This document shows positions 1-64,000 of a stretch of 64,000 nt of DNA, in pieces. Numbering within the stretch: position 1 is the stretch's first letter; every line of letters starts with the position of its first letter. The notes under the pieces are model-generated. The model made no database searches, was not told the origin of the DNA, and saw nothing but the letters and a program-made list of their open reading frames with translations. A program made the position numbers and the translations under genes. This DNA comes from Myxococcus stipitatus (GTDB lineage: Bacteria; Myxococcota; Myxococcia; Myxococcales; Myxococcaceae): positions 4,896,001-4,960,000 of the forward strand of contig NZ_CP147913.1 in assembly GCF_037414475.1 (NCBI RefSeq), written 5' to 3'.

Positions 1-2
1 TC

Positions 3-3000
3 CTCTCGGTCTCGGTGGATGGGACGACCGGCGCCGTCGGGCCTCGTCAGCGCGAAGTCTACGGCGGCGCCGCCAGCCAGGCCCGCTTCCCCGCCGTCGC
101 GAGCAACGGCGAGGACTATGCGTTCGTCTACCAGTACGGCGATGACCTCGGGCAGGAGAGCCTGTCGGTGGAGGGCTACATCCGGCGCGCGGACGGCGGG
201 AGCAGCTTCTTCTCCTTGTCGAACAGCGGGCAGCCGGAGCGCCCGGACATCGCCTGGGTGCCGGACTCCGGCGCGTATGGCGTGGTCTGGAACAACACGC
301 GCAGCCACAGCCAGGTGCGCACCGAGGTCCATGGCGCGTGGGTGAGCCCCGCTGGTGTCGTCTCCGGAAGCGCGCAGCTCAGTACGAGCCGGGACGGCCA
401 CTTCCACGACGACGTGCGAATCGCCGCGGGTGCGGCCGGCAGCATGGTGGTCTGGCAGCGCGACGGGAAGGCCGTGGGTATCGACGTGTTCGGCCGTCCG
501 CTGGAAGGGGGCACGCCGGTGAACCTCGGCGCCAGCGCCAACGCGCAGACGGCGCCCGCTGTCGCCGCGGGGCCGGATGGTTACTTCGTCGCGTGGGAGG
601 ACACCCGCAGCTATCAGTGGGAGTTCAAGGACATCTACGGCGCGCGGCTGGGGCCCACGGGGGAGGTGCTGGACCCGGCGGGTGTGCTCATCGCCCGGTT
701 GGTGTCTCCGACCAACGAGCTGACCCCGGCGGTGGCCTGGAATGGCAAGGATTGGCTGGTGGCCTGGCTGGAGCGGGGCGCGGGCACGAACCCGTCCAGC
801 CTGCGTGCGCGCCGCGTGTCCGTGTCTGGCCAGTGGGTGGACTCGATTCCGCTCACCCTGGGGCCCACGTGGAGCAGGCCCGTGGCCGCCAGTGGCTCGC
901 GGGGCGCGGTGGTGGCGTGGCAGGAGAACGGGGTGAAGGGCGTGCGCGCCACGCTGGTGCATGACGATGGTGGCGTCACGGTGCTCAATGGACTGCCTCC
1001 GGACAGCGGCACCGTCGAGCCGTCCGTGGTGGGCAGTGGCTCGCAGTACCTGGTGGCGTGGGAGGAGAGCGATGGGGTCCGGGCGCAGCGCTACAACGCG
1101 CTCGGCGTGGCGCAGGGGAGCCTCATCGACGTCGCTCCGGGACGCAGGCCTTCGGTGGCGTCGGACGGGACGGACTTCCTGGTCACCTTCGCGCGCGAGG
1201 CCAGCTCGAACTCGCATGACCTCTTCGCGCAGCGAGTCACCTCCACCGGTCAGCTCTCGGCCTCGCCCGTGCTGCTTGGCAACTCGCGCACCTCGCTGCC
1301 TCGTCCCTCCGCCACCTGGAGCGGAACGACGTACCTGGCGGCCTGGATGGGCTTCGATGCCTCCTCGCGCACCAGCATCCAGGCGAGCCGCATCGCGCGG
1401 AATGGACTGGTGGTGGACGCCACGCCCTTCACGCTCTTCGAGGGACGGCCCACCGAGGAGGTGGACGACGAGGACTTCTCCGGCCTGGGCCTCGCGTCGA
1501 GGAACGACGGAACGGTGCTCGCGGTGACGAGCCGCATGGACCACGCGCCCTTCATCCAGTCGCAGCGAGCGCGGGCGCGGCTCGTCGACACCCGGGATGT
1601 TCCGCGCGCGAACGCCGCGAGCGTGACGACGGCCGAGGACACCGCGCTGTCCATCACCCTCACCTCGGCGGACCCGACGTCGGAGGCGACGACGTATGCC
1701 ATCTCCACGCCGCCCCCCGTGGACCAGGGGACGGTGCAGCTCACGGGGAACGTGGCCCGGTTCACTCCCGCGCCTGACTACTACGGGACGACGTCGTTCC
1801 ACTTCGTCGCGCGAAACTCCCTGGGAGATTCGACTCCGGCCAAGGTCACCATCCAGGTGACGGCCGTGAATGACCCGCCGGTGCTCGCGGTCCCCAGCAC
1901 GCTGACCTTCGACGAGGACGCCACGTCCACGAACGCGAAGTACACGCTGACGGGACTGGCCGCGGGCCCCGCGAACGAGTCTGGACAGACACTGACGCTG
2001 ACCGCGACGTCGGACAAGCCCTCGGTGGTGGCCAGCGTCTCGCGGACCACCATCTCCTCGGGCAAGTCCACGCTCACCTTCGTGCTCGCGCCCAACGGAA
2101 ACGGCACGGCGAACGTCACCGTGACGTTGAGCGACAATGGCAGCCCCGTCCTGACGCGCTCTCAGGTCATCGCGGTGACGGTCCGCCCGGTGAACGACGC
2201 ACCTGTCGCCACGGGGCAGAGTGTCCTCGTGGGAGAGGGGGGCCGGTCGTTCAAGCTGCTGGGGGCGGACGTGGATGGCGACGTGCTCCAGTACCGGGTG
2301 CTCACGCAGCCCGCCCACGGTGTGCTGAGCGGAACCGCGCCGGACGTCACCTTCACGCCGGAGGCGGGCTTCACGGGGAGCACGTCGTTCACCTTCGACG
2401 TGTTCGATGGAAAGGTCGCGTCCGCTCCGGCGACGGTGCAGCTCAACATCACCAGCGCCGCGCCCGTGGTGACGTGGACGGGGGTGACGGAGGGAGACGA
2501 GGGCGCCGCGGTGTCGTTCAGCGCCTCCGCGACCAGCGTCTACGGAGGCCCGTTCACCCTGACGTGGACCTTCGGTGATGGAACCACTGGCGCGGGTGCG
2601 CAGACGTCACACGTCTTCGCGGATGATGGCGACTACACCGTGTCGCTGACCGTCGCGGATGGTGTGGGGCTGACGACCACGCAGCAGAAGAGCTACCGCA
2701 TCCGCAACCTGCCGCCCGTGGCCACGCCCGTGTCGCGGCGGTCGGTGGCACAGGGCCAGGTGGTGGAGCTGTCGCTCTCGGCGCAAGACCCGGGAGGGGC
2801 CAGGGACCCGCTGAGCTGGATGTTGCTCTCGGGGCCGGGGACGCTGAGCAGCGCGGGACGGTATCGCCTGGAGACCTTGGCGCTGCCCGTGGGAAGCCAT
2901 GAGGTCCGTGCCCTGGTCTCGGACGACGAGGGCGGCACGGCGATGCTGGCCTTCACCGTCGAGGTCCTCGCGGCCCAGGCGAAGCTTCAGGCCGAGGCGG

Positions 3001-3110
3001 ATGCGAGCCCGGGAGGAGGCTGCGCCGCGGCGGGTGGGGCTGTGACTCCGTGGCTGCTGCTCGCGGGGTTGGGCTGGGCCCGGCGCCGTCAGGAGCGGGG
3101 CGCGCGCTGA
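3..3110 (+). CDS. Large surface protein with Ig-like/PKD repeats and MYXO-CTERM tail (5' partial)
   Basis: The reading frame is open from base 3, so the N-terminus probably lies outside the window; the first in-window start is GTG at 15. The first ~500 residues contain about eight blades with recurring VAW(E/Q/L) strands, suggesting a beta-propeller-like region. Cadherin/Big-type Ig repeats follow (about residues 535-815, with VNDPPVL and VNDAPVA linkers), then a PKD-like domain (about 820-900, TWTFGDGT and DYTVSLTV). The last ~30 residues have GGGC, a hydrophobic WLLLAGLGW stretch and an Arg-rich end, matching the MYXO-CTERM sorting signal that directs processing and surface anchoring in myxobacteria. 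No catalytic domain is visible; an adhesive or structural role is inference. Confidence 0.85.
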   Translation, partial: LSVSVDGTTGAVGPRQREVYGGAASQARFPAVASNGEDYAFVYQYGDDLGQESLSVEGYIRRADGGSSFFSLSNSGQPERPDIAWVPDSGAYGVVWNNTRSHSQVRTEVHGAWVSPAGVVSGSAQLSTSRDGHFHDDVRIAAGAAGSMVVWQRDGKAVGIDVFGRPLEGGTPVNLGASANAQTAPAVAAGPDGYFVAWEDTRSYQWEFKDIYGARLGPTGEVLDPAGVLIARLVSPTNELTPAVAWNGKDWLVAWLERGAGTNPSSLRARRVSVSGQWVDSIPLTLGPTWSRPVAASGSRGAVVAWQENGVKGVRATLVHDDGGVTVLNGLPPDSGTVEPSVVGSGSQYLVAWEESDGVRAQRYNALGVAQGSLIDVAPGRRPSVASDGTDFLVTFAREASSNSHDLFAQRVTSTGQLSASPVLLGNSRTSLPRPSATWSGTTYLAAWMGFDASSRTSIQASRIARNGLVVDATPFTLFEGRPTEEVDDEDFSGLGLASRNDGTVLAVTSRMDHAPFIQSQRARARLVDTRDVPRANAASVTTAEDTALSITLTSADPTSEATTYAISTPPPVDQGTVQLTGNVARFTPAPDYYGTTSFHFVARNSLGDSTPAKVTIQVTAVNDPPVLAVPSTLTFDEDATSTNAKYTLTGLAAGPANESGQTLTLTATSDKPSVVASVSRTTISSGKSTLTFVLAPNGNGTANVTVTLSDNGSPVLTRSQVIAVTVRPVNDAPVATGQSVLVGEGGRSFKLLGADVDGDVLQYRVLTQPAHGVLSGTAPDVTFTPEAGFTGSTSFTFDVFDGKVASAPATVQLNITSAAPVVTWTGVTEGDEGAAVSFSASATSVYGGPFTLTWTFGDGTTGAGAQTSHVFADDGDYTVSLTVADGVGLTTTQQKSYRIRNLPPVATPVSRRSVAQGQVVELSLSAQDPGGARDPLSWMLLSGPGTLSSAGRYRLETLALPVGSHEVRALVSDDEGGTAMLAFTVEVLAAQAKLQAEADASPGGGCAAAGGAVTPWLLLAGLGWARRRQERGAR

Positions 3111-3119
3111 GCTTCAGGT

Positions 3120-3155
3120 GGGCGCCACGCACGTGTGAAGTCTCGCGTGGCGCCC
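3120..3155 (+). terminator. Hairpin after the MYXO-CTERM gene
   Basis: Perfect 10-bp inverted repeat, GGGCGCCACG (3120-3129) and CGTGGCGCCC (3146-3155), beginning about 10 bases after the stop codon. There is no T-run, so it is a stem-loop terminator candidate rather than a classic intrinsic terminator. Confidence 0.5.
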
Positions 3156-3331
3156 ATGGGGAGTGAGGGACCGAGAGCCCGTGTGTCTGTCGACGGGGCT
3201 TCGGGGCTGGGGGCCTGGGCCCTCCGGGTTCTCGGTTGCCTGGAACGTTCGCATGTTGACGCCATGACCGCGGCCCTCGGGGGGAGCGAGCCCGGAGCCC
3301 ACGCTGGTGTCACGCGAGAGGACCAGGACCC

Positions 3332-3850
3332 ATGGATGACCGTTCACGCCGCGGAAGGTGGTTGGCGCTGCTGTTCGTGGGGGGCGTGCTGGCGGCGGGG
3401 TGTGGAGGGGAGGACGACGCGGGGCGGGGAGGGCACGCTCCCTCGGCGGCTGTCCGCGAGAAGCGTTCCGCGTTGTGGAGGGACCTGATGGCATCCCGCG
3501 AGAAGGCGCCCGACCCCGAGGCGCTGAAGGGGCCGGATGAGCAGGGCGCCGGCAGGTCTGCTTCGCTCCGGCCCGCGCCGTCGGGAAGCGTGAAGGGATA
3601 CGTGTCGTGGGTGGGGGACAACGAGCTGCTCATCCGCGACGCCAACGGGCAGGAGCAGGACGTGGGCGTGGTGCCGGACACGGAGCTGCGGTTGAACGGC
3701 AGGCCCGTGGGGCTCGCGTCGATGCGCGCAGGTGACTCCGTGGAAGCCACGTACGACGACGGTCCCGGAGGATGGGTGGCGCGCGAGGTGGTGGTGCGCG
3801 GCAACCCCGACTCCTCCATCCCTTCCGCGGGCGAGTCGGGGCTCCGGTGA
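3332..3850 (+). CDS. Small lipoprotein with DUF5666-like C-terminal part
   Basis: 172 residues. The N-terminus has basic residues, a hydrophobic stretch (LALLFVGGVLAAGC) and a lipobox-type Cys at about residue 23, so it is predicted to be a lipoprotein. The middle is low-complexity and charged. Residues about 88-160 (VKGYVSWVGDNELLIRD...) look like a small beta-barrel domain of the DUF5666 type, with a strand pattern SVEATYDDGPGGWVAREV. No enzymatic residues are recognised. It is convergent with the nuclease-domain lipoprotein, whose stop lies 4 bases beyond its own. The ATG at 3332 was chosen because it directly precedes the signal sequence. Confidence 0.7.
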   Translation: MDDRSRRGRWLALLFVGGVLAAGCGGEDDAGRGGHAPSAAVREKRSALWRDLMASREKAPDPEALKGPDEQGAGRSASLRPAPSGSVKGYVSWVGDNELLIRDANGQEQDVGVVPDTELRLNGRPVGLASMRAGDSVEATYDDGPGGWVAREVVVRGNPDSSIPSAGESGLR

Positions 3851-3854
3851 GAGG

Positions 3855-6800
3855 TCAGTGGACCGCGCCGCTTCCCCCAAAGTCATAGCGGCTGATGACG
3901 GGGTAGTGGTCGCTGACGATGTCGGCGTAGTCGGGCAGCTCGATGTCGGGGCGCAGGATGTGGACGGAGCCGTCGACATAGTCCGCGGACACTTCATCGC
4001 TGACGAGCGTGTGGTCGATGGCGTCGGGATACCCGGTGGTGGTGGGCTCTCCTCGGTCCGACAGCACGCGGGTGATGAAGGTGTAGTGCGTGGAGTCGAG
4101 GATGAAGTTCTCGTAGGGCGTGGGGCGGAACACGCCGTTGGACTTGCTGATGGAGCGGTCGACGTCGTCATTCCAATCGCCAACCACGAACACATGCGTG
4201 TCGGGCATCGCGTCGAGGTAGCTCTTGAGCTCGATGCTCGCGCCCTGCCGCCGCTGGTAGGACGTCGCGTCGTCGAAGGCCTTCATGTGCAGGACGATGA
4301 CGACGAGCGGCGTCGATACACCGTGGATGGAGGTGGTGAAGTCGACGCGCAAGGGCGGACGGCCCGCGAAGAGGTTGGCGTGCTGGGTGAGGATGAGCGA
4401 GGCGCTCACGAATGTGAGGGAGCTGTCGTAGAGGATGCCAGGCTTCTGCTCGCTGCTGCTGTACCAGGTGCCCGCGTTGGAGACGTAGAGCGGGTCGTTG
4501 GCGAGGAAGCCTTGATACGAGTGGAGCTGGGACTTGAGGGTGTTGAAGTCCTGGGTGTCGACCATCTCGACCAGGCCCCACAGGTTGGCGCCGGAGTTGT
4601 TCAGGATGTCGCGCGCGTGAGCAATCTGTGGCTCATCCGGTGGACCGAAGCCGTCCGCGCCGAACCACTCGATGTTCCAGTGGCCCACGGTGAACAGCCC
4701 TTCCGTGCGGGTGACGGTGAGCACCAGCGCGCGTGAGGCCGGAGTGCCCGCGGCGTCCTCGACGACCACGTTGAATGACGAGGTGCCCGCGGTGGTGGGA
4801 GTCCCGGAGATGACTCCGTCCGAGGAGAGGCTCAGCCCGGAGGGGAGCACGCCCTGGGAGACGCGCCAGGAGAAGGGCGCCTTGCCGCCAGAGCTCGCCA
4901 GCGTCGTGGTGTAGGGCTCACCGCTCCTGGCCGAGGGGAGCACGGTCGTGGTGACGGCGGGGCTCTCGAAGATGTTGAGGGTGAGCGGCCGGAGGGCGGT
5001 GCGGCCGTTGGCGTCGGTGACACGCACCTGGGTGGAGAAGGCGCCGGGAACGGTGGGGCTGCCCATGAGGCGCCCGTCGCTGGAGAGCGCGAGCCCCGAC
5101 GGGAGCGCGCTGGTGGTGTCGAAGGTGAACGGCGCCTTGCCTCCGGTGACGCCATAGAACACCCCGCTCACGGAGACGCCGACGTAGACATCGACCGGAG
5201 TGTCGGGGCCCGAGATGGCGGGGAGCGGATACACCTGGAGCGTGACGTCGCGGTCGTGGGTGCGCCCGCGGCTGTCGGTGACGCGAAGGGTGAGCGCGGA
5301 CGTGGAGGCCTGCGCACCCAAGGTGCCGGAGATGACGCCTGTGTCCGCCGCGAGGGTGAGCCCCGAAGGCAGGCCGCCGGCGGCCAGGGACCAGGTGAAG
5401 GGCAGGCGGCCACCCGACGCGGTCAGGGTGGTGTTGTACGGAGCGGTGGCGTAGCCGTCGGCGGGGAGGTTGGTGATGGTGAGCGGCGCGGAGACATCCA
5501 GCGAGAAGGTCCGGCTGTCGTTGCGCCCGTTCACATCCGTGACGCGCACGCTGAAGGACGACGGGCCGGTGGAGGTCGGTGTTCCGCTCAGCGTGCCCTG
5601 CGCGGAGAGCGTGAGTCCTGGAGGCAACGCCCCCGTCGCGAGCGTCCACGTGCGAGCGCCCATGCCTCCCGTGGCGGTGAGGGCCTGGTTGTACGCGGAG
5701 CCCTGCGTCGCATCGGGCAGGGTGAGCGTGGTGATGGCGGGGAGCGCGGTGACGGTGAAGGTGACGGGGCGGGTCGCGGCGCGGTCATTGGCGTCGCGAG
5801 CGGTGATGTCGAAGGTGAAGACGCCGTCTTGCGTGGGCTGGCCATGGAGCAGTCCCGCGGAGGCCAGCGTGAGTCCTGGGGGAAGTGCGCCCGACGCGGT
5901 GAAGACGAAAGGGGCCTTGCCGTGCAAGGCATTGAGCGGGCGTGTGACGTTGTCGCGGACATAGACACTCGGGTTCGCGAGTGGGTCGAGCGCGGGCGGC
6001 AGGAAGGTGGCGAGCGTGACATCACGCGTGTCCGAGGCGCCCAGCGCGTCCGAGACGCGGACAGTGAACGAAGCGCTGCCCGCGGAGGACGGGGTGCCGT
6101 CGAGGACACCGGTGCCTAGTAGGGAGAGGCCTGGAGGCAGCGCGCCGCTGACGAGCGTCCACGCGTGGGGCGCCTGTCCTCCGGCGACGGAGAGCGTCTG
6201 TCCATAGGCCCTGTCGGTATAGGCATCCGGGAGGGTGGCGGTGGTGATGGTGACGCCGGTGCGGACGGTGAGCTGGAAGGGCGCGGAGGTGGCGCGGCCG
6301 TTGGCGTCGCGCACCTCGAGGGAGAAGGACGAGATGCCCTGCGTGGTGGGCGTGCCCGCGATGGAGAAGGCCTCGAGCTGGAGGCCTGGGGGCAGCGCGC
6401 CGGCGGACACTCTCAGGGCCAGCGGTGCGCGGCCACCCGAGCGGGAGACGGCGAACGAGTACGCGGTGCCCACGACACCGAACGGCGGCGCCTCGGTGGA
6501 CAGGGTGGGCGCGGTGAAGCTGGAGAGTGTAAGGGATTGGGTGGCCTCGCCTCCGGAGGCATCGCGGACGCGAAGGGAGAGAGCGAACGAGCCCGTGGCG
6601 GCGGGGTTGCCGGAGAGCAGCCCCTGGGCGCTGAGCTGGATTCCAGAGGGGAGCTCTCCGCTGGCGAGGCTCCAGGCGTAGGGCGGTGTTCCTCCGGTGG
6701 CCATGAGGTGCGCGGCGTAGGTGTCACCGAGATAGGCGTCCGCGAGGACGGAGGTGGTGACGGTGAGGGCGGTGGTGCCTCCATCGGGACGCGGCGGGCC

Positions 6801-6893
6801 GGCGTCGGGGAGCGGAGGCGTGGAGGGATTGGCGCCGGAACACGCGGCGAGACAGAAGACGAGCAAGGACGCCAAGGCGCGCCGCAACCGCAT
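3855..6893 (-). CDS. Lipoprotein with eight He_PIG-type repeats and an EEP nuclease/phosphatase domain
   Basis: 1012 residues. A lipobox-like signal (LASLLVFCLAACSG) starts the protein. About residues 40-720 hold eight repeats of ~85 residues, each with G-(A/G/E)-LP-(P/S)-GL, a (S/D)GTP turn and a (V/L)RV(T/S)D strand: He_PIG/Ig-like repeats. The C-terminal ~280 residues are an endonuclease/exonuclease/phosphatase domain: GHWNIEWFG, GLVEMVD (metal Glu), VLHMKAF, GDWNDD and SDHYPV are all present, so the active site looks intact. Likely an exported, outer-membrane-tethered nuclease or phosphodiesterase; substrate unknown. It is transcribed toward and convergent with the small lipoprotein at 3332. 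The terminator of the upstream gene lies between the two minus-strand genes, so it probably has its own promoter. Confidence 0.88.
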   Translation of the reverse strand: MRLRRALASLLVFCLAACSGANPSTPPLPDAGPPRPDGGTTALTVTTSVLADAYLGDTYAAHLMATGGTPPYAWSLASGELPSGIQLSAQGLLSGNPAATGSFALSLRVRDASGGEATQSLTLSSFTAPTLSTEAPPFGVVGTAYSFAVSRSGGRAPLALRVSAGALPPGLQLEAFSIAGTPTTQGISSFSLEVRDANGRATSAPFQLTVRTGVTITTATLPDAYTDRAYGQTLSVAGGQAPHAWTLVSGALPPGLSLLGTGVLDGTPSSAGSASFTVRVSDALGASDTRDVTLATFLPPALDPLANPSVYVRDNVTRPLNALHGKAPFVFTASGALPPGLTLASAGLLHGQPTQDGVFTFDITARDANDRAATRPVTFTVTALPAITTLTLPDATQGSAYNQALTATGGMGARTWTLATGALPPGLTLSAQGTLSGTPTSTGPSSFSVRVTDVNGRNDSRTFSLDVSAPLTITNLPADGYATAPYNTTLTASGGRLPFTWSLAAGGLPSGLTLAADTGVISGTLGAQASTSALTLRVTDSRGRTHDRDVTLQVYPLPAISGPDTPVDVYVGVSVSGVFYGVTGGKAPFTFDTTSALPSGLALSSDGRLMGSPTVPGAFSTQVRVTDANGRTALRPLTLNIFESPAVTTTVLPSARSGEPYTTTLASSGGKAPFSWRVSQGVLPSGLSLSSDGVISGTPTTAGTSSFNVVVEDAAGTPASRALVLTVTRTEGLFTVGHWNIEWFGADGFGPPDEPQIAHARDILNNSGANLWGLVEMVDTQDFNTLKSQLHSYQGFLANDPLYVSNAGTWYSSSEQKPGILYDSSLTFVSASLILTQHANLFAGRPPLRVDFTTSIHGVSTPLVVIVLHMKAFDDATSYQRRQGASIELKSYLDAMPDTHVFVVGDWNDDVDRSISKSNGVFRPTPYENFILDSTHYTFITRVLSDRGEPTTTGYPDAIDHTLVSDEVSADYVDGSVHILRPDIELPDYADIVSDHYPVISRYDFGGSGAVH

Positions 6894-6974
6894 GGAGACT
6901 CCAGGCTGGAGAAGTCAGACACTGTAGTCCTCGATGGCGGCGCAAGCTCAAGCACGAGCGGCCTTGATGCCATG

Positions 6975-7007
6975 AAAAAGGCCGCGGCCCCCGAAGGGAC
7001 CGCGGCC
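6975..7007 (-). terminator. Rho-independent terminator of the Cys-rich lipoprotein gene
   Basis: On the minus strand a GGCCGCGG stem with three further pairs closes on a TTCG tetraloop (6980-6991 with 6996-7007) and is followed by five T residues (6979-6975). It lies 28 bases after the stop at 7035 and before the next start at 6893. This is the clearest intrinsic terminator in the window. Confidence 0.85.
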
Positions 7008-7034
7008 CGGATGATTCAGTGAGACAGCGTCAGA

Positions 7035-9992
7035 CTAGGGGTTGGGAAGACCCCAGCTCTGCGCACCGACCGCCCAGTCCGCGCGCATGTTCGTGTCCGT
7101 CGCGCTGACGCGGCGGACGCTGTTGCCGTCCGGCGTCGTGGAGACGTTGGTCCAATCCGCGGAGACCTCGACGGCCTTCGGGGTCGAGGTCGCCGTGCAG
7201 GGCGCGCCGCCGCAGCTGGAGGGCAGCCACACGCCGTTGGCCTGGGCGGCCTGGATGTTCGCGTAGTAGTCCCCCGGAGGCGAGTTGGTCGCGTGCGCGA
7301 ACGGAACGGCGTCCTGGACCTGGCCCAGCGCATCCCTCACCACGAGGACCCGGCTGGAGTAGGCGATGGCCGCGGTGCCATTCCCCCTGAAGTCCCAGGC
7401 GGTGTCGTAGTTGATGGCGACGGTGGCCTTGGGGAACTGGTCCTTCGCGGTGGTCTCACCCTGGTAGGCCGTATCGGCCGGGTTGAGGTGGAGGACGATG
7501 AGGTCACCCGCCGCCACCTGGACGTCGGGGAGCTCGGCGAGCGTGGTGGGGGAGACGAAGTCCTGCTGGAACAGGATGCCCTTCGTGGAGCCGCCGGTCA
7601 CGACCAGGAACTCGACCAGGTCCCGGCTGCCGCTGACGTTGGGCTGCACCTCGTTGATGCGCAGGACGGCGGGGGCGCGGTAGCCCGAGAACGTCTGCGT
7701 GTTGTCCGGGGCGATGACGGCGCCGCCCGCCGTGTCCTTCACCGAACTGGCGACGGTGATGGTGTACGCGTCGCCGGCCGTCTGGGTGGACGTGGTCAGG
7801 GTGACCTGCTTGCCCACCACCTGCACCTCCGTGGCCGTCAGTCCGTTGGAGAAGGTGAACTGGCTGGCCGCGTTGGTGATGCTCGCCGCCTCGATGTTGC
7901 GGCTGAACGTCAGCACCACCGAGGTGAGGGAGCCCGCGTCCGCGCGGGTGAGCTTGGGCGCCGCGCAACCCAGCACCAGGTCGGAGGCCGACAGGACGGA
8001 CGGCTGGGCATTGGCGTTGAAGCGCCACATCGCGCCGGTGAAGTCGAACGTGCAGTTCGTCCCAATCTCCAGCACCTGGTTGAGGGCCGTGGGAATCCGG
8101 AGCAGGAAGGTGGAGGTGCCCGCCGTCACGCCGGTGGTCTTCACCTGGAAGCCGAGGAACCCCGTCCCCTGGGCCGTGCCATTGTTGAGGATGGTGCCGC
8201 CCTTGAGGGTGATGAGCTCGTTCTCGTAGTTGTTCAGCGCGCTCACCAGGTCGGTCGACGCGCTGTGGTCCACCGCGAGGCCCGGCGGGGTGGCCGTCGA
8301 CAGGTTCCGCACGGGGTGGCCCTGGCTCAGGCGCGAGAAGCCGCTGATGGAGGAGACCATCTTGTTGCTGCCGGCGGTGGGCTGCTCCTTGGCCGCGGCG
8401 GTCAGGCTCACCCGGTCACCGACGGCGACCTGGGTGGCGAGCGTCGCGTCCTTGACGAACACCGCGGGGCCGTTGGGCTCCGCCTGGATGAAGAAGCCGA
8501 CGGGCTCCGTGGCTCCCTGGCCCTGGAAGGCGGGCTTGACGGCCGTGACGAACGCCCCCGTCACCGGGAGGTCGATGGGGCCCACCGCGGCATCCAGCAT
8601 GGCCTGAATCTGCGCGGAGGTCTGCGCGGGCGTGGGGCCGTTGCCCTGCTCACACGCGTGCGTCGTGGGGTTGCACTGCTCGGTGGGGCCGCAGTGGTCG
8701 TTGGTGAGGCACTGCACGCACTCCGTCTTGTTGTTGCAGTGCGGCGTGGCGGCGTTGACGCCCGCGCACTGGGCATCCGTCACGCAGACCGCGCACTGGC
8801 CGCGGCTGTTGTCAGCCTGGGTGTCGCAGAAGTCGCGGTTGCTGCCGTTCACGGCCGCGCACTGCGCATCCGTCGTGCAGCCGCAGAAGTTGCCGCTGTT
8901 GCACGCCGGCTGGACCGCGTCGCAGAGGTGGGTGTCGGTGGCGGTGCACTCGACGCAGGCCGCGGGCGCCGGGTCGACGCGGCAGACCGGGGTCTCAGGC
9001 GTCGTGGAGCAGGAGTCGTTGTCGATGCAGCCCTCGCAGGAGTTGCCGTCGGCGCTGCACGTCTGGGACGCCGCGCAACCCTCGGTCGCGTTGCACACCT
9101 TGCACGCGCCCACGCCATTGTTCGCCGTGGGGTCGCAGATGTTGGTGGGCGACGAGCAGCCCAGGTCGGGGCTCGTCTGGGTGTCCATGCAGGCCTTGCA
9201 CGCGCCCGCGCCGTTGTTCGCGCTCACGTCGCAGAGGGGCGCCGCGGCCGAGCAGCCCGTGTCCTGGCCGGTGCCCGCGGCGGTGTCGAAGCACGACTTG
9301 CAGACACCCAGGCCGTTGTTGGCGGAGGTGTCGCAGACCGGCGTCTGCGCGGAGCAGCCCGTGTCCTGGCCGCTGCCCGTGGCGGAGTCCGTGCAAGCCT
9401 TGCACGCGCCCGCGCCGTTGTTCGCGGCGGTGTCACAGATGGGCGACTGCGCGGAGCAGCCCGTGTCCTGGTTCGTGCCCGTGGCGGAGTCCGTGCAAGC
9501 CTTGCACAGGCCCTTGCCACCGTTGGCGGTGATGTCACACATGGGCGTCGCGGACGCGCAGCCCTCGTCCTGGCCCGTCCCCACGACGGAGTCGAGGCAG
9601 CTGCGGCACACGCCAAAGCGGCCCGAGCTGACGTCACACAGCTCGCCCGAGGCACACGCCGGCGAACACGTCACACCCGCGTCGCTGCCCGCATCCGTCC
9701 CGGCGTCGGTGCCGGCATCCGTGCCCGCGTCGGTACCGGCGTCGGTGCCCGCGTCGGTGCCGGCGTCCGTGCCCGCGTCGGTGCCAGCATCCGTGCCCGC
9801 GTCGGGCTCCGGGGGCTGGTTGACGGGACGTTGCTCACACGTCCCTGACTTGCAAACCCATTCCTTGTCCGCGTCGGGCTCGCCCTTTTCGGTGCGACAG
9901 TCAAACGGGTCGACGCACTCATCTCCACAGCCCGTGCCGAACGTGACGAGCACGGCGGTCATGAGCGCCGGAAGCAGATTCCGCTTCAGCAT
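7035..9992 (-). CDS. Cys-rich lipoprotein with DAGT tract and lamin-tail-like C-terminus
   Basis: 985 residues. The signal and lipobox end at Cys22 (VLVTFGTGC). Residues 63-106 are eleven tetrapeptides (nine DAGT, then DAGS and DAGV). From about 107 to 260 there are repeats of ~38 residues with the pattern C-x2-C-(T/F/M)D...QDTGCS...CD..ANNG.G.CK, a Cys-rich extracellular repeat common in myxobacterial surface proteins. The region about 455-630 looks like an OB/Ig-type domain, with an Ig-like domain at about 650-740. About 745-860 begins LRINEVQPN and DLVEFLVV, resembling lamin-tail (LTD) domains. Likely a secreted, lipid-anchored surface protein; no enzyme motif is seen. Followed by a strong terminator. 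Confidence 0.85.
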   Translation of the reverse strand: MLKRNLLPALMTAVLVTFGTGCGDECVDPFDCRTEKGEPDADKEWVCKSGTCEQRPVNQPPEPDAGTDAGTDAGTDAGTDAGTDAGTDAGTDAGTDAGTDAGSDAGVTCSPACASGELCDVSSGRFGVCRSCLDSVVGTGQDEGCASATPMCDITANGGKGLCKACTDSATGTNQDTGCSAQSPICDTAANNGAGACKACTDSATGSGQDTGCSAQTPVCDTSANNGLGVCKSCFDTAAGTGQDTGCSAAAPLCDVSANNGAGACKACMDTQTSPDLGCSSPTNICDPTANNGVGACKVCNATEGCAASQTCSADGNSCEGCIDNDSCSTTPETPVCRVDPAPAACVECTATDTHLCDAVQPACNSGNFCGCTTDAQCAAVNGSNRDFCDTQADNSRGQCAVCVTDAQCAGVNAATPHCNNKTECVQCLTNDHCGPTEQCNPTTHACEQGNGPTPAQTSAQIQAMLDAAVGPIDLPVTGAFVTAVKPAFQGQGATEPVGFFIQAEPNGPAVFVKDATLATQVAVGDRVSLTAAAKEQPTAGSNKMVSSISGFSRLSQGHPVRNLSTATPPGLAVDHSASTDLVSALNNYENELITLKGGTILNNGTAQGTGFLGFQVKTTGVTAGTSTFLLRIPTALNQVLEIGTNCTFDFTGAMWRFNANAQPSVLSASDLVLGCAAPKLTRADAGSLTSVVLTFSRNIEAASITNAASQFTFSNGLTATEVQVVGKQVTLTTSTQTAGDAYTITVASSVKDTAGGAVIAPDNTQTFSGYRAPAVLRINEVQPNVSGSRDLVEFLVVTGGSTKGILFQQDFVSPTTLAELPDVQVAAGDLIVLHLNPADTAYQGETTAKDQFPKATVAINYDTAWDFRGNGTAAIAYSSRVLVVRDALGQVQDAVPFAHATNSPPGDYYANIQAAQANGVWLPSSCGGAPCTATSTPKAVEVSADWTNVSTTPDGNSVRRVSATDTNMRADWAVGAQSWGLPNP
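9095..9620 (-). repeat. Direct repeats (about 114 bp) encoding Cys-rich modules
   Basis: Five to six tandem DNA copies encode the C-x2-C...QDTGC...CD..ANNG modules of the Cys-rich lipoprotein. Neighbouring copies are clearly similar at DNA level (recurring gagcagcccgtgtcctgg and ccgttgttcgcg), suggesting expansion by unequal recombination. Confidence 0.7.
9674..9806 (-). repeat. 12-bp tandem repeat encoding (DAGT)n
   Basis: Eleven consecutive 12-bp units encode DAGT (nine units), DAGS and DAGV just after the lipobox region of the lipoprotein at 7035-9992. Units differ mostly at synonymous positions (gcgtcggtgccg and gcatccgtgccc variants). The in-frame unit length means slippage would change the spacer length without breaking the gene. 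Confidence 0.85.
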
Positions 9993-10069
9993 TCAGTCCC
10001 CTCCCAGGGATGCGATTGAAATTTCGCACCCCCATTACACCTGAACTCAAGGAGGGTCCAACACGGGGC

Positions 10070-10095
10070 CCTCGTGACACCTGTGTGTCACGAGG
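10070..10095. terminator. Perfect 11-bp stem-loop after the M64 peptidase gene
   Basis: CCTCGTGACAC (10070-10080) and GTGTCACGAGG (10085-10095) pair perfectly around a 4-base loop, about 25 bases beyond the peptidase stop (10121, minus strand) and upstream of the Cys-rich lipoprotein start at 9992. There is no T-tract on either strand, so an operator is an alternative to a terminator. Confidence 0.5.
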
Positions 10096-10120
10096 TAATC
10101 TCCTGAAATATCTCAGTGTC

Positions 10121-11539
10121 TCACGGGGCCTTCTTGAGTGTCTGGGGACGCGGGCCTGTGTACAGATTGATGACTTGAGAAATCGCGTTTTGACACACCG
10201 AGCAGAAGGGGACGCGGTCCCGGGTGAACATCACGCAATCCAGCTGGGGCCGGTAGTACCCGTGGGCCTCGTAGTGGGCGCCCTCGAAAGCACCCACCTT
10301 TCCTGAGTACTTCTGAGAAGACAGGAACTTCTCCTCCCAGTCGCGCTGGGCGATGAAGACCGCGTCCATCTCCGACTCGGGCTTCTTCTCGGCGCGCACC
10401 TGGCGGCGGCGCGCCTGGATGTCGTTGGAGTGCGTCTCATAGGCCTCCTTCTCCCAGGGCGTGGGCAGGGGCGTGCCGGGCGTCACCAGGTGCTTCCACT
10501 TGACGTTCTCCGGGTCCTTGAGCGCGGTGACGTTCTTCTCCCACGGCTCCAGCCGGTCCGCGGCTGGGAGAAGGAAGGACTCCGACGTGTAGTACTCGTC
10601 GGAGAGGCCGGCGAAGTGGTGCCCGAACTCGTGCACGAAGACGTAGGGCGCCCACAGGCTGTCGGCGGACACCGTGCCGTAGAGGCCGAAGATGCCTCCG
10701 CCGCCGTACGTCTTGCTGTTGGTCAGGATTTCCACGAACTCATAGGGCGCGAACGCGGACACCTCGCGGAAGGCCTTGTTGTCGAAGGTGAGGAGGTAGC
10801 GCTCGCTGCGGAACGCGTCATAGGTGGTGCCCACCGGTGAGCGCCGGTGGATGCCGGTGGAGGGCCGGGAGATTCCCGACTGCGCGGCGGCCGGCATCAG
10901 CCCCCAGACGTTGAAGTCGGACTTGCGCTCCTTGAACGGGGAGAAGGTGAAGAGGGTGTCCACCATGCGGCGGGCGTCCTTCTCGAACTTGGAGCGCTCC
11001 GCCTCGGTGTAGCCGTCGCCCAGGATGAGCAGGTCCACCTTCTGCTCCGGCGGACCACTCTCCCAGAGCTTCAGGAGCGGCCCGGGGGCCGGAGGCGAGG
11101 ACGTGTCCACGAGCATGTCCTTGGGGTCCACCACGAGCGACCAGATTTCCCGGAACGCGTTCTGCTCATCGCGCTTCTTGAGGAGCACCTGGACGGGGCG
11201 CTCGGGCCGGGGGAAGCGCAGCGACTCGTGGAACGTGCGGTTCTGGCTCTTCGCCTCGCCCGTGAGCTCCCACTCGCCATAGATGGACGCGAAGCCGCGC
11301 GAGTAGAGGATTTGGTTCGTGTCCCTGTCGCGCACCTCGAACAGGTACTTGCCCAGGTTGGTGTCGTCGAGCGTCCGCTCGGGGTGGCCCGGCCAGGGCA
11401 GCGGCTCAATCACGACGCGGTCGAGGCTGAAGCGCTCCTCGGTCGCGTTGCCGGTATGGAAGTAGTCCACCCGAAGGGTGCGAGGGGCCGCGGCGGATGC
11501 GCTCGTGGCCAGGAGCAAGGCAAGAAGGACACGCGTCAT
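10121..11539 (-). CDS. M64-family (IgA-peptidase-like) zinc metallopeptidase
   Basis: 472 residues from the ATG at 11539; a GTG three codons upstream is possible. An N-terminal signal peptide (VLLALLLATSASA) predicts export. The zinc site HEFGHHFAGLSDEY matches the M64 signature HExxHxxxxxxD. The segment LLILGDGYTEAERSKFEKD is typical of the start of the M64 catalytic domain. A C-terminal DCVMFTRDRVPFCSVC segment is also characteristic, with Cys pairs probably forming disulfides. An N-terminal beta domain of ~150 residues precedes the peptidase. Likely secreted or surface-located and probably nutritional or predatory (inference). It is flanked by other exported proteins on the same strand, without obvious coupling. 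Confidence 0.9.
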   Translation of the reverse strand: MTRVLLALLLATSASAAAPRTLRVDYFHTGNATEERFSLDRVVIEPLPWPGHPERTLDDTNLGKYLFEVRDRDTNQILYSRGFASIYGEWELTGEAKSQNRTFHESLRFPRPERPVQVLLKKRDEQNAFREIWSLVVDPKDMLVDTSSPPAPGPLLKLWESGPPEQKVDLLILGDGYTEAERSKFEKDARRMVDTLFTFSPFKERKSDFNVWGLMPAAAQSGISRPSTGIHRRSPVGTTYDAFRSERYLLTFDNKAFREVSAFAPYEFVEILTNSKTYGGGGIFGLYGTVSADSLWAPYVFVHEFGHHFAGLSDEYYTSESFLLPAADRLEPWEKNVTALKDPENVKWKHLVTPGTPLPTPWEKEAYETHSNDIQARRRQVRAEKKPESEMDAVFIAQRDWEEKFLSSQKYSGKVGAFEGAHYEAHGYYRPQLDCVMFTRDRVPFCSVCQNAISQVINLYTGPRPQTLKKAP

Positions 11540-11605
11540 GCGCGTCACTCTATGCGGTACCCACGGGGTTGGCGTGGGCGGGCAGCCGGCTTGAAGACCG
11601 GAACG

Positions 11606-13132
11606 CTAGAAGGCTCCGGACAAGCTGGCGGAGACGGCCTCACCATCCGCCGCGACGCCCACCGACACCGGGGGCGGAGCCATCTGTGACGGCGACACGA
11701 GGAACAACACCGCCCCCGTCACCACCGCCGCGCCGCCTCCCACGAGCAGGCCCGTGAGGAGATTGTTCTTCTGAATCAGCGAGTTCCTCAGCCGCAGGGA
11801 ATCCTGGTCCGTGGAGAGGATGCGGCCGTTCTGGGCCCGCTTCTCCAGGTCATCCACATCCTTCTGCGCCATCAAACGCACCGCGCCCGCGCCGCCCAAC
11901 GCGGCGACCCCCGCGCCCAGCAGGACGTACGAGGCGACGCGCAGTCCCGGAGTGGAGGCGGACGCGGGGCCCGTGACTCCTTCCGTGAGGCGGTCCGGCG
12001 CGTTGATATCCACGGTGCCCGCGGGGGAGCCGCCACCGGCCTTGTCCCCCGGGGTCGCCGGATGCTCCCAGGGCGGCCGGCCGTCGGCGTTCATCACGAC
12101 GAGCTTGGAAGGGGAGCGGCCCGTCGTCACGAAGTCCACCAGGGCGGAGAGGGCCTCGGCCGGAGCATCCAGACCCTGGGTCTTGAATCCCCCCTCGCGC
12201 AGCTTCTGACCTCCCTTGACGTTGAGCACCGTGGCCGCGAACCACTTGGGTCCGCTGCTGGAGCGCTCCAGCCGCACGACGATGACCTCCTCGACGCCCA
12301 CCGTGACGCCCAGCCGGACCGCATAACTCAGCACGCGCTCGTCGCTGCTGTCCGGCGCGGTCAGACAGGGGAACGGCGTGGCGGTGACGGAGCCCTCATA
12401 GGCCATGTCCACGAGCAGCGGCGTTTCCGCGCCGTGTGCTTGAAGCTGCCGGGGGAAGCTGACCGCGCCGTCCTTCACCAGCGTCACGTCATAGGTGCCC
12501 GCGGGCACGTCGAGGGTCAGCGGCGTCTGGCCCACCTTCTTCCCGTCGAGATAGACCTCCGCGCCCGGAACGATGGTGCGGACCGAGAGCGTCACCTTGC
12601 GCGCCGTGTTCAGCTCGCGCCGCAGCTTGTCGAAGCCCTGGCGCACCGAGGGCGCGAAGAAGTCCGGGTCCAGCTTGTGGGTGGGCTCGAGCCGCAGCAC
12701 GTTGCGGAACGCGGCGTCGCTCTCCTTGGGGCGCCCCATGGACCGGTAGTTCAGTCCCTGAAGGAGCTGGGCACCGGCGAAGAGCTTCCATCGCGCGTCG
12801 CCCACGGGCAGCCGGATGATTTGCTGGAGCACCTCATCGAGGGCCTGGGCGGCCTTGCCATGGCGGCTCTCGTAGAAGTGGTCCTGGGCCGTGTCGAGCT
12901 GCCGCTGGAGGTCCTCGTAGCTGCGGGCGGGCTGAGGGAAGAGCCGCTCGCTGAACTCCGTGGCGCTCAGGACGTCATGCTCCGGGCGGGACACGAGGGC
13001 GCCCAGGAACGCGTTGGCCTGGCTGCCCAGCTCCGCGTCCTTGCAGTCGCCGCTGGCGACGACCATGCGGCGGGGGGCCGCCAGGACGGACAGGGGGAGG
13101 ATGCAGCTCAGGATGAACAGGATGGCTCGCAT
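11606..13132 (-). CDS. Exported PEGA-domain protein with C-terminal membrane segments
   Basis: 508 residues from the ATG at 13132, chosen because the signal peptide MRAILFILSCILPLSVLA starts there; a longer frame upstream adds a basic, non-signal leader. About residues 65-165 look TPR-like or helical (tetratricopeptide-style FAGAQLLQGLNYRSMGRPKESDAA). Residues about 170-240 form a PEGA domain (AEVYLDGKKVGQTPLTLDVPAGTYDVTLVKDG), a surface beta domain thought to hold S-layer or cell-wall proteins. Near the C-terminus are two hydrophobic stretches (YVLLGAGVAALGGAGAV and LLVGGGAAVVTGAVLFLV). The arrangement of TPR, PEGA and two C-terminal helices recurs in myxobacterial proteins. Function unknown. 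It is divergent from the SDR gene at 13418. Confidence 0.8.
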   Translation of the reverse strand: MRAILFILSCILPLSVLAAPRRMVVASGDCKDAELGSQANAFLGALVSRPEHDVLSATEFSERLFPQPARSYEDLQRQLDTAQDHFYESRHGKAAQALDEVLQQIIRLPVGDARWKLFAGAQLLQGLNYRSMGRPKESDAAFRNVLRLEPTHKLDPDFFAPSVRQGFDKLRRELNTARKVTLSVRTIVPGAEVYLDGKKVGQTPLTLDVPAGTYDVTLVKDGAVSFPRQLQAHGAETPLLVDMAYEGSVTATPFPCLTAPDSSDERVLSYAVRLGVTVGVEEVIVVRLERSSSGPKWFAATVLNVKGGQKLREGGFKTQGLDAPAEALSALVDFVTTGRSPSKLVVMNADGRPPWEHPATPGDKAGGGSPAGTVDINAPDRLTEGVTGPASASTPGLRVASYVLLGAGVAALGGAGAVRLMAQKDVDDLEKRAQNGRILSTDQDSLRLRNSLIQKNNLLTGLLVGGGAAVVTGAVLFLVSPSQMAPPPVSVGVAADGEAVSASLSGAF

Positions 13133-13417
13133 GCCGCGCCTCTCATGGGCTTGGAAGGGATTTGCGTGGCGCCCGATGCAGGCCGCGTTCCGTCGCACGC
13201 CCACCCGCCGCATTCACATACCAGCCCCCTCCCGCTTCCTTCAAACCCGGCTCGCGCCATCCCGGGGGTGGACACCCGTCCGAGCGCTGGAACCGCGCCG
13301 CCGCCCGCCCACCGGGGGAGCCCCCATGGGTCCGGGGCGCTCCGGGTCGCAATCCCCATCTTGGCCCTGAGGCCACCGGCACCAGGCACCATCTCACCCA
13401 GGGGGGAGGCCGCGGAC

Positions 13418-14410
13418 ATGAGTCGTGGATGGAAGAACCGCGTCGTCGTCATCACCGGAGCGTCCAATGACACCGGCCGCGCCACGGCCCGCGCCCTCGC
13501 GCGCAAGGGTGTCCAACTGGTGCTCGCCTCCCGCCGCGAGGCGCCGCTCGGGGACCTGGTCCGCGAATGCCAGTCCCTGGGCGTGCGCGCCATCCCCGTC
13601 CACCTGGACAGCGGCGACGCCGACTCCGTGCGAACGCTGGCGTGGGAGGCCTTGCGAGCCTTTGGCCGCTTCGATGCGTGGATCAACAACGCGGGCGACT
13701 TTCTCACCGGCAGCCTGGAGGAGACGCCGGACGACTCCTTCCGCCAGCTCCTGGAGACCCACTTCCTGGGCACCGTCCAATGCACCCGCGCCGCCGTGGC
13801 CTGGTTCCGGCGCCAGGGGTACGGCACCGTCGTCAACGTCGCGTCATCCTTCGGCGCGGCGGCGGCGCCCTATGTCAGCGCCTCCGTCGCGTCCCGGCAG
13901 GCCGTGCAAGGCTTCACCGCCTCCGTCCGCCAGGAGCTCCTGGGCACGGGCATCCACGTGTGCACCGTGATTCCCTCCGCCATCGACGCGGCGCTGTGGC
14001 ACCACACCGCCAACTACACCGACTGGCGCACGCACCCGGAGGAGCCCGTCCACGCGCCCGAGCGGGTGGCGCGCGCCATCCTCCACGTCCTTCGCGAACC
14101 GCGGGCGGAGGTGAGGGTGGGACCCTCGCCCCGGACGCTCGGCGGCATGTCCGGTCTCTTGCCCCGCTTCCTGTCCGGCGCCGTCCAGGCGCGACACGCC
14201 AGAAGCGAACGCCAGGCTCCGACTTCCGGCGGGCGCTTCCTCCTACCGTTGGCCGGCGCCGCCGTGTGTGGGGGTGTGTCCTCCCGCCGGAAGAAGACCC
14301 TGCGCCGGCTGCTGCTGGCCGGAGGGGTGATGGCCACGGCCGCCTTCTTGAGGAGCGAGCGGGCTCGGCAACGGCTCTCCGAGCGGGTTGGTCTCGCACT
14401 CGGAGTGTGA
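13418..14410 (+). CDS. SDR-family protein with altered catalytic residues and C-terminal hydrophobic helix
   Basis: 330 residues; the ATG at 13418 has GGGGGAGG about 10 bases upstream. The fold is a short-chain dehydrogenase (NNAG 90-93, VNVASS around 139-144, and PYVSASVASRQAVQGF). The family YxxxK catalytic pair is replaced by Ser156-xxx-Arg160, and the TGxxxGxG nucleotide loop reads TGASNDTG (13-20), with Asp at the middle Gly. Asn90 and Ser143/144 remain. A C-terminal extension (about 250-330) is basic with a hydrophobic segment LLLAGGVMATAAFL, suggesting membrane association. It could be a pseudo-enzyme or scaffold rather than an oxidoreductase. Relatives with this C-terminal layout occur in myxobacteria. 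It is followed by a lipid-kinase-like gene on the same strand. Confidence 0.85.
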   Translation: MSRGWKNRVVVITGASNDTGRATARALARKGVQLVLASRREAPLGDLVRECQSLGVRAIPVHLDSGDADSVRTLAWEALRAFGRFDAWINNAGDFLTGSLEETPDDSFRQLLETHFLGTVQCTRAAVAWFRRQGYGTVVNVASSFGAAAAPYVSASVASRQAVQGFTASVRQELLGTGIHVCTVIPSAIDAALWHHTANYTDWRTHPEEPVHAPERVARAILHVLREPRAEVRVGPSPRTLGGMSGLLPRFLSGAVQARHARSERQAPTSGGRFLLPLAGAAVCGGVSSRRKKTLRRLLLAGGVMATAAFLRSERARQRLSERVGLALGV

Positions 14411-14488
14411 AGTTCACATTGTCGTTCCGGCTCCTCCATCAAGGGCCGTGACCGGGCTATGACACGGCCCGAGGAAAGTCCGCGCGCC

Positions 14489-15496
14489 ATGACCGACATC
14501 GCGGTTCTCGTCAATCTGCGTGCCCGCCGCGGCTCCGAGGGAGTCGGCGGACTGGTGCAACGCTTCCTTCCCCGAGCCCGCGTCGCGCTCACCCGCTCGC
14601 TGGATGAAGCCCGTCACTGGATTTCCGACCAGCTGAGGCCCAACCCCCCCTCGCTCCTGTTGGCGGGAGGAGGTGACGGCACGATTACGGGGCTGCTCAA
14701 CGAGCTGCGCGCGGCGGGGGTCGCCCTGCCGGCCATCGGTGTGCTGCCCATGGGCACCGGCAACGCGTGGGCCCGCGTCACCGGAGCTCCCCGTCCCGCC
14801 GTGGCGCTCAAGCAGATCGCCGCGGTGGGTGAGCGCCTGCCTCCGCTGCGCCCGTTCTCCCTGGTTCGCGTGGACGGCAAGGTCGCGCCGTTCGCGGGCA
14901 CGGGCTGGGACGCGGAGATGATTCAAGACTTCAAGGATCAGCTCGCGGCGTCGGGCCCGCTGCGCAGTCAGCAGGCGGGGCTTCGCGGCTACCTGTCCGC
15001 CATGTTCACCCGGACGGTGCCCCGGCACATGTTCGGCTCCGGCAACCCGCGCGTCTCCGTCTACAACATGGGGGATGACGCGCTCACGGTGGACGCGAAA
15101 GGCCACGTGATTCCCGTGCCCGGAGGGCACAAGGGCGCGCTCCTGTACGAGGGCCCCGCGGGAGTCGCGGGCGCGGCCACCACGCCCGAGTGGGGCTTTG
15201 GCTTCAAGGCCTTCCCCTTCGCGCAGGCGGTGCCCCACCGGCTGTCCGTGCGTGTCTATGGCGCAAGCGTGCTGGAGGCCACGCGCAACATGTTCCGCCT
15301 GTGGCGCGGCGCGCACCCCATGCCGCACATGCACGACTGGTTCGTCCAGCGGCTGCGCATGGACTTCGACCGCGAGGTGCCCTTCCAGATGGGCGGCGAC
15401 GTGATTGGCCTGCGTCGCTCGGTGGAGTTCGACCTGGCCGAGGAGAGCGTCCAGCTGGTCGACTGGCACAAGCTGTCGCGCATGGTGGATGCGTAG
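14489..15496 (+). CDS. Diacylglycerol-kinase-family lipid kinase
   Basis: 335 residues from the ATG at 14489 (GAGGA 14 bases upstream); an ATG at 14459 would add ten residues. The N-terminus DIAVLVNLRARRG and the GGGDGT nucleotide-binding motif, with LPMGTGNAWAR, are diagnostic of the DAGK catalytic domain (DgkB/YegS/sphingosine-kinase-like). The C-terminal half has the expected beta-sandwich (GWGFGFKAFPFAQAVPHRLSVRVYG, then FQMGGDVIGLRRSVEFDLAE). It would phosphorylate a lipid hydroxyl group with ATP at the inner membrane face; substrate unknown. It lies 48-78 bases behind the SDR gene and could be co-transcribed with it, perhaps in lipid modification (inference). Confidence 0.88.
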   Translation: MTDIAVLVNLRARRGSEGVGGLVQRFLPRARVALTRSLDEARHWISDQLRPNPPSLLLAGGGDGTITGLLNELRAAGVALPAIGVLPMGTGNAWARVTGAPRPAVALKQIAAVGERLPPLRPFSLVRVDGKVAPFAGTGWDAEMIQDFKDQLAASGPLRSQQAGLRGYLSAMFTRTVPRHMFGSGNPRVSVYNMGDDALTVDAKGHVIPVPGGHKGALLYEGPAGVAGAATTPEWGFGFKAFPFAQAVPHRLSVRVYGASVLEATRNMFRLWRGAHPMPHMHDWFVQRLRMDFDREVPFQMGGDVIGLRRSVEFDLAEESVQLVDWHKLSRMVDA

Positions 15497-15517
15497 CGTC
15501 CGCGTCCGCGCGCGTCG

Positions 15518-15556
15518 TTGACTCGGGTGTGCCGTGAACACTATGCCGGCACACCG
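15518..15556 (+). promoter_or_regulatory. Promoter/operator of the NUDIX regulator gene, leaderless
   Basis: TTGACT (15518-15523) and TATGCC (15542-15547) are spaced 18 bases. Between and over them sit GTGT-N7-ACAC (15527-15541) and a perfect 8-bp dyad, GTGTGCCG (15527-15534) with CGGCACAC (15547-15554). The GTG start at 15556 is only 8 bases after the -10-like hexamer, implying a leaderless or nearly leaderless mRNA. The same GTGT-N7-ACACTATG core recurs before the next operon at 16324, so it is probably the regulator's own operator (inference). Confidence 0.6.
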
Positions 15557-16245
15557 TGAGCCACACCTACGAGTACCCGAGACCCGCGTTGACGGTGGAC
15601 TGTGTCGTCTTCGGCCTGGACGAAGAGGACCTGAAGGTGTTGCTCATCCAGCGCGGCGTGGAGCCCTTCGCGGGACGCTGGGCGCTGCCCGGTGGCTTCG
15701 TGCGGATGGACGAGTCCCTGGACGAGGCCGCTCGGCGTGAGCTGGAAGAGGAGTCCGGCATCCGTCCCGGGCACCTGGAGCAGCTCTATACCTTCGGCAC
15801 GCCGGAGAGAGACCCGCGAGGCCGCGTCGTCACGGTGGCGTACTTCGCCCTGGTGAAGCTGAGCGCGCACGTGCTGCGAGCGGCCACCGATGCACGCGAG
15901 GCGGCGTGGTTCTCCGTCTGGGACACGCCCAAGCTGGCGTTCGACCACGCGGACATCCTCAACACCGCGCTGCAACGCCTCAAGGGCAAGGTGCGCTACC
16001 AGCCCATCGGCTTCGAGCTGCTGCCGCCCAAGTTCACCCTCACCCAGCTCCAGCGCCTGTACGAAATCGTCCTGGAGCGCGAGCTCGACAAGCGCAACTT
16101 CCGCAAGAAGATCCTCGCCATGGACCTGCTGGAGGAACTGGACGAGGTGGAGCAGGACGTCGCCCACCGCGCCGCCCGCCTCTACCGGTTCGACCACAAG
16201 AAGTACCGGCAGCTCGAGAAGGCCGGCTTCAACTTCGAGCTCTGA
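15556..16245 (+). CDS. nrtR: NrtR-type NUDIX transcriptional regulator of NAD metabolism
   Basis: 229 residues, GTG start. The N-terminal NUDIX domain has a complete Nudix box (G-x5-E-x7-RE-L-EEESG, about residues 43-65), so hydrolytic capacity is not excluded, although NrtR proteins usually act as ligand sensors for ADP-ribose or related metabolites. The C-terminal ~90 residues carry the NrtR winged-helix signature: [16 protein letters not shown] then [11 protein letters not shown]. Family members repress NAD-salvage genes until NAD-pathway metabolites bind. Here the regulator immediately precedes an operon containing a nicotinamidase-like gene, and both promoters share a dyad, which supports autoregulation and local control (inference). 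Family assignment is strong; ligand and target are not shown. Confidence 0.88.
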
Positions 16246-16315
16246 GCGGCCCGCCGCTCTCCTGCTACCCCGCATGCGCCAGCCCCCACTCCACCGGAGG
16301 ACGCGGGCGATTGCG

Positions 16316-16344
16316 TTGACATAGTGTCGTATCAACACTATGTT
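16316..16344 (+). promoter_or_regulatory. Sigma70-type promoter with embedded operator for the PP2C-kinase-nicotinamidase-VWA operon
   Basis: TTGACA (16316-16321) and TATGTT (16339-16344) are separated by exactly 17 bases. A perfect 9-bp inverted repeat, ACATAGTGT (16319-16327) and ACACTATGT (16335-16343), overlaps both hexamers, so a bound repressor would block polymerase. It shares GTGT-N7-ACACTATG with the promoter of the NUDIX regulator gene just upstream. The PP2C start (16408) has GGGGGAG a few bases before it, leaving a leader of about 55-60 bases. Confidence 0.72.
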
Positions 16345-16407
16345 GGTGTCATGGGTACACGAACCTGAGGTTGAAGGGGTCGTGGGAGCCGGGTTCCAGG
16401 GGGAGCC

Positions 16408-17211
16408 ATGTCCTTGCTGCCATTTGAGGTCGCCGCGGGTTCGGTGGTCGGGCGGGAGCACGCGCGTGCGGGGCGCAACAACCAGGATGCGTGGTGCGTG
16501 CGAGTCAGCGAGCACGGGGTGGTGCTGGTGGTGGCGGATGGCTGTGGGAGCCAGGCGTGCAGCGAGTTGGGGGCGCAGCTGGGGGTGCGCGGGTTGGCGC
16601 GGGCGGCGTTGGCGCGGTTGGCGGAAGACGGGCGTGTGGATGAAGCCGGGTTTCTTCCCGGGCTGCGAGAGGACGTGCTGTGTCTGCTGAGCGAGCTTCG
16701 GGGGGAGCTCGGCCGCGACACACTGGGGGACTTCCTCTTCACGGTGGTGGGCGCGGTGTTGACGCCCTCTCACACGCTCGTCTTCTCGGCGGGAGATGGC
16801 GTCTGGTCCCTCAACGGCCAGGTGCACACGCTGGGGCCGTTCCCCAACAACGCGCCCCCCTATCTCGCCTATGCGCTCTTGCGCGGTGACGACACGCCGT
16901 TCGTCACACATGCGCTGCTGCCTACTCAAGATGTGCACGCGCTGATGCTCGGGACGGATGGCGTCTCGGACCTGGCGAAGCTGTCGGCCGCTTCGCTTCC
17001 CTCGGGAGCGGAGACGGTGGGCCCGCTGTCGCGGTTCTGGACGGAGGACCGCTACTTCGAGAACCCGGACGCCTTGCGGCGCAGGCTCGCGATGCTCAAC
17101 CGCGAGTCGGTGCGCGCGGACTTCGATGCGCGGCGGCTGGTGCGCACGCCGGGGCTGCTTCCGGACGACACGACGATGGTGGTGTTGCGCCGCCGGGCGG
17201 GGAGGGCATGA
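16408..17211 (+). CDS. PP2C-family serine/threonine phosphatase (YegK-like)
   Basis: 267 residues, ATG with a strong RBS. Metal-binding and catalytic motifs of PP2C phosphatases are visible: NNQD (24-27), ADGCGSQACSE (43-53, metal Asp44-Gly45), FSAGDGVW and GTDGVSDL. It would remove phosphate from Ser/Thr residues of protein partners, cytoplasmic by sequence. The kinase gene starts 4 bases after its stop, so the two form an antagonistic pair translated together. The PP2C-kinase-VWA set parallels E. coli YegK-YegI-YegL and the TerY-P triads associated with tellurite-type stress operons (knowledge of families). Controlled by the NrtR-like dyad promoter at 16316 (inference). Confidence 0.88.
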   Translation: MSLLPFEVAAGSVVGREHARAGRNNQDAWCVRVSEHGVVLVVADGCGSQACSELGAQLGVRGLARAALARLAEDGRVDEAGFLPGLREDVLCLLSELRGELGRDTLGDFLFTVVGAVLTPSHTLVFSAGDGVWSLNGQVHTLGPFPNNAPPYLAYALLRGDDTPFVTHALLPTQDVHALMLGTDGVSDLAKLSAASLPSGAETVGPLSRFWTEDRYFENPDALRRRLAMLNRESVRADFDARRLVRTPGLLPDDTTMVVLRRRAGRA

Positions 17212-17215
17212 GGCC

Positions 17216-19102
17216 ATGGACGTCTGGCTCGAGGGGAAGAAGGTCCGGCTGAATCCCGCGAAGGCGCTGGGCAAGGGCGGCGAAGCGGATGTGTTCGACC
17301 TGGGCGATGGCCGTGCGCTCAAGGTGTTCAAGCCGCCGGAGCACCCGGACTTCATGGGGCAGGACGCCGAGCAGGACGCGGCGCGGGCCCGGCTGGCGGA
17401 GCACCAGCACAAGCTGCGCGCCTTTCCCATCGGGTTGCCGGGGAGGGTGGTGACTCCGCAGACGCTCGCGACGGACAAGTCGGGGCGGACCGTGCTGGGC
17501 TACGCGATGCGCAAGCTGGAGAACGTGGAGCCACTGAGGCGCTTCACGGAGCCTTCCTTCCGGCGCACGGGGGCGACGTCCGCGCGGGTGGTGGAGGTGT
17601 TGAGCAGCCTGCACCGGACGCTCGCGGGAGTGCATGGGGCGGGCGTGGTGGTGGGGGACTTCAACGACTTGAACGTGCTGGTGACGGGGACGGCGGACGC
17701 GCACCTCATCGACGCGGACAGCTTCCAGTTCGGCGGCTTCGTCTGTCTGCTCTTCACCGAGCGCTTCCTGGACCCGGTGCGGCTGGGGAGCACGAAGGGC
17801 CTGGTTCCCACGTGTCCCGCGTCCGAGGCGAGTGACTGGTATGCCTTCACCGTGGCGGCCATGCAGTCGCTGCTGTGCGTGGGGCCTCATGGGGGTGTGC
17901 ACCGGCCGAAGTCGCCCTCCGCGCGGACCACGCCCACGGGGCGCTTGCTCCAGCGCATCACCGTCTTCCATCCGGAGGTGCAGTACCCGAAGCCCGCGCT
18001 GCCGCTGCACACGTTGCCGGACAACGTGCTCCACCACCTGCACCGCGTCTTCGTGGAGGACCTGCGCGCCGAGTTCCCCCTGCCGCTCCTGGAGGGACTG
18101 CGCTTCACCGTGTGCGCTTCGTGCGGCGTGGAGCACGCGCGAGTCACGTGCCCCACCTGTCAGCCGAACGCGGTGGCGGCGACGACGCCCGTGTCCTCGG
18201 TGCGGGGAGAGGTGACGGCGACGCGGATGTTCTCCACGCGGGGCGTCGTGGTGCGCGTGAGCGTGGAGAACGGCGTGCCTCGCTGGCTGCATCACGAAGA
18301 TGGGGCTTATCGGCGAGAGGATGGCCGCGTCGTGCTGCGCGGAGCGCTGGACCCGTCGCTGCGCTGGGAGCTGCAAGGCGACGTGACCCTGGTGGGCAGA
18401 GGGGGCGCGGTGGCGGTGCTGACGCCAGGACTTTCGCCTTCGCTTTCGCCGGAGCGGTTGAGCGTGGATGCGCTGGAAGGGCGTCCGTGTTTCGCGGCGA
18501 ACGCGAGGCATCGCTACTGGGCGGTGGGCGGTGGATTGTGGCGGAACGGAGTGCATGGCCCGGAGCGCATCGGCGACGTGTTGGAGGGACAGACGCGGTT
18601 GTTCGTAGGGCCTCGCTTCGGCCTGGGCTTCCATCGCGCGGGAGGACTTCGCGACGCGTTCGTCTTCGACGCGGAGCGCGTGGGGCTGCGGGATGGGCTG
18701 AAGCTGCCGTGGCCCACGGGGCAACTGGTGGATGTGGACTGTGTCTTCGACGGGCAGCTCGCGTGGTTGTTCCTCGCGGAGGAGGCGGGGGGCCGCACGA
18801 TTCACCACTGCGTGGTGTTGGGCTCCGACGGACAGGCGCGTGCGCACGGCCTGGCCATCGCGGGGGATGGCTCGTGGCTGGGTGGGGCGTTCCGGAGCGG
18901 ACGGTGCGCGGTGGGCGAAGCGTTGTTCACCGCCACGGACACGGGCCTGGTGCGTGTGGAGCTTCGCCAGGGACGACTGGAGACGGCGCGGGAGTTCCCT
19001 GACACCGAGCCCTTCGTGGACTCGGGCTGTCAGCTCCTGCTGACGCGAGAGGGGTTGCTGGTGGTGGGCAGACAGGACCTCACCACGCTGCGGATGGCGT
19101 GA
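17216..19102 (+). CDS. YegI-like protein kinase with zinc ribbon and C-terminal beta domain
   Basis: 628 residues from the ATG at 17216, 4 bases after the PP2C stop. The kinase domain occupies about residues 1-260: glycine loop LGKGGEADVF (18-27), Lys36 in ALKVFK, catalytic loop GDFNDLN (Asp148, Asn153) and IDADSFQF in place of DFG. The IDxDSFQ form is typical of YegI-type kinases paired with PP2C and VWA proteins. A C-x2-C...C-x2-C zinc ribbon follows (around residue 299, CASCG and CPTC). The last ~300 residues are strand-rich and propeller-like and may read out or bind a substrate; I cannot name this domain. It pairs with the upstream phosphatase. Confidence 0.85.
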   Translation: MDVWLEGKKVRLNPAKALGKGGEADVFDLGDGRALKVFKPPEHPDFMGQDAEQDAARARLAEHQHKLRAFPIGLPGRVVTPQTLATDKSGRTVLGYAMRKLENVEPLRRFTEPSFRRTGATSARVVEVLSSLHRTLAGVHGAGVVVGDFNDLNVLVTGTADAHLIDADSFQFGGFVCLLFTERFLDPVRLGSTKGLVPTCPASEASDWYAFTVAAMQSLLCVGPHGGVHRPKSPSARTTPTGRLLQRITVFHPEVQYPKPALPLHTLPDNVLHHLHRVFVEDLRAEFPLPLLEGLRFTVCASCGVEHARVTCPTCQPNAVAATTPVSSVRGEVTATRMFSTRGVVVRVSVENGVPRWLHHEDGAYRREDGRVVLRGALDPSLRWELQGDVTLVGRGGAVAVLTPGLSPSLSPERLSVDALEGRPCFAANARHRYWAVGGGLWRNGVHGPERIGDVLEGQTRLFVGPRFGLGFHRAGGLRDAFVFDAERVGLRDGLKLPWPTGQLVDVDCVFDGQLAWLFLAEEAGGRTIHHCVVLGSDGQARAHGLAIAGDGSWLGGAFRSGRCAVGEALFTATDTGLVRVELRQGRLETAREFPDTEPFVDSGCQLLLTREGLLVVGRQDLTTLRMA

Positions 19103-19147
19103 ACCGACGTTGGCTTTTCGTGGACAGACACACGAGGGGGTAGCGCG

Positions 19148-20212
19148 ATGAAGAAGCAACTGAAGGAACTGCCGATGCCTGGCTTCTACCGGGCGCAGCA
19201 CGCGGGGATGTATGGCTATGGCGCGGACGCGGGGAAGCTCCAGCGCGAGGCGGGGGCGTGGAAGGGCGTGCATGGGCTCACGTCCGCCACGTCGGATGTC
19301 TTCAACCTGCACCTGCTGCTCATCGACGTGCAGAAGGACTTCTGCTTCCCGGAGGGCTCGCTGTACGTCGCGGGACGCAGCGGGAACGGCGCGGTGGAGG
19401 ACAGCCGGCGCATCGCGGAGTTCATCTACCGGAACATGGGCGCGCTCACGAACGTGACGGCCACGTTGGATACGCACTTCGCCTACCAGATTTTCTTCCC
19501 GTCCTTCTGGGTGGACGAGAACGACCAGCCGCTCACGCCGTACCGAGAGGTGACTCGCGAGCAGATTGAGCGCGGACAGGCGAGGCCCCACCCCGCGATG
19601 GCGAAGTGGCTGTGCGGCGGGAACTACCCCTGGCTGCTCAAGCAGGTGAAGTACTACTGCGAGGAATTGGAGCGCGCGGGGAAGTACACCTTGTACCTGT
19701 GGCCGCCCCACTGCCTGCTCGGCGGCGACGGACACGCGCTGGCGGGCGTGGTGCAGGAGGCTCGACTCTTCCACTCCTATGTGCGAGGCATGCAGTCGTG
19801 GGCGGAGGTGAAGGGCGGCAACCCGCTGACGGAGAACTACTCCGTGCTGCGGCCGGAGGTGCTCGGCCGCCATGACGGACAGCCCCTGGCCCAGCGCAAC
19901 ACGCAGTTCCTCAAGACGCTGCTGACCGCGGACGCGGTGGTGATTGGCGGACAGGCCGCGAGCCACTGCGTGAAGAGCTCCATCGACGACCTGTTGGGTG
20001 AAATCGTCGCGCAGGACGCGGCGCTGGCTCGCAAGGTGTACCTGCTGACGGACTGCATGTCGGCGGTGACGGTGCCCGACGGCAAGGGCGGCTTCGCGGC
20101 GGACTTCACGCCCCAGGCGGACGCGGCGCTCAAGCGCTTCGCGGACGCGGGCATGCACCTGGTGAAGTCCACGGACCCGCTGACGAACTGGCCGGACCTG
20201 CACATCGCCTGA
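19148..20212 (+). CDS. Nicotinamidase/isochorismatase-family amidohydrolase
   Basis: 354 residues, ATG with GGGGG upstream. Hallmarks of PncA-type nicotinamidases are present: IDVQKDFC (Asp60), a metal motif LDTH (Asp108, His110), WPPHC (His188), catalytic Lys222 in VKGGNP followed by ENYS, and catalytic Cys274 in ASHCV. The Asp-Lys-Cys triad is therefore complete. At 354 residues it is much longer than PncA (~200): it has a 50-residue N-terminal extension and an insertion at about 120-180. It may hydrolyse nicotinamide to nicotinate, or a related amide. It sits between the kinase and VWA genes and downstream of an NrtR-type regulator, which supports a link to NAD salvage; exact substrate uncertain. 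Confidence 0.83.
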   Translation: MKKQLKELPMPGFYRAQHAGMYGYGADAGKLQREAGAWKGVHGLTSATSDVFNLHLLLIDVQKDFCFPEGSLYVAGRSGNGAVEDSRRIAEFIYRNMGALTNVTATLDTHFAYQIFFPSFWVDENDQPLTPYREVTREQIERGQARPHPAMAKWLCGGNYPWLLKQVKYYCEELERAGKYTLYLWPPHCLLGGDGHALAGVVQEARLFHSYVRGMQSWAEVKGGNPLTENYSVLRPEVLGRHDGQPLAQRNTQFLKTLLTADAVVIGGQAASHCVKSSIDDLLGEIVAQDAALARKVYLLTDCMSAVTVPDGKGGFAADFTPQADAALKRFADAGMHLVKSTDPLTNWPDLHIA

Positions 20213-20245
20213 ATCCCTGACGACCCCACGAACCCGAAGCCCCGG

Positions 20246-20267
20246 CCTCGCTCCGAGGGGAGCGGGG
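20246..20267 (+). other. Intercistronic stem-loop between the nicotinamidase-like and VWA genes
   Basis: CCTCGCTCC (20246-20254) pairs with GGAGCGGGG (20259-20267), with one T-G position, around a 4-base loop. It lies in the 98-base gap, the only sizeable gap inside the four-gene operon. It could be a processing or partial-termination site that sets the VWA protein level separately. No T-run follows. Confidence 0.4.
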
Positions 20268-20310
20268 CGGGCGGAGCCATGCCCTCTCGCGAGGGAGAAG
20301 GAGCAATGAC

Positions 20311-21102
20311 ATGAGCGGTACGAGCAATGGAGTGAGTCAGCTCTTCGAGGACGCACACGCGGAAGGACTGTTGAGCCCCGCGAGCATGCAGGCGCTGACG
20401 GTGGTGGACCTGGGGGCGCAAATCCAGGCGGGGCTGGGCGTGTGCGTGGAGGACGTGCAGGCCAGCGAGGTGGTGCTGGTGACGGTGATGCCGGATGACT
20501 CCGGGAGCATCGAGGGCGCGGGCCAGACGAAGACGGTGTGCGACGGGCACAACCAGGTGCTCGATGCGTTGATGGCGAGCAAGCAGAAGGACGGGGTCCT
20601 CTTCCACACGCGCTACCTCAACGGCCATGTGCTCAATCCGTACCGGCCGCTGGAGGACGTGGTGCGGATGCACAAGGGGAACTACACCGCGGACAAGGGC
20701 ACGCCACTGTTCGACCAGTCCGTGGTGCTGCTGGGCACGGTGCTGGCGAAGGCGCAGGAGTTCAGCGGCAACGGCGTGCAGGTGCGCACGGTGACGCTGC
20801 TGATTACCGACGGCGGGGACGCGGGCTCCAACCGCGCGAAGGCGAAGGACGTGGCGGCGGTGGTGAAGGACATGAAGCGGGCGGAGAACCACATCGTCGC
20901 TGCGATGGGCATCCACGACGGGAGCACCGACTTCCGGCGCGTCTTCCGGGAGATGGGCATCGACGACAAGTGGATTCTGACGCCGGGCCAGTCGGAGCAG
21001 GAGATTCGCGCGGCCTTCCAGGTGTTCAGCCAGTCCGCCGTGCAGGTCAGCCAGGGCGCCGCGAGCTTCAGCCGCACGGCCATGGGCGGCTTCAGCCGGT
21101 GA
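20311..21102 (+). CDS. VWA-domain protein (YegL/TerY-like)
   Basis: 263 residues, ATG with GAAGGAG 7 bases upstream. A von Willebrand A domain covers about residues 45-230. The MIDAS motif DDSGS is intact, a Thr follows in KGTPL, and ITDGGD supplies the third metal ligand. No signal peptide is seen, so it is cytoplasmic. In YegIKL/TerY-P modules the VWA protein is thought to be the metal-dependent adaptor, and probably substrate, of the kinase-phosphatase pair (family knowledge). The C-terminal tail is Ser/Ala/Gln-rich (SQSAVQVSQGAASFSRTAMG), a plausible phosphorylation tail (inference). Last gene of the NrtR-linked operon; convergent with the membrane protein at 21116. Confidence 0.87.
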   Translation: MSGTSNGVSQLFEDAHAEGLLSPASMQALTVVDLGAQIQAGLGVCVEDVQASEVVLVTVMPDDSGSIEGAGQTKTVCDGHNQVLDALMASKQKDGVLFHTRYLNGHVLNPYRPLEDVVRMHKGNYTADKGTPLFDQSVVLLGTVLAKAQEFSGNGVQVRTVTLLITDGGDAGSNRAKAKDVAAVVKDMKRAENHIVAAMGIHDGSTDFRRVFREMGIDDKWILTPGQSEQEIRAAFQVFSQSAVQVSQGAASFSRTAMGGFSR

Positions 21103-21115
21103 CGCTGGAGGTGGC

Positions 21116-21610
21116 TCACACGTAGATGAGGAACATGATCAGCGGATGGACGACGTAGAGCAGGCCGAGCAGGAGAATCACCAGGAGTACGCGACGGAGG
21201 TAGACGCGGGTCTTGGGAGGGACAGGCGGTTGCGCCTGTTCCTCGGTGTAGACGAACCGCGGCTCATCCGTGACGGCATTGAGCAGCAGGGTGCTGTACC
21301 CGGCGACCTGGTACCGGCCTTCGAACAGGGTGAGGCAGGCCTCCATCACCGGTGCCTGCTCCAGGTCGTCGGCCCGCTTCCAGCGAACACCGCTGGGAGG
21401 TGGCTCGTCACCGTCGCGGATGCAGGGGACCTCGAAGGTGACTCGGGCGGAGCGCATGCCTGGGGGGCCTTTGAACACGCGCGCGATTTGGCCTGTCACC
21501 CAGGCGTGTCCAGGAGTGACGGGCGGCAGCACGACTTCCAGCACCTCGACTTGAACGTGCAGCTCCGCCTTCAGCGCGGCGCGGGCGTGGACATGGGCGG
21601 GCAAGGCCAT
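21116..21610 (-). CDS. Unknown protein with C-terminal transmembrane tail
   Basis: 164 residues from the ATG at 21610 (a TTG two codons upstream is less likely). The N-terminal ~130 residues are a soluble beta-rich domain with a conserved-looking CIRDGDEPPPSG and CLTLFEGRYQVAGYS. A single C-terminal hydrophobic helix (VLLVILLLGLLYVVHPLIMFLIYV) preceded by basic residues suggests a tail-anchored protein. I recognise no family. The stop lies 14 bases from the stop of the convergent VWA gene; no functional link is evident. Confidence 0.65.
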   Translation of the reverse strand: MALPAHVHARAALKAELHVQVEVLEVVLPPVTPGHAWVTGQIARVFKGPPGMRSARVTFEVPCIRDGDEPPPSGVRWKRADDLEQAPVMEACLTLFEGRYQVAGYSTLLLNAVTDEPRFVYTEEQAQPPVPPKTRVYLRRVLLVILLLGLLYVVHPLIMFLIYV

Positions 21611-21652
21611 TCCCAAACCGTAACCTGAATCCCCGTCCCCATGAACGGACGA

Positions 21653-21680
21653 GGCCCGAAGAGCGTTGGCTCTCCGGGCC
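21653..21680 (-). terminator. Stem-loop after the CARDB/Ig lipoprotein gene
   Basis: GGCCCGAAGAGC (21653-21664) and GCTCTCCGGGCC (21669-21680) pair with one mismatch around a GTTG loop, 30 bases past the stop at 21710 (minus strand). Only a weak T-containing stretch follows, so termination is probable but not classic. Confidence 0.6.
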
Positions 21681-21709
21681 CCGAGGTTCGACAGTATGTC
21701 CGTCTTCGC

Positions 21710-24457
21710 TCAGTGCACGCGGGCCGGCGGCAGGTTGGAGGGAATCCACCCGGCGGAGCGCAGGCCCGTCGTCGGCGTACACACCAGGGCCTTCAGGTCC
21801 TCCGCGCGCCGCGTCAGGTCATCGAACGGGCGCACGGACTTCGTCACCGGGTCCGTCACCGTGGTGCCTCGGAGGTACGGGGACAGCACGGAGGCGGCGC
21901 CCTTCGCGCGAGGCGCGACATGGACGAACTCCGTCTGGGTCTCTCCCGCATGGCAGCCGCTGCACGTGTTGAGGGAGAACTTGTGGCGCACCTCGTTCGA
22001 CACGTTGGGCGCGCGCCAGAAGAAGTCCAGCGGGACGAGCGAGTGCGCGCCGAGGAAGGGAATGCCGCCCATGCTGTCGGGCACCACGTGCCGCTCCGCG
22101 AGCACGTCCGCGGAGTTCTGCGTCAGGAAGCTGGCCAGCATCTGCGAGTTCTCGAAGTGCATCGCGGGCGTGAGCTTCACCGTCGTCGGCAACAACCCGA
22201 GAGGGGAGAGCACGAACTCGCGCATCTGCCAGGGCTCCTCGAGCTCGATTTCGTTGGTGCGAATCTGGTTCAGCGCGCTGCCCTGGTGGCGGCCCGCCAT
22301 CACCCCCGCCTTCGTGAAGCGGTCCGTGAGCGCCTGGAGCTTCGCGTTGTAGCCCGCGTTGCCCACCTTCACCTTGCCCAGCTCATGCCAGTCCGTGGCC
22401 CAGCGCTGGATGGCCTCCGGCGTGCCTCCCGGGAGGGCGTACTCCAGGATGACGGTGAACTCGAGCGGCGCGCCATTAGGCCCCACCACGCCGTAGATGA
22501 GGCGGCCCTCTCCGGCCTGGAGGCCCGGCTGCCGCAGGTCGATGCGATTGACGATGGCCAGCAGCCGGAACGGCGCCGTGTTGAAGTCCAGCGGCGCGGA
22601 GGGACCACCGCTGCGCGCCTCCCACGGTCCCAGCACCTTCGTCTGCATCTCCGGACGCGGCGGCAAGTCGAGCCCGTTCACCATCTGTTTCGTCAGCCAC
22701 GTCCGCAACCAGGCTCGCACCAGCCCGGACGGGTCCTGTCCCCCGTTGAGCTCACGCATCACCGTGCCGAAGTGCCAGGCCCCACCGGGCGCCGTGCGCA
22801 CCGGGTCCTCCACCACGGAGAGCGACGTCACCATCAGCTCGCTCGGCTTGTCGATGGTGCAGGCGGAGGGCTGGCACACCGTCCTGGATTCGCAGCCGTT
22901 GGACGCCTTGCCGTCGCAGTCGTAGTAGCCCGGCGCGCAGGTGTTGCCACACGTCGCCGCCACGCAGACTCCCTGCGCGTAGGGGCCACCCTGGCACACG
23001 TTGCCGCAGGCACCACAGTGGTTCGGGTTCGCCGTCAGGTCCACCTCGCAACCGTTGGACGAGCGGCCATCACAGTCCGCGGTGCCCGGCGGGCAGCGCA
23101 GCTCATACGCGGGGCCCTCCGCGCAGGTGGAGATGTTGCCCGCGGCATCCTTCGCCGCGAGGAACACGCGGTGGCTTCCCCCCGCGCCAAACGGCGCGCT
23201 CGCGCTGAAGCGCCCCTGGGCATCCGCCTGCACCGTGCGCTCGGGGGTCCCCGTGCAGGGCGCGTCGATGAAGATGCCCACCGTCGAGAAGGGCTCCGCG
23301 GTGCCCGTCACCCACAGCTCGCGTCCCGTGTTCATGTACTGCCACTTCACGTCGATGATTCGCGGAGGCTCCGGAGGCGTGCCGTCGTTCTCGTACTCGA
23401 GCGGGTTGGAGCAGTTGGACGGCGTGGAATAGTCGCCGGCATCCCGCGCGCGCGCGGACACCGTCACCTTGCCGCCCTTCACCACGCTCATCGGGGCGTA
23501 GAACATGCCCCGGGCATCCGTCGTGAGCACCTGCGCCACCGGGCCCTGGCAGTTGGCGCTCTTGAAGACCTCGACGGTGACTTGCGCCTCCGCGCGTCCG
23601 CTGAAGACAGGCTCGAGGCTGCCGCCTGGAGAGCTCGGCGATGTGCCGAGCAGCACGGGCGTCATGCGCGGCGTGCCTCCGCCTCCGCCATACGGGTAGT
23701 CCATCGCGGGGCTGCAATGCGAGGCATTGCCCACGGAGTCATACGCTCGCACCGAGTACGTCGCGCCAGGAGTGGTGGGGATGCGGACGGGCACCTCGCA
23801 GTAGGCGCTCTGTCCCACCACGGTGGTGGCCACCTCCCTGCCGGTGCAGCCCGGGCCCTGGTACACGCGCACCGTGGCGCCCGGCTCCATCTGGAAGGTG
23901 AGGTCCCGCGTCGTCCCCGTGCTCGCCTGGGCCCAGGTGGGCGATGGGGTCTCCGGAGGCGTGCGGTCCACGAGCAGCGAGCCGCCCTGGCGCACGTTGT
24001 TGTTCTCGTCGCTCTCGTTGACGAGGCCATCCGGATCCACCCGTGCGTTCAGCACATAGCGGCCCTCGGGGGCGGCCTGCGCGGTGAGCCACGCGGAGAC
24101 CTGCTGGCACTCCCGCGCGCGCAGCGACAGCCGGGTGCTGGTGGCCAGGTGGACCTGGCTTGTGCTGGATGAGGAAGAGGTGAGGAAGAAGGCCGCCTCG
24201 GTGGTGCCGGCGGCGAAGCCATCGTTGCAGAGGAGCGCCTGGAGCTGCTGCTCACTGGCGCCGAGGACCGAGGGGCTCGACAGAATCTCCACCCGGAAGT
24301 CGGGGGCGCCTGTCTGGGGCTCGGGTTCCGAGGGGCGAGGCCGGGGGGACTCTCCGGGCTCATCATCCCAGCCGGGTTCGTCTCCGGGCCCACGCTCCAC
24401 GATGCAGCCCGCGAGTGTTCCCGCGAGCGCGATTACCCACCACCGCCGCGCGTGCAT
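21710..24457 (-). CDS. Large lipoprotein with CARDB/Ig-like repeats, Cys-rich modules and a CxxCH motif
   Basis: 915 residues. The lipobox is LAGTLAGCI, followed by an acidic, Pro-rich linker. Residues about 48-155 resemble a CARDB domain (VRQGGSLLVD end, SDENNNV). About 155-460 hold Ig-like repeats with PSSPGGS and VSARARDAGDYS. About 455-530 hold Cys-rich modules (GTADCDGRSSNGCEVDL, then CGACGNVCQGG). The C-terminal ~380 residues form a conserved-looking domain (FRLLAIVNRIDLRQ, RLIYGVVGPNGAPLEFTVILEY, SALNQIRTNEIEL). It ends near CSGCHAGET, a CxxCH haem-c-type motif. One site suggests a mono-haem or degenerate cytochrome-like end; haem attachment is not proven. Surface-exposed, lipid-anchored; function unknown. 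Confidence 0.83.
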   Translation of the reverse strand: MHARRWWVIALAGTLAGCIVERGPGDEPGWDDEPGESPRPRPSEPEPQTGAPDFRVEILSSPSVLGASEQQLQALLCNDGFAAGTTEAAFFLTSSSSSTSQVHLATSTRLSLRARECQQVSAWLTAQAAPEGRYVLNARVDPDGLVNESDENNNVRQGGSLLVDRTPPETPSPTWAQASTGTTRDLTFQMEPGATVRVYQGPGCTGREVATTVVGQSAYCEVPVRIPTTPGATYSVRAYDSVGNASHCSPAMDYPYGGGGGTPRMTPVLLGTSPSSPGGSLEPVFSGRAEAQVTVEVFKSANCQGPVAQVLTTDARGMFYAPMSVVKGGKVTVSARARDAGDYSTPSNCSNPLEYENDGTPPEPPRIIDVKWQYMNTGRELWVTGTAEPFSTVGIFIDAPCTGTPERTVQADAQGRFSASAPFGAGGSHRVFLAAKDAAGNISTCAEGPAYELRCPPGTADCDGRSSNGCEVDLTANPNHCGACGNVCQGGPYAQGVCVAATCGNTCAPGYYDCDGKASNGCESRTVCQPSACTIDKPSELMVTSLSVVEDPVRTAPGGAWHFGTVMRELNGGQDPSGLVRAWLRTWLTKQMVNGLDLPPRPEMQTKVLGPWEARSGGPSAPLDFNTAPFRLLAIVNRIDLRQPGLQAGEGRLIYGVVGPNGAPLEFTVILEYALPGGTPEAIQRWATDWHELGKVKVGNAGYNAKLQALTDRFTKAGVMAGRHQGSALNQIRTNEIELEEPWQMREFVLSPLGLLPTTVKLTPAMHFENSQMLASFLTQNSADVLAERHVVPDSMGGIPFLGAHSLVPLDFFWRAPNVSNEVRHKFSLNTCSGCHAGETQTEFVHVAPRAKGAASVLSPYLRGTTVTDPVTKSVRPFDDLTRRAEDLKALVCTPTTGLRSAGWIPSNLPPARVH

Positions 24458-24605
24458 GTGTGACGTGCCTCCAGGGGGAGCCAGGGGGTCCGGCCGTGCT
24501 GACGAGGTGGCTCCACCACCGTGCCCCTGGACGGAGGGCCTGGGTCTTTATTCACGGAGAGATGAGGAAAGGGCGCGACGCCGTGGGCCGGGTAGATTGG
24601 GCCCC

Positions 24606-25802
24606 ATGGCTGGCTCTCCCCGTGTGCTCCTTCTCGCTGAACGCTTCCCGCCCGACATCGGAGGACTGGCCCGTAGTGGGGCGAGGACCGCCGGGGCGCT
24701 CGCGAGGATGGGGGCGCGGGTGGAGGTGCTCGCGTGGACGCGCTCGGCGGCGCCGGGGGCCTTGAGCACCTGGGAGGACGCGGGCGAGGTGACGCCCCTG
24801 GCTCGCGGTGTGACGCTGCACCGGCTGGGGTTGTTTGGAAGTACGGACCTGTCCATGCAGCACACGTTGGATGTGCTGGGGCATCTGCACTCCAAGCGGC
24901 GCTACGAGCTGGTGTGGGGGCACTACCTGTCGCCGCCGGGGTTCCTCGCCGTCGTGTTCGCGGCCTCGGTGGGGATTGCGTCCACGGTGAGTGCCCGGGG
25001 CAATGACGTGGACCAGCAGATGTTCCCGCCCGGAGACTTCGCGCGGTTGCTGTGGACGCTCCAGCGCGCGGATGTGCTCACCGCGGCCTCCGCCGACCTG
25101 GGGCGCAAGATGAGCATGCTCCTGGGGCGGGATGGGCGTGTCGAGGTCATCCCCAACGCCGTCGACCCCCAGGTGTTCTCACCGGGTCCCGCGGACCCGG
25201 CGCTGCGCGAGCGGTTGGGCATCGCTCCGGACGAGGTGGTGCTGGGGTTCTCCGGTGAGCTGCGCCACAAGAAGGGCCTGCCGTTCCTGCTGTCCGCGCT
25301 CTTGGAGGTGCGGCGCGTGCGGCCCGCGTGTTTGCTCGTCATCGGTGAGGTGCGCCCGCGCGACGCGGAGCACCTGGTCGCCTTTCGCGCGGAGCACCCC
25401 GAGGAGGGTGCCCGCATCCTCGTCTCGGGGGCGCTCGCGACGCCGGAGGATATCGCCGCGCACCTGCGGCTGTGTGACGTGTATCTCCAGCCCTCGCTGT
25501 GGGAAGGCATGCCCAACGCGCTGCTGGAGGCGATGGCGTGTGCCCGGCCTGTCATCGCCAGCGACGCGGGTGGCATCCCCGAGGCGGTGGATACCCAGCA
25601 CAACGGCTTCCTCGTGCCCAAGGCCCTGCTGAATCACCTGGGGCGTGCGTGCCTGGATGTGTTGTCGATGTCCGAGGCGCAGCGCGCCGCGATGGGGGCG
25701 GCCGCGCGTGCACGCATCCTGGAGCGCTTCGTGGCGGACAACGAAGCGGAGGCCTTGCGCCGCGTGCTCACGCGCGCGGTTCCTCGCCCCGAGAACCCGT
25801 GA
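24606..25802 (+). CDS. GT4-family glycosyltransferase
   Basis: 398 residues from ATG 24606; a longer open frame upstream lacks the fold. The N-terminal Rossmann half begins RVLLLAERFPPDIGGLARS, and the C-terminal half has the GT4 donor-site pattern: VIPNAVDPQVF, FSGELRHKKGLPFLL, and LQPSLWEGMPNALLEAMACARPVIASDAGGIPE (the E-x7-E signature). It transfers a sugar from a nucleotide donor, probably for polysaccharide or lipid glycosylation; substrate unknown. Its last 35 bases overlap the 3' end of a second GT4 gene on the other strand. Confidence 0.88.
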   Translation: MAGSPRVLLLAERFPPDIGGLARSGARTAGALARMGARVEVLAWTRSAAPGALSTWEDAGEVTPLARGVTLHRLGLFGSTDLSMQHTLDVLGHLHSKRRYELVWGHYLSPPGFLAVVFAASVGIASTVSARGNDVDQQMFPPGDFARLLWTLQRADVLTAASADLGRKMSMLLGRDGRVEVIPNAVDPQVFSPGPADPALRERLGIAPDEVVLGFSGELRHKKGLPFLLSALLEVRRVRPACLLVIGEVRPRDAEHLVAFRAEHPEEGARILVSGALATPEDIAAHLRLCDVYLQPSLWEGMPNALLEAMACARPVIASDAGGIPEAVDTQHNGFLVPKALLNHLGRACLDVLSMSEAQRAAMGAAARARILERFVADNEAEALRRVLTRAVPRPENP

Positions 25803-27018
25803 GGTCGAGCGGCTCCGTCACGGGGCGCTTCCGGGTCATCCCCAGCTCCTCGTAGGCGCTCACGAGGGCCTCGCGAGCCCGTTGCCAGGAGAAGTCCCGC
25901 TCCACGCGGGCGCGGGCCTTCGTGCTGAGTGAAGGGCCCAGGTCCGGATTCGCTCGCAGCGTCTTCACCGCCTCCGCGATGGCCTTCGGTGAACCGGGCC
26001 TCACCAGGAACACCTCGTCGGGTGACGCCAGCGTGCGCACCACGGGCAGGTTCGACGCGATGACCGGCGTGCCCGAGGCCATCGCCTCCAGCAGCTTCAA
26101 CGGGCAACAGCCCTGCACGCAGTTCCGGTCATTGGCGGGCAATGGCACCAGCACCGCGTCACATGCGTGGTGCAGCGCCGCCAGCGCATCCTGCGGCAGC
26201 GGTTCACGCAGCTCCACCGCGCCCTCCAACAGCAGGTCTCCGCAGCGGTCCAGCATCACCTTCCGCTGGTGTTTGCGCAGCGGGCCCACCAGCGTCAGCA
26301 CCGCGGGCATCTCGGCGCGCAAGAGACGCAGGGCTTCGATGGCGTGGTGGACACCTTGCCACGACGTCATCGTCCCGCTGTAGAGCAGGCGCACCGGCCG
26401 CCGCGCTTCCCAACGTCGCGGTGGCGCATGGCGGAACACCTCCAGCTCCACGCCGTTGGGAATCACGCGCACCCGCGAGGGCTCCGCGCCGCGCTTCACC
26501 AGATACTCCGCCGTCACCTCGCTGGGCGTCACCAGGAGGTCCGCGCGGGCGATACACGCGTCCTCCTGCGCCACCAGCTTGAGCATCAGCTCCGCGTCGT
26601 CCGCGACATCCGGGTGGTGATACTTCAGCTCGATGGACGGCAGCCCGTTCACCTCGAACACGAGCTTGTCCGTGAGGGTGTCCTTGTGGCGAGCCACCGG
26701 GTAGCCCTCGAAGATGGAGCGCACGTGGACCACGCAGGCCCTGGGCCTGTTCCTCCACCAGGCCTCCAGGTTCGTGCGGAAGGACAGCGCCTGGGCCACC
26801 AGGTCGCGGCCCCGGGCCTCCATCGGGTGGTACGTCACTCCCTCCACGAGTGGGTGGGGAGTCGTGCTCGTCGTGGCTCCGTCGCGCAGCGCCAGCAGGT
26901 CCACCCCGCCAAAAGCCGCGCCCAGCGCCTCGACGAAGGCCCGGATGTGCACGGCTGCTCCCTTGGGCGAGGGGAAGCGGTCGAACGAGGCGTAGACGAT
27001 GCCGGACGCGGAAGGCAC
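25768..27018 (-). CDS. GT4-family glycosyltransferase (second, convergent)
   Basis: 416 residues, GTG start at 27018; no strong RBS is visible. GT4 fold: DRFPSPKGAAVHIRAF at the N-terminus, VIPNGVELEVF, LYSGTMTSWQGVHHAIEAL, and LKLLEAMASGTPVIASNLPVVR near the donor site. An unusual NDRNCVQGCCPLK segment with three Cys sits just before the donor-binding helix. Predicted cytoplasmic sugar transferase; donor and acceptor unknown. The 3' end overlaps the neighbouring GT4 gene by 35 bases and the 5' end faces the operon at 27132. The two GT4 genes are dissimilar enough that recent duplication is unlikely. Confidence 0.86.
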   Translation of the reverse strand: MPSASGIVYASFDRFPSPKGAAVHIRAFVEALGAAFGGVDLLALRDGATTSTTPHPLVEGVTYHPMEARGRDLVAQALSFRTNLEAWWRNRPRACVVHVRSIFEGYPVARHKDTLTDKLVFEVNGLPSIELKYHHPDVADDAELMLKLVAQEDACIARADLLVTPSEVTAEYLVKRGAEPSRVRVIPNGVELEVFRHAPPRRWEARRPVRLLYSGTMTSWQGVHHAIEALRLLRAEMPAVLTLVGPLRKHQRKVMLDRCGDLLLEGAVELREPLPQDALAALHHACDAVLVPLPANDRNCVQGCCPLKLLEAMASGTPVIASNLPVVRTLASPDEVFLVRPGSPKAIAEAVKTLRANPDLGPSLSTKARARVERDFSWQRAREALVSAYEELGMTRKRPVTEPLDLTGSRGEEPRA

Positions 27019-27131
27019 GCCGCCGTGCTATCGCGGCCCTTCGTCCAGCGCAAACGACGAGGTTTGCCCCTCACCACGCTGGCTCATACACTCGGCGCTT
27101 CTTCCGTGGCTCCGAGGGGGAGCACTCCACC

Positions 27132-28064
27132 ATGCCCTTCGACATCAACCGCTTCCACGCGGAGAAGCGCTATCTCAACACCGCGCCCGTGTCCGAGTTG
27201 ATGGGGGACCTGGGCTTCCTCGCCCGCTTCGACACGGAGATTGAGGCGCTGCGGAACAAGTGGCGGGGCCGTGCCTCCGTCGCGACCTGGTGCAGTGTCG
27301 GGCTGTTCGTCGTGTTGCTCATCATCGTCTTCGGGCGGTCTGGTGAGGAGGATTCGGGGGGACTGGAGAAGGGGTGGGCCGTGTGGGGCCTCACGCTGGT
27401 CCTCGCGGTGGGCCTGCACCTCCGGGCCAACAAGTACTCGCGGCAGGACCTGGAGAATCGCCGCTACGATTTGCTCTCCCAACTGCTGCTCCGGTTGCGC
27501 CGGGACATCGAGCCGGACGAGCCCGTGACGCTGGCGCTGGACTTCCGCGCCGTGGACCACGCCGACAAGTTGACCGGGAAGGGCAGGGCGGGCCGGTGGA
27601 CCACGAATGACTTCGAGGACCCGTGGATGTCGCTCCAGGCGCGCCTGCGCGATGGCACGCATCTGAAGCTGTCCATGGAGGAGTGGCTCCAGAAGCGCTC
27701 GCGCACGAAGGTCAACGCGCGAGGCAAGCACAAGACCAAGCGCAAGCAGAAGAGCGCGACGTTCCTCCAGGCGCAGCTCCGCGTGAAGCCAGAGCGTCAC
27801 CCGGAGCTGGCCTCGATGCAGGACGCGGCTCGCAAGGCGGTGCGGCTGCCTCCCAAGGTGCTGCTCTCGAAGTTGGATGTCTCCGAGGACCGCCTCAGCC
27901 TGCGCGCGCGAATGGAGTCCGACTGGGTGGCGGTGCCGACCGACTCGGCGTCCTCGCCGGATGCGACGCGCACCTGTCTCATGATGCTGTTGAGCCTCTA
28001 CCAGGTGCTCAACCACTCCAACGCCCGGCAAGGCAAGAAGCTCCCCGCGAGGGCCTCCTCATGA
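27132..28064 (+). CDS. Unknown protein with two transmembrane helices
   Basis: 310 residues from the ATG at 27132. Two hydrophobic helices sit at about 52-68 (VATWCSVGLFVVLLIIVF) and about 81-96 (WAVWGLTLVLAVGLHL), followed by a ~210-residue soluble domain rich in Arg and Lys, including KARGKHKTKRKQK-like basic runs. No family is recognised. First gene of a four-gene, overlapping operon: the next start (28061) overlaps its stop by 4 bases (ATGA). Confidence 0.75.
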   Translation: MPFDINRFHAEKRYLNTAPVSELMGDLGFLARFDTEIEALRNKWRGRASVATWCSVGLFVVLLIIVFGRSGEEDSGGLEKGWAVWGLTLVLAVGLHLRANKYSRQDLENRRYDLLSQLLLRLRRDIEPDEPVTLALDFRAVDHADKLTGKGRAGRWTTNDFEDPWMSLQARLRDGTHLKLSMEEWLQKRSRTKVNARGKHKTKRKQKSATFLQAQLRVKPERHPELASMQDAARKAVRLPPKVLLSKLDVSEDRLSLRARMESDWVAVPTDSASSPDATRTCLMMLLSLYQVLNHSNARQGKKLPARASS

Positions 28065-28720
28065 TGCGTTACGTGCTGCCGCTGTGTCTGTTGCTCGCGG
28101 GAGGCTGCTCGCGCCCGTCGAGCTCCGAGCCCCCCGCGCCGCAAACGCAGGCCACCTCCGCCGCGGCGGAGGACCCGGTCCCCCTGCCGGGCAAGCTCAA
28201 GTTCAAGGACGCGGACGACCACGAGCGCTTCTCCCTCAAGCCGAAGGAGGACGGCGCCAAGCTGGTGGATGGCGAGGACCGGGAGCTGGCGCGCCTCAAG
28301 TGGAAGGGGGCTTCCCTCAAGGTGTCCAGCCCGGAGGACGTCGCGCTGGGCTACGTGATGGGCTCGGCGGGCGGCGCCTTCGTCGTGCGTGATGGGGCGC
28401 AGCGGCAGGTGCTCTACACCCTCGCGCGGCAGGGGGCGGGGTGGAAGCTCACCGACGCGAAGGGCGAGCTGCTCTACACCGTGTCGCAGGACGGCGACGG
28501 CGCGCGCATCCAGGATGCCTCCGGCGCCGAGGTGGCCCGCGTGAAGGTGCGCGAGGGCAAGGTGTCCCTCAAGGACCCCGGCGGCAAGACGTTGCTCGCC
28601 ACCAAGGCCCTTTTGAACGCGGACGCCGCCGCGTGTCTGGCTTTCGAGAAGATGGACCTCTCCTTCCGCGTGGCGCTGTTGCACCAGCTCCAGACGCCGC
28701 CCTCCGAGTCCGCGCCATGA
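28061..28720 (+). CDS. Unknown lipoprotein
   Basis: 219 residues, ATG overlapping the previous stop by 4 bases (a second ATG is at 28064). The lipobox is CLLLAGGCS. The body, from about residue 45, is built of short beta hairpins (KLKFKDADDHERFSLKP, LYTVSQDGDGARIQDASGAEVARVKVREGKVSL), reminiscent of repetitive LURP-like or adhesin beta structures, but no family can be named with confidence. Its stop overlaps the next start (ATGA), so its synthesis is probably coupled to both neighbours. Confidence 0.75.
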   Translation: MMRYVLPLCLLLAGGCSRPSSSEPPAPQTQATSAAAEDPVPLPGKLKFKDADDHERFSLKPKEDGAKLVDGEDRELARLKWKGASLKVSSPEDVALGYVMGSAGGAFVVRDGAQRQVLYTLARQGAGWKLTDAKGELLYTVSQDGDGARIQDASGAEVARVKVREGKVSLKDPGGKTLLATKALLNADAAACLAFEKMDLSFRVALLHQLQTPPSESAP

Positions 28721-29076
28721 GCCCCTTCTCCTCCGAGGGTTGTGAAGTGAGCACGGGCTTCCTGTTCTCCCGCCCATGTGGAATGCCCGCAGGAGCGCTG
28801 TGTCCCCGCTGTGGCCAGCGCGCTTGTGACGCACACCTGACGTCCGTGGAGGGCGCGCTCGTGTGTACGTCGTGCGGTGCCCAGGACTCGGGTGATTCAG
28901 AGGACGAGGGCGACGAGGACGCGCGCACGTACTACCAGGACTACGGCTACTACGGCTCGGGCTCGTCCTGGGGACGCGGTACGTCGAGGGACCCGAATGA
29001 CTTCACCGAGGCCGACGGCGAGAGCCTGCGGCGCGAGGAAGACGCGGCCTTCGAAGAGGACCTGGGCGGAAGCTGA
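28717..29076 (+). CDS. Small zinc-ribbon/acidic-tail protein
   Basis: 119 residues. Cys pairs CPRCG and CTSCG with an intervening C..H motif (about residues 29-54) suggest a zinc-binding B-box- or ribbon-like fold. The C-terminal half is acidic and Tyr/Gly-rich (SEDEGDEDARTYYQDYGYYGSGSS), probably disordered. Start and stop overlap both neighbours (ATGA, then TGATG). No family name is justified. Confidence 0.7.
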   Translation: MSPFSSEGCEVSTGFLFSRPCGMPAGALCPRCGQRACDAHLTSVEGALVCTSCGAQDSGDSEDEGDEDARTYYQDYGYYGSGSSWGRGTSRDPNDFTEADGESLRREEDAAFEEDLGGS

Positions 29077-30116
29077 TGCGAGGCGCGCGGTGGCTCATCT
29101 ACGCGTTGGGCGGAGGCATGGGGCACTTCACCCGGGCCTGTGGCCTGGCGCGCATGGCCGCGCGGCGTGGGCATCACGTCACGGTGATGACCAACAGCGC
29201 CTTCGCTCCGGACGTGCCGTTGGAAGAGGTGCTGGGGCCGGGGGCCTTCGTCCACCGCATCCACCCGGACCTGTCCAAGTCCGCGGTGCGCGAGACGGTG
29301 GAGTGTGTGCTCGACGGCGTGCGCCCGGAGGTGCTCGTGGTGGACACCTTCCCCCGAGGACTCGTGGGGGAGCTGGCGCCGATGTTGCCCGGCCTGCGCA
29401 TGGCCAAGGTGCTGGTGCACCGCGACTTGAACCCCACCTACGTGGCGAAGTTCAACATCGCGGAGGCGGTGGAGGACTTCGACCTGCTGCTCGTCCCCGG
29501 TGAGGACGCGCCCTTCGCCGAGCACCCTCGCGCGGTGCGCACCGCGCCGTGGCTGCTGTTGGAGCAGGAGGAGTGGCTGAGCCGCGCGCGGGCGCGTGAG
29601 CGATTGGGCATCACCTCCGAGGACGTGCGTCCGCTGGTGGCGGTGATGGGCAGCGGCAACGAGCTGGAGGTGCGTGAGGCGGGCGACATCGCCGCGCGGC
29701 TCCAGTCCGAGCTGGGCGAGCGCGCCGCCGTGCGGTGGCTCGCGCCTCCCGGGCCCTGGTTCGCCACGAAGGCGAAGACCTCCCGGAACACGGTGCGGGG
29801 TGCGCCCCGGCCGCTGTGCGTGTGGCCCGCGTTGGCGGTGATGCCGGGGGTGGATGTGCTGGTGGGGGCGGGGGGCTACAACACCGTGCAGGAGGCCCGG
29901 GTGACGGGCACTCCGCTGGTGGCCCTCGCGCGCGCCCGGCGCTACGACAGGCAGGCGGTGCGGCTGCGCCCGGAGGAGCTGGCCCGCACCGACGCGGAGC
30001 TGGTGGAGCGGGCCGTGGCGCGAGCGGGGCCGCGCCCCGAGCAGACGGCCTCCGGTTACACCTCCGGAGCGCGGGACGCGGTGGCGCTCATCGAGCGCAC
30101 CTTGCTCAGTGCTTGA
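29076..30116 (+). CDS. MurG-like (GT28-type) glycosyltransferase
   Basis: 346 residues; ATG 29076 overlaps the previous stop by one base. The N-terminal IYALGGGMGHFTRACGLAR resembles the GGxxGH acceptor loop of MurG/MGDG-synthase-type enzymes. The C-terminal half has VLVGAGGYNTVQEARVTGTPLVAL, the donor-site pattern of GT-B UDP-sugar transferases. Predicted cytoplasmic or membrane-associated sugar transferase; substrate unknown. Last gene of the coupled operon with a membrane protein, a lipoprotein and a zinc ribbon. The 3' end overlaps the convergent gene at 30106 by 11 bases. Confidence 0.82.
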   Translation: MRGARWLIYALGGGMGHFTRACGLARMAARRGHHVTVMTNSAFAPDVPLEEVLGPGAFVHRIHPDLSKSAVRETVECVLDGVRPEVLVVDTFPRGLVGELAPMLPGLRMAKVLVHRDLNPTYVAKFNIAEAVEDFDLLLVPGEDAPFAEHPRAVRTAPWLLLEQEEWLSRARARERLGITSEDVRPLVAVMGSGNELEVREAGDIAARLQSELGERAAVRWLAPPGPWFATKAKTSRNTVRGAPRPLCVWPALAVMPGVDVLVGAGGYNTVQEARVTGTPLVALARARRYDRQAVRLRPEELARTDAELVERAVARAGPRPEQTASGYTSGARDAVALIERTLLSA

Positions 30117-30486
30117 GGTCCTTGTGCGGCGCCGGGTCGATGCCGTGCGCCATGATGAAGTGGTAGAGCACCTGCGGGTCTTCCTTCGGGCCGCCCATCA
30201 GCTCCACGAGGAAGTGGCCCTGCGCACCGGAGTCCGGGTCCTGCGCCACGGTGACCTCGGTGACCTCGCGGCCCGCCATCACCATCTCACCCACGAGCGC
30301 CTTGCCCTTGAGCACCTGGACGATGTGCTGACGCTCCTCTTCCATCAGCAGCCAATGGAAGTCGTCGTGGTCATACAGCATCGCGTCGACGGAGCCGCAC
30401 CGGAGGATGCATTGGGTGTGCTCCTGGAGCCAACGCCAGAAACCATCGAACTTCAGGGTACGCACCGGCTGGGGGAGTATGTCCAT
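30106..30486 (-). CDS. Unknown small soluble protein
   Basis: 126 residues from the ATG at 30486, which has GAGAGG a few bases upstream; a longer frame starts at 30519. The sequence is mixed alpha/beta with WRWLQEHTQCILRCGS and YDHDDFHWLLMEEE. No signal peptide or membrane helix. I recognise no family, though the composition is typical of a conserved cytoplasmic myxobacterial protein. Divergent from the histidine kinase at 30738. Confidence 0.7.
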   Translation of the reverse strand: MDILPQPVRTLKFDGFWRWLQEHTQCILRCGSVDAMLYDHDDFHWLLMEEERQHIVQVLKGKALVGEMVMAGREVTEVTVAQDPDSGAQGHFLVELMGGPKEDPQVLYHFIMAHGIDPAPHKDLKH

Positions 30487-30737
30487 GGTGACCTCTCGCG
30501 CGCGGCCAGGGGGGCTCATGCTCGCCCGCCACGTCGGACCTCCCTAGCACGATTGCTTGCCTCCGGCGCTGATGCCGTGCGGAGAACCTTCTTCCTCGCC
30601 CGGTCGCTGTCCACTCCGTGAATCCCCCACGCCCTGCCCTTGTTGCTCCAGTCAGGTAGGGGGTGACGCCCACCCCCATCATCGGGCGTCGGGGAGGCCC
30701 GAGCCGTGAGTTTCCCCGTCCTTCTCCGGGAGGTGAC

Positions 30738-32219
30738 ATGAGCCTGCGCGCCTGGCTTGCCGCCACCTTGGGTGGCCTGGCCCTCTTGACCTTCATCGCC
30801 GCCACCGCGCTCATCGTCCTCACGAACGCGCAGAACCACTCGGCGAACACGCTGGGCAATTCCGTGGAGGGACTCCATATGGCGGAGGAGCTGGAAATCG
30901 ACCTGCTCATCCACTTCCGCCTCAGCGGCGTCGCGGGGACCGCGGCTGCCCAGTCGCAGTTCGTGCGTGGACGGACGCTCGAGGGGGTCGAGGCCTCGTT
31001 CCCTCAACTGCTCGACGGGCTGCGCCAGAACGCCACCAGCTCGGCGGAGCAGGCGCTCATCCGGGAGGTCGACCAGTCCTTCTCGAACTACCTGGCGGCG
31101 CAGCGTGCGTCCGCCAGACTGCCCCTGTCACAGCGCCTCTCCCGGTCCGTTCCCTCGCTGGACACGGCGCTGGATTCGCTCGAGCGCCTGGTCCAGTTCA
31201 ACGTGGATGAGGCCCGCGAGGCGCGCGACGCCTCCGCGGACCTCAACCGCATGGGCAATACCGTGGGCCTGGTGCTGTGCGGGCTCCTGCTGGTGTCGCT
31301 GGCGACGAGCACGGTGTTGCTGCGGAGCGTCGCCTTGCAGCCCTTGAAGGACATCAGCCAGGCGATGCGCCGCTTCGGCGCGGGGAGGAAGCGCGCGCGT
31401 GCTCCGGTGGCGGGGCCCACCGAGCTGCGCGACATGGCCCGGACCTTCAACGAGATGGCCAACGGGCTGACGCATCAGCAGGAGCAGCAGCTCGCCTTCC
31501 TCGCGGGGGTGGCGCATGAGCTGCGCAATCCGCTGTCCGCGCTGAAGCTGTCCACGGCGCTCTCCGAGCGCAGCCGCGCGCAGCTCACACCGGAGCGCAT
31601 GGAGCGCACGCTCGCGCTGGTGGGGCGGCAGGTGGAGCGGTTGGACAGGATGGTGGGGGACCTGCTCGACGCGACCCGCATCGAGGCCGGCAAGCTGGAG
31701 CTGCGGCCGGAGGTGCGCGACGCGCGCGCGCTGGCGCGGGACGTGGTGGAGCTGTACCGCTCCAGCGACAGCGGGCACGTGCTCCAGCTTGAAGTCCCGG
31801 ATGAGCCGGTGCTGGTGCGCGTGGACCCGGACCGGCTGGAGCAGGTGCTGACGAACCTGGTCAGCAACGCGCTGAAGTATTCGCCGTCCGGCAGCCGCGT
31901 GGACGTCATGGTGCGCCGCGTGGAGTCCCAGGCCTGGCTGTCGGTGAGGGACCAGGGCATCGGCTTGAGCGAGGACGAGAAGCGCCTGCTCTACGCGCCC
32001 TTCCAGCGGCTGGGCACGGCGAGCAGCAAGCGCGCTCCGGGCGTGGGGCTGGGGCTCACCGTCGCGCGGCGCATCGTGGAGGCGCATGGCGGGGACATCG
32101 AGGTGGAGAGCGCGCCCGGGGTGGGCTCCACCTTCAGCGTGCGGTTGTCCCTGGCCACCCTGGAGGCGCGGGGGACTTCCGAGCCGATGGCGTCCCCACC
32201 TCCGGACTCGCTGCATTAG
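30738..32219 (+). CDS. Membrane sensor histidine kinase (HAMP, orphan)
   Basis: 493 residues from the ATG at 30738 (GGGAGG 5 bases upstream). TM1 is at about 8-28, followed by a ~145-residue helical periplasmic sensor and TM2 at about 175-195. A HAMP-like linker and HisKA follow, with AHELRNPLSALK (phospho-acceptor His260), N-box NLVSNALKYS, DQGIGLS, YAPFQRLG and GVGLGLTVARRIVEAHGG, all intact. It autophosphorylates and passes phosphate to a response regulator. None is adjacent, so it is an orphan kinase, a common arrangement in myxobacteria. Signal unknown. Confidence 0.9.
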   Translation: MSLRAWLAATLGGLALLTFIAATALIVLTNAQNHSANTLGNSVEGLHMAEELEIDLLIHFRLSGVAGTAAAQSQFVRGRTLEGVEASFPQLLDGLRQNATSSAEQALIREVDQSFSNYLAAQRASARLPLSQRLSRSVPSLDTALDSLERLVQFNVDEAREARDASADLNRMGNTVGLVLCGLLLVSLATSTVLLRSVALQPLKDISQAMRRFGAGRKRARAPVAGPTELRDMARTFNEMANGLTHQQEQQLAFLAGVAHELRNPLSALKLSTALSERSRAQLTPERMERTLALVGRQVERLDRMVGDLLDATRIEAGKLELRPEVRDARALARDVVELYRSSDSGHVLQLEVPDEPVLVRVDPDRLEQVLTNLVSNALKYSPSGSRVDVMVRRVESQAWLSVRDQGIGLSEDEKRLLYAPFQRLGTASSKRAPGVGLGLTVARRIVEAHGGDIEVESAPGVGSTFSVRLSLATLEARGTSEPMASPPPDSLH

Positions 32220-32330
32220 CGCCCGGGGCCGACGGAAGCGTTGCGTGCCGTGCCTGGGTCGTGGAGGCTGCGTGCGCCTGGAAGGGGCCGGCAGTACCTT
32301 CCTCGCCACATGCCAGGAGCTGTACGGAAC

Positions 32331-32936
32331 ATGAAGACCTCGCGTCGAGTCGCGCCGCTCGCCATCCTGTTGTCCGTGGGAGGGCTGGGGGCATGCGCCT
32401 CCCGCCAGACGGCGCCCGAGTCCCCCGCCGTGCAGCCCGCATCCTCCGCGCCCGCGGCTGTCATGCAGTCCACGGAAGGGGGCTTCTCCGTCGCGCTGCC
32501 GGAGCCGGTGAGCAAGGAGAGCCGCGCGCAGGTCACGGATGTGGGCGAGGTGACACTGCACACCTTCGTCGCCGTCCGTTCGGAGTCGGACACGGCCTAT
32601 TACATCTCTTACACGGACTTCCCCCCGGCGGTCATGGCGCAGGCGAAGCCCGGGGACGTGGTCTCCCGCGCGAGCATGGGGGCGCTGGAGTCGTTGGGCG
32701 CGACGGGGCTCTCCTCGAGGCCGCTCACGTTGGAGGGGTTCCCGGGCTGGGAGGTGGAGGGCATCTCTGGAGCGCGCCGGCTCAAGGGCCGCTTCTACCT
32801 GGTGGGCCCCCGGCTCTATCAGCAGCTCCTGCTGCATCCCGAGGGCAAGCCGCCCCAGGACGCGGAGGCGTTCTTCGAGTCGTTCCGCCTGGACCCCCAG
32901 GTGGCGGCGATGCTCTCGGGTGGCCGCCGCTCCTGA
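32331..32936 (+). CDS. Unknown lipoprotein
   Basis: 201 residues; the ATG at 32331 was chosen because AGGAG lies 12 bases upstream and the lipobox (LSVGGLGACAS) follows directly. The mature part (about 45-195) has a fold reminiscent of small outer-membrane or periplasmic domains (FSVALPEPVSKESR, VTLHTFVAVRSESDTAYYISYTDFP, GRFYLVGPRLYQQLLLHPEG). No catalytic motif. It follows the histidine kinase by 111 bases on the same strand; a regulatory link is not evident. Confidence 0.72.
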   Translation: MKTSRRVAPLAILLSVGGLGACASRQTAPESPAVQPASSAPAAVMQSTEGGFSVALPEPVSKESRAQVTDVGEVTLHTFVAVRSESDTAYYISYTDFPPAVMAQAKPGDVVSRASMGALESLGATGLSSRPLTLEGFPGWEVEGISGARRLKGRFYLVGPRLYQQLLLHPEGKPPQDAEAFFESFRLDPQVAAMLSGGRRS

Positions 32937-32977
32937 GCCGTGCTCGCGCGCACGCGGTGCGCTATGCAAGGCGGACG

Positions 32978-33973
32978 ATGAACCTGTCCGCCATCGACCT
33001 CAACCTGTTCCTCGTCCTGCATGCGGTGCTGGAGACGGGGAGCGCGACCGAGGCGGCCCGTCAGCTCCACGTCACGCAGTCGGCGGTGAGCAACGCGCTG
33101 GCGCGGCTTCGCGAGCTCTTGGGAGACCCGCTGCTGGTGCGCAGCGGACGCGGGCTGACGCCGACGCCCCGGTGCGAGGAGCTGCGGCCGTTCCTCACGA
33201 ACGCGGTGGCGCAGCTGCAGGTCGTGGTGGATGGGCAGCGCTTCAATCCCGAGGAGAGCACGCGCCGCTTCACGATGGCCAACGCGGACAACCAGGACCT
33301 GTATGACGTGCCGCTCGTGGTGGAGGCGTTCGCCCGGCGCTTGCCGCGTGCGCGGCTCCGGGTGGTGAGCCTCGACTACCTCATCAGCGCGAATGGCCTG
33401 GAGACGGGCGAGGTGGATGTGTCGCTGGCGCCCCGGCAGGTGGCCGCGCGGCAGGGGTACTTCGCGGAGGACCTCTACGAAGAGGAGGTGTCCTTCGTCG
33501 TCCGAAAGGACCACCCTCGGCTCCCGGGGCCGTTGCTGACGGTGGAGGAGTTCAATGCCTCCTGCTTCATCGACCTGGTGTTGACCCATGGGCGTCCGGG
33601 CATCGGCCATCGTCTCTTCGAGCAGTTCGCCAAGGAGCACGGCCTGGTCTTCAACTCGTCGCTCTCGGTGTCGCACTTCATGGCCGCGGGCATGGCGGCG
33701 GCGCGGACGGACTACGTCGCGGGGATGCCGGAGCGGATGGCGGAGGTGTTGTGCTCCATGCTGCCGCTGCGGCGGTTGAAGCTGGTGCCGGCGCCTCCGC
33801 GCATGCCGATGTCGCTCGTCTGGCATGCACGCACGCACCAGGACCCGGGGGCGCGGTTCTTCCGGCAACTGGTCATCGAGGTGTTGCGGGATGCCGGCAT
33901 GGGAGCTGGGCAGACGCGCGTGAGGGAGCCCCGGTTGATGGGGACCTCCTCACGACGTGCTCGAGGCCGCTGA
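32978..33973 (+). CDS. LysR-family transcriptional regulator
   Basis: 331 residues, ATG 32978. The N-terminal helix-turn-helix DLNLFLVLHAVLETGSATEAARQLHVTQSAVSNALARLRELLGDPLLVR is the NodD/LeuO-like LysR form. The effector domain covers about 90-300. The pirin gene is convergent and follows closely, so the regulator may act elsewhere. Its C-terminus has an Arg-rich tail (TSSRRARGR). Confidence 0.9.
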   Translation: MNLSAIDLNLFLVLHAVLETGSATEAARQLHVTQSAVSNALARLRELLGDPLLVRSGRGLTPTPRCEELRPFLTNAVAQLQVVVDGQRFNPEESTRRFTMANADNQDLYDVPLVVEAFARRLPRARLRVVSLDYLISANGLETGEVDVSLAPRQVAARQGYFAEDLYEEEVSFVVRKDHPRLPGPLLTVEEFNASCFIDLVLTHGRPGIGHRLFEQFAKEHGLVFNSSLSVSHFMAAGMAAARTDYVAGMPERMAEVLCSMLPLRRLKLVPAPPRMPMSLVWHARTHQDPGARFFRQLVIEVLRDAGMGAGQTRVREPRLMGTSSRRARGR

Positions 33974-34006
33974 CGCCCGCGCGCGAGCCGTGGGCTCGGG
34001 CGGGCG
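33974..34006. terminator. Bidirectional stem-loop between LysR and pirin genes
   Basis: CGCCCG (33974-33979) with CGGGCG (34001-34006) and CGAGCC (33984-33989) with GGCTCG (33993-33998) form a two-part stem around a GTG loop, directly after the LysR stop and before the convergent pirin stop. No T-run. Confidence 0.45.
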
Positions 34007-34020
34007 CCGGGGGGTGTGCC

Positions 34021-34962
34021 TTACGAGGTGGCGCCGGGGGCGTCCTGGGGCACGGAGCCGAAGCGTCCGGACTCGAAGTCATGGATGGCCTGGAGGACTT
34101 CCCGCTGGCTGTTCATGACGAACGGGCCGTAATGGATGATGGGCTCGCGGATGGGCTCGCCGGAGAGGACGAGCAGGTGCGTGTCCTCATCCGCGCGCAG
34201 GCTCAGGAAGTCGCCGTCATTGGCGAAGAGGGCGACGTCTCCCTGGGAGGCCTGCTCACCGCCGGACGAGATGCGGCCGGAGGCGACGAGGACGAGCGTG
34301 TTGTGGTGCTTCGGCAGTGCGACATGGAGGTCCGAGCCTGCTCGCAGATGGACGTCGAGCAGGGTGATGGGCGTGAAAGTCCTGGCGGGGCCTCGGGTGT
34401 CGCCGAAGTTGCCCGCGATGACGCGCACGGTGCCGCCGTCGACGGGGATGGTGGGGATGTCCGCCGCGGTGATGGGCTGGTAGCCCGGCGCGTCCTTCTT
34501 GTGTGCGCGAGGCAGGTTGACCCAGAGCTGGAGCATCTCGAAGGGACCTCCGCGCCGGGAGAAGGCTTGCTCATGGTACTCCTCGTGGAGGATGCCGGAC
34601 GCGGCCGTCATCCACTGCACGTCGCCGGGACCGATGACGCCCGCGTGGCCCGCGTTGTCGCGGTGAGCGACGTGACCTTGGAACGCCAGGGTGACGGTCT
34701 CGAAGCCGCGGTGAGGGTGCCAGCCCACGCCTCGCTGGCCCTGGGCCAGGGGGGCGTAGTCATACGGCGGATGATGGTCCAACAGCAGGAAGGGGCTGAC
34801 ACGCTCCTGGGAGATGCCGCCGCTGGGGACCACGGTCTTCACGCGGAAGCCGTCGCCGACCCAGTGGAGGGGCCCGCCGCCATGGACGCTCTCGAGCGTC
34901 CGGGCGCGAGGAAGCGCGGTGTGAACGGTGGAGGAAGAGAGGGTCTGTGTCGTCGTGCTCAT
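34021..34962 (-). CDS. Pirin-family protein
   Basis: 313 residues from ATG 34962; an upstream frame is longer but lacks the start of the family. Pirin cupin motifs: WHPHRGFETVT (His82, His84) and SGILHEEYHEQ (His126, Glu128), the four metal ligands of Fe-pirin/quercetinase-type proteins. Pirins can be redox-responsive cofactors or quercetin 2,3-dioxygenases; I cannot choose from sequence. It shares no operon with the upstream membrane gene. A 7-bp dyad at 35008-35026 lies upstream. Confidence 0.9.
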   Translation of the reverse strand: MSTTTQTLSSSTVHTALPRARTLESVHGGGPLHWVGDGFRVKTVVPSGGISQERVSPFLLLDHHPPYDYAPLAQGQRGVGWHPHRGFETVTLAFQGHVAHRDNAGHAGVIGPGDVQWMTAASGILHEEYHEQAFSRRGGPFEMLQLWVNLPRAHKKDAPGYQPITAADIPTIPVDGGTVRVIAGNFGDTRGPARTFTPITLLDVHLRAGSDLHVALPKHHNTLVLVASGRISSGGEQASQGDVALFANDGDFLSLRADEDTHLLVLSGEPIREPIIHYGPFVMNSQREVLQAIHDFESGRFGSVPQDAPGATS

Positions 34963-35007
34963 GGCCCCAAGGTAAGGGCCATGGCCGATGTGTAAATCGC
35001 ACCCGCG

Positions 35008-35026
35008 CGTGATGCGTATCATCACG
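35008..35026. promoter_or_regulatory. Inverted repeat upstream of the pirin gene
   Basis: CGTGATG (35008-35014) and CATCACG (35020-35026) form a perfect 7-bp dyad with a 5-base spacer, about 45 bases upstream of the pirin start on the minus strand. A further GTGATGG half-site follows at about 35031. It could be an operator, or a terminator for the minus-strand gene ending at 35059. Confidence 0.4.
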
Positions 35027-35058
35027 TCGTGTGATGGTGCCTGGAGCCGGGGCTTCGC

Positions 35059-36891
35059 TCAGGGATGCGCGGCCTGGGCCTGCTTCGGCGCGCAGACATG
35101 GCACAGGCGCATGGGGAGCCGTGCGTCCCAGCGGGCGGAGTACTCCTCGCACTGCTTTTGTGGGCGGGAGTCCAGCGCGCGCGAGACGTCCAGCATGGCG
35201 CCGCCGTTGTCCTTCGCGAAGGTGGCGAGCTCCTGGAAGTCGCGCTCCGTCGCGTACCAGAACACGCAGAGCCCGGGGCCTTCACGCACCAGTCCTTGTT
35301 GGTATTGCCGCCAGCCGGCGAGCAAGGGCTCGTCGGCAATCTCGCGCCGCAGGCCCGCGTTCATGAAGTTCATCAGCGGCCAGTTGGGGGCGAGCAGACC
35401 TCCGAAGCCCGCGCCTTCACGTGCGAGGGTCGCCTCGATGCGCTTCCAGCCTTCACGGTCCGCCAGCGGGACGAGGTAGGTCCAGGGCGCCTGCCCGGAC
35501 CGGCGCTCCTTGAAGCTGTCCTGATAGGGCTTCACCGCGCCCTGGAGATTGAACAGGCCGATTCCGGTGAGGCCCGCCAGCAACAAGAGCCCCGCGTGGG
35601 CCGGCTTGCCCTGCCGTCGGAGCCATCGCGCGAGCACGTGCGAGAGCAGCGCGGAGAGCACCACTCCGGTCGCGCACAGGAGCAGCACGGCGCCGTGGAG
35701 ATGGTACTTGATGAGGTAGTACTCCCGCGGCGTTCCCAACTGGAGGCAGAGGAACTGGACGCTGGCGTTGATGGCGCCGAAGACGCCCGCGTACCGCGCG
35801 AGCCGGGCGGCGGAGTCTCCCAATGGGAGGCCCATCCAGCGCGTCGCGAGCGGGAGCACGAGCAGCAGCACGGAGAGCGCCGCTTCGCCTCGCACCATCT
35901 TGAAGGGGAAGGGCGGGACGAGGTCACCCTTCACCGGGAGGAGGGAGGACAGCTTCCACCAGGCGAAGGCCGCCGCGAACAGCAGGCCCGCGGCGAGCAC
36001 CCACAACGCGAGCCGGGCGCGCTTCGAGTGGACCACGCCCGCGGCTTCCACGGCCACCAGCACCGCGCTGGTGAAGAGGGCGTCCCCCAGGTTGAGGCCA
36101 TAGGTGTACCGGAGCAGCCCCACCGCGAGGAGCAGCGCCGCGATTCGCAAGAGGCGCGAGGAGAAGAACCCGAAGCACGCCCATCCCATCAGCAGGGGCA
36201 CCAGACCGAACACGTGCGCGTAGAAGCCGTCGGCCTGGTTGTAGTGGAGGATGGCGAAGAGCATGGGCGACATGGCGAGGATGCCGCCCAGCAGGAGCCA
36301 GGGCGCGGCGTGCCGCTCCGGGCCCTGGTCCTCCGTGATGGTCAGCACGCCCACGAGCATGCACAGCGTCAGCAGCAAGGGGATGGCGTAGAAGGCGGCG
36401 CGGAAGGACTCGAAGGCGTCCAGGCCGAAGAAGGCCTCGAGCCAATACGTGAAGGTGTGGAACGAGATGAACTGTTCGTAGATGTGGGGCGTGGCCTGGA
36501 TGAAGGAGTCGCGCAGGGCCACATGGTTGCCCGCGTCTCCTCCGCCCACGGACACGAGGCCGTCGAACGCCGGGGTATAGAGCGCGCGGAAGACCGCGGC
36601 CATCACCGCTCCGAGGACCAACAGCGCGGGGAGCACGCGGGGCCAGGACCTCACGCGCAGCGCTCCGTTCCATCCCGCGAAGGCCACCGTGCCCGCGAGC
36701 AGCGCCGCCGCGAGTCCCAGGGCCCAGGTGATGTCCAGGCGCAGCGCCGCGCGGATGGCTCCGGACAGGAGCAACGCGAGCACGGGCACGAGGGCCAGCA
36801 CGAGCAGCGAGGCCGCTCCGGGTTCAGGTGTCCGTGTGTCGGGCGCGTCGAGCAGGCCCAGGGTTCGGGAGAGTCGTTCGCGGAGCATCAT
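35059..36891 (-). CDS. Polytopic membrane protein, GT-C-like
   Basis: 610 residues from the ATG at 36891 (GGGAG 10 bases upstream), 4 bases after the stop of the GT2 gene. About 11-12 hydrophobic helices span about 25-480, followed by a ~130-residue soluble C-terminus with WKRIEATLAREG and FWYATERDFQELATF. The topology and the partner gene suggest a GT-C-type or flippase-like enzyme that works with the polyprenyl-linked sugar made by the GT2, but no GT-C catalytic motif is clear. It was almost certainly transcribed with the GT2 gene. Confidence 0.78.
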   Translation of the reverse strand: MMLRERLSRTLGLLDAPDTRTPEPGAASLLVLALVPVLALLLSGAIRAALRLDITWALGLAAALLAGTVAFAGWNGALRVRSWPRVLPALLVLGAVMAAVFRALYTPAFDGLVSVGGGDAGNHVALRDSFIQATPHIYEQFISFHTFTYWLEAFFGLDAFESFRAAFYAIPLLLTLCMLVGVLTITEDQGPERHAAPWLLLGGILAMSPMLFAILHYNQADGFYAHVFGLVPLLMGWACFGFFSSRLLRIAALLLAVGLLRYTYGLNLGDALFTSAVLVAVEAAGVVHSKRARLALWVLAAGLLFAAAFAWWKLSSLLPVKGDLVPPFPFKMVRGEAALSVLLLVLPLATRWMGLPLGDSAARLARYAGVFGAINASVQFLCLQLGTPREYYLIKYHLHGAVLLLCATGVVLSALLSHVLARWLRRQGKPAHAGLLLLAGLTGIGLFNLQGAVKPYQDSFKERRSGQAPWTYLVPLADREGWKRIEATLAREGAGFGGLLAPNWPLMNFMNAGLRREIADEPLLAGWRQYQQGLVREGPGLCVFWYATERDFQELATFAKDNGGAMLDVSRALDSRPQKQCEEYSARWDARLPMRLCHVCAPKQAQAAHP

Positions 36892-36895
36892 CAAC

Positions 36896-37993
36896 TCAGC
36901 CTCCCACCAGGGAGCGGACGCGCAAGCCCAGCAGCGCGGTGGTGACCTTGACCATGAAGCGGATGCTCTTCAGTCCGCTCAGGCTGGAGACGCCTTGGGT
37001 GCGGGGCTCCATCTCCACGCGGGCCTCCTTGAGGTTCAGGCCGCGCAGTGCGAGCAGGGCGATGGACTCCGGCTCCGGGTATTCATCGGGCATGGCGCGC
37101 AGCAGTTCCCGCACGGCGCGCCGGGAGTAGACGCGGAAGCCGGAGGTGGGGTCGCTCACCCGGGCCGTGCGTCCGAACAGTCCCAGGACCTGGGTGACGA
37201 GCATCCCGCCCGTGCGCCGCAGGGGCGTGGTGCTCCGCAGCGTGTTCGCGGGGGCGTTGGCGGAGGGCTCCGTCGCCACGAAGCGCGAGCCGATGAGCAG
37301 GTCCGTGCCGCTCTGTCGAGCGAGGGCGACCAGGCGGGGAATCTCTTCGACGGGGTGTTGTCCGTCGGAGTCGCATTGCACCACGAAGTCGGCGCCCACG
37401 GCGCGGGCGACCTTGAAGCCCGTGAGGAGCGCGCCGGCCACGCCGATGTTGGTGCTGTGGGTGACGTGGGAGTGCGGCGCCAGCGTGGCGAGCAGGTGGG
37501 GCGTGTCGTCCAGGGAGCCGTCATCCACCACGCAGTAGGTGAAGCGCTCCGTGTCCGTGCTCCGCGCTACCAGAGTCTCCAGCCGCGGGAGCATCTGGGG
37601 GAGGGAGCCGGACTCGTTGAAGCAGGGCAGGAGGACGAGCACCTTGTGGCCCTGTCCGGAGAGGCGCTGGGCGCCGCCCTCGGGGTACTGGCGCGCGGCG
37701 AGGCTGGTGGTGAGCTCTACAATCTGACGCGAGAAGCGCCGGTTCTCCGCCTGTTGTTCCACCATCTGGAAGAACAGGAACATCATCATCCCGCCGAGCA
37801 CGAAGTTGCTGACGAGCTCGATGCCCAGCACCCGGATGATGGGGCGGAAGCCGTCCGGGTAGATGACCGCGGTGAGGAGGAACACCGCCACCAGCCACCA
37901 GATGAGCGAGTTCCGCGCGGGGAGCCGGTGCCCGAACTGGGAGAAGAGGACGATGAAGAATCCCGCGGTCAGCAGGATGACGAGAAAGGACAT
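36896..37993 (-). CDS. DUF2304-GT2 fusion (polyprenyl-sugar-type glycosyltransferase)
   Basis: 365 residues from the ATG at 37993. The first ~110 residues carry three membrane helices and the pattern of DUF2304 (SLIWWLVAVFLLTAVIYPDGFRPIIRVLGIELVSNFVL). From about 115 a DPM1-like GT2 domain follows: LVLLPCFNESGSL, VVDDGSLDDT, QCDSDGQHPVEEI (DxD-type metal site) and SGFRVYSR. GT2 and DUF2304 proteins are usually separate neighbours; here they are one chain. Likely transfers a sugar from a nucleotide donor to a polyprenyl phosphate for cell-surface glycosylation. Coupled to the polytopic membrane protein. Confidence 0.86.
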   Translation of the reverse strand: MSFLVILLTAGFFIVLFSQFGHRLPARNSLIWWLVAVFLLTAVIYPDGFRPIIRVLGIELVSNFVLGGMMMFLFFQMVEQQAENRRFSRQIVELTTSLAARQYPEGGAQRLSGQGHKVLVLLPCFNESGSLPQMLPRLETLVARSTDTERFTYCVVDDGSLDDTPHLLATLAPHSHVTHSTNIGVAGALLTGFKVARAVGADFVVQCDSDGQHPVEEIPRLVALARQSGTDLLIGSRFVATEPSANAPANTLRSTTPLRRTGGMLVTQVLGLFGRTARVSDPTSGFRVYSRRAVRELLRAMPDEYPEPESIALLALRGLNLKEARVEMEPRTQGVSSLSGLKSIRFMVKVTTALLGLRVRSLVGG

Positions 37994-38076
37994 GGGCCCT
38001 GTGGGCTCTAGGTCTCTCGGACCCGAGGCCGCAAGCGATTTCGCCTGGAGTGAGGGCTCGTGCCCGGAGGGGGCTT

Positions 38077-38427
38077 TCAGGGATGTGGGATGGCGATGCC
38101 GAAGCGGGCGGAGAGCCAACGGGCGATGCCGTCCTTGCCCGTGATGAACCGCCTGCCCCCGTGGAGACCCGTGGCGCAGCCGTGGTCATCCGAGTCCGGG
38201 CCGAGCACAACCAAGGGCAGCCACTGGTTCGTGTCTCCCACGAGCTCCACCACCTGCGCGCGAGGCCGTGGCCAGGGAATGCGCCGCACCTCGAGTGCCC
38301 GTGCGACCTGGGGGTAGTAGGTCAGTACTCCCTCCACCTGAGCGCAGTGTTCGCAGTAGAAGCGCACACCAGGATGAGCGGGGTCCACGAAGTCGGGAGC
38401 GAGCAGGAACAGGATGTCGCCGGGCAT
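38077..38427 (-). CDS. DUF3088 family protein (thioredoxin-fold-like)
   Basis: 116 residues. The sequence matches the DUF3088 pattern: ILFLLAPDFVDPAHPGVRFYCEHC, EGVLTYYP, a Pro-Arg motif and LPLVVL, then GRRFITGKDGIARWLSARFG. It resembles a glutaredoxin-fold protein with a CEHC pair, but function is unknown. Cytoplasmic. Single gene, divergent from the unknown ORF at 38532. Confidence 0.85.
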   Translation of the reverse strand: MPGDILFLLAPDFVDPAHPGVRFYCEHCAQVEGVLTYYPQVARALEVRRIPWPRPRAQVVELVGDTNQWLPLVVLGPDSDDHGCATGLHGGRRFITGKDGIARWLSARFGIAIPHP

Positions 38428-38531
38428 GGGCCCGCACTTACCCCCGTGCTTTCCGAAAGCTCAAGTCACGGGAGCATCGCGTGGTTCCTTCGGACTTGCT
38501 GGCTGCCCGGTGAGCTGTTGAGGAGAGGGTC

Positions 38532-38816
38532 ATGGTTCGCACTGAGTTCGTGAGCCGCTTCAATGACTTGTACCTGGGTGACTCGCTGCTCCAGTCGGTG
38601 GAGTTCAAGATCCCCGAGGCCGAGTGCCGGCTGACCTTCAGCGCAGGCAAGGTGCTCAAGGCCGGAGGCGGCAGCATCTTCGAGGCTGAAGCGAGATTCG
38701 CGCCGGCTCTCCTTCGCCTGCAAGGAGTATCGCGAAAGCGTTCGAGTTCGGTCCCGCCGAGGGGAACTCTGGCTGCTGAATCCAGCCCAGGGTTGTGGTC
38801 TATCGTCAGTGAATGA
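38532..38816 (+). CDS. Unknown small protein, possibly frame-disrupted at its 3' half
   Basis: 94 residues, with GAGGAGAGG about 5 bases upstream of the ATG. The first ~65 residues are well-behaved (FVSRFNDLYLGDSLLQSVEFKIPEAE, then ARFAPALLRLQGV). The last ~28 are Ser/Pro/Arg-rich and lack secondary-structure pattern. At about 38727 another frame reads SIAKAFEFGPAEGN before a stop. A small frameshift in the 3' half is possible but unproven. Codon use is less G/C-biased than in neighbours. Confidence 0.45.
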   Translation: MVRTEFVSRFNDLYLGDSLLQSVEFKIPEAECRLTFSAGKVLKAGGGSIFEAEARFAPALLRLQGVSRKRSSSVPPRGTLAAESSPGLWSIVSE

Positions 38817-38918
38817 CGGAACCCAACACGCTCACGGAGCGGCGCTGGTCCGAGCTCTCCAGTAAGCCGCTCTCGGACGCCAGCCCCGGAGGCCACCGAC
38901 GCGGAGCGAGCCCCAACG

Positions 38919-39170
38919 ATGATTGCGGAATCGAAGAGAAGAAACGCGCTCTCTGCCATCAACGCCATCCTCGTCCTGGCGAGAGACAAGGCATCCAAAG
39001 GCGAGTGCGGTGAGCTTGCCTCCATCCTGGACGTAGCCGAATACCTTCCCATGCTCATGTTGGAGCCCGCCGACCGGACAGAGGCGTTTCGGGAGCAACT
39101 CGTCGGACTCGCCGAGCGCGACCCGGCCTTCGAGTTCGCGCTGATGCGCTTCGACGCTCCCTCCGTTTGA
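38919..39170 (+). CDS. Unknown small helical protein
   Basis: 83 residues, ATG 38919. Helical and soluble: AINAILVLARDKASKGECGELASILDVAEYLPMLM followed by REQLVGLAERDPAFEFALMRFD. No family recognised; small acidic proteins of this type are often antidotes or immunity proteins, but nothing next to it is an obvious toxin. It ends 13 bases before the convergent LysR gene. Confidence 0.5.
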   Translation: MIAESKRRNALSAINAILVLARDKASKGECGELASILDVAEYLPMLMLEPADRTEAFREQLVGLAERDPAFEFALMRFDAPSV

Positions 39171-39183
39171 CGAGGAGCGCCGG

Positions 39184-40104
39184 TCACGCGCTGTCGAGCG
39201 CGAGCTGACACAGGGTCGTGAGCCGGTTCGCAGCCCACGTCGCCACGGGGCCCAAGGGAGTCCCCTTGCGCCGCACGAGCGCGAGCGTGCGCTGCGGCGG
39301 AAGTCCCCCCTCCCAGGCCGCGAGCCTCAATTGCACCAGTCTCCCCGCCGCCAGGTCCTCGCGCACCAGATGCTCCGGCTCGTGACCCCAGCCGAGTCCC
39401 CCAAGAATGAGCGCGTGTTTGGTCATCAGGTCCGCCACGCGCCAGCGCTTCGTGGAGAACACGCCCCGGTCCGCCGTGCCCATCTTCCCCGTCGGCAACC
39501 GTTCGCTGAGCACCAGCTGCGTCGCGGTGGCCAACTGCTCATCCGTGATGACACCCTTCGCCGCCGCCAGGGGATGTGAAGGCGCGGCGACGGGAATCAT
39601 CTTCATCAGCGCGATGGGCCGCTGCTCCAGGCCCGAGAGGTCCGCGTCCGCTCCCGCGATGCCCAACGTCGCCTTGCGCTCGCGGATGCGCTCCGCCACC
39701 GCCGCCAACAACTCCACCTCCAACGTGAGCTCCACCCCCGGGTGCGCTTGCGCCAGCTCCTTCACGAAGGTGACCAGCGCCTCCGTGGGGAACATCGCGT
39801 CGACCACGAGCGCGAGCTTCGTCTCCTCTCCACTCTTGATACGGCCCACCAACGCCTGGAACGTGGCCAGGTCGTCATGCAGCCGCTGGGTTGCCGCGAC
39901 GAGCGCCTCCCCCTTCGCCGTCAGCCGAGGCACCCGGCTGCTGCGGTCGAACAGCCGCATCCCCAGCTGCTTCTCCAGCCGCTGCATCGCCTGACTGACC
40001 GCGGGCTGCCCCTGGCCAAGCTGCCTCGCCGCCGCGGAGAAGCTCCCTTCCTCCGCCACCGCGCGAAGCGTCCTCAACTGGTCGATGGTGACACTCTCGA
40101 GCAC
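39184..40104 (-). CDS. LysR-family transcriptional regulator
   Basis: 306 residues, GTG start. N-terminal HTH DQLRTLRAVAEEGSFSAAARQLGQGQPAVSQAMQRLEKQLGMRLFDRS, effector domain about 90-295. It lies 50 bases downstream of the TetR gene in the same direction, so the two could be co-transcribed and both relate to the divergent reductase pair. Confidence 0.9.
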   Translation of the reverse strand: MLESVTIDQLRTLRAVAEEGSFSAAARQLGQGQPAVSQAMQRLEKQLGMRLFDRSSRVPRLTAKGEALVAATQRLHDDLATFQALVGRIKSGEETKLALVVDAMFPTEALVTFVKELAQAHPGVELTLEVELLAAVAERIRERKATLGIAGADADLSGLEQRPIALMKMIPVAAPSHPLAAAKGVITDEQLATATQLVLSERLPTGKMGTADRGVFSTKRWRVADLMTKHALILGGLGWGHEPEHLVREDLAAGRLVQLRLAAWEGGLPPQRTLALVRRKGTPLGPVATWAANRLTTLCQLALDSA

Positions 40105-40154
40105 CCCGCGACTGCATCACATCGACACCGTCGATGCACGCACGCCGCCGCGCC

Positions 40155-40745
40155 CTACTTGCGCGACGACAACCACGCGACGATGAGCGACGCCAGCGTG
40201 GCCGCCGCCGCGCTCTCCGAACCCGTCCCCCGCATCATCTCCCGCGAGATGGCCTCCGCCGCTCCAATGATGCCCACGCAGCGCTGCCGCAGCGTCTCCT
40301 TCGGCAAGTCACAGAACGGCTCGAGCGTCTCCGCGTAGAGCGCCACGTAGCGGTCCAACACGCCTTGATAGAAGGCCTCCATCTGCTCGTCGCCCTTGAG
40401 CGCCGCGGTGATGGCGTGCTGCTCCGGACCACTCGTCCGATAACAGCTCATGTACGCGGCGCTCATCACCTTCGCCACGTCCTCCAGCTTCCGCTTCGTC
40501 TTCTGCAGCGCCTCCCGCAGCATCGCGACCTGCCGCGTGTCGATGCGCTCGTACATCGCCATCAACAGCCCCGAGCGGGACTGGAAATGCTCATAGGAGA
40601 TGGGCTTGCTGACACCCGCCCGCTCGGCCAGATGCCCGAGCGTCAGCGCGTCCGTGCCTTCCTCCCGCACCACCGTGAACGCCACGTCGAGCAACTGCTC
40701 CCGACGCTGCGCCTTCGGCATCTTCTTGGACGAGGTCTCACTCAT
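40155..40745 (-). CDS. TetR-family transcriptional regulator
   Basis: 196 residues. N-terminal HTH (about 14-60): RREQLLDVAFTVVREEGTDALTLGHLAERAGVSKPISYEHFQSRSGLL. The C-terminal ligand domain is helical. Divergent from the tandem reductase genes; the dyad at 40821-40843 in the shared region is the likely operator. Probably a repressor of these reductases released by a small ligand (inference from arrangement). Confidence 0.9.
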   Translation of the reverse strand: MSETSSKKMPKAQRREQLLDVAFTVVREEGTDALTLGHLAERAGVSKPISYEHFQSRSGLLMAMYERIDTRQVAMLREALQKTKRKLEDVAKVMSAAYMSCYRTSGPEQHAITAALKGDEQMEAFYQGVLDRYVALYAETLEPFCDLPKETLRQRCVGIIGAAEAISREMMRGTGSESAAAATLASLIVAWLSSRK

Positions 40746-40820
40746 GAACGTCGTGACTCCTCTCCGGGCTTAGCCGCCACGCTCCCCGCACGCAACCACC
40801 AGCACACCCGCTCAAAACTC

Positions 40821-40850
40821 GTTGCGAACCTACCAGTCGTAACTTACTGT
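40821..40850 (+). promoter_or_regulatory. Promoter with overlapping TetR-type dyad
   Basis: TTGCGA (40822-40827) and TACTGT (40845-40850), spaced 17, form a plausible promoter for the reductase genes. GTTGCGA (40821-40827) and TCGTAAC (40837-40843) make a 7-bp dyad with one mismatch covering the -35 and spacer, positioned for repression by the divergent TetR. Confidence 0.5.
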
Positions 40851-40933
40851 TTGTGGGGTCAATTCATCACGATTTCCGCCGGACCACCGGCAACCCCTCA
40901 CCACTGCCCTCGCGGCAGAGGAGCGACCTCGTC

Positions 40934-41944
40934 ATGTCCACGCACAAGCAGAACCCGGTTCTCATCGTTGGAGGCTCGGGCACCGTGGGTTCCCTCACGG
41001 CCCGGCAGCTGCGCCGGCTCCAGCCCGAGCTGCCCATCACGATTGGAGGACGCGACGTGGCTCGCGCCGAGGCGGTGGCGCGTGAGCTGGGCCACGCCGA
41101 CGCGACTCGAGTGGACCTGACCCGCCCCGACCTGGGACAGCCCGAGGGCCGCGCCTACAGCGCCGTCGTCATGTTCTTGAAGGACGACTCGCTCAACTCA
41201 CTGCGCTACGCGCAGGCGCTGGGGGTGCCCTATCAAGGTATCTCCACCGCGCTGTTCGAGGTCGCACCCGAGGTCGCGCTCCACATGGCCCGGCCCCAGC
41301 GCTCCGCCCTCCTCATGAACACCACCTGGCTGGCGGGGGCCGCCACCGCGGGCGTGCTCCACTTCGGCCGGGAGTTCAAGACGCTGGACTCCATCGCCAT
41401 TGGAGGCGTGCTCGACGAGCAGGACGTGGGTGGGCCCGCCGCGTACGCGGACCTGGACCGCATGACGAAGTCCGCGGCCAACATGCTCCTCCTGGAGAAC
41501 GGGCGCTGGCGTTGGGTGAACAGCACCGAGGGCCTGCGCACGTTCCGCGACTCCTCGGGGCAGGAGGTGCAAGGCCAGGCGTACTCACTGCAAGACATCA
41601 TGGGGCTCGCGGCCTCGACGAACGCGAGGTCCGTCCGGTCCGATATCTTCATCGGGACCTCCGCCGCGCGGCGCCGAGGCGAGCCCTTCTCCACCGAAAT
41701 CATCCTCGAGCTCGAGGGCACGCGACATGACGGCAGGCCCGCCCGCGCGCGCCACGAGTTGATTCACCCGGCGGGACAAGCCCCCGTGACGGCGGTGGGG
41801 GTTGCCGTGGGCGTCGAGCGCCTCCTGGGCCTCGCGGGCGGCGCTCCCGTCGCACCGGGGCTCTACCAGCCCAACGGCCTCATCGAGCCCGAGTACCTCC
41901 TGCGCCGCCTCCAGGAGGCCGGCCTCCTGATTCGCGGCGCGTGA
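40934..41944 (+). CDS. Saccharopine-dehydrogenase-like NAD(P)-binding protein
   Basis: 336 residues from ATG 40934 (GAGGAG upstream). The Rossmann fold begins VLIVGGSGTVGSLTARQLRR (GxGxxG-type), followed by a saccharopine-dehydrogenase-like C-terminal domain, with VMFLKDDSLNSLRYAQALGVPYQG. Substrate unknown. It is the first of two tandem paralogs. Confidence 0.82.
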   Translation: MSTHKQNPVLIVGGSGTVGSLTARQLRRLQPELPITIGGRDVARAEAVARELGHADATRVDLTRPDLGQPEGRAYSAVVMFLKDDSLNSLRYAQALGVPYQGISTALFEVAPEVALHMARPQRSALLMNTTWLAGAATAGVLHFGREFKTLDSIAIGGVLDEQDVGGPAAYADLDRMTKSAANMLLLENGRWRWVNSTEGLRTFRDSSGQEVQGQAYSLQDIMGLAASTNARSVRSDIFIGTSAARRRGEPFSTEIILELEGTRHDGRPARARHELIHPAGQAPVTAVGVAVGVERLLGLAGGAPVAPGLYQPNGLIEPEYLLRRLQEAGLLIRGA

Positions 41945-41983
41945 CGCGCCTTCCTCCTCCCCACTCCACACAGGAACTCCCTC

Positions 41984-43012
41984 ATGAACACCTCGAACCT
42001 GATTGCCTCGAACGTGAAACCCGTCCTCATCATCGGCGGCTCCGGAGTCGTCGGACGCCGGGCCGTCAAGGCGCTGCGCGACCTCCATCCGGAGCTGCCC
42101 GTGCGGATTGGCGCGCGCGACATGTCCAAGGCCGCGGCGCTCGCACGCGACATCGGCCACGCGGAGGCGGTGCGCATCGACCTGGAGCGCGATGACCTGG
42201 GCCTCGCGCCCGACGCGAGCTTCAGCGCCGTGGTGGTGCTGCTCAAGGACGACACGCTGAACTCGATGAAGTACGCGCAGGACCACCAGCTGCCCTATCT
42301 GTCCTTCTCCGACTTCGCCTTCGACATCGGCCCGGCCGTGGGGCGCTACATCCAGCGGCCCCAGGACTCCGCGGTCCTCCTGTTGGGCAACTTCCTGGGA
42401 GGCACCGCCGCCCTCGCGACGCTTCACTTCGCGCGCGAGCTCAAGAAGGTCCACGCCATCTACCTGTCCGGCATCTTCGACGAGGAGGACGTGGGCGGCC
42501 CCGCGGCCTCGGGCGACATGGAGCGGCTCCAGAAGGCCGTGCCCAGCCCGCTCATCCTCAAGGACGGGAAGTTCATCTGGGCCTCAAACGAAGAGGACGC
42601 CACCCGGACCTTCCAGGGTGTGGACGGAACCTCGTGGAAGGGGCACGCCTATCCACTCCTCGACGTGGCCACGCTCGCCGCGACGACGGGCGCGAGCACC
42701 GTCCGGCTCGACATGGCGGTGCGCCCCGCATCCGCTCGCGCGCCCGGCAAGGGCCCCGGCCATGAACTCATCATCGAAATCGACGGCGAGCTGCCGGATG
42801 GAACGATGACCCGCGTGCGCCACACGCTCGTGGATGGCGACGTGCACTCGGGCTTGAGCGGACGCGGCGTGGCGCTCGCGGTGGAGCGGCTGGTGGGGCT
42901 CAAGGGCGGAGCGCCCGTTGCGCCTGGACTGTATTCACCCGAGGGCATCCTCGACCCGGCCTACGTGGTTGAGCGCTTGATGCGCTGGGGAACACTTGTC
43001 GAACGAGCGTAA
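41984..43012 (+). CDS. Saccharopine-dehydrogenase-like NAD(P)-binding protein, tandem paralog
   Basis: 342 residues, ATG 41984. Nucleotide loop VLIIGGSGVVGRRAVKALRD. It matches the upstream gene throughout (KDD-(S/T)-LNS-(L/M)-(R/K)YAQ, DE-(Q/E)-DVGGPAA and GGAPVAPGLY-(Q/S)-P), so it arose by tandem duplication. The pair probably performs related reductions or forms a heteromer; substrate unknown. The 39-base gap contains CAGGAA as RBS, so it is co-transcribed. Confidence 0.82.
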   Translation: MNTSNLIASNVKPVLIIGGSGVVGRRAVKALRDLHPELPVRIGARDMSKAAALARDIGHAEAVRIDLERDDLGLAPDASFSAVVVLLKDDTLNSMKYAQDHQLPYLSFSDFAFDIGPAVGRYIQRPQDSAVLLLGNFLGGTAALATLHFARELKKVHAIYLSGIFDEEDVGGPAASGDMERLQKAVPSPLILKDGKFIWASNEEDATRTFQGVDGTSWKGHAYPLLDVATLAATTGASTVRLDMAVRPASARAPGKGPGHELIIEIDGELPDGTMTRVRHTLVDGDVHSGLSGRGVALAVERLVGLKGGAPVAPGLYSPEGILDPAYVVERLMRWGTLVERA

Positions 43013-43121
43013 TCGCAGGACCCACTGGGGCATTTCTTGCGTCGGACCCGGAAGCTGTCAGTGCTGAAGCGGATACTCGCTGTGGCTGCCTTCCATCCCC
43101 CCGTACGAAGGAGACACCCTG

Positions 43122-43547
43122 ATGACCACCCCGCTGACCGCCGCCCCCGCTTCGTTGCCGCCCACGGTGACGCAGTCCCAGGGCGGCGCTCCGGCCGAGA
43201 AGCTCGATGCCTCCCGGTTCGACGACGTCCTCTCTGGAAAAGCTCAAGGTGTAACGAGCACGAGCACTCCGAGGGACGTCTCTTCAGTGGGCGTGGTTCC
43301 TCCCGTCGCGGGCACGGCCAAGAGCGTGCTCAACGGCATCTCCCGGTTCGTTCGGGAGCTGGAAGTAGGCCAGGGCGTCTTGGATGGCATCATCCAGTCC
43401 GCGTCCTCCGGCGCGCGCTTCTCCAACACGGAGCTGCTGTCGCTCCAGGCCTCCATGTACCGCTACGCGCAGGCGCTGGACCTGGTGAGCCGCGTCGTCG
43501 AGAAGGGCTCCACGGGCTTGAGGGATGTTCTCAAGACACAGGTGTAA
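43122..43547 (+). CDS. Type III secretion inner-rod-like protein (SctI/YscI/PrgJ type), orphan
   Basis: 141 residues, ATG 43122 with GAAGGAGA upstream. The C-terminal ~40 residues fit the inner-rod signature: TELLSLQASMYRYAQALDLVSRVVEK then LKTQ, comparable to the LLxMQ...Y....ELxSK...K motif of YscI/PrgJ. The N-terminal ~70 residues are Pro/Ser/Thr-rich and look disordered, as in secreted rod subunits. No other type III gene is in the window. Its identity is based on a short pattern; a non-secretion helical protein is the alternative. Confidence 0.6.
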   Translation: MTTPLTAAPASLPPTVTQSQGGAPAEKLDASRFDDVLSGKAQGVTSTSTPRDVSSVGVVPPVAGTAKSVLNGISRFVRELEVGQGVLDGIIQSASSGARFSNTELLSLQASMYRYAQALDLVSRVVEKGSTGLRDVLKTQV

Positions 43548-43552
43548 CCAAG

Positions 43553-44053
43553 TTACTCTTGTTTCTTGCGTCTGCCCGCGCCAGCCGGGGCGGGCTCGTG
43601 CTCCAACCGTGAGCTCAAGGATTCGCGGACGGAGAGCACCCGGGCCTTGATGTCCTGGAGTTCTTCCAGCGCGCAGCCGGAAGCTTCCAGGATGGACCTG
43701 GGCACGTCCTCCGCCTTGGTGCGCAGGGCGCGGCCCGCGGCCGTCAGGCGGATGCGGACCTGGCGCTCATCCAGGACGTCCCGCTCGCGCTTGACGAACC
43801 CCGCGGCCTCCAGGCGCTTGAGCAGCGGGGTCAGCGTCCCCGAGTCCAGGAGCAGCCGCTCCCCCAGTGCCTTCACCGTGACGTCGTCCTCCTCCCACAG
43901 CACCAGCATGGCCAGGTACTGGGGATAGGTGAGGCCCAGCTTCTCCAGGAGCGGCCGGTACGTGCGGTTGAGCAGGTGCACCGTCGAGTAGAGGGTGAAG
44001 CAGAGCTGCTCGTTCAGGTGCAGGGGGTCCACGCGCTTCTTGGGGTGGGGCAT
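43553..44053 (-). CDS. OhrR/MarR-family redox-sensing repressor
   Basis: 166 residues from the ATG at 44053, preceded by GGAGGAAGGA. The winged-helix MarR domain has the OhrR-specific start [10 protein letters not shown], with the peroxidatic Cys18, then [47 protein letters not shown] and DERQVRI. OhrR proteins repress organic-hydroperoxide-resistance genes and are inactivated by oxidation of that Cys. No ohr gene is adjacent. A perfect palindrome at 44085-44102 just upstream is the likely operator. Its C-terminus is a basic tail. Confidence 0.86.
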
Positions 44054-44084
44054 GAGGAGTCCTTCCTCCACCATGCTCCCCAGG

Positions 44085-44102
44085 TCCATTGCGCGCAATG
44101 GA
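44085..44102. promoter_or_regulatory. Perfect 18-bp palindrome, probable OhrR operator
   Basis: TCCATTGCGCGCAATGGA is a perfect palindrome located 32 bases upstream of the OhrR-like start and 78 bases upstream of the divergent SGNH hydrolase start (44180). The ATTG...CAAT core resembles OhrR/MarR sites, so autoregulation and possible control of the hydrolase operon are inferred. Confidence 0.65.
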
Positions 44103-44179
44103 GTCGTGGCAGGCGGGCGGCCGGGCGGGTTGGCCGGGAACATGCGCGGTGGGGGGCTTTCGTCTACGCTGTCCGCCGC

Positions 44180-45670
44180 ATGACGCATCTGGAAGTCGGG
44201 TGGGGTGGCTGGCGGGCCGTGCTCCACGTCCTGGCCTGCGGTGGCCTGCTGGCCGCCTGTGAGATTGCTTCCGAGGCTCGCCCCCTCGCCCCTGCATTGC
44301 CTCCACCCGCTCCGCCTCCGGCGGCGGTGGTGGCGTCTCCTCCTCGACAGGTCGCGGCCCTCGCGCCCCCGGGAGTGTCTCGCCGGGTGGTGCCGGAGCC
44401 TGGGGAGCGCACCCTCGCGAACCAGGCCCTGGCGCGGAAGCTGGGCGCCCCGGGCGCGAGGCTGGATGACCCGTGTGTGGTGTCGTCGGGCGCGGGGTGT
44501 GCCCGGACCGGGCTCACGCCGTTCTTCGAGTCGCTGGACGCGCTGTCCTCCGGCACGGCGTCCGCGCCCACCGTCATCGAGGCGTTTGGAAACTCGCTCA
44601 TCGCGGGCGACCGCATCGTGGACATCCTCCGCGAGGACCTGAGCGAGGGCTTTGGCGCCGCGGGCCGCGGGGTGCTGCTGGTGGACCGGATGGCGCCCTA
44701 CGGTGGACGGGGACGCACCGGCTACAGCAAGGGCGGGTGGCAGCCGCGCACGTTGGGCGAATTGCGCACGCCGCCGCATCCGTTCGGCATCACCGGCGTG
44801 TACCACGTGGCCACCGCGGCCCAGGCGCGCAGCCGTTTCAAGCTGGAGGGCGAGCCGCACGGCGCGCTGTGGTGGTTGGATGTCCCGGGCGCGGGCGCGC
44901 TCACCGTGCGCAGCGGCGACGTGGTGCTGGCCCGCACGGAGCCCTCGGGCAGCGGACAGTCGAAGTCCACGCGCTTCGAGGTGCCCGCTGGCACCACGGC
45001 GGTGGACGTGGTGGCCGAGGGCAAGGGCGCGGTGGTGCAGGGCGTGGTGCTCCAGCACGCGCGTCCGGGCATCGTGCTGGACATGCTCGGGGTGCCGTCG
45101 GCGGACGCGAGCCTCTACGCGCGGTTGGAGGATGGCGCGCTGCGCACGCAGCTCCACGAGCGCGACCCTCGGCTGCTGGTCTTCTTCCTGGGGGGCAATG
45201 AGTCCAAGCGCCTGGAGTGGAAGCGCACGGACCTGGACACGCTGCGCGCGGACCTGGGGGCGCTCTTGCGCCGGGCGCGTGTCGCGGCTCCGTCCAGTGC
45301 GTGCCTGGTGGTGGGGCCGATGGACGCGGTGCGCGACTCGAAGGACCGGGGCAAGGCCTTCACCCAGCGCCCGTTCCTGGAGGCCGTCGTCAGCGCGGAG
45401 CGCGAGGTGACGCTGGCGGAGGGCTGTGCCTTCTTCAATCTCTATGAGGCCATGGGCGGCAAGGGCTCACTGGAGCGCTTCCATCGCTCGGGCTACATGC
45501 ATGACGACCTGGTGCATCCACGGGGACGCGGGCTGGATGTGCTGGGCCATCTGGTGACGGAGGCGCTGCTGCGCGCCTGGGTGGAGACTCCGCCTTCGGC
45601 TGGCTCGGTGGCGTCGCGAGACTCCGTGAAGGCGCCGCCGCCCGTCACCGCCGCGGAGACTCCGCCATGA
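44180..45670 (+). CDS. Exported SGNH/GDSL-type hydrolase
   Basis: 496 residues, ATG 44180. Signal or lipobox-like N-terminus (VLACGGLLAACEI), then a Pro/Ala-rich linker. The SGNH blocks are EAFGNSLIAGD (block I, GNS in place of GDS), FFLGGNESKR (block III, GGNE) and DDLVHP (block V, Asp-x2-His). Between I and III lies a beta-rich insertion (about 215-290). Probably a periplasmic esterase or peptidoglycan/polysaccharide O-acetyl esterase-type enzyme; substrate unknown. Its stop overlaps the start of the serine hydrolase gene (ATGA), implying coupled synthesis. Divergent from the OhrR-like regulator with the shared palindrome. Confidence 0.82.
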   Translation: MTHLEVGWGGWRAVLHVLACGGLLAACEIASEARPLAPALPPPAPPPAAVVASPPRQVAALAPPGVSRRVVPEPGERTLANQALARKLGAPGARLDDPCVVSSGAGCARTGLTPFFESLDALSSGTASAPTVIEAFGNSLIAGDRIVDILREDLSEGFGAAGRGVLLVDRMAPYGGRGRTGYSKGGWQPRTLGELRTPPHPFGITGVYHVATAAQARSRFKLEGEPHGALWWLDVPGAGALTVRSGDVVLARTEPSGSGQSKSTRFEVPAGTTAVDVVAEGKGAVVQGVVLQHARPGIVLDMLGVPSADASLYARLEDGALRTQLHERDPRLLVFFLGGNESKRLEWKRTDLDTLRADLGALLRRARVAAPSSACLVVGPMDAVRDSKDRGKAFTQRPFLEAVVSAEREVTLAEGCAFFNLYEAMGGKGSLERFHRSGYMHDDLVHPRGRGLDVLGHLVTEALLRAWVETPPSAGSVASRDSVKAPPPVTAAETPP

Positions 45671-47871
45671 TGAAGTCGCTGGGGTTGTTCGCCGTGCTCC
45701 TGGTGTTCGCGCCGCCCGCGCTGTCGGCGCCGCGCCTCCCGTCGGAGTGTGAGCCCGCGAATCCGGACGCCGCCGAGGGCTCGAGCGAGTTCCCCGAGGA
45801 GGTGGCGCGGACGCTGGATGCGATGGTGCGCGCGGAGCTGGCGCAGGGGCCCACGGTGGGCTTCTCCGTGGGAGTCTCACGCGGGAATCAGCGCTGGGTG
45901 TGCGCCTATGGCCTGCGGGACCTGGCGCGCAAGCTGCCCGCCACGCCGCGCACGACGTACCGGCTGGCCTCCATCACCAAGTCGTTCACCGCCGTCGCGG
46001 TGCTTCAGCTGGTGGAGCAGGGGAAGCTGAGCCTGGACGCGGACATCCACACGCTGGTGCCGAACTATCCGGTGAAGCAGTGGCCCGTCACCGTGCGGGA
46101 TTTGCTGGGCCATCTCAGCGGCGTGCCGACGTATGACGGGCTGTCCTCCAGCATCAACCTGAAGCCCTTGAGCACGGCCGAGGCCGTCTCCGTCTTCGCG
46201 GACAAGCCGCTCTCCTTCGAGCCGCGCACCCGCTATCTGTACAGCACGTGGGGCTTCAACCTGCTGGGCGCGGCGGTGGAGAGCGCGTCGGGGCAGTCCT
46301 ATCGCGACTATCTGCGCGAGCATGTCTTCCAGCCCGCGGGCATGGCGCACGCGGACCTGGATGTCACCGCGACACGCGACGAGCATCAGGCGGTGGGCTA
46401 CCGGCTGAAGGATGGCGCGGTGAAGACGTCGCGCTTCCTGGATGTGTCCAGCCGCTTCGGGGGCGGAGGTACGCGCGGCACGGTGGGGGACATGCTGGGC
46501 TTTGGCCGCGCGGTGCTGACCCACAAGCTGGTGTCGCGCGACACGATGGGGATGATGCAGACGTCCATGGCCACGCGCGATGGGCGGCTCACGGACTACG
46601 GCATGGGCTTCGCCACCTATCCGCTGCGCGGCCACTATCTGGTGGCGCACGCGGGAGGACAGCCGGAGACGACGACGTTGCTCGTGATGTTCCCCGCCGA
46701 GGACACGGTGATTGCGCTGGCCACCAACATCGAGGGCGAGGCCAAGCGTCTGCGCAGGCTGTCCATCCGGTTGATGGAGGGGGTGCTGGAGGCGGGGGCG
46801 CCTCGCCGCGACACGCACTTCACGGACCCGGTGGACGCGGTGGTGTACGAGGGGTTGGCCCGTATCGTCAGCTACGGCCTCGCCTATCACCTGTGGGCCA
46901 CGCGAGGACCCGGCACGCTGCCTCCGGACGAGGATGTGCCCGGAGCGTTCGCGCGTGTGTCGGAGATGTTGGACCGCAAGCTCATCGCCAAGGACGCGAA
47001 GGCGGCGTTGGAGCGGATTCGCGGCGGACATGACCCCAGGCTGGGCTCGGTGTTCATCCGCGTGGGCGCGCAGATGGCGCGCACGCTGGAGAAGACGCAG
47101 GGGAGAGAGCGGCTCCTGGCGTACCCGGCGGAGGGGCCGCTGTCGTTCTTCGCGGACTACCTGGCCGCGTGTGAGGCGCAGGGCTCGCCCGACACCCAGC
47201 GCTTGGGAGAGCCGCTGCGCGGAGACCTGCTGCGCTTCGTGGCGGGGTGGAAGCGCGCGGAGGTGCCGGCGGAGCTGCGGCGCCTGCGGATGGACGAGGT
47301 GAAGAACCCGGAGGTGCACTGGCCCGCGCTCAAGAAGGCGGCGGCGCAGTGGCCCGAGATTCGTCCGGACTACACGGACGAGTTGGTGCGCGTCGCGGAG
47401 GGGGCTGGGTTTCGCAAGCAGCTTCCGGTGAGGTTGCGCTGGCTGGAGCGCGCGGTGGAGGTGGCGCCCCGGAGCGTGGAGGCTCGGCTGGCGTTGTCGC
47501 AGGCGTTGCTGGTGGCGAAGCGGGACGAGGAGGTCTTGCCGCTGCTGCGCGAGGCCATGTCGACGCCGCAGGGCGCGCTGGCGCTGGCGCCGATGATGTT
47601 GATCAAACGTGTCATCGAGCCGGAGACGCCGCGCGTGGGGTTGGGGTTGTTGCGCGCGGGCGTCGCGCTGCACCCGGAGTCCCCCGAGCTGTGGGAGGCC
47701 CTGGCGAAGCGGGAGAAGGCGCAGGGGCACAAGGCGGAGGCTCGCGCGGCGCTGCGGCAGGCCCGGCGCGCGCGGGAGGCTCGCCCGGAGCCTGTGCCCG
47801 AGTCCGTCGTTCGTGGCGCGGGGGGCGTGCCGGATGACCACGGGCTGGTGCGTCCGCGTCAGGCGCCATGA
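45667..47871 (+). CDS. LACTB-like exported serine hydrolase with C-terminal repeats
   Basis: 734 residues; the ATG overlaps the previous stop by 4 bases. Signal peptide (FAVLLVFAPPALSA), then a class C beta-lactamase/LACTB fold: Ser102-x-x-Lys105 in LASITKSF, Tyr192-Ser-Thr in LYSTWGFNLL (common in LACTB), and HAGGQP. About residues 380-734 are helical with TPR-like pairs (RLALSQALLVAKRDEEVLPLLREAM). It may act as a peptidase or esterase on the cell envelope or on exported peptides; substrate unknown. Paired with the SGNH hydrolase, so both probably act on an envelope polymer. Confidence 0.86.
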   Translation: MMKSLGLFAVLLVFAPPALSAPRLPSECEPANPDAAEGSSEFPEEVARTLDAMVRAELAQGPTVGFSVGVSRGNQRWVCAYGLRDLARKLPATPRTTYRLASITKSFTAVAVLQLVEQGKLSLDADIHTLVPNYPVKQWPVTVRDLLGHLSGVPTYDGLSSSINLKPLSTAEAVSVFADKPLSFEPRTRYLYSTWGFNLLGAAVESASGQSYRDYLREHVFQPAGMAHADLDVTATRDEHQAVGYRLKDGAVKTSRFLDVSSRFGGGGTRGTVGDMLGFGRAVLTHKLVSRDTMGMMQTSMATRDGRLTDYGMGFATYPLRGHYLVAHAGGQPETTTLLVMFPAEDTVIALATNIEGEAKRLRRLSIRLMEGVLEAGAPRRDTHFTDPVDAVVYEGLARIVSYGLAYHLWATRGPGTLPPDEDVPGAFARVSEMLDRKLIAKDAKAALERIRGGHDPRLGSVFIRVGAQMARTLEKTQGRERLLAYPAEGPLSFFADYLAACEAQGSPDTQRLGEPLRGDLLRFVAGWKRAEVPAELRRLRMDEVKNPEVHWPALKKAAAQWPEIRPDYTDELVRVAEGAGFRKQLPVRLRWLERAVEVAPRSVEARLALSQALLVAKRDEEVLPLLREAMSTPQGALALAPMMLIKRVIEPETPRVGLGLLRAGVALHPESPELWEALAKREKAQGHKAEARAALRQARRAREARPEPVPESVVRGAGGVPDDHGLVRPRQAP

Positions 47872-48027
47872 TGTGCCGCGGATGTTGACCGGTCATCGCG
47901 TGGCTGGCGGCCATTCAGGGGCCTTCATCGACCGTTGAGCCGAGACACCGTCCCGTGTGCCTGGGCCCTTGCGACACTCCGTCGGGTTCGCCGCTCGCAC
48001 AGCGTGCTCCCGAAGGGTGATTCAAGG

Positions 48028-48687
48028 ATGGCTGACGTGTCTGTTCTTCCCTGGGACAGGTGGCGGGAGTCGGGCTTGTGGAGGGCATTCCTGCTGACGT
48101 GCCGAGAGGTGATGCTTCGTCCGTCCGCCACGTTCGGCCGGATGCGGCCCGAGGGGAGCGTGAGGGGTTCACTCCTCTTCGCGCTGCTCAGCTCCTTCGC
48201 GGGTTATGCCCCCATCGGGCTCGCCAACGTGCTCCTTGCGACCGTGCACACCTTGGACTCCCCTCCGACTGCGCTGGACGAGCCCCTCCTGCTGGGCATG
48301 TATGGCTTCTCCTTCGCGGTCTATGGCGTGCTGGTTCCCGCGATGGGCCTGGTCACGACACTGTTTGTCTCGATGGGGGACCACCTGGTGTTGAAGGGGC
48401 TGGGGGTGCCCAGCTCATTCCGCGCGACGCTGCGCGGCCATGCGCTCTCGCAGGGGGTCCATCTCGTGGGGTTGGTGCCGTGCCTCGGGGTGCCCGTGTT
48501 CGTGCTCTGGTGCATGGGCGTGCGCGTCGTGGCGTATCGGGCGCTGTATCGGCTGGGCTGGGGCACGGCCGCGATGGGCGCGCTGCTGTTCCCCTTCCTC
48601 GCGGGCGGCTTGGGGGTGTGGGGTTGGCGCGCGTGGGTGGAAAGCTGGAGCGGCCTGGGTGATTGGAGTTGGCTGCTGGATGGATGA
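48028..48687 (+). CDS. YIP1-family membrane protein
   Basis: 219 residues from the ATG at 48028. About five hydrophobic helices, with the YIP1-like start WRAFLLTCREVMLRPSATFGRMRPEGSVRGSLLFALLSSFAGY. Function unknown. Its stop overlaps the next gene's ATG (48684). The next gene repeats the pattern closely, so the two arose by tandem duplication. Confidence 0.78.
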   Translation: MADVSVLPWDRWRESGLWRAFLLTCREVMLRPSATFGRMRPEGSVRGSLLFALLSSFAGYAPIGLANVLLATVHTLDSPPTALDEPLLLGMYGFSFAVYGVLVPAMGLVTTLFVSMGDHLVLKGLGVPSSFRATLRGHALSQGVHLVGLVPCLGVPVFVLWCMGVRVVAYRALYRLGWGTAAMGALLFPFLAGGLGVWGWRAWVESWSGLGDWSWLLDG

Positions 48688-49598
48688 GGATGCGGGACGT
48701 GTCCCCCATCTCGTGCCCATCGTGTCAGGCGCCCGTGGCGCTCGGCGAACTGCGCTGTCGCGCCTGTGAATCCTCGCTGTTGATGGCGCCACCTCCGGAT
48801 TCAGGAGCGGCCGTCTGCGCTGTTCATCCCGCGTGGGTGAGCGTCCAGTCTTGCGCGCGCTGCGGCGCCTTCGCCTGCGCGGCGTGTCTGCGCTCCGGAC
48901 CCAAGGGCGCCCTGTACTGCGTCCGTTGCCAGGAGCGCTCGCAGCACGAGCCGCTGCCCTGGGACCAGCGCGAGGAACTGGGCTTGATGAAGGCGTTCTG
49001 GAGGACCTGCGTGGAGGTGATGCTTCGCCCCGGCGCCGCGTTCACCCGGATGCAACCCGAGGGGCGCGTTCGCGACTCCCTGCTGTTCGTGCTGCTCAGC
49101 ACCTTCACGGGGTACTTCACGACGGTCGTCCTCTACTTCGCCATCCTGATGGCGTTCCCCAACTTCGAGAAGGTCTTCTCGCACGGTCAGCAGCGGATGG
49201 ACACTGGCTCCTTCCGGCTCGCCATCGGCGCCCTGTTCATCTTCTGGTGGGTGATGGCGCCCTTGGGGAACATGGCCGGGACGCTCCTGGCCGCGGGCAT
49301 GGACAACCTGGTGCTGCGGATGACGGGAGCGCCCAGCTCATTCAACACGACGCTGCGCGGTCATGCCTTTTCGCAGGGAGTCTTCCTGCTGGGCCTCATT
49401 CCGTTCTGCAGCCTGTATGTGACGCCCCTGTGGAGCATCGGGGTGCGCATCATGGCGTACCAGAAGCTGTATCGCCTGGGATGGGGCCGGGCCACGGTGG
49501 GGGCGCTGGTGGGGCCGCTCCTCCTCTGTGGCCTGTTCCTGGGCGGCTACACCGCCTTGTGGATGTTCATCGCATCCACCGGGAAGGGCCTCTCGTAG
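48684..49598 (+). CDS. YIP1-family membrane protein with N-terminal zinc-ribbon/B-box modules
   Basis: 304 residues; ATG 48684 overlaps the previous stop (ATGA). Residues about 9-80 contain CPSC...CRAC and CAVH...CARCGAFACAACL...CVRC: a zinc ribbon plus B-box-like finger. Then come about five membrane helices of the YIP1 type, with FWRTCVEVMLRPGAAFTRMQPEGRVRDSLLFVLLSTFTGY matching the upstream paralog. The zinc module is absent from the first copy. Likely an inner-membrane protein with a cytoplasmic zinc domain; role unknown. Confidence 0.82.
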   Translation: MRMRDVSPISCPSCQAPVALGELRCRACESSLLMAPPPDSGAAVCAVHPAWVSVQSCARCGAFACAACLRSGPKGALYCVRCQERSQHEPLPWDQREELGLMKAFWRTCVEVMLRPGAAFTRMQPEGRVRDSLLFVLLSTFTGYFTTVVLYFAILMAFPNFEKVFSHGQQRMDTGSFRLAIGALFIFWWVMAPLGNMAGTLLAAGMDNLVLRMTGAPSSFNTTLRGHAFSQGVFLLGLIPFCSLYVTPLWSIGVRIMAYQKLYRLGWGRATVGALVGPLLLCGLFLGGYTALWMFIASTGKGLS

Positions 49599-50693
49599 CT
49601 ACTGCGCCGCCGACGTCCCCGACGGAATCGCCGCGGTGACGGTGCGCTGCTTGGGCCAGAAGCGCGCGTCGTGCACTCCCTCCAGGTGCGCGATGCGCTT
49701 CTTGGTCCGCGTGTCGTAGATGTGCGCGCCGTGGTCCGAGGCCACCAGCAACAGCGCGCCCCTCACCCGCAGCTCCACCACCGACGTGGGCGACAGCGAC
49801 AGGGACTCCGGCTCGGCGAGGCGATCACTCAGCTCCCACCGCAACGGCGGCATCAGCACCGGCAGCTCCCGCGCCGCGCGCCACGCGTACAGCGGCCCGC
49901 CATGCGTCTCCAGCGACACCCACGTGCCAATCTCCGCGTGGCCCTTGTCCTTCACCACCGCGTCCAGCCGCACCGCGTCCTCGCTGCCCTCGGCGAGCTC
50001 CGTGGACGCCGGCGCATCCGGGTCCTGGCCCGACGTCGAGGACACCAACTGGCTCGCGGTGGCCAACACCCCCGTGCCCGGCGCGTCCTCCGTCTCGTAC
50101 ACCGTGGCCACCGACTCGATGCGCCGCCACTGCTCCGCCTCGCGGCGGTACGCGTGCGCCAGGCCCGCGCTGCCCTCCGTCTCCGGCACCGGGAGCCTGC
50201 GGCCGTCCACGACGAAGAACTCCTCGCCTCGCTCCGCCTTGCGCGTCAGCCCCTCCAGCTGGGACACGAGCGCCACGGTATGGCCCTGCGCGTCAAAGCC
50301 CAGCGAGTCGGTGTGTCCCTCGGTGGGGAGTGAGAGGGGGAGGGGGCCCTGGTCGGACTCGAAGTCCACCTTCCAGGCGCGCGGCGGCGCGGAGCCATGG
50401 CCCCGGTCCACCAGTACGCCCTGCTTGCCGTCCGCGCTCCAGGCCAGGTCCACCTGCTCGCACGGCGCCTCCACGGTGGCCACGGCCTTGCGTGCGCCCG
50501 TGGTGTCCTGGCGAATCCAGGTGCAGCCCGCCGGGGTCGCGTCTTGGAGGAGGGAGAGGGTGAAGGTGGGGATGGGCTCCGCGGAGGGACGTGGCGCCGG
50601 TGGGGACTCGGGCGCGGGGTCCTGTGACTTCTTGCAGGCGCCGCACAGAAGCACGGAGCCAAGGAAGAACGCGGGGCCTAGGCGGCGGAGCAT
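49599..50693 (-). CDS. Unknown lipoprotein, beta-strand-rich
   Basis: 364 residues. Lipobox FLGSVLLCGACK. The mature part begins with a Pro-rich linker and has several WD/propeller-like strands (DLAWSADGKQGVLVDRG, DSLGFDAQGHTVALVSQ, ALLLVASDHGAHIYDTRTKKRIAHLEGVHDARF), so a partial beta-propeller is likely. No catalytic motif. Convergent with the YIP1 pair; the stops abut. Confidence 0.75.
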   Translation of the reverse strand: MLRRLGPAFFLGSVLLCGACKKSQDPAPESPPAPRPSAEPIPTFTLSLLQDATPAGCTWIRQDTTGARKAVATVEAPCEQVDLAWSADGKQGVLVDRGHGSAPPRAWKVDFESDQGPLPLSLPTEGHTDSLGFDAQGHTVALVSQLEGLTRKAERGEEFFVVDGRRLPVPETEGSAGLAHAYRREAEQWRRIESVATVYETEDAPGTGVLATASQLVSSTSGQDPDAPASTELAEGSEDAVRLDAVVKDKGHAEIGTWVSLETHGGPLYAWRAARELPVLMPPLRWELSDRLAEPESLSLSPTSVVELRVRGALLLVASDHGAHIYDTRTKKRIAHLEGVHDARFWPKQRTVTAAIPSGTSAAQ

Positions 50694-50837
50694 GAGGCTC
50701 TCCGTTGCGGGTTTCCTCCCACCATCGCAGAACGCCGGGCGTGGGAGGAAGTCACCAGAGGAGTAGAGCGTGAAGAAGTTTCGGATAGCCCACGCGCGCC
50801 GGGTGTCAATTGCCCCGGTGTTGTCACGAGGTTCTAC

Positions 50838-51293
50838 TTAAACGAGCCAGCCGCTCTCATCGAGGAAGAGCTCCTCGCTGAAGTAGGGCTTGTCCTCGCG
50901 CGCGACTTCCGCGTCCGCCATGTAGAGGCTCCGTCCGTCCTTGACGACGTGCAGCACGCGAAGGTCCTCGCGAGCGCGCGGTGTCACCATGAGCGGGTTG
51001 CCGTTGAGCACGACGAAGTTGGCGCGCTGGCCGGGCTCGAGCGTGCCTTGTGGTTCCTGTTCGACATTCGCGGGAGAGGTGTCGTCGTCGACGATGGCGG
51101 GAATCATCGTCCCGCCTCGCATCGAGACGACGTCGGTGTCGGGGCCTTGGAACGCGAGGACCTCGTGGCGCGTGCCCACGGCGAGGATGCGGCCGTCCTG
51201 GAGCGCCACGGCCTCCGCGGTGGGCTGGCGTTCGTTCAGGGTGAGGAGGGTGCCACCCTCGAAGATGCGGTCGGCGGGTTGGGTGGGGTCCAT
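50838..51293 (-). pseudogene. Amidohydrolase remnant with the catalytic barrel deleted in frame
   Basis: 151 residues. The start (ADRIFEGGTLLTLNERQPTAEAVALQDGRILAVGTRHEV) is the N-terminal beta domain of YtcJ-type amidohydrolases, and the end (GTLEPGQRANFVVLNGNPLMVTP) is the C-terminal part of the same domain. The ~350-residue metal-binding barrel that should lie between (HxH, His, His, Asp) is absent; the join is near residues 62-75 (TMIPAIVDDDTSPANVEQE). The frame is intact, so either a stable mini-protein or a decaying gene. No strong RBS is seen. Confidence 0.75.
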
Positions 51294-51493
51294 GTTCTTG
51301 CTCGGGAGAGGGGGTTACCCAGGCAAGTTGCTGACGCGAGTGGAGTGCGTCCACGGGGCAGGGACGTGTCGCATCGCCGCCTGAGTGCTCGCGCGCCAGG
51401 GAGGGAGCGTCGTGCGGACGGCCCCTGGGCCTGCTGGCGCGAGTTGCCCACGGGGGCGGGCGTCCCCACGGTGTCTGGGAGGTGGTGAGCGCC

Positions 51494-52213
51494 ATGCCTC
51501 TCGACCTGTCGGAGCCCCATTTCCAGGAAGAGGTCATCGCGGCGGGGACGCTCGTGGCGGACCTGGCGGGCGTGTTCTCCGGCTCGGTGCTGGGGGCGCT
51601 GCTGGCCGAGCGGCGGAAGATGGACCTGATGGGCTTCCTGGTGCTGGGCATGGTGTCCGGCGTGGGAGGCGGCATCCTGCGCGATACGCTGTTGCAGGTG
51701 GGGCCACCGCTGGCGCTGGTGAAGCCGGCGTATCTGGTGGCGGCGCTCACGGGCGCGTTGGCCGCGTTCATCTTCGAGCTGAAGCACGGGCCCACGGTGA
51801 AGCTGCTGTCCACGCTGGACGCGCTGACCCTGGGCTCGTTCGCGGTGGCGGGGACGCAGCGCACGCTGGAGGTGGGCTTGAGCCCCGTGACGGCGGTGCT
51901 CATCGGCATCATCGCGGCGGCGGGAGGTGGCGTCGTCCGCGACGTGCTCATCCGGCGCACGCCCACGGTGATGAGACCGGAGCCCGGGTACTACGCGCTG
52001 GCCGCGCTCGGCGCCAGCCTGGTGTGTCTGGCGTTCTCCCTGACGGGGCACAGACGCCTCGCGCTGGTGGCGGGGATGGTGGTGGGCGCGGCGGTGCGCT
52101 TGATTTCCGTGAGGCGTGAGTGGCGCCTGCCCGTCAAGCGCACGCGCGCGCCGCCCATCGAGGGTGATGACTTCGGCGGGAGCAGCGAGAACGAGCCGCG
52201 CCCGAAACGTTGA
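51494..52213 (+). CDS. TRIC/UPF0126-type small cation channel protein
   Basis: 239 residues from the ATG at 51494, chosen because GGGAGG lies about 11 bases upstream; GTG starts at 51482-51485 are in the same frame. Seven hydrophobic helices and the duplicated pattern GVGGGILRDTL and AAGGGVVRDVLIR are the signature of the TRIC/UPF0126 (YadS-type) family, thought to form potassium-permeable trimeric channels. C-terminal basic/acidic tail. Divergent from the amidohydrolase remnant. Confidence 0.88.
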   Translation: MPLDLSEPHFQEEVIAAGTLVADLAGVFSGSVLGALLAERRKMDLMGFLVLGMVSGVGGGILRDTLLQVGPPLALVKPAYLVAALTGALAAFIFELKHGPTVKLLSTLDALTLGSFAVAGTQRTLEVGLSPVTAVLIGIIAAAGGGVVRDVLIRRTPTVMRPEPGYYALAALGASLVCLAFSLTGHRRLALVAGMVVGAAVRLISVRREWRLPVKRTRAPPIEGDDFGGSSENEPRPKR

Positions 52214-52221
52214 GCTCAAGG

Positions 52222-52413
52222 TCAGGGCTGTTTCTTGCGCAGCACCTCGGCGGGAAGGTTGCGCCGGAAGGGGCGCAAGAGCGCCGCCACCACCGGGGCG
52301 ACGGGGATGGGCAGGGCTACGAGGATGAGGATGAAGACGAGGCGGAACGCGCGACGGAGGTGTCGCGCCAGGGCGCATGCGAAGGCACGCGCCCGCGAGA
52401 GAATGCGAGACAT
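52222..52413 (-). CDS. Small single-pass membrane protein
   Basis: 63 residues; ATG 52413 has a clear AGGAG 5-6 bases upstream, the best reason to call it real. One hydrophobic helix (LVFILILVALPIPVAPVVAALL) with Arg-rich flanks (RARAFACALARHLRRAFR and RPFRR). No family recognised. Convergent with the TRIC gene, 8 bases apart. Confidence 0.6.
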   Translation of the reverse strand: MSRILSRARAFACALARHLRRAFRLVFILILVALPIPVAPVVAALLRPFRRNLPAEVLRKKQP

Positions 52414-52465
52414 GGTTGCTCCTGTGACTGGGTGGACTTCCGGAGGACGGGACTTCCGGAAGCGC

Positions 52466-52768
52466 TCAGTGCAGGAGCGAGCGATGAAGCAGGAAGAGGC
52501 GGCGGGTGGGGCCAGGAGGCCGAAGTGAGACGGGGCCCGTGGACCGGGAGGGCTTGTCGGGAGCCGTGAGGCGCGAGACCTCCCGAGGCGCGAGCCGCGC
52601 GTAGCGCACCAGCTCCGGGGCCTGGGGAACGGACGTGGGGCCGCCCGCCTGGGCGGAGACCGACGCCTGGGGCGGCGGCGTGTGCGCGGCGGCCCCTCCG
52701 CCCACGAGCGTCAGACAGGCGAGGACCAGTCTGAGCCAGCGCAGGAGGCGAGGAGGGTGCCCGGGCAT
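52466..52768 (-). CDS. Small exported protein, uncertain
   Basis: 100 residues with an N-terminal signal-like segment (RLVLACLTLVGGGAAAH) and a Pro/Ala/Ser-rich mature part ending RRLFLLHRSLLH. No RBS is obvious. Same direction as the 63-residue ORF downstream, 52 bases apart. The signal peptide and the lack of any other gene on these bases support it; no family recognised. Confidence 0.45.
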   Translation of the reverse strand: MPGHPPRLLRWLRLVLACLTLVGGGAAAHTPPPQASVSAQAGGPTSVPQAPELVRYARLAPREVSRLTAPDKPSRSTGPVSLRPPGPTRRLFLLHRSLLH

Positions 52769-52817
52769 GCCGGCGTAAGATTACCACGCGCCCCAGTGAG
52801 TCAAGCGGGCCTGGCGT

Positions 52818-52847
52818 CCCGCCCGTGCCGCGTCGAGCACGGGCGGG
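52818..52847 (-). terminator. Perfect 11-bp stem-loop after the kelch-repeat gene
   Basis: CCCGCCCGTGC (52818-52828) pairs perfectly with GCACGGGCGGG (52837-52847) around an 8-base loop, 22 bases beyond the kelch stop (52870, minus strand). No T-run follows. Confidence 0.6.
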
Positions 52848-52869
52848 GGTGAGGCGCGGTGCGCCGGGT

Positions 52870-53982
52870 CTACTCGGTGTAGAGCTCCGCGGAGGAGTAC
52901 AGCTCGGGCTCCTCCTGGCTGGAGCCGCCGACGACCAGCACCTTGCCGCTGGTCAGCAGCGTGGCCGTGTGGCCCTGCGTGGGCGAGTCCTCTCCACCCA
53001 GGTGCAACGTCCAGTTGGCGGGGTCGAAGATTTCAGCGGAGCCGCCAATCTGGTTGCGAGTGCCGCGCGCGACGAGCACCTTACCCGACGGCAGCAGCGT
53101 CATCGAGTGGCTCATGCGCCGCGCTTCGTTCGCGTACGAGACGTACTCCCACTCGTTGTCCAGTGGCCAGAACAGCCACGCGCCGCTGGCGTACTGCCCC
53201 GTCTCCAGGCCGGTGACGAGCACCGCGCCCTGGTTCAACAGCACGGCCGCGTGTCCGGAGAAGGCCGGCGGGTCCGCCACGCGGCTCCAGGTGCCCGTGC
53301 CCGCGCGGTAGACCTCGGCGGCGGTGTCGACGCCGTTGTCGCTGACGACCAGCACGTTGCCATCGGGCAGGCGCGTGGCGCTGGGCTTGCCCGCGACGAC
53401 GGACGTGGAGCCGGTGGGCGTCCACAGCCCCGTCGCCGGGTCATACAGCTCCGCGCTCTTCAGCGCGGAGGGCGAATAGCCGCCGAACACCAGCACCTTG
53501 CCGTTGGCCAGCAGGACGGCCCGGTGGTCCTGGCGCGCCGAGCCCATGCTGCCCGTGGCGCTCCACGTGTTCGTGGCCGGGTCATAGAGCTCCGCGCTGG
53601 AGAGCGCGCTCGCGCCGCCGCCGCCCGCGACGAGCACCTTGCCGTCGGGCAGCAGCGTCGCCGTGTGCCGCCACCGCGCCTGGTTCATCGACGGCGACGG
53701 GCTCCAGGTGTTCAGGGCCGCGCTGTACGTCTCCGCCGTCGCCGTCACCGCGCTCCAGTCCCTGCCGCCTGTGACGAGCACGTCGCCGGACAACAGCCGC
53801 GTCGCCGTGTGGTGCGCGCGAACCCGGCTCATGCGCGAAGCGGAGGACCAGGGCGACAACGTCGACGTGGCGGCCCCGGCGCCAGGCGTGCCGGCGAGCG
53901 CGGACGGTGCTCCCACCGCCGTCATCAAGGCACCGCACAGCCCCAGGCCGAGCCACTTCTTCACGGAAATCACTCGTGTCAT
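52870..53982 (-). CDS. Exported kelch-repeat beta-propeller protein
   Basis: 370 residues from ATG 53982 (GAGGAACGA just upstream). Signal peptide (LGLGLCGALMTAVGAPSALA). Six to seven kelch/galactose-oxidase-like repeats of ~50 residues, each with (H/R)TAT-LL-(P/S)-(D/S)GKVLV-GG and a SAELYDPA-TNTW strand. No catalytic Cys-Tyr centre was looked for beyond repeats. Probable secreted binding protein. Divergent from the LysR gene. Confidence 0.87.
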   Translation of the reverse strand: MTRVISVKKWLGLGLCGALMTAVGAPSALAGTPGAGAATSTLSPWSSASRMSRVRAHHTATRLLSGDVLVTGGRDWSAVTATAETYSAALNTWSPSPSMNQARWRHTATLLPDGKVLVAGGGGASALSSAELYDPATNTWSATGSMGSARQDHRAVLLANGKVLVFGGYSPSALKSAELYDPATGLWTPTGSTSVVAGKPSATRLPDGNVLVVSDNGVDTAAEVYRAGTGTWSRVADPPAFSGHAAVLLNQGAVLVTGLETGQYASGAWLFWPLDNEWEYVSYANEARRMSHSMTLLPSGKVLVARGTRNQIGGSAEIFDPANWTLHLGGEDSPTQGHTATLLTSGKVLVVGGSSQEEPELYSSAELYTE

Positions 53983-54116
53983 TCGTTCCTCGTCATGTGT
54001 GGGTGAGGCCCGCATTGTGGAGGGAGGGTCCGACGTCCGGCCGCGTCTTCCCTGTCAACAGTGCGTGACACCGCGAAATATCAGTCACTCAATTGCATTG
54101 GAAACACGATGTATCA

Positions 54117-55067
54117 ATGGCGTGTTCGCTGGTCCTACATGGGCGTCCATGGCAGCCTGCGCCGGTGCCGGAGCCCTTGTTCGATGACCTGCTGGGCCTC
54201 GCGTGTTTCGCGCGCGTGGTGGAGTTGCGTTCGTTCACCCAGGCCGCCACGGCGCTGGGGGTGTCCAAGTCGGTGGTGAGCGCGCGGGTCTCCCGCCTGG
54301 AGTCCCGGGTGGGGGAGCGGCTGCTCATCCGCACCACCCGCAAGCTCTCCGTCACCAACGCGGGGATGGAGGTGTACGCGCACTGCGAGCGCCTGCTGAA
54401 GGAGGCCAGCGCCGCCACCCGAGGCGCCTCCGACGCGGGGCGGGGCGCGCTGCGCATCAACGCCCCCATCAGCTTCGCGCAGATGTACCTGGCGGGCCCG
54501 CTGGCGCGCTTCCTGGCCGCGCATCCCGGGGCCTCGGTGGAGGTCAGGCTGAGCGACACCCTGGTCGACCTGGTCGAGGAGCGCGTGGACGTCGCGCTGA
54601 GAATCTCGCGGCTGCGCGACTCCAGCTTCGTGGCCCGGAAGCTCGCCTCCACCGCGCTGTGTGTCTGCGCGGCGCCGGCCTATCTGAAGCGGCGGGGCAC
54701 GCCCAAGCACCCCGACGAGCTGTCGCGCCACGCCTGCCTGCGCTACCTGCACCTGCGCGCGGAGGACGAGTGGCGCTTCCATGGCCCCAAGGGGCGCATC
54801 CCCGTGTCCGTGCAGGGCCCCCTGGCGGTGGGCAACGGGACGCTCCTGCGCGAGGCCGTGGCGGAGGGCGTGGGGCTCGCCGTACTGCCGCGCTTCATGG
54901 TGGACGAGGACCTGCGCTCGGGCCGGCTCGTCACCGTGCTGGAGGCCTTCGCCCCCAAGCCCATCGGCGTCTACGCCGTCCACGCGGCGGGCCGGTCGAC
55001 GCCGCCCCTGGTCCGCGCGTTGATGGACGTGCTGACGTCCGAGTTCCGCGCTGTCCGGTGGACCTGA
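54117..55067 (+). CDS. LysR-family transcriptional regulator
   Basis: 316 residues if it starts at ATG 54117; GTG 54165 or TTG 54177 would fit the family better because the HTH starts at LFDDLLGLACFARVVELRSFTQAATALGVSKSVVSARVSRLE. Effector domain about 100-300. It is followed 118 bases later by a DoxX gene on the same strand, with dyads in between, so DoxX is a likely target. Confidence 0.88.
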   Translation: MACSLVLHGRPWQPAPVPEPLFDDLLGLACFARVVELRSFTQAATALGVSKSVVSARVSRLESRVGERLLIRTTRKLSVTNAGMEVYAHCERLLKEASAATRGASDAGRGALRINAPISFAQMYLAGPLARFLAAHPGASVEVRLSDTLVDLVEERVDVALRISRLRDSSFVARKLASTALCVCAAPAYLKRRGTPKHPDELSRHACLRYLHLRAEDEWRFHGPKGRIPVSVQGPLAVGNGTLLREAVAEGVGLAVLPRFMVDEDLRSGRLVTVLEAFAPKPIGVYAVHAAGRSTPPLVRALMDVLTSEFRAVRWT

Positions 55068-55084
55068 GCCCCGTCGGGGATTGT

Positions 55085-55107
55085 TCTCCAGGCAGAACGA
55101 TTCGTTC
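55085..55107 (+). promoter_or_regulatory. Dyad cluster between LysR and DoxX genes
   Basis: A perfect 13-base palindrome GAACGATTCGTTC (55095-55107) overlaps a second dyad, GTTCT...AGAAC (about 55083-55098), giving three half-sites about 80-90 bases before the DoxX ATG (55186). A plausible operator for the adjacent LysR protein. Confidence 0.45.
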
Positions 55108-55185
55108 GGGAGGTTCGCCTACCGTCCGGAGGGCGAAGAGCGCATGTCATGCCGTGTCTTCTCCACGACTTCCGGAGTCCACGTC

Positions 55186-55638
55186 ATGAATCAAACCCCT
55201 TCGCTTCCGTCTTCTTCGCCCGTCCTGGCCGCCACCGTGCTTCGTGTCGCCCTGGGCATCGTGTTCCTGGCCCACGCGGGGGCCAAGTTCTTCATCTTCA
55301 CCCTCGACGGCACCGCCCGCTTCTTCGAGGCCCACGGCTTCCCGGGCTGGACGGCCACGCCCGTGTTCCTGGCGGAGCTGCTGGGCGGGCTCGCGCTCGT
55401 GGCGGGCTTCAAGGTCCGCTGGGTGTCGCTCGCGCTGTTCCCGGTGATGCTGGGCGCGCTCAAGTCGCACCTCGCCCTGGGGTGGATGTTCACCAACGCG
55501 GGAGGCGGCTGGGAGTACGTCGCGTTCCTCCTGGCCGCGCTCGTCACGCAGGCGCTGCTTGGCGGCGGCGCGTTCGCGGTGGACAACGTGCTGGGGGCGC
55601 GTGCTCAGGGCCCCGCGGCCCAGACCTCGGCTTCGTGA
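55186..55638 (+). CDS. DoxX-family membrane protein
   Basis: 150 residues from the ATG at 55186 (GGAG 10 bases upstream). Four hydrophobic helices, with LRVALGIVFLAHAGAKFFIF, FLAELLGGLALVAGF, and ALFPVMLGALKSHLALGWMFTN, the DoxX pattern. DoxX proteins are small inner-membrane proteins, sometimes in redox or organic-substrate metabolism. The 3' end overlaps the nicotinate phosphoribosyltransferase gene by 34 bases on the other strand. Confidence 0.87.
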   Translation: MNQTPSLPSSSPVLAATVLRVALGIVFLAHAGAKFFIFTLDGTARFFEAHGFPGWTATPVFLAELLGGLALVAGFKVRWVSLALFPVMLGALKSHLALGWMFTNAGGGWEYVAFLLAALVTQALLGGGAFAVDNVLGARAQGPAAQTSAS

Positions 55639-56945
55639 ACCCGCGCCCGGGCGAGCGCATCTCCGACGACCACCGAGTACGGTGGCCGGGCGGGCTCCAG
55701 GGCGCGAACCTCCGGCGGAAGCCGCGCCAGCTCCCGCCGCGCGTACACCCGGGCATCGTCCAGGGAGGCCACTGCCCCCGGCACCCGCCGCCCCGCGCGC
55801 ATCACCGGCCGCAGCAGGGGCTGCCCCCGCGCGGCGTCTCCCCTCCGCACGAGCAGGTCCCTTCGCGCGAGGCCGTCCTCCTCCTGGCGGTAGACCTGCT
55901 TGGACCCGGGCAGCAGCACCTTGCCCTCGGACAGCTTCACCCGGGGCCGCCCCGCGTACTCCACCAGCTTGTAGGCCATGTCCAACGAGGGCGCGTCCGC
56001 GGACACCCCCATCGCCGTGCCCACGCCGAAGCCGTCGAGCGGAGCGCCCCGCGCGAGGAGCCGCGCCACCTCGTCTTCATCCAGTCCACCGCTCGCCACC
56101 AACCGCACGCGCTGCAAGCCCGCTTCGTCCAGCAGCTCTCGCGCGGCCAGCGACAGCGCGAGCAGGTCCCCTGAGTCCAGGCGCAGCGCGCGCACGCGGA
56201 AGTCCTCCCCCTGCTCACGCGCCAGGCGGATGGCGTCCTGCACGCCGCGCAGCGTGTCGTAGGTGTCCACCAGCAGCGTCGCGTCGGGATGGACGCGGGT
56301 GAAGGCGCGGAACGCCTCCAGCTCGTTGTCGTGCGACTGCACGTAGCTGTGCGCCATGGTGCCGGCGAGCGGAATCCCATACCGCTTCCCCGCGAGCACG
56401 TTGGACGTGGAGTCCACGCCGGCCAGATACGCCGCGCGCGCGACCTTCAACCCCGAGTCCGCACCGTGGATGCGCCGCAGCCCGAACTCCATCACCGGCC
56501 GGCCCCGCGCCGCCTCCACCACCCGCGAGGCCTTGGAGGCCGCGAGCGTCTGGAAGTGCATCAGGTTGAGCAGGTACGTCTCCACCAGCTGCGCCTCCGG
56601 CAGCGGGGCCCGCACCTCCAGCAAGGGCTCCTGGGCGAAGAAGGGAGTGCCCTCCGGCATCGCGTCCACGTCGCCGCTGAAGTGGAAGCGCTCCAGCCAG
56701 CCGAGCAGCCGGTCTGAGAAGCGCCCCGTCGACGCGAGCCACTCCAGGTCCTCCGCGCCAAAGCGCAGGTGCTCCAGCGTGTCGAGCGCGTCCTCCAGGC
56801 CCGCGGCCACCAGGTAGTTGCGCCGTGAGGGAAGCTGGCGGACGAAGAGGCTGAAGACCGCTTCGTCCCACTGGCCCTCGGCCAGGTACGCCTCCGTCAT
56901 CGTGAGCTGATAGAGGTCCGTGAGCAGCGCGGCCTCGGGCTCCAT
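55605..56945 (-). CDS. pncB: Nicotinate phosphoribosyltransferase
   Basis: 446 residues from the ATG at 56945, which has GGAGGA 6 bases upstream. Diagnostic motifs: LLTDLYQLTMTEAYL at the N-terminus, GTMAHSYVQSH (active-site His), LLVDTYDTLRG, LRLDSGDL, VASGGLDEDEV and GFGVGTAMGV. It makes nicotinate mononucleotide from nicotinate and PRPP, the step after nicotinamidase in the Preiss-Handler NAD-salvage route. It follows the thioredoxin gene by 41 bases, so both are probably one transcript. No copy of the NrtR-like dyad seen at 16316 was found upstream of this pair. Confidence 0.93.
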   Translation of the reverse strand: MEPEAALLTDLYQLTMTEAYLAEGQWDEAVFSLFVRQLPSRRNYLVAAGLEDALDTLEHLRFGAEDLEWLASTGRFSDRLLGWLERFHFSGDVDAMPEGTPFFAQEPLLEVRAPLPEAQLVETYLLNLMHFQTLAASKASRVVEAARGRPVMEFGLRRIHGADSGLKVARAAYLAGVDSTSNVLAGKRYGIPLAGTMAHSYVQSHDNELEAFRAFTRVHPDATLLVDTYDTLRGVQDAIRLAREQGEDFRVRALRLDSGDLLALSLAARELLDEAGLQRVRLVASGGLDEDEVARLLARGAPLDGFGVGTAMGVSADAPSLDMAYKLVEYAGRPRVKLSEGKVLLPGSKQVYRQEEDGLARRDLLVRRGDAARGQPLLRPVMRAGRRVPGAVASLDDARVYARRELARLPPEVRALEPARPPYSVVVGDALARARVHEAEVWAAGP

Positions 56946-56986
56946 GTCTTCCTCCTTCACGCGGGTCGCCGCCCGTGTTGCAGGAC

Positions 56987-57436
56987 TCAGGCCGTGGCGC
57001 CGCTCCCTTGGGCGGACGTGACGCTCGACACCCACCGCTCCATCTCCGCCTTGGGCAGCACCCCGCTTCGCCGCGCGACCTCGCGCCCACCGGCGAACAC
57101 CACGAAGGTGGGGATGCCCTGCACGCGCAGCGCGCTCGCGGTGCGAGGGTTCTGGTCCGTGTTGAGCTTGAGCACGAGCAGCCGTCCCGCTTGCGCCTGA
57201 CCCACCGCGTCCAGGATGGGTGCCGCCGCGCGGCAGGGGGCACACCAGGGCGCCCACAGGTCCAGGAGGATGGGCACGGGAGACGACACCACCGCCCGGT
57301 CCAGCCCCTCGCCATCCACCTCTTGTGGCGCGCCCGACAGGTCGAGCATCCGGTGACACCGGCCACACTCGGGGTTTCCCGAGGGACGGGGCTCTCGCAC
57401 ACGATTGAACGCACCGCAGGCCGCACAGCGGAACAT
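56987..57436 (-). CDS. TrxC-type thioredoxin with N-terminal zinc finger
   Basis: 149 residues from ATG 57436 (GGGAGG upstream). The N-terminal zinc site CAAC (4, 7) and CGRC (24, 27) followed by a thioredoxin domain is the TrxC layout. The redox motif is WCAPC (64-68), with Ala where Gly is usual, and GIPTFVVF supplies the cis-Pro loop. Reduces disulfides in the cytoplasm, with a possible role in oxidative-stress repair. First gene of the pair with nicotinate phosphoribosyltransferase; divergent from the lactate dehydrogenase gene. Confidence 0.9.
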   Translation of the reverse strand: MFRCAACGAFNRVREPRPSGNPECGRCHRMLDLSGAPQEVDGEGLDRAVVSSPVPILLDLWAPWCAPCRAAAPILDAVGQAQAGRLLVLKLNTDQNPRTASALRVQGIPTFVVFAGGREVARRSGVLPKAEMERWVSSVTSAQGSGATA

Positions 57437-57694
57437 GACGCCTCCCTTTCGGAGCCTGTGCCGAAAAGGTAGGCCGTGCTGGCTCCCGGCGCGGCCCTGG
57501 AGGACACCTCTAACGGCGGCCATGCCTGCTCGCCAGCCCAGGGATTTCGTGTCTGGGTTTTGCGTCGTCTGGCGCCCGTGTGCAGCTTTTGCGCGGTCCT
57601 CCGCGGGCTTCGAGGGGAGCAGGCGTGGTGTGTTCGTTGCACTGTCAGTCCGACGGACACGGTGCAAGAGCGGCCCAAGGGAGGGAGAGCAGGC

Positions 57695-58708
57695 ATGCGG
57701 CTGGCTGTCTTCGATACCCATCGGTATGACCGCGGCGCATTGGAGGAGGCCAACGCGGAGTTCGGCCATGCGTTGAGCTTCCTGGAGCCCCGGCTGACGT
57801 TGCAGACCGCACGGCTGGCGGAGGGCTTCCATGCGGTGTGCTCGTTCGTGAACGACCGGGTGGACGCTCCCACGCTGGAGGTGCTGCGGGCGGTGGGCGT
57901 GCGCCTGATTGCCACGCGCTCAGCGGGCTACAACCACATCGACCTGGAGACCGCGCGGCGGCTGGACGTGCGCGTGACGCGGGTGCCGGAGTATTCGCCG
58001 CACGCGGTGGCGGAGCACGCGGTGACGCTGGTGCTGTCCCTCAACCGGCACATCCCTCGCGCCTTCCTGCGGGTGCGCGACTGGAACTTCTCGCTGGATG
58101 GGTTGGTGGGCTTCGACCTCGCGGGCAAGACGGTGGGGGTGGTGGGCACCGGACGCATCGGCCGCGTGGCGGCGCGAATCTTCCGAGGGTTCGGCTGCGA
58201 CGTCGTTTGCTTCGACATCTCGCCGGACGAGGCCTTCGCGCGTGAGGTGGGGGCCCGCTACGTGTCGCTGGAGGCGTTGTACTCCGCGGCGGATGTCATC
58301 TCGCTGCACGTCCCGCTGACGCCGGGGACGCGGCACATGGTGGATGCGAAGGCGCTGGCGCGGATGAAGCGCGGGGTGATGCTCATCAACACGGGGCGCG
58401 GCGCGCTCATCGACAGCCGCGCGCTCATCGACGCGCTCAAGTCGGGCCAGGTCGGCGCCGCGGGCCTGGACGTGTATGAAGAAGAGGAGGGCATCTTCTT
58501 CCAGGACCTCTCCGGCCAGGTGCTCCAGGACGATGTGCTGGCGCGGCTGTTGACCTTCCCCAACGTGCTGGTGACGTCGCACCAGGCGTTCCTCACGCGC
58601 GAGGCGCTGGTGAGCATTGCCCGCACCACGCTGGCCAGCGTCCGGGCCTTCGAGCGCGGAGAGCCGCTGGAGAACGAAGTTCGTGTCGAACAAGTGCGGC
58701 CCGCGTGA
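57695..58708 (+). CDS. ldhA: D-lactate dehydrogenase (2-hydroxyacid dehydrogenase family)
   Basis: 337 residues from ATG 57695 (GGGAGGGAG upstream). LdhA-type features: SAGYNHIDL, GVVGTGRIGRVAARIF (NAD loop), SLHVPLTPGTRHMVD, NTGRGALID (active-site Arg), the long VYEEEEGIFFQD region and VTSHQAFLTREAL (active-site His). It interconverts pyruvate and D-lactate with NAD(H). Followed 32 bases later by a universal-stress gene, so probably one operon with a fermentative or redox-stress role. Confidence 0.9.
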   Translation: MRLAVFDTHRYDRGALEEANAEFGHALSFLEPRLTLQTARLAEGFHAVCSFVNDRVDAPTLEVLRAVGVRLIATRSAGYNHIDLETARRLDVRVTRVPEYSPHAVAEHAVTLVLSLNRHIPRAFLRVRDWNFSLDGLVGFDLAGKTVGVVGTGRIGRVAARIFRGFGCDVVCFDISPDEAFAREVGARYVSLEALYSAADVISLHVPLTPGTRHMVDAKALARMKRGVMLINTGRGALIDSRALIDALKSGQVGAAGLDVYEEEEGIFFQDLSGQVLQDDVLARLLTFPNVLVTSHQAFLTREALVSIARTTLASVRAFERGEPLENEVRVEQVRPA

Positions 58709-58740
58709 AAGCGTGCCGTGGAAAAGACAGGAGACAACCC

Positions 58741-60030
58741 ATGACCATCGTCTGTGCCACCAACTTCTCCGATGCCGCGCGGCGCGCTTGTGATGTCGCC
58801 GCCGCGCTCGCACACAAGGCCAACGTGCCGCTGTGCCTGGTGCATGTCTTGAATCCCGACTCCGCCCGGGCCTTCGGCTCGGCGTTGCTCCAGGCGGCGG
58901 AGGCGGCCCTGGGGGACGAGGCCCGGAGGCTGGCCCAGCGCGGGGTGAAGGTGGAGCAGGAGTTGCGCACGGGCGAGGCGGCCGTGGAGGTGGCGGAGCT
59001 GGCGCGGCGTCACGCGGCCACGCTGGTGGTGACGGCCTCGCCCAGCAAGGAGGCGCCCTTCCTGAGCGTGGGCGGGACGGTGGACCGGTTGGCGCAGTCG
59101 CTGGAGGTGCCGCTGCTGGCGGTGCGCGACGCGCAGACGCTGGAGGCCTGGGCGGAAGGCAAGAGGCCCTTGAGGGTGTTGTTGGGCGTGGACCGTTCGG
59201 CGCCGTTCGCCGCCGCGCGGGACTGGGTGAAGGGGCTGCGTGAGTGGGGGCTCGTGGAGGTGGTGGGCGCCCGCGTCATCTGGCCGGACGAGGAATACAA
59301 GCGCCTGGGCCTGGCGCGCCCCATGGAGCTGGCGGAGGTGACGCCGGAGCTGTTCTCCGTGTTGGACAAGGAGACGGACGCGCTGATGGCGCCGTTGTCG
59401 GTGGGGGACGTGGTGCCCCGCACGGTGCTGGAATCCTCGCTGGGCCGCATCGCGGACCACCTGGTGCAGTTGGCGGAGCGTGAGCGCGCGGACCTGCTGG
59501 TGGTGGGGACCCATCACCGCAAGGCGCTGGGGCGGATGTGGAGCGTGTCGCACCACGCGCTGCGCCTGGCGCGCATGTCCGTGGCGTGTGTGTCCTCGCA
59601 CACGGCGGTGGCGGGCGTGGACGCGCCCCTGCCCACCTTCCGCGAGGTGATGGTGGCGACGGACTTCTCCGAGACGGGCGACCGCGCGGTGGCCCATGCC
59701 TTCGGCCTGGTGCCTCCCGGGGGGCTGGTGCACCTGGTCCACGTCACGGAAGGAGGACAGGTGGTGGAGAGCGACCAGCGGCGGCTGTTGGCGCTGGTGC
59801 CTCGCGAGGCGGAGCTCACCGGCCGTCACGTGAAGGTGGAGATTGTCACCGGCACCAAGGACGTGGTGACGGCGCTGGTGCAGACCGCGGAGCGGCTGGC
59901 GGTGGACGCCCTGGTGCTGGGGACCCACGGGCGCACGGGGCTCAAGCGCGTGGTGCTGGGCTCCGTGACACAGGCGGTGCTTGGTCGGACCGACCGGCCC
60001 GTGCTGCTGGTGCGGCCCGCCTCGCCTTGA
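58741..60030 (+). CDS. Triple-domain universal stress protein
   Basis: 429 residues (AGGAG 9 bases before the ATG). Three Usp domains: about 1-130, 145-300 and 310-429. Only the third has the complete ATP-binding signature GTHGRTG...GS (VLGTHGRTGLKRVVLGSVTQAVL). The first two have degenerate loops (VVTASPSKE and VVGTHHRKALGR). Most Usp proteins have one or two domains. Cytoplasmic; probably protects during stress or stationary phase. Downstream of ldhA and upstream of the superoxide dismutase. Confidence 0.88.
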   Translation: MTIVCATNFSDAARRACDVAAALAHKANVPLCLVHVLNPDSARAFGSALLQAAEAALGDEARRLAQRGVKVEQELRTGEAAVEVAELARRHAATLVVTASPSKEAPFLSVGGTVDRLAQSLEVPLLAVRDAQTLEAWAEGKRPLRVLLGVDRSAPFAAARDWVKGLREWGLVEVVGARVIWPDEEYKRLGLARPMELAEVTPELFSVLDKETDALMAPLSVGDVVPRTVLESSLGRIADHLVQLAERERADLLVVGTHHRKALGRMWSVSHHALRLARMSVACVSSHTAVAGVDAPLPTFREVMVATDFSETGDRAVAHAFGLVPPGGLVHLVHVTEGGQVVESDQRRLLALVPREAELTGRHVKVEIVTGTKDVVTALVQTAERLAVDALVLGTHGRTGLKRVVLGSVTQAVLGRTDRPVLLVRPASP

Positions 60031-60085
60031 CGCACGGGCGTGGGTCCGATTGTTGACCCGAAGATGTCCGGACCTGGTCAGTAGG

Positions 60086-60100
60086 TTGGCGGCACGCCAA
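60086..60100. promoter_or_regulatory. Inverted repeat upstream of superoxide dismutase gene
   Basis: TTGGCG (60086-60091) and CGCCAA (60095-60100) form a perfect dyad with a 3-base spacer, about 80 bases before the sodB start. A second, shorter dyad ATTG...CAAT follows around 60105-60115. Possible operator; no regulator can be named. Confidence 0.35.
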
Positions 60101-60178
60101 TGGATTGGAGTCAATCCCGTGAAGGAGCCGGGACGGTGATAGTCCTCGGCTTCCCTTTACCCTGGAAAGGTCACGACC

Positions 60179-60766
60179 ATGCCCTTCGTTCTGCCCGAAC
60201 TCCCGTACAAGAAGGACGCGCTGGCTCCTCACATGAGCGAGGAGACGTTCTCGTACCACTACGAGAAGCACCACGCCGCGTACGTCAACAACCTGAACAA
60301 GCTGCTGGATGGCAAGCCCGAGGCGAGCAAGTCGCTGGAGGAGATCATCATGAGCAGCGACGGCGGCGTGTTCAACAACGCGGCGCAGGTCTGGAACCAC
60401 ACCTTCTTCTGGAACTGCATGAAGCCCAAGGGCGGCGGCGAGCCGACGGGTGACCTGCTGGCGGCCATCAACCGGGACTTTGGCTCCTTCGCCAAGTTCA
60501 AGGAGGAGTTCTCCAACGCCGCCGCGACGCAGTTCGGCTCCGGCTGGGCGTGGCTGGTCGCGGACAAGGACGGCAAGCTGGCCGTCACCAAGACGAGCAA
60601 CGCGGACCTGCCGATGAAGCACGGCCAGAAGGCGCTCCTCACCATCGACGTGTGGGAGCACGCCTACTACATCGACTACCGCAACCTGCGTCCGAAGTTC
60701 ATCGAGACGTTCCTCAACAATCTGGTCAACTGGGACTTCGTCGCCCAGAACCTGAAGGCTCGCTAG
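60179..60766 (+). CDS. sodB: Iron-type superoxide dismutase
   Basis: 195 residues, ATG 60179 with GGAAAGG upstream. Fe/Mn SOD ligands are all present: His27, His74, Asp157 and His161 (the last two in DVWEHAYY). FNNAAQVWNHTFFW with Gln70 and AAATQFGSGWAWL indicate the iron-preferring type. It converts superoxide to peroxide and oxygen in the cytoplasm. It forms the end of a redox/stress stretch with the Usp and lactate dehydrogenase genes; 148 bases separate it from the Usp gene, so it probably has its own promoter. Confidence 0.95.
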   Translation: MPFVLPELPYKKDALAPHMSEETFSYHYEKHHAAYVNNLNKLLDGKPEASKSLEEIIMSSDGGVFNNAAQVWNHTFFWNCMKPKGGGEPTGDLLAAINRDFGSFAKFKEEFSNAAATQFGSGWAWLVADKDGKLAVTKTSNADLPMKHGQKALLTIDVWEHAYYIDYRNLRPKFIETFLNNLVNWDFVAQNLKAR

Positions 60767-60800
60767 CTCCGAGCCGGGGAGCGGCTTCCCAATTGCCACT

Positions 60801-60818
60801 GTCATTGAGTTGAATGAC
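60801..60818. promoter_or_regulatory. Conserved dyad just before the first Cys-rich cassette gene
   Basis: GTCATT (60801-60806) and AATGAC (60813-60818), 6-base spacer, end 3 bases before the ATG at 60822. The same dyad recurs at 63297-63314, 3 bases before the ATG of the second copy, with nearly identical flanking bases. Retention in both copies suggests a translational or transcriptional control element. Confidence 0.5.
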
Positions 60819-60821
60819 GGG

Positions 60822-61835
60822 ATGGCTCACGCCGCTCCCCCATCGCCGTCCGCTCCTCGGAGCCGGGGCGTCCCGAAGAACCTGCTCATCGTCGCGCTCT
60901 GCCTGCTGGTGGGCGGAGCCGCGGCCTTCGCCCTGCGTGAGCCGGGAGCTTCCGAGGCACTGCCGGTGGAGTCCGGGGTCTCCGATGGTGGCACCGGCGT
61001 TCCCACGGGAGGGAGCGTGGTTCCCATGGGAGGTCCGGAGGTTCCCACTCGGGACGCCAAGAGGGCCGAGGTCGACCCGCGCTCCCCTCAACGGTTGCCC
61101 CCGGGGCCCGACAAGCGCCAGGCCCCCGCGGACGTGTGGTGCGAGGGCTTGTCCGTGGAGCGCTGTGGCGCGTACCCCCAGGACTGCGAGGTCGGCGTCT
61201 ATTGCGACGGCGTGCGGTTCTGCAGGGCTCGGGCGGAGTTCCCCAGTCAGGAGACGTGCGCGGGTGAAGGCATCCTGGGCGCGAGCGTGGCGTGTTGCCC
61301 CGGGCTTGTTCCTCGGTGCGGAGAACCCCGGGGGGAAGGCGGGACGTGTGACTCCCAGAAGGGCGAAGTGTCGGAGCCGGTCTGCGTCCGCTGCGGCGAC
61401 GGCGTGTGTGGCCCGTTCGAGCAGGCCTGCAACTGTCCGGAGGACTGCGCCCCGAGCGAGGCTCGGCCCAAGGTGCGCTATCGAGGCCCGAGGCCCGAGG
61501 GCCCGGAAGACTTCGCCCTCGACGCTTCCTCCACACCCGGGCAGTGCCTGGACATCGGAGCCACGCAGGAGGACATCCGTGGCTGTCTGAGGGCGTGGCG
61601 TGAGAGCCTCTTCGGTCCGCGCACTGCCGCCGAGCTCCAGCAGGCCGAGGACTTCAAGCCCTTCACCCCGTCCGACCTCGACCTGATGGGCTGTCTGGAG
61701 CTCCCGTCCTCATACACAGACCGGCGGAGCGAGACCTCGCAAGAGGGCTGTATCGAGGCGCTGTATCAGCGCACGCAGGATGCGCGGCTCGACAAGGTGC
61801 GGTGGTTCTCCACCGTGTCCAGAGGTGCGCGATGA
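60822..61835 (+). CDS. Membrane-anchored Cys-rich extracellular protein (cassette copy 1)
   Basis: 337 residues from the ATG at 60822; a TTG four codons earlier is less likely. A signal-anchor helix (NLLIVALCLLVGGAAAFAL, about residues 20-38) is followed by a Gly/Val/Pro-rich linker (GGTGVPTGGS). About 20 Cys follow in clusters (VWCEGLSVERCG, DCEVGVYCDGVRFC, CVRCGDGVCGPFEQACNCPEDC). Function unknown; the disulfide-rich exterior suggests a surface or secreted role. Its stop overlaps the start of the ankyrin gene (ATGA). A paralog starts at 63318. Confidence 0.8.
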   Translation: MAHAAPPSPSAPRSRGVPKNLLIVALCLLVGGAAAFALREPGASEALPVESGVSDGGTGVPTGGSVVPMGGPEVPTRDAKRAEVDPRSPQRLPPGPDKRQAPADVWCEGLSVERCGAYPQDCEVGVYCDGVRFCRARAEFPSQETCAGEGILGASVACCPGLVPRCGEPRGEGGTCDSQKGEVSEPVCVRCGDGVCGPFEQACNCPEDCAPSEARPKVRYRGPRPEGPEDFALDASSTPGQCLDIGATQEDIRGCLRAWRESLFGPRTAAELQQAEDFKPFTPSDLDLMGCLELPSSYTDRRSETSQEGCIEALYQRTQDARLDKVRWFSTVSRGAR

Positions 61836-63247
61836 AGTCCGTTCTTGTTCGAGTGCTGGCGGCGTGGGTGCTGGCCTGCCTTGTTTCGAGCGGCTCCGCA
61901 GCCGCGCGGAGCGAGGTTCGCTCCTACGTGGAAACGCCCCTCATGGAAGCGGCGCGCGACGGAGACGTCGCGAAGATGGAGGAGTTGCTCGCGGGCGGAG
62001 CCCCCGTCAACCAGGCGGGGGGCCACCTGAGCAACTTTCACCACATGACGCCGCTGATGGTCGCGGCCGAGAAAGGCCATACGGCCATCGTCCGGATGTT
62101 GCTGAAGGCGAAGGCGGACCCGGACCTGCGAGTGCCCCGGCACTCCATGTCATGGCCGCCCACGGGGTGGTCCGCGCGGTGCTTCGCTCGCTCCGAGCGG
62201 AAGTCCGGCCCGGAGAAGTTGTTGGCGCAGTCGGGCGCGGGTGGCGACGAGGCGTGTCTGGAGGAGGCGGACTTCCTGGCGGCCGTGCGGATGCAGGAGT
62301 CGAAGCGCGCCTTGCTGTTGGGGCGCAATGCGAAGGGCAGGCTTCAGGAGTGTGTCCTCCAGAAGGCACTGGACCTGGCCGTCTACCAGCAGGAGAGCCT
62401 CGAGATGCTTCGGGCCGTGGACGCGACGGGGTTCAATCCCAGGTGGGATGTCAGCATGGAGCTCCCGGTGCCCCCCGGGGTGGATGTGTCGATGAGGCCC
62501 GGCTCTCGCATCACCGTCACCGCGTACACCCCCGTGCTGCGCGCCATGCGTGAACGTGACGAGAAGGCCGTGCTCGCCCTCGTGAAAGCGGGGGCGCCGC
62601 CGCCCAGGCTCGGGATGCTGGTGAGCCGGCGCATGAACTCGGTGGTGTTGCATCTGCTCAAGAAGGGCGCCAACCCCGACGTCCGGGAGCCCGATGGCAA
62701 CACGCCGCTCATCGAGGCGGTGCTGGACCGGAACCTCCTGCTCGCGGAGGCCCTGCTCGCGGCGGGCGCGGATGTGAATCTCCCTGGGGAGAAGGAGGTG
62801 ACGCCTCTGCTCGCGGCGCTGCGAGGAGACGAGCCCGTGGAAGCGGCGCTGGTGGAGCGGTTGCTCGACGCCAGGGCGGACATCAACAAGGCGGACCGCG
62901 CGCGGACGCCCCTGATGGAAGCGGCGAGCCGATGCCTCCCGATGACAGTTGCCCTGTTGTTGCAACGAGGGGCGCGCTGGGAGGGTGCTCCGGGTGGAGG
63001 ACCCGGGCTCTACGAGGAGGCCATGGTCCCTCAGGTGCCTTGCCCGGAGAAAATCACCGTGCAGGTCCTCCGCGCCCTGCGAGACGGGGGCGTCCCGTTT
63101 CATCCCCCGGATGCGAAGGGCCTGGAGTGGCTGCAGGCGCGGGCGCGGGAGTCCCAGATGCTGGGGCCGGAGCTGTACGCGGCGGGATTGCGCCGTCCCG
63201 CGCCCGAGCAACCCAGGGCCACGCCCCCGCCCGGCGGCGCGCGCTAG
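61832..63247 (+). CDS. Exported ankyrin-repeat protein (cassette partner)
   Basis: 471 residues from the ATG at 61832, overlapping the previous stop by 4 bases. Signal peptide (VLAAWVLACLVSSGSAAA). Ankyrin repeats at about 35-100 (TPLMEAARDGDVAKMEELLAGG, TPLMVAAEKGHTAIVRMLLKAKADPD) and about 230-390, including GNTPLIEAVLDRNLLLAEALLAAGADVN and ARTPLMEAASRCLPMTVALLLQRG. The middle (100-230) is not recognisable. Binds a protein partner outside the cytoplasm, perhaps the Cys-rich product (inference from coupling). Confidence 0.82.
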   Translation: MKSVLVRVLAAWVLACLVSSGSAAARSEVRSYVETPLMEAARDGDVAKMEELLAGGAPVNQAGGHLSNFHHMTPLMVAAEKGHTAIVRMLLKAKADPDLRVPRHSMSWPPTGWSARCFARSERKSGPEKLLAQSGAGGDEACLEEADFLAAVRMQESKRALLLGRNAKGRLQECVLQKALDLAVYQQESLEMLRAVDATGFNPRWDVSMELPVPPGVDVSMRPGSRITVTAYTPVLRAMRERDEKAVLALVKAGAPPPRLGMLVSRRMNSVVLHLLKKGANPDVREPDGNTPLIEAVLDRNLLLAEALLAAGADVNLPGEKEVTPLLAALRGDEPVEAALVERLLDARADINKADRARTPLMEAASRCLPMTVALLLQRGARWEGAPGGGPGLYEEAMVPQVPCPEKITVQVLRALRDGGVPFHPPDAKGLEWLQARARESQMLGPELYAAGLRRPAPEQPRATPPPGGAR

Positions 63248-63296
63248 CAGGCCCGTGTCTCCTCGTCGCCCCAGGGGCGGCTTTCCAATGGCCACT

Positions 63297-63314
63297 GTCA
63301 TTGGGTTGAATGAC
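63297..63314. promoter_or_regulatory. Conserved dyad before the second Cys-rich cassette gene
   Basis: GTCATT (63297-63302) and AATGAC (63309-63314), spacer GGGTTG, 3 bases before ATG 63318; identical in position and arms to the dyad at 60801-60818. Confidence 0.5.
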
Positions 63315-63317
63315 GGG

Positions 63318-64000
63318 ATGGCCACCCCCTGGAGTCAGGGCGTCCCGAAGAACCTGGTGATTGTCGCGCTCTGCCTGTTGGTGGGCGGAGCCGCGGCGTT
63401 CGCCCTGCGGGAGCCGAGAGCTCCCGGGGCGCTTCCGGTAGCGCCCGTGGTTTCGGATGGAGGCACGGGGGTTCCCACGGGGGGGCCCGAGGTTCCCACG
63501 GGAGGTCCCGAGGTTCCCATCCGGGACGGGAAGAAGGCCCGGCTCACCGGGGCCTACGTCGACCCACGCAGGCCGCGCCGGATGCCCCCAGGGCCCGAGA
63601 TGCGCCATGGCACCGCGGACGTCTGGTGTGAGGGATTGTCCCTGGAGCGCTGTGGCAAGTACCCCCAGGACTGCGAGGTCGGCGTCTATTGCGACGGCGT
63701 GAGGTTCTGCCGGAGCCAGCCCCGCTTTCCCAGTCCGGAGACGTGCGCGGGTGAAGGCATCCTGGGCGCCAACGTGGCGTGTTGCTCCGGGCTCGTCGCG
63801 CGGTGTGGGATTCCCGAGGGAGGACGCGGGACATGCAATCCCCAGCAGGGCGATGAGTCGGAGCCGGTCTGCATCCGCTGTGGCGATGGCATGTGTGGCC
63901 CGTTCGAGCAGGCCTGCAACTGTCCCGAGGACTGTGCTCCGAGTGAGGCCCGGCCCAAGCTTCGCTATCGAGGCCTGAGGCCCGAGGGGCCGGAGGACTT
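63318..64000 (+). CDS. Membrane-anchored Cys-rich protein, cassette copy 2 (3' partial)
   Basis: At least 227 residues from the ATG at 63318; the frame stays open to the window end. It repeats the copy at 60822: signal-anchor GVPKNLVIVALCLLVGGAAAF, a Val/Pro/Gly linker with an extra GGPEVPT unit, then VWCEGLSLERCGKYPQDC, GVYCDGVRFC and CIRCGDGMCGPFEQACNC. DNA identity is high, including the dyad upstream. The sequence past 64000 probably holds a second ankyrin gene (prediction). Confidence 0.85.
   Translation, partial: MATPWSQGVPKNLVIVALCLLVGGAAAFALREPRAPGALPVAPVVSDGGTGVPTGGPEVPTGGPEVPIRDGKKARLTGAYVDPRRPRRMPPGPEMRHGTADVWCEGLSLERCGKYPQDCEVGVYCDGVRFCRSQPRFPSPETCAGEGILGANVACCSGLVARCGIPEGGRGTCNPQQGDESEPVCIRCGDGMCGPFEQACNCPEDCAPSEARPKLRYRGLRPEGPED

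Follow-up and report, generated by a model that had tools for sequence, protein, structure and literature searches.

Pseudoenzymes usually lose a few residues of the active site and keep the catalytic fold. The CRMP or dihydropyrimidinase-related proteins, derived from amidohydrolases, work without catalysis; they keep the barrel and have lost active-site residues. A composite beta domain, formed by the N- and C-terminal segments of the chain, accompanies the catalytic barrel and its metal ligands in the YtcJ-type amidohydrolases (PF07969, Amidohydro_3). The N-terminal piece of such a domain has been solved by itself in PDB 3ggm (BT9727_2919 of Bacillus thuringiensis, 81 residues), whose target code, BuR228B, suggests an excised construct and not a naturally occurring protein. 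No title describing a barrel-less amidohydrolase was found in a literature search of titles only, which is not a proof of absence.

In this study, we report a gene of this kind from Myxococcus stipitatus, found in a stretch of 64,000 nucleotides (the window), and hereafter called the mini. Both halves of the beta domain, a C-terminal peptide and the gene neighbourhood are shared with two full-length YtcJ-type genes (in genomes G010 and G016), whereas the barrel and metal ligands of these enzymes are absent from the mini, and its linker and several otherwise constant residues have changed. 3ggm is likewise barrel-less but covers only the N-terminal half, while the mini has both. The CRMP-type relatives, several of which were among the Foldseek matches, would resemble it in being amidohydrolase-derived and non-catalytic, as we propose below; however, they keep the barrel, which in the mini is itself gone.

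Gene organization and neighbourhood

The mini is an ORF of 151 amino acids plus the stop codon with ATG as the start codon, located at 50838..51293 on the reverse strand, as are all the parts described here. Residues 7-70 (51084..51275) correspond to the N-terminal half of the composite beta domain in the alignment with 44 full-length relatives, and residues 82-125 (50919..51050) to its C-terminal half. A linker of residues 71-81 (51051..51083), variable between species in length and sequence, takes the place of the catalytic barrel. The domain is followed by a fast-evolving acidic tether (residues 126-139, 50877..50918) and by the invariant C-terminal peptide LFLDESGWLV (residues 142-151, 50841..50870), supported by a motif search and by codon-position variation.

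The C-terminal end of the Pfam family Amidohydro_3 (profile positions 420-472 of 472) matched residues 74-124 with 34.5 bits (cut-off 29.7), and the composite domain of HUTI (imidazolonepropionase) fell just below its cut-off at residues 28-47 (24.1 against 25.5 bits). A composite beta domain made up of segments from both ends of the chain is predicted from the Pfam match and from the model described below. Alignment of the mini against both syntenic full-length relatives showed that it lacks the entire stretch separating 'PxxVD' from 'GTLEPG', including the His-x-His metal site; this amounts to about 460 residues, comprising the catalytic barrel and all metal ligands. The (beta/alpha)8 barrel was absent in all nine minis identified (see below), while the corresponding residues were present in the two syntenic relatives. 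The Pfam match and this alignment bear out an earlier sequence-only reading of the locus, according to which the N- and C-terminal composite pieces are joined in one frame with the barrel gone.

Two neighbours served as synteny markers. A putative lipoprotein gene, judged as such by its start and without any Pfam family above cut-off, lies at 49599..50693 on the reverse strand, and a gene for a glycine-transporter-family membrane protein (PF03458) at 51482..52213 on the forward strand. No function for the mini was readable from them. The mini and the transporter gene are separated by a divergent intergenic region (51294..51481), and the alignment of 11 upstream regions showed partial conservation of the DNA ahead of the start codon across mini and full-length loci, a pattern that an inherited promoter could explain. 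Upstream of the lipoprotein gene, a 37-base element (50719-50755) is mostly conserved across the aligned loci of both kinds, is recognisable in G020 and G019, and occurs only once in the window's genome at up to three mismatches; it is probably the control region of the lipoprotein gene itself. In addition, two adjacent frames at 47935-49598 resemble membrane proteins, and the second matches a zinc ribbon below threshold. With 46-47% identity they are diverged copies of one another, pointing to a tandem duplication at this site.

Predicted structure

The AlphaFold2 model obtained with the nine minis alone had a pLDDT of 47 and was set aside for claims on the fold. With 53 sequences (the minis and 44 full-length relatives), AlphaFold gave a confident beta domain (pLDDT 82, pTM 0.72), in which residues 72-74, 76-79 and 129-136 were below 50 and the C-terminal peptide was of low confidence. 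In the best 50 of 448 Foldseek matches (Z 11.9-14.1), residues from about 5 to 130 of the mini aligned near both ends of solved amidohydrolases. The best match was 3ggm (E 5e-5), which in a profile search also matched residues 7-70 weakly (E 0.0018). The mini is therefore predicted to fold as a composite beta domain; given that full-length proteins dominate the alignment, the model supports the fold but not its stability without the barrel.

Distribution, synteny and age of the deletion

A total of 61 genomes were searched, 27 of which belong to the genus of the window (window included). The mini frame was present end to end, without stops and with 74-100% identity, in nine of these 27 (again including the window), the full-length version in two (G010 and G016), and neither version in 16. 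The N- and C-terminal pieces of the mini were 58 and 49% identical to the full-length relative in G010, and 57 and 50% to that in G016. When the G010 protein was used as query against the 27 genomes, its sole close match was that of G016 (83%), the others being paralogues (27-35%).

At all 11 loci, nine with a mini and two with a full-length gene, this gene is flanked by the lipoprotein and transporter genes, with the same orientation throughout. In G020 and G019 the two flanking genes directly follow each other, at distances of 141 and 186 bases, respectively; in G022, G009, G026 and G002 they are 1.3-3.7 kb apart, and the intervening DNA gave no match to the mini or the full-length gene. A contig end falls inside the lipoprotein gene in G011; the transporter gene alone was found within the 14 kb read in G006, G001 and G023; and no match to the transporter gene was obtained in G007, G015, G017, G018, G021 and G024. 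Either an insertion of the full-length gene in the ancestor of these eleven genomes or its loss from the others may account for this pattern. A scan of named genomes, which can omit near relatives of the window, confirmed three loci, all of them Myxococcus minis, carried by Myxococcus llanfairpwllgwyngyllgogerychwyrndrobwllllantysiliogogogochensis, M. eversor and M. qinghaiensis.

Since the barrel-less frame recurs in nine of the 27 same-genus genomes, neither a chance ORF nor an artefact explains it. A chance ORF was also rejected by the family match, the same frame in relatives and the constraint on codons. An assembly artefact, which the sequence-only reading had named as the outcome that would undo it, was rejected as very unlikely given that nine separate assemblies carry the barrel-less gene, while the full-length gene that it had advised looking for at the syntenic locus was found in two species.

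In a tree of the two neighbouring genes (1749 aligned bases, 17 genomes), an edge with UFBoot 99 set the nine genomes with a mini apart from the outgroups and from those with a full-length gene. Because these nine form one group, one old in-frame deletion explains all of them. A recent precise deletion, as had been suggested for this locus, does not agree with a deletion common to nine species that group together on this tree and with a linker that has since diverged in both length and sequence. The tree of the beta-domain columns also placed the minis apart from all full-length proteins; in it, however, the G010 and G016 proteins joined not the minis but two full-length proteins of another genus (G115 and G116; support 98), so that the origin of the parent gene is not as clear-cut as synteny would indicate. 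In the regions read of G115 and G116, neither neighbour gene was beside the full-length gene, and the C-terminal peptide was lacking. We give more weight to synteny and the C-terminal peptide than to the domain tree, though the discrepancy stands.

Gutted paralogues and wider searches

Another YtcJ gene has been gutted in G001 and G007. Its N- and C-terminal parts adjoin after the deletion of about 1.2 kb relative to G006, in which the intact paralogue is an open frame of 589 amino acids; the junction shows 3 bases of identity, and the C-terminal part is out of frame. G021 has a different deletion in the same paralogue, located at a 9-base repeat; this one, too, is out of frame. The remnants lie at about 2317-2669 of L104 (G007), 975-1339 of L106 (G001) and 2925-3228 of L108 (G021). 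As in the mini, an internal deletion of the barrel-coding stretch has joined the N- and C-terminal parts, but the paralogue is a different one, with at least two deletions, other breakpoints and a C-terminal part out of frame. Barrel-removing deletions thus recur in the genus, and from their sequences the products of this paralogue look dead, whereas that of the window gene does not.

Searches with the N-terminal and C-terminal halves in 96 genomes of the family revealed adjacent halves, paired by eye, in at least the nine minis, G001 and G007. G131 has, by appearance, a frameshifted full-length gene with both parts 1.3 kb apart, and G035 and G085 have kept barrel homology. Among plasmids, 422 records matched; among the 30 matches listed, most involve the N-terminal half, and at two places the match extends over 81 and 79% of the query, with 28 and 26% identity, respectively. 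In viral contigs, 31 stretches matched a pattern and none was a relative.

Selection on the mini

For codon analyses, alignment columns gapped in more than half of the rows were dropped. The codon model estimated an omega of 0.091 for the nine minis (lnL -1689.6), while omega fixed at 1 gave at best an lnL of -1815.7 with a free tree and -1816.1 with a fixed tree, i.e., a gap of about 126. The neighbouring genes were alike (0.085 and 0.057), and the end pieces of four full-length genes gave values of 0.082 and 0.084, so that by omega the constraint on the mini is not weaker than that on the enzyme. Among sub-groups of minis, omega was 0.122 for one of four species, 0.066 for the remaining five and 0.034 for three members of the latter; in each, setting omega to 1 lowered the likelihood. 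Selection was regional: both halves of the domain were tightly constrained (0.056 each, that of the N-terminal half being measured over alignment columns 1-69), and the tether drifts, its omega of 0.538 over 15 columns being indistinguishable from 1 (lnL -229.6 vs. -230.6). The value of 0.118 obtained for the linker was rejected as evidence of selection because a tree length of 11.8 marks this stretch as too divergent.

These data must be considered against the idea that the mini is a decaying remnant, that is, a pseudogene still open by chance in a GC-rich genome. The gutting described above, which out of frame left dead-looking remnants in G001/G007 and, separately, in G021, gives it some precedent. 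In addition, the antisense frame -1 is likewise open in all nine minis, so that open frames alone prove little, and the Nei-Gojobori pairwise ratios of the minis (0.12-0.55) indicated weaker constraint than the codon model. These higher ratios are attributed to a strong third-position GC bias, partly real relaxation being also possible. The remnant reading is nevertheless highly improbable in view of the likelihood gap, the same sign of selection in every sub-group and the presence of the mini in all nine sampled species of the group. Furthermore, in a neutral simulation of point substitutions without indels, all nine frames stayed open in none of 1000 runs, in 1 of 1000 at half the rate and in 5 of 1000 at a quarter of the rate.

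Selection could also be acting on an overlapping antisense gene or a DNA element rather than on the mini protein, as opposite-strand frames of 147 and 179 amino acids overlap the locus, in addition to the conserved openness of frame -1. However, variable columns of the mini numbered 41, 28 and 83 of 148 each at codon positions 1, 2 and 3, respectively; third positions thus vary two to three times as often, a phase that fits the mini and not the antisense frame. Together with the match of the mini frame to a known family, this makes such an entity extremely improbable. The retention of the mini under selection is therefore well supported at codon level by the omega values, the sub-groups and the codon positions, in agreement with the retained mini-protein that had been offered as one explanation of the locus.

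Residue changes and the C-terminal peptide

Residue positions were compared in an alignment (A3) of 53 rows, holding the minis and 44 of 51 full-length proteins. Seven were omitted from it (L064, L069, L072, L076, L098, L099 and L102), one for being short and the others as near-duplicates by judgement; alignments A4 and A5 comprise 23 of the 53 rows. The relative in G137 (L057), without part of the barrel, was outside the 51; it is a further relative of the full-length protein, with an open frame of 430 amino acids at 4383-5371 of that locus, with no match to query residues 167-322 or beyond 521.

Several positions have switched in the minis. D92 and T116, constant in all 44 full-length rows, are N and V or I, respectively, in the nine minis, and position 71, a metal ligand belonging to the His-x-His site with which the barrel begins, is H in all 44 and D, L or P in the minis. 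Position 108 changed from L or I (44 of 44) to R, position 66 from G (43 of 44) to A, and position 82 from K or R (43 of 44) to Q. We infer that some of these residues once dealt with the barrel. The fixed, mini-specific N92, R108, H115 and V/I116 could form a new site at the former barrel-packing face, in which case the isolated domain would have acquired a new role in binding a ligand or a metal. Nonetheless, no motif or family match suggests a ligand, and the same pattern is equally expected from the covering of a newly exposed surface; we thus regard a function of this type as quite doubtful.

The motif FLDExGWLV followed by the stop codon was found once in each of 11 of the 27 genomes and in none of the other 16, and the genes bearing it were the nine minis and the two syntenic full-length genes only. 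The minis end in LFLDESGWLV and the syntenic full-length enzymes in LFLDETGWLV, and among the minis the last 10 codons changed solely at third positions. An invariant peptide after a drifting tether would look like a short linear motif; alternatively, given that it was modelled at low confidence, it could be a structural element and not a docking motif.

This distribution also bears on whether the mini is a dimer-competing fragment, one that would modulate the assembly of full-length amidohydrolase paralogues by associating with them within the cell. Full-length YtcJ-type paralogues do exist in the window's genome (e.g., open frames of 600 and 645 amino acids), and the mini retains the beta domain that such enzymes have. 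However, the three matches in that genome reach no more than 30-32% identity with the syntenic full-length protein, no paralogue there has the C-terminal motif, and the mini is altered at residues kept by all 44 aligned full-length proteins. Such a role is accordingly unlikely.

Discussion

Judged from the comparison of sequences, the mini is a pseudoenzyme-like, barrel-less protein kept by selection, an unusual variant in a known evolutionary class. It descends from an enzyme without its catalytic residues, and purifying selection has acted after the loss of catalysis. The full-length relatives are presumed, from their family, to be active enzymes.

We consider it fairly probable that the mini is a retained, non-catalytic binding or adaptor protein. 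In the ancestor of this Myxococcus group, a full-length gene for a YtcJ-type amidohydrolase would have stood between those of the lipoprotein and the transporter, in line with the descent seen in the comparison, and a single in-frame internal deletion would have removed the entire barrel, leaving the two halves of the beta domain in one frame with a short linker between them. Because all barrel residues are lost, the product is unable to bind the catalytic metals or to catalyse. Selection, detected at codon level, has kept it as a small non-catalytic protein with the predicted fold. It would most likely work by binding, with the beta domain as a scaffold that bears the invariant C-terminal peptide on a flexible tether. 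Since the syntenic full-length enzymes end in almost the same peptide, the latter may dock on a partner also used by the parent enzyme, and the mini may thus act as an adaptor or modulator of that partner.

A more specific version is put forward tentatively and seems to us possible rather than probable: the excision of the barrel would have welded a two-piece outer casing into a single-domain protein which, once re-surfaced, founded a new family with an inherited docking peptide, serving as adaptor or regulator of the former partner of the parent. If this is true, the repeated gutting deletions in the genus would show a route by which such welded proteins could arise. The mini has lost the catalytic fold and retains the casing alone, apparently over a long time and under selection like that of the two neighbouring genes. 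In this regard, the occurrence of full-length and gutted versions at one locus, with out-of-frame paralogues as controls, constitutes a natural experiment on whether the accessory domain of an enzyme is functional in its own right.
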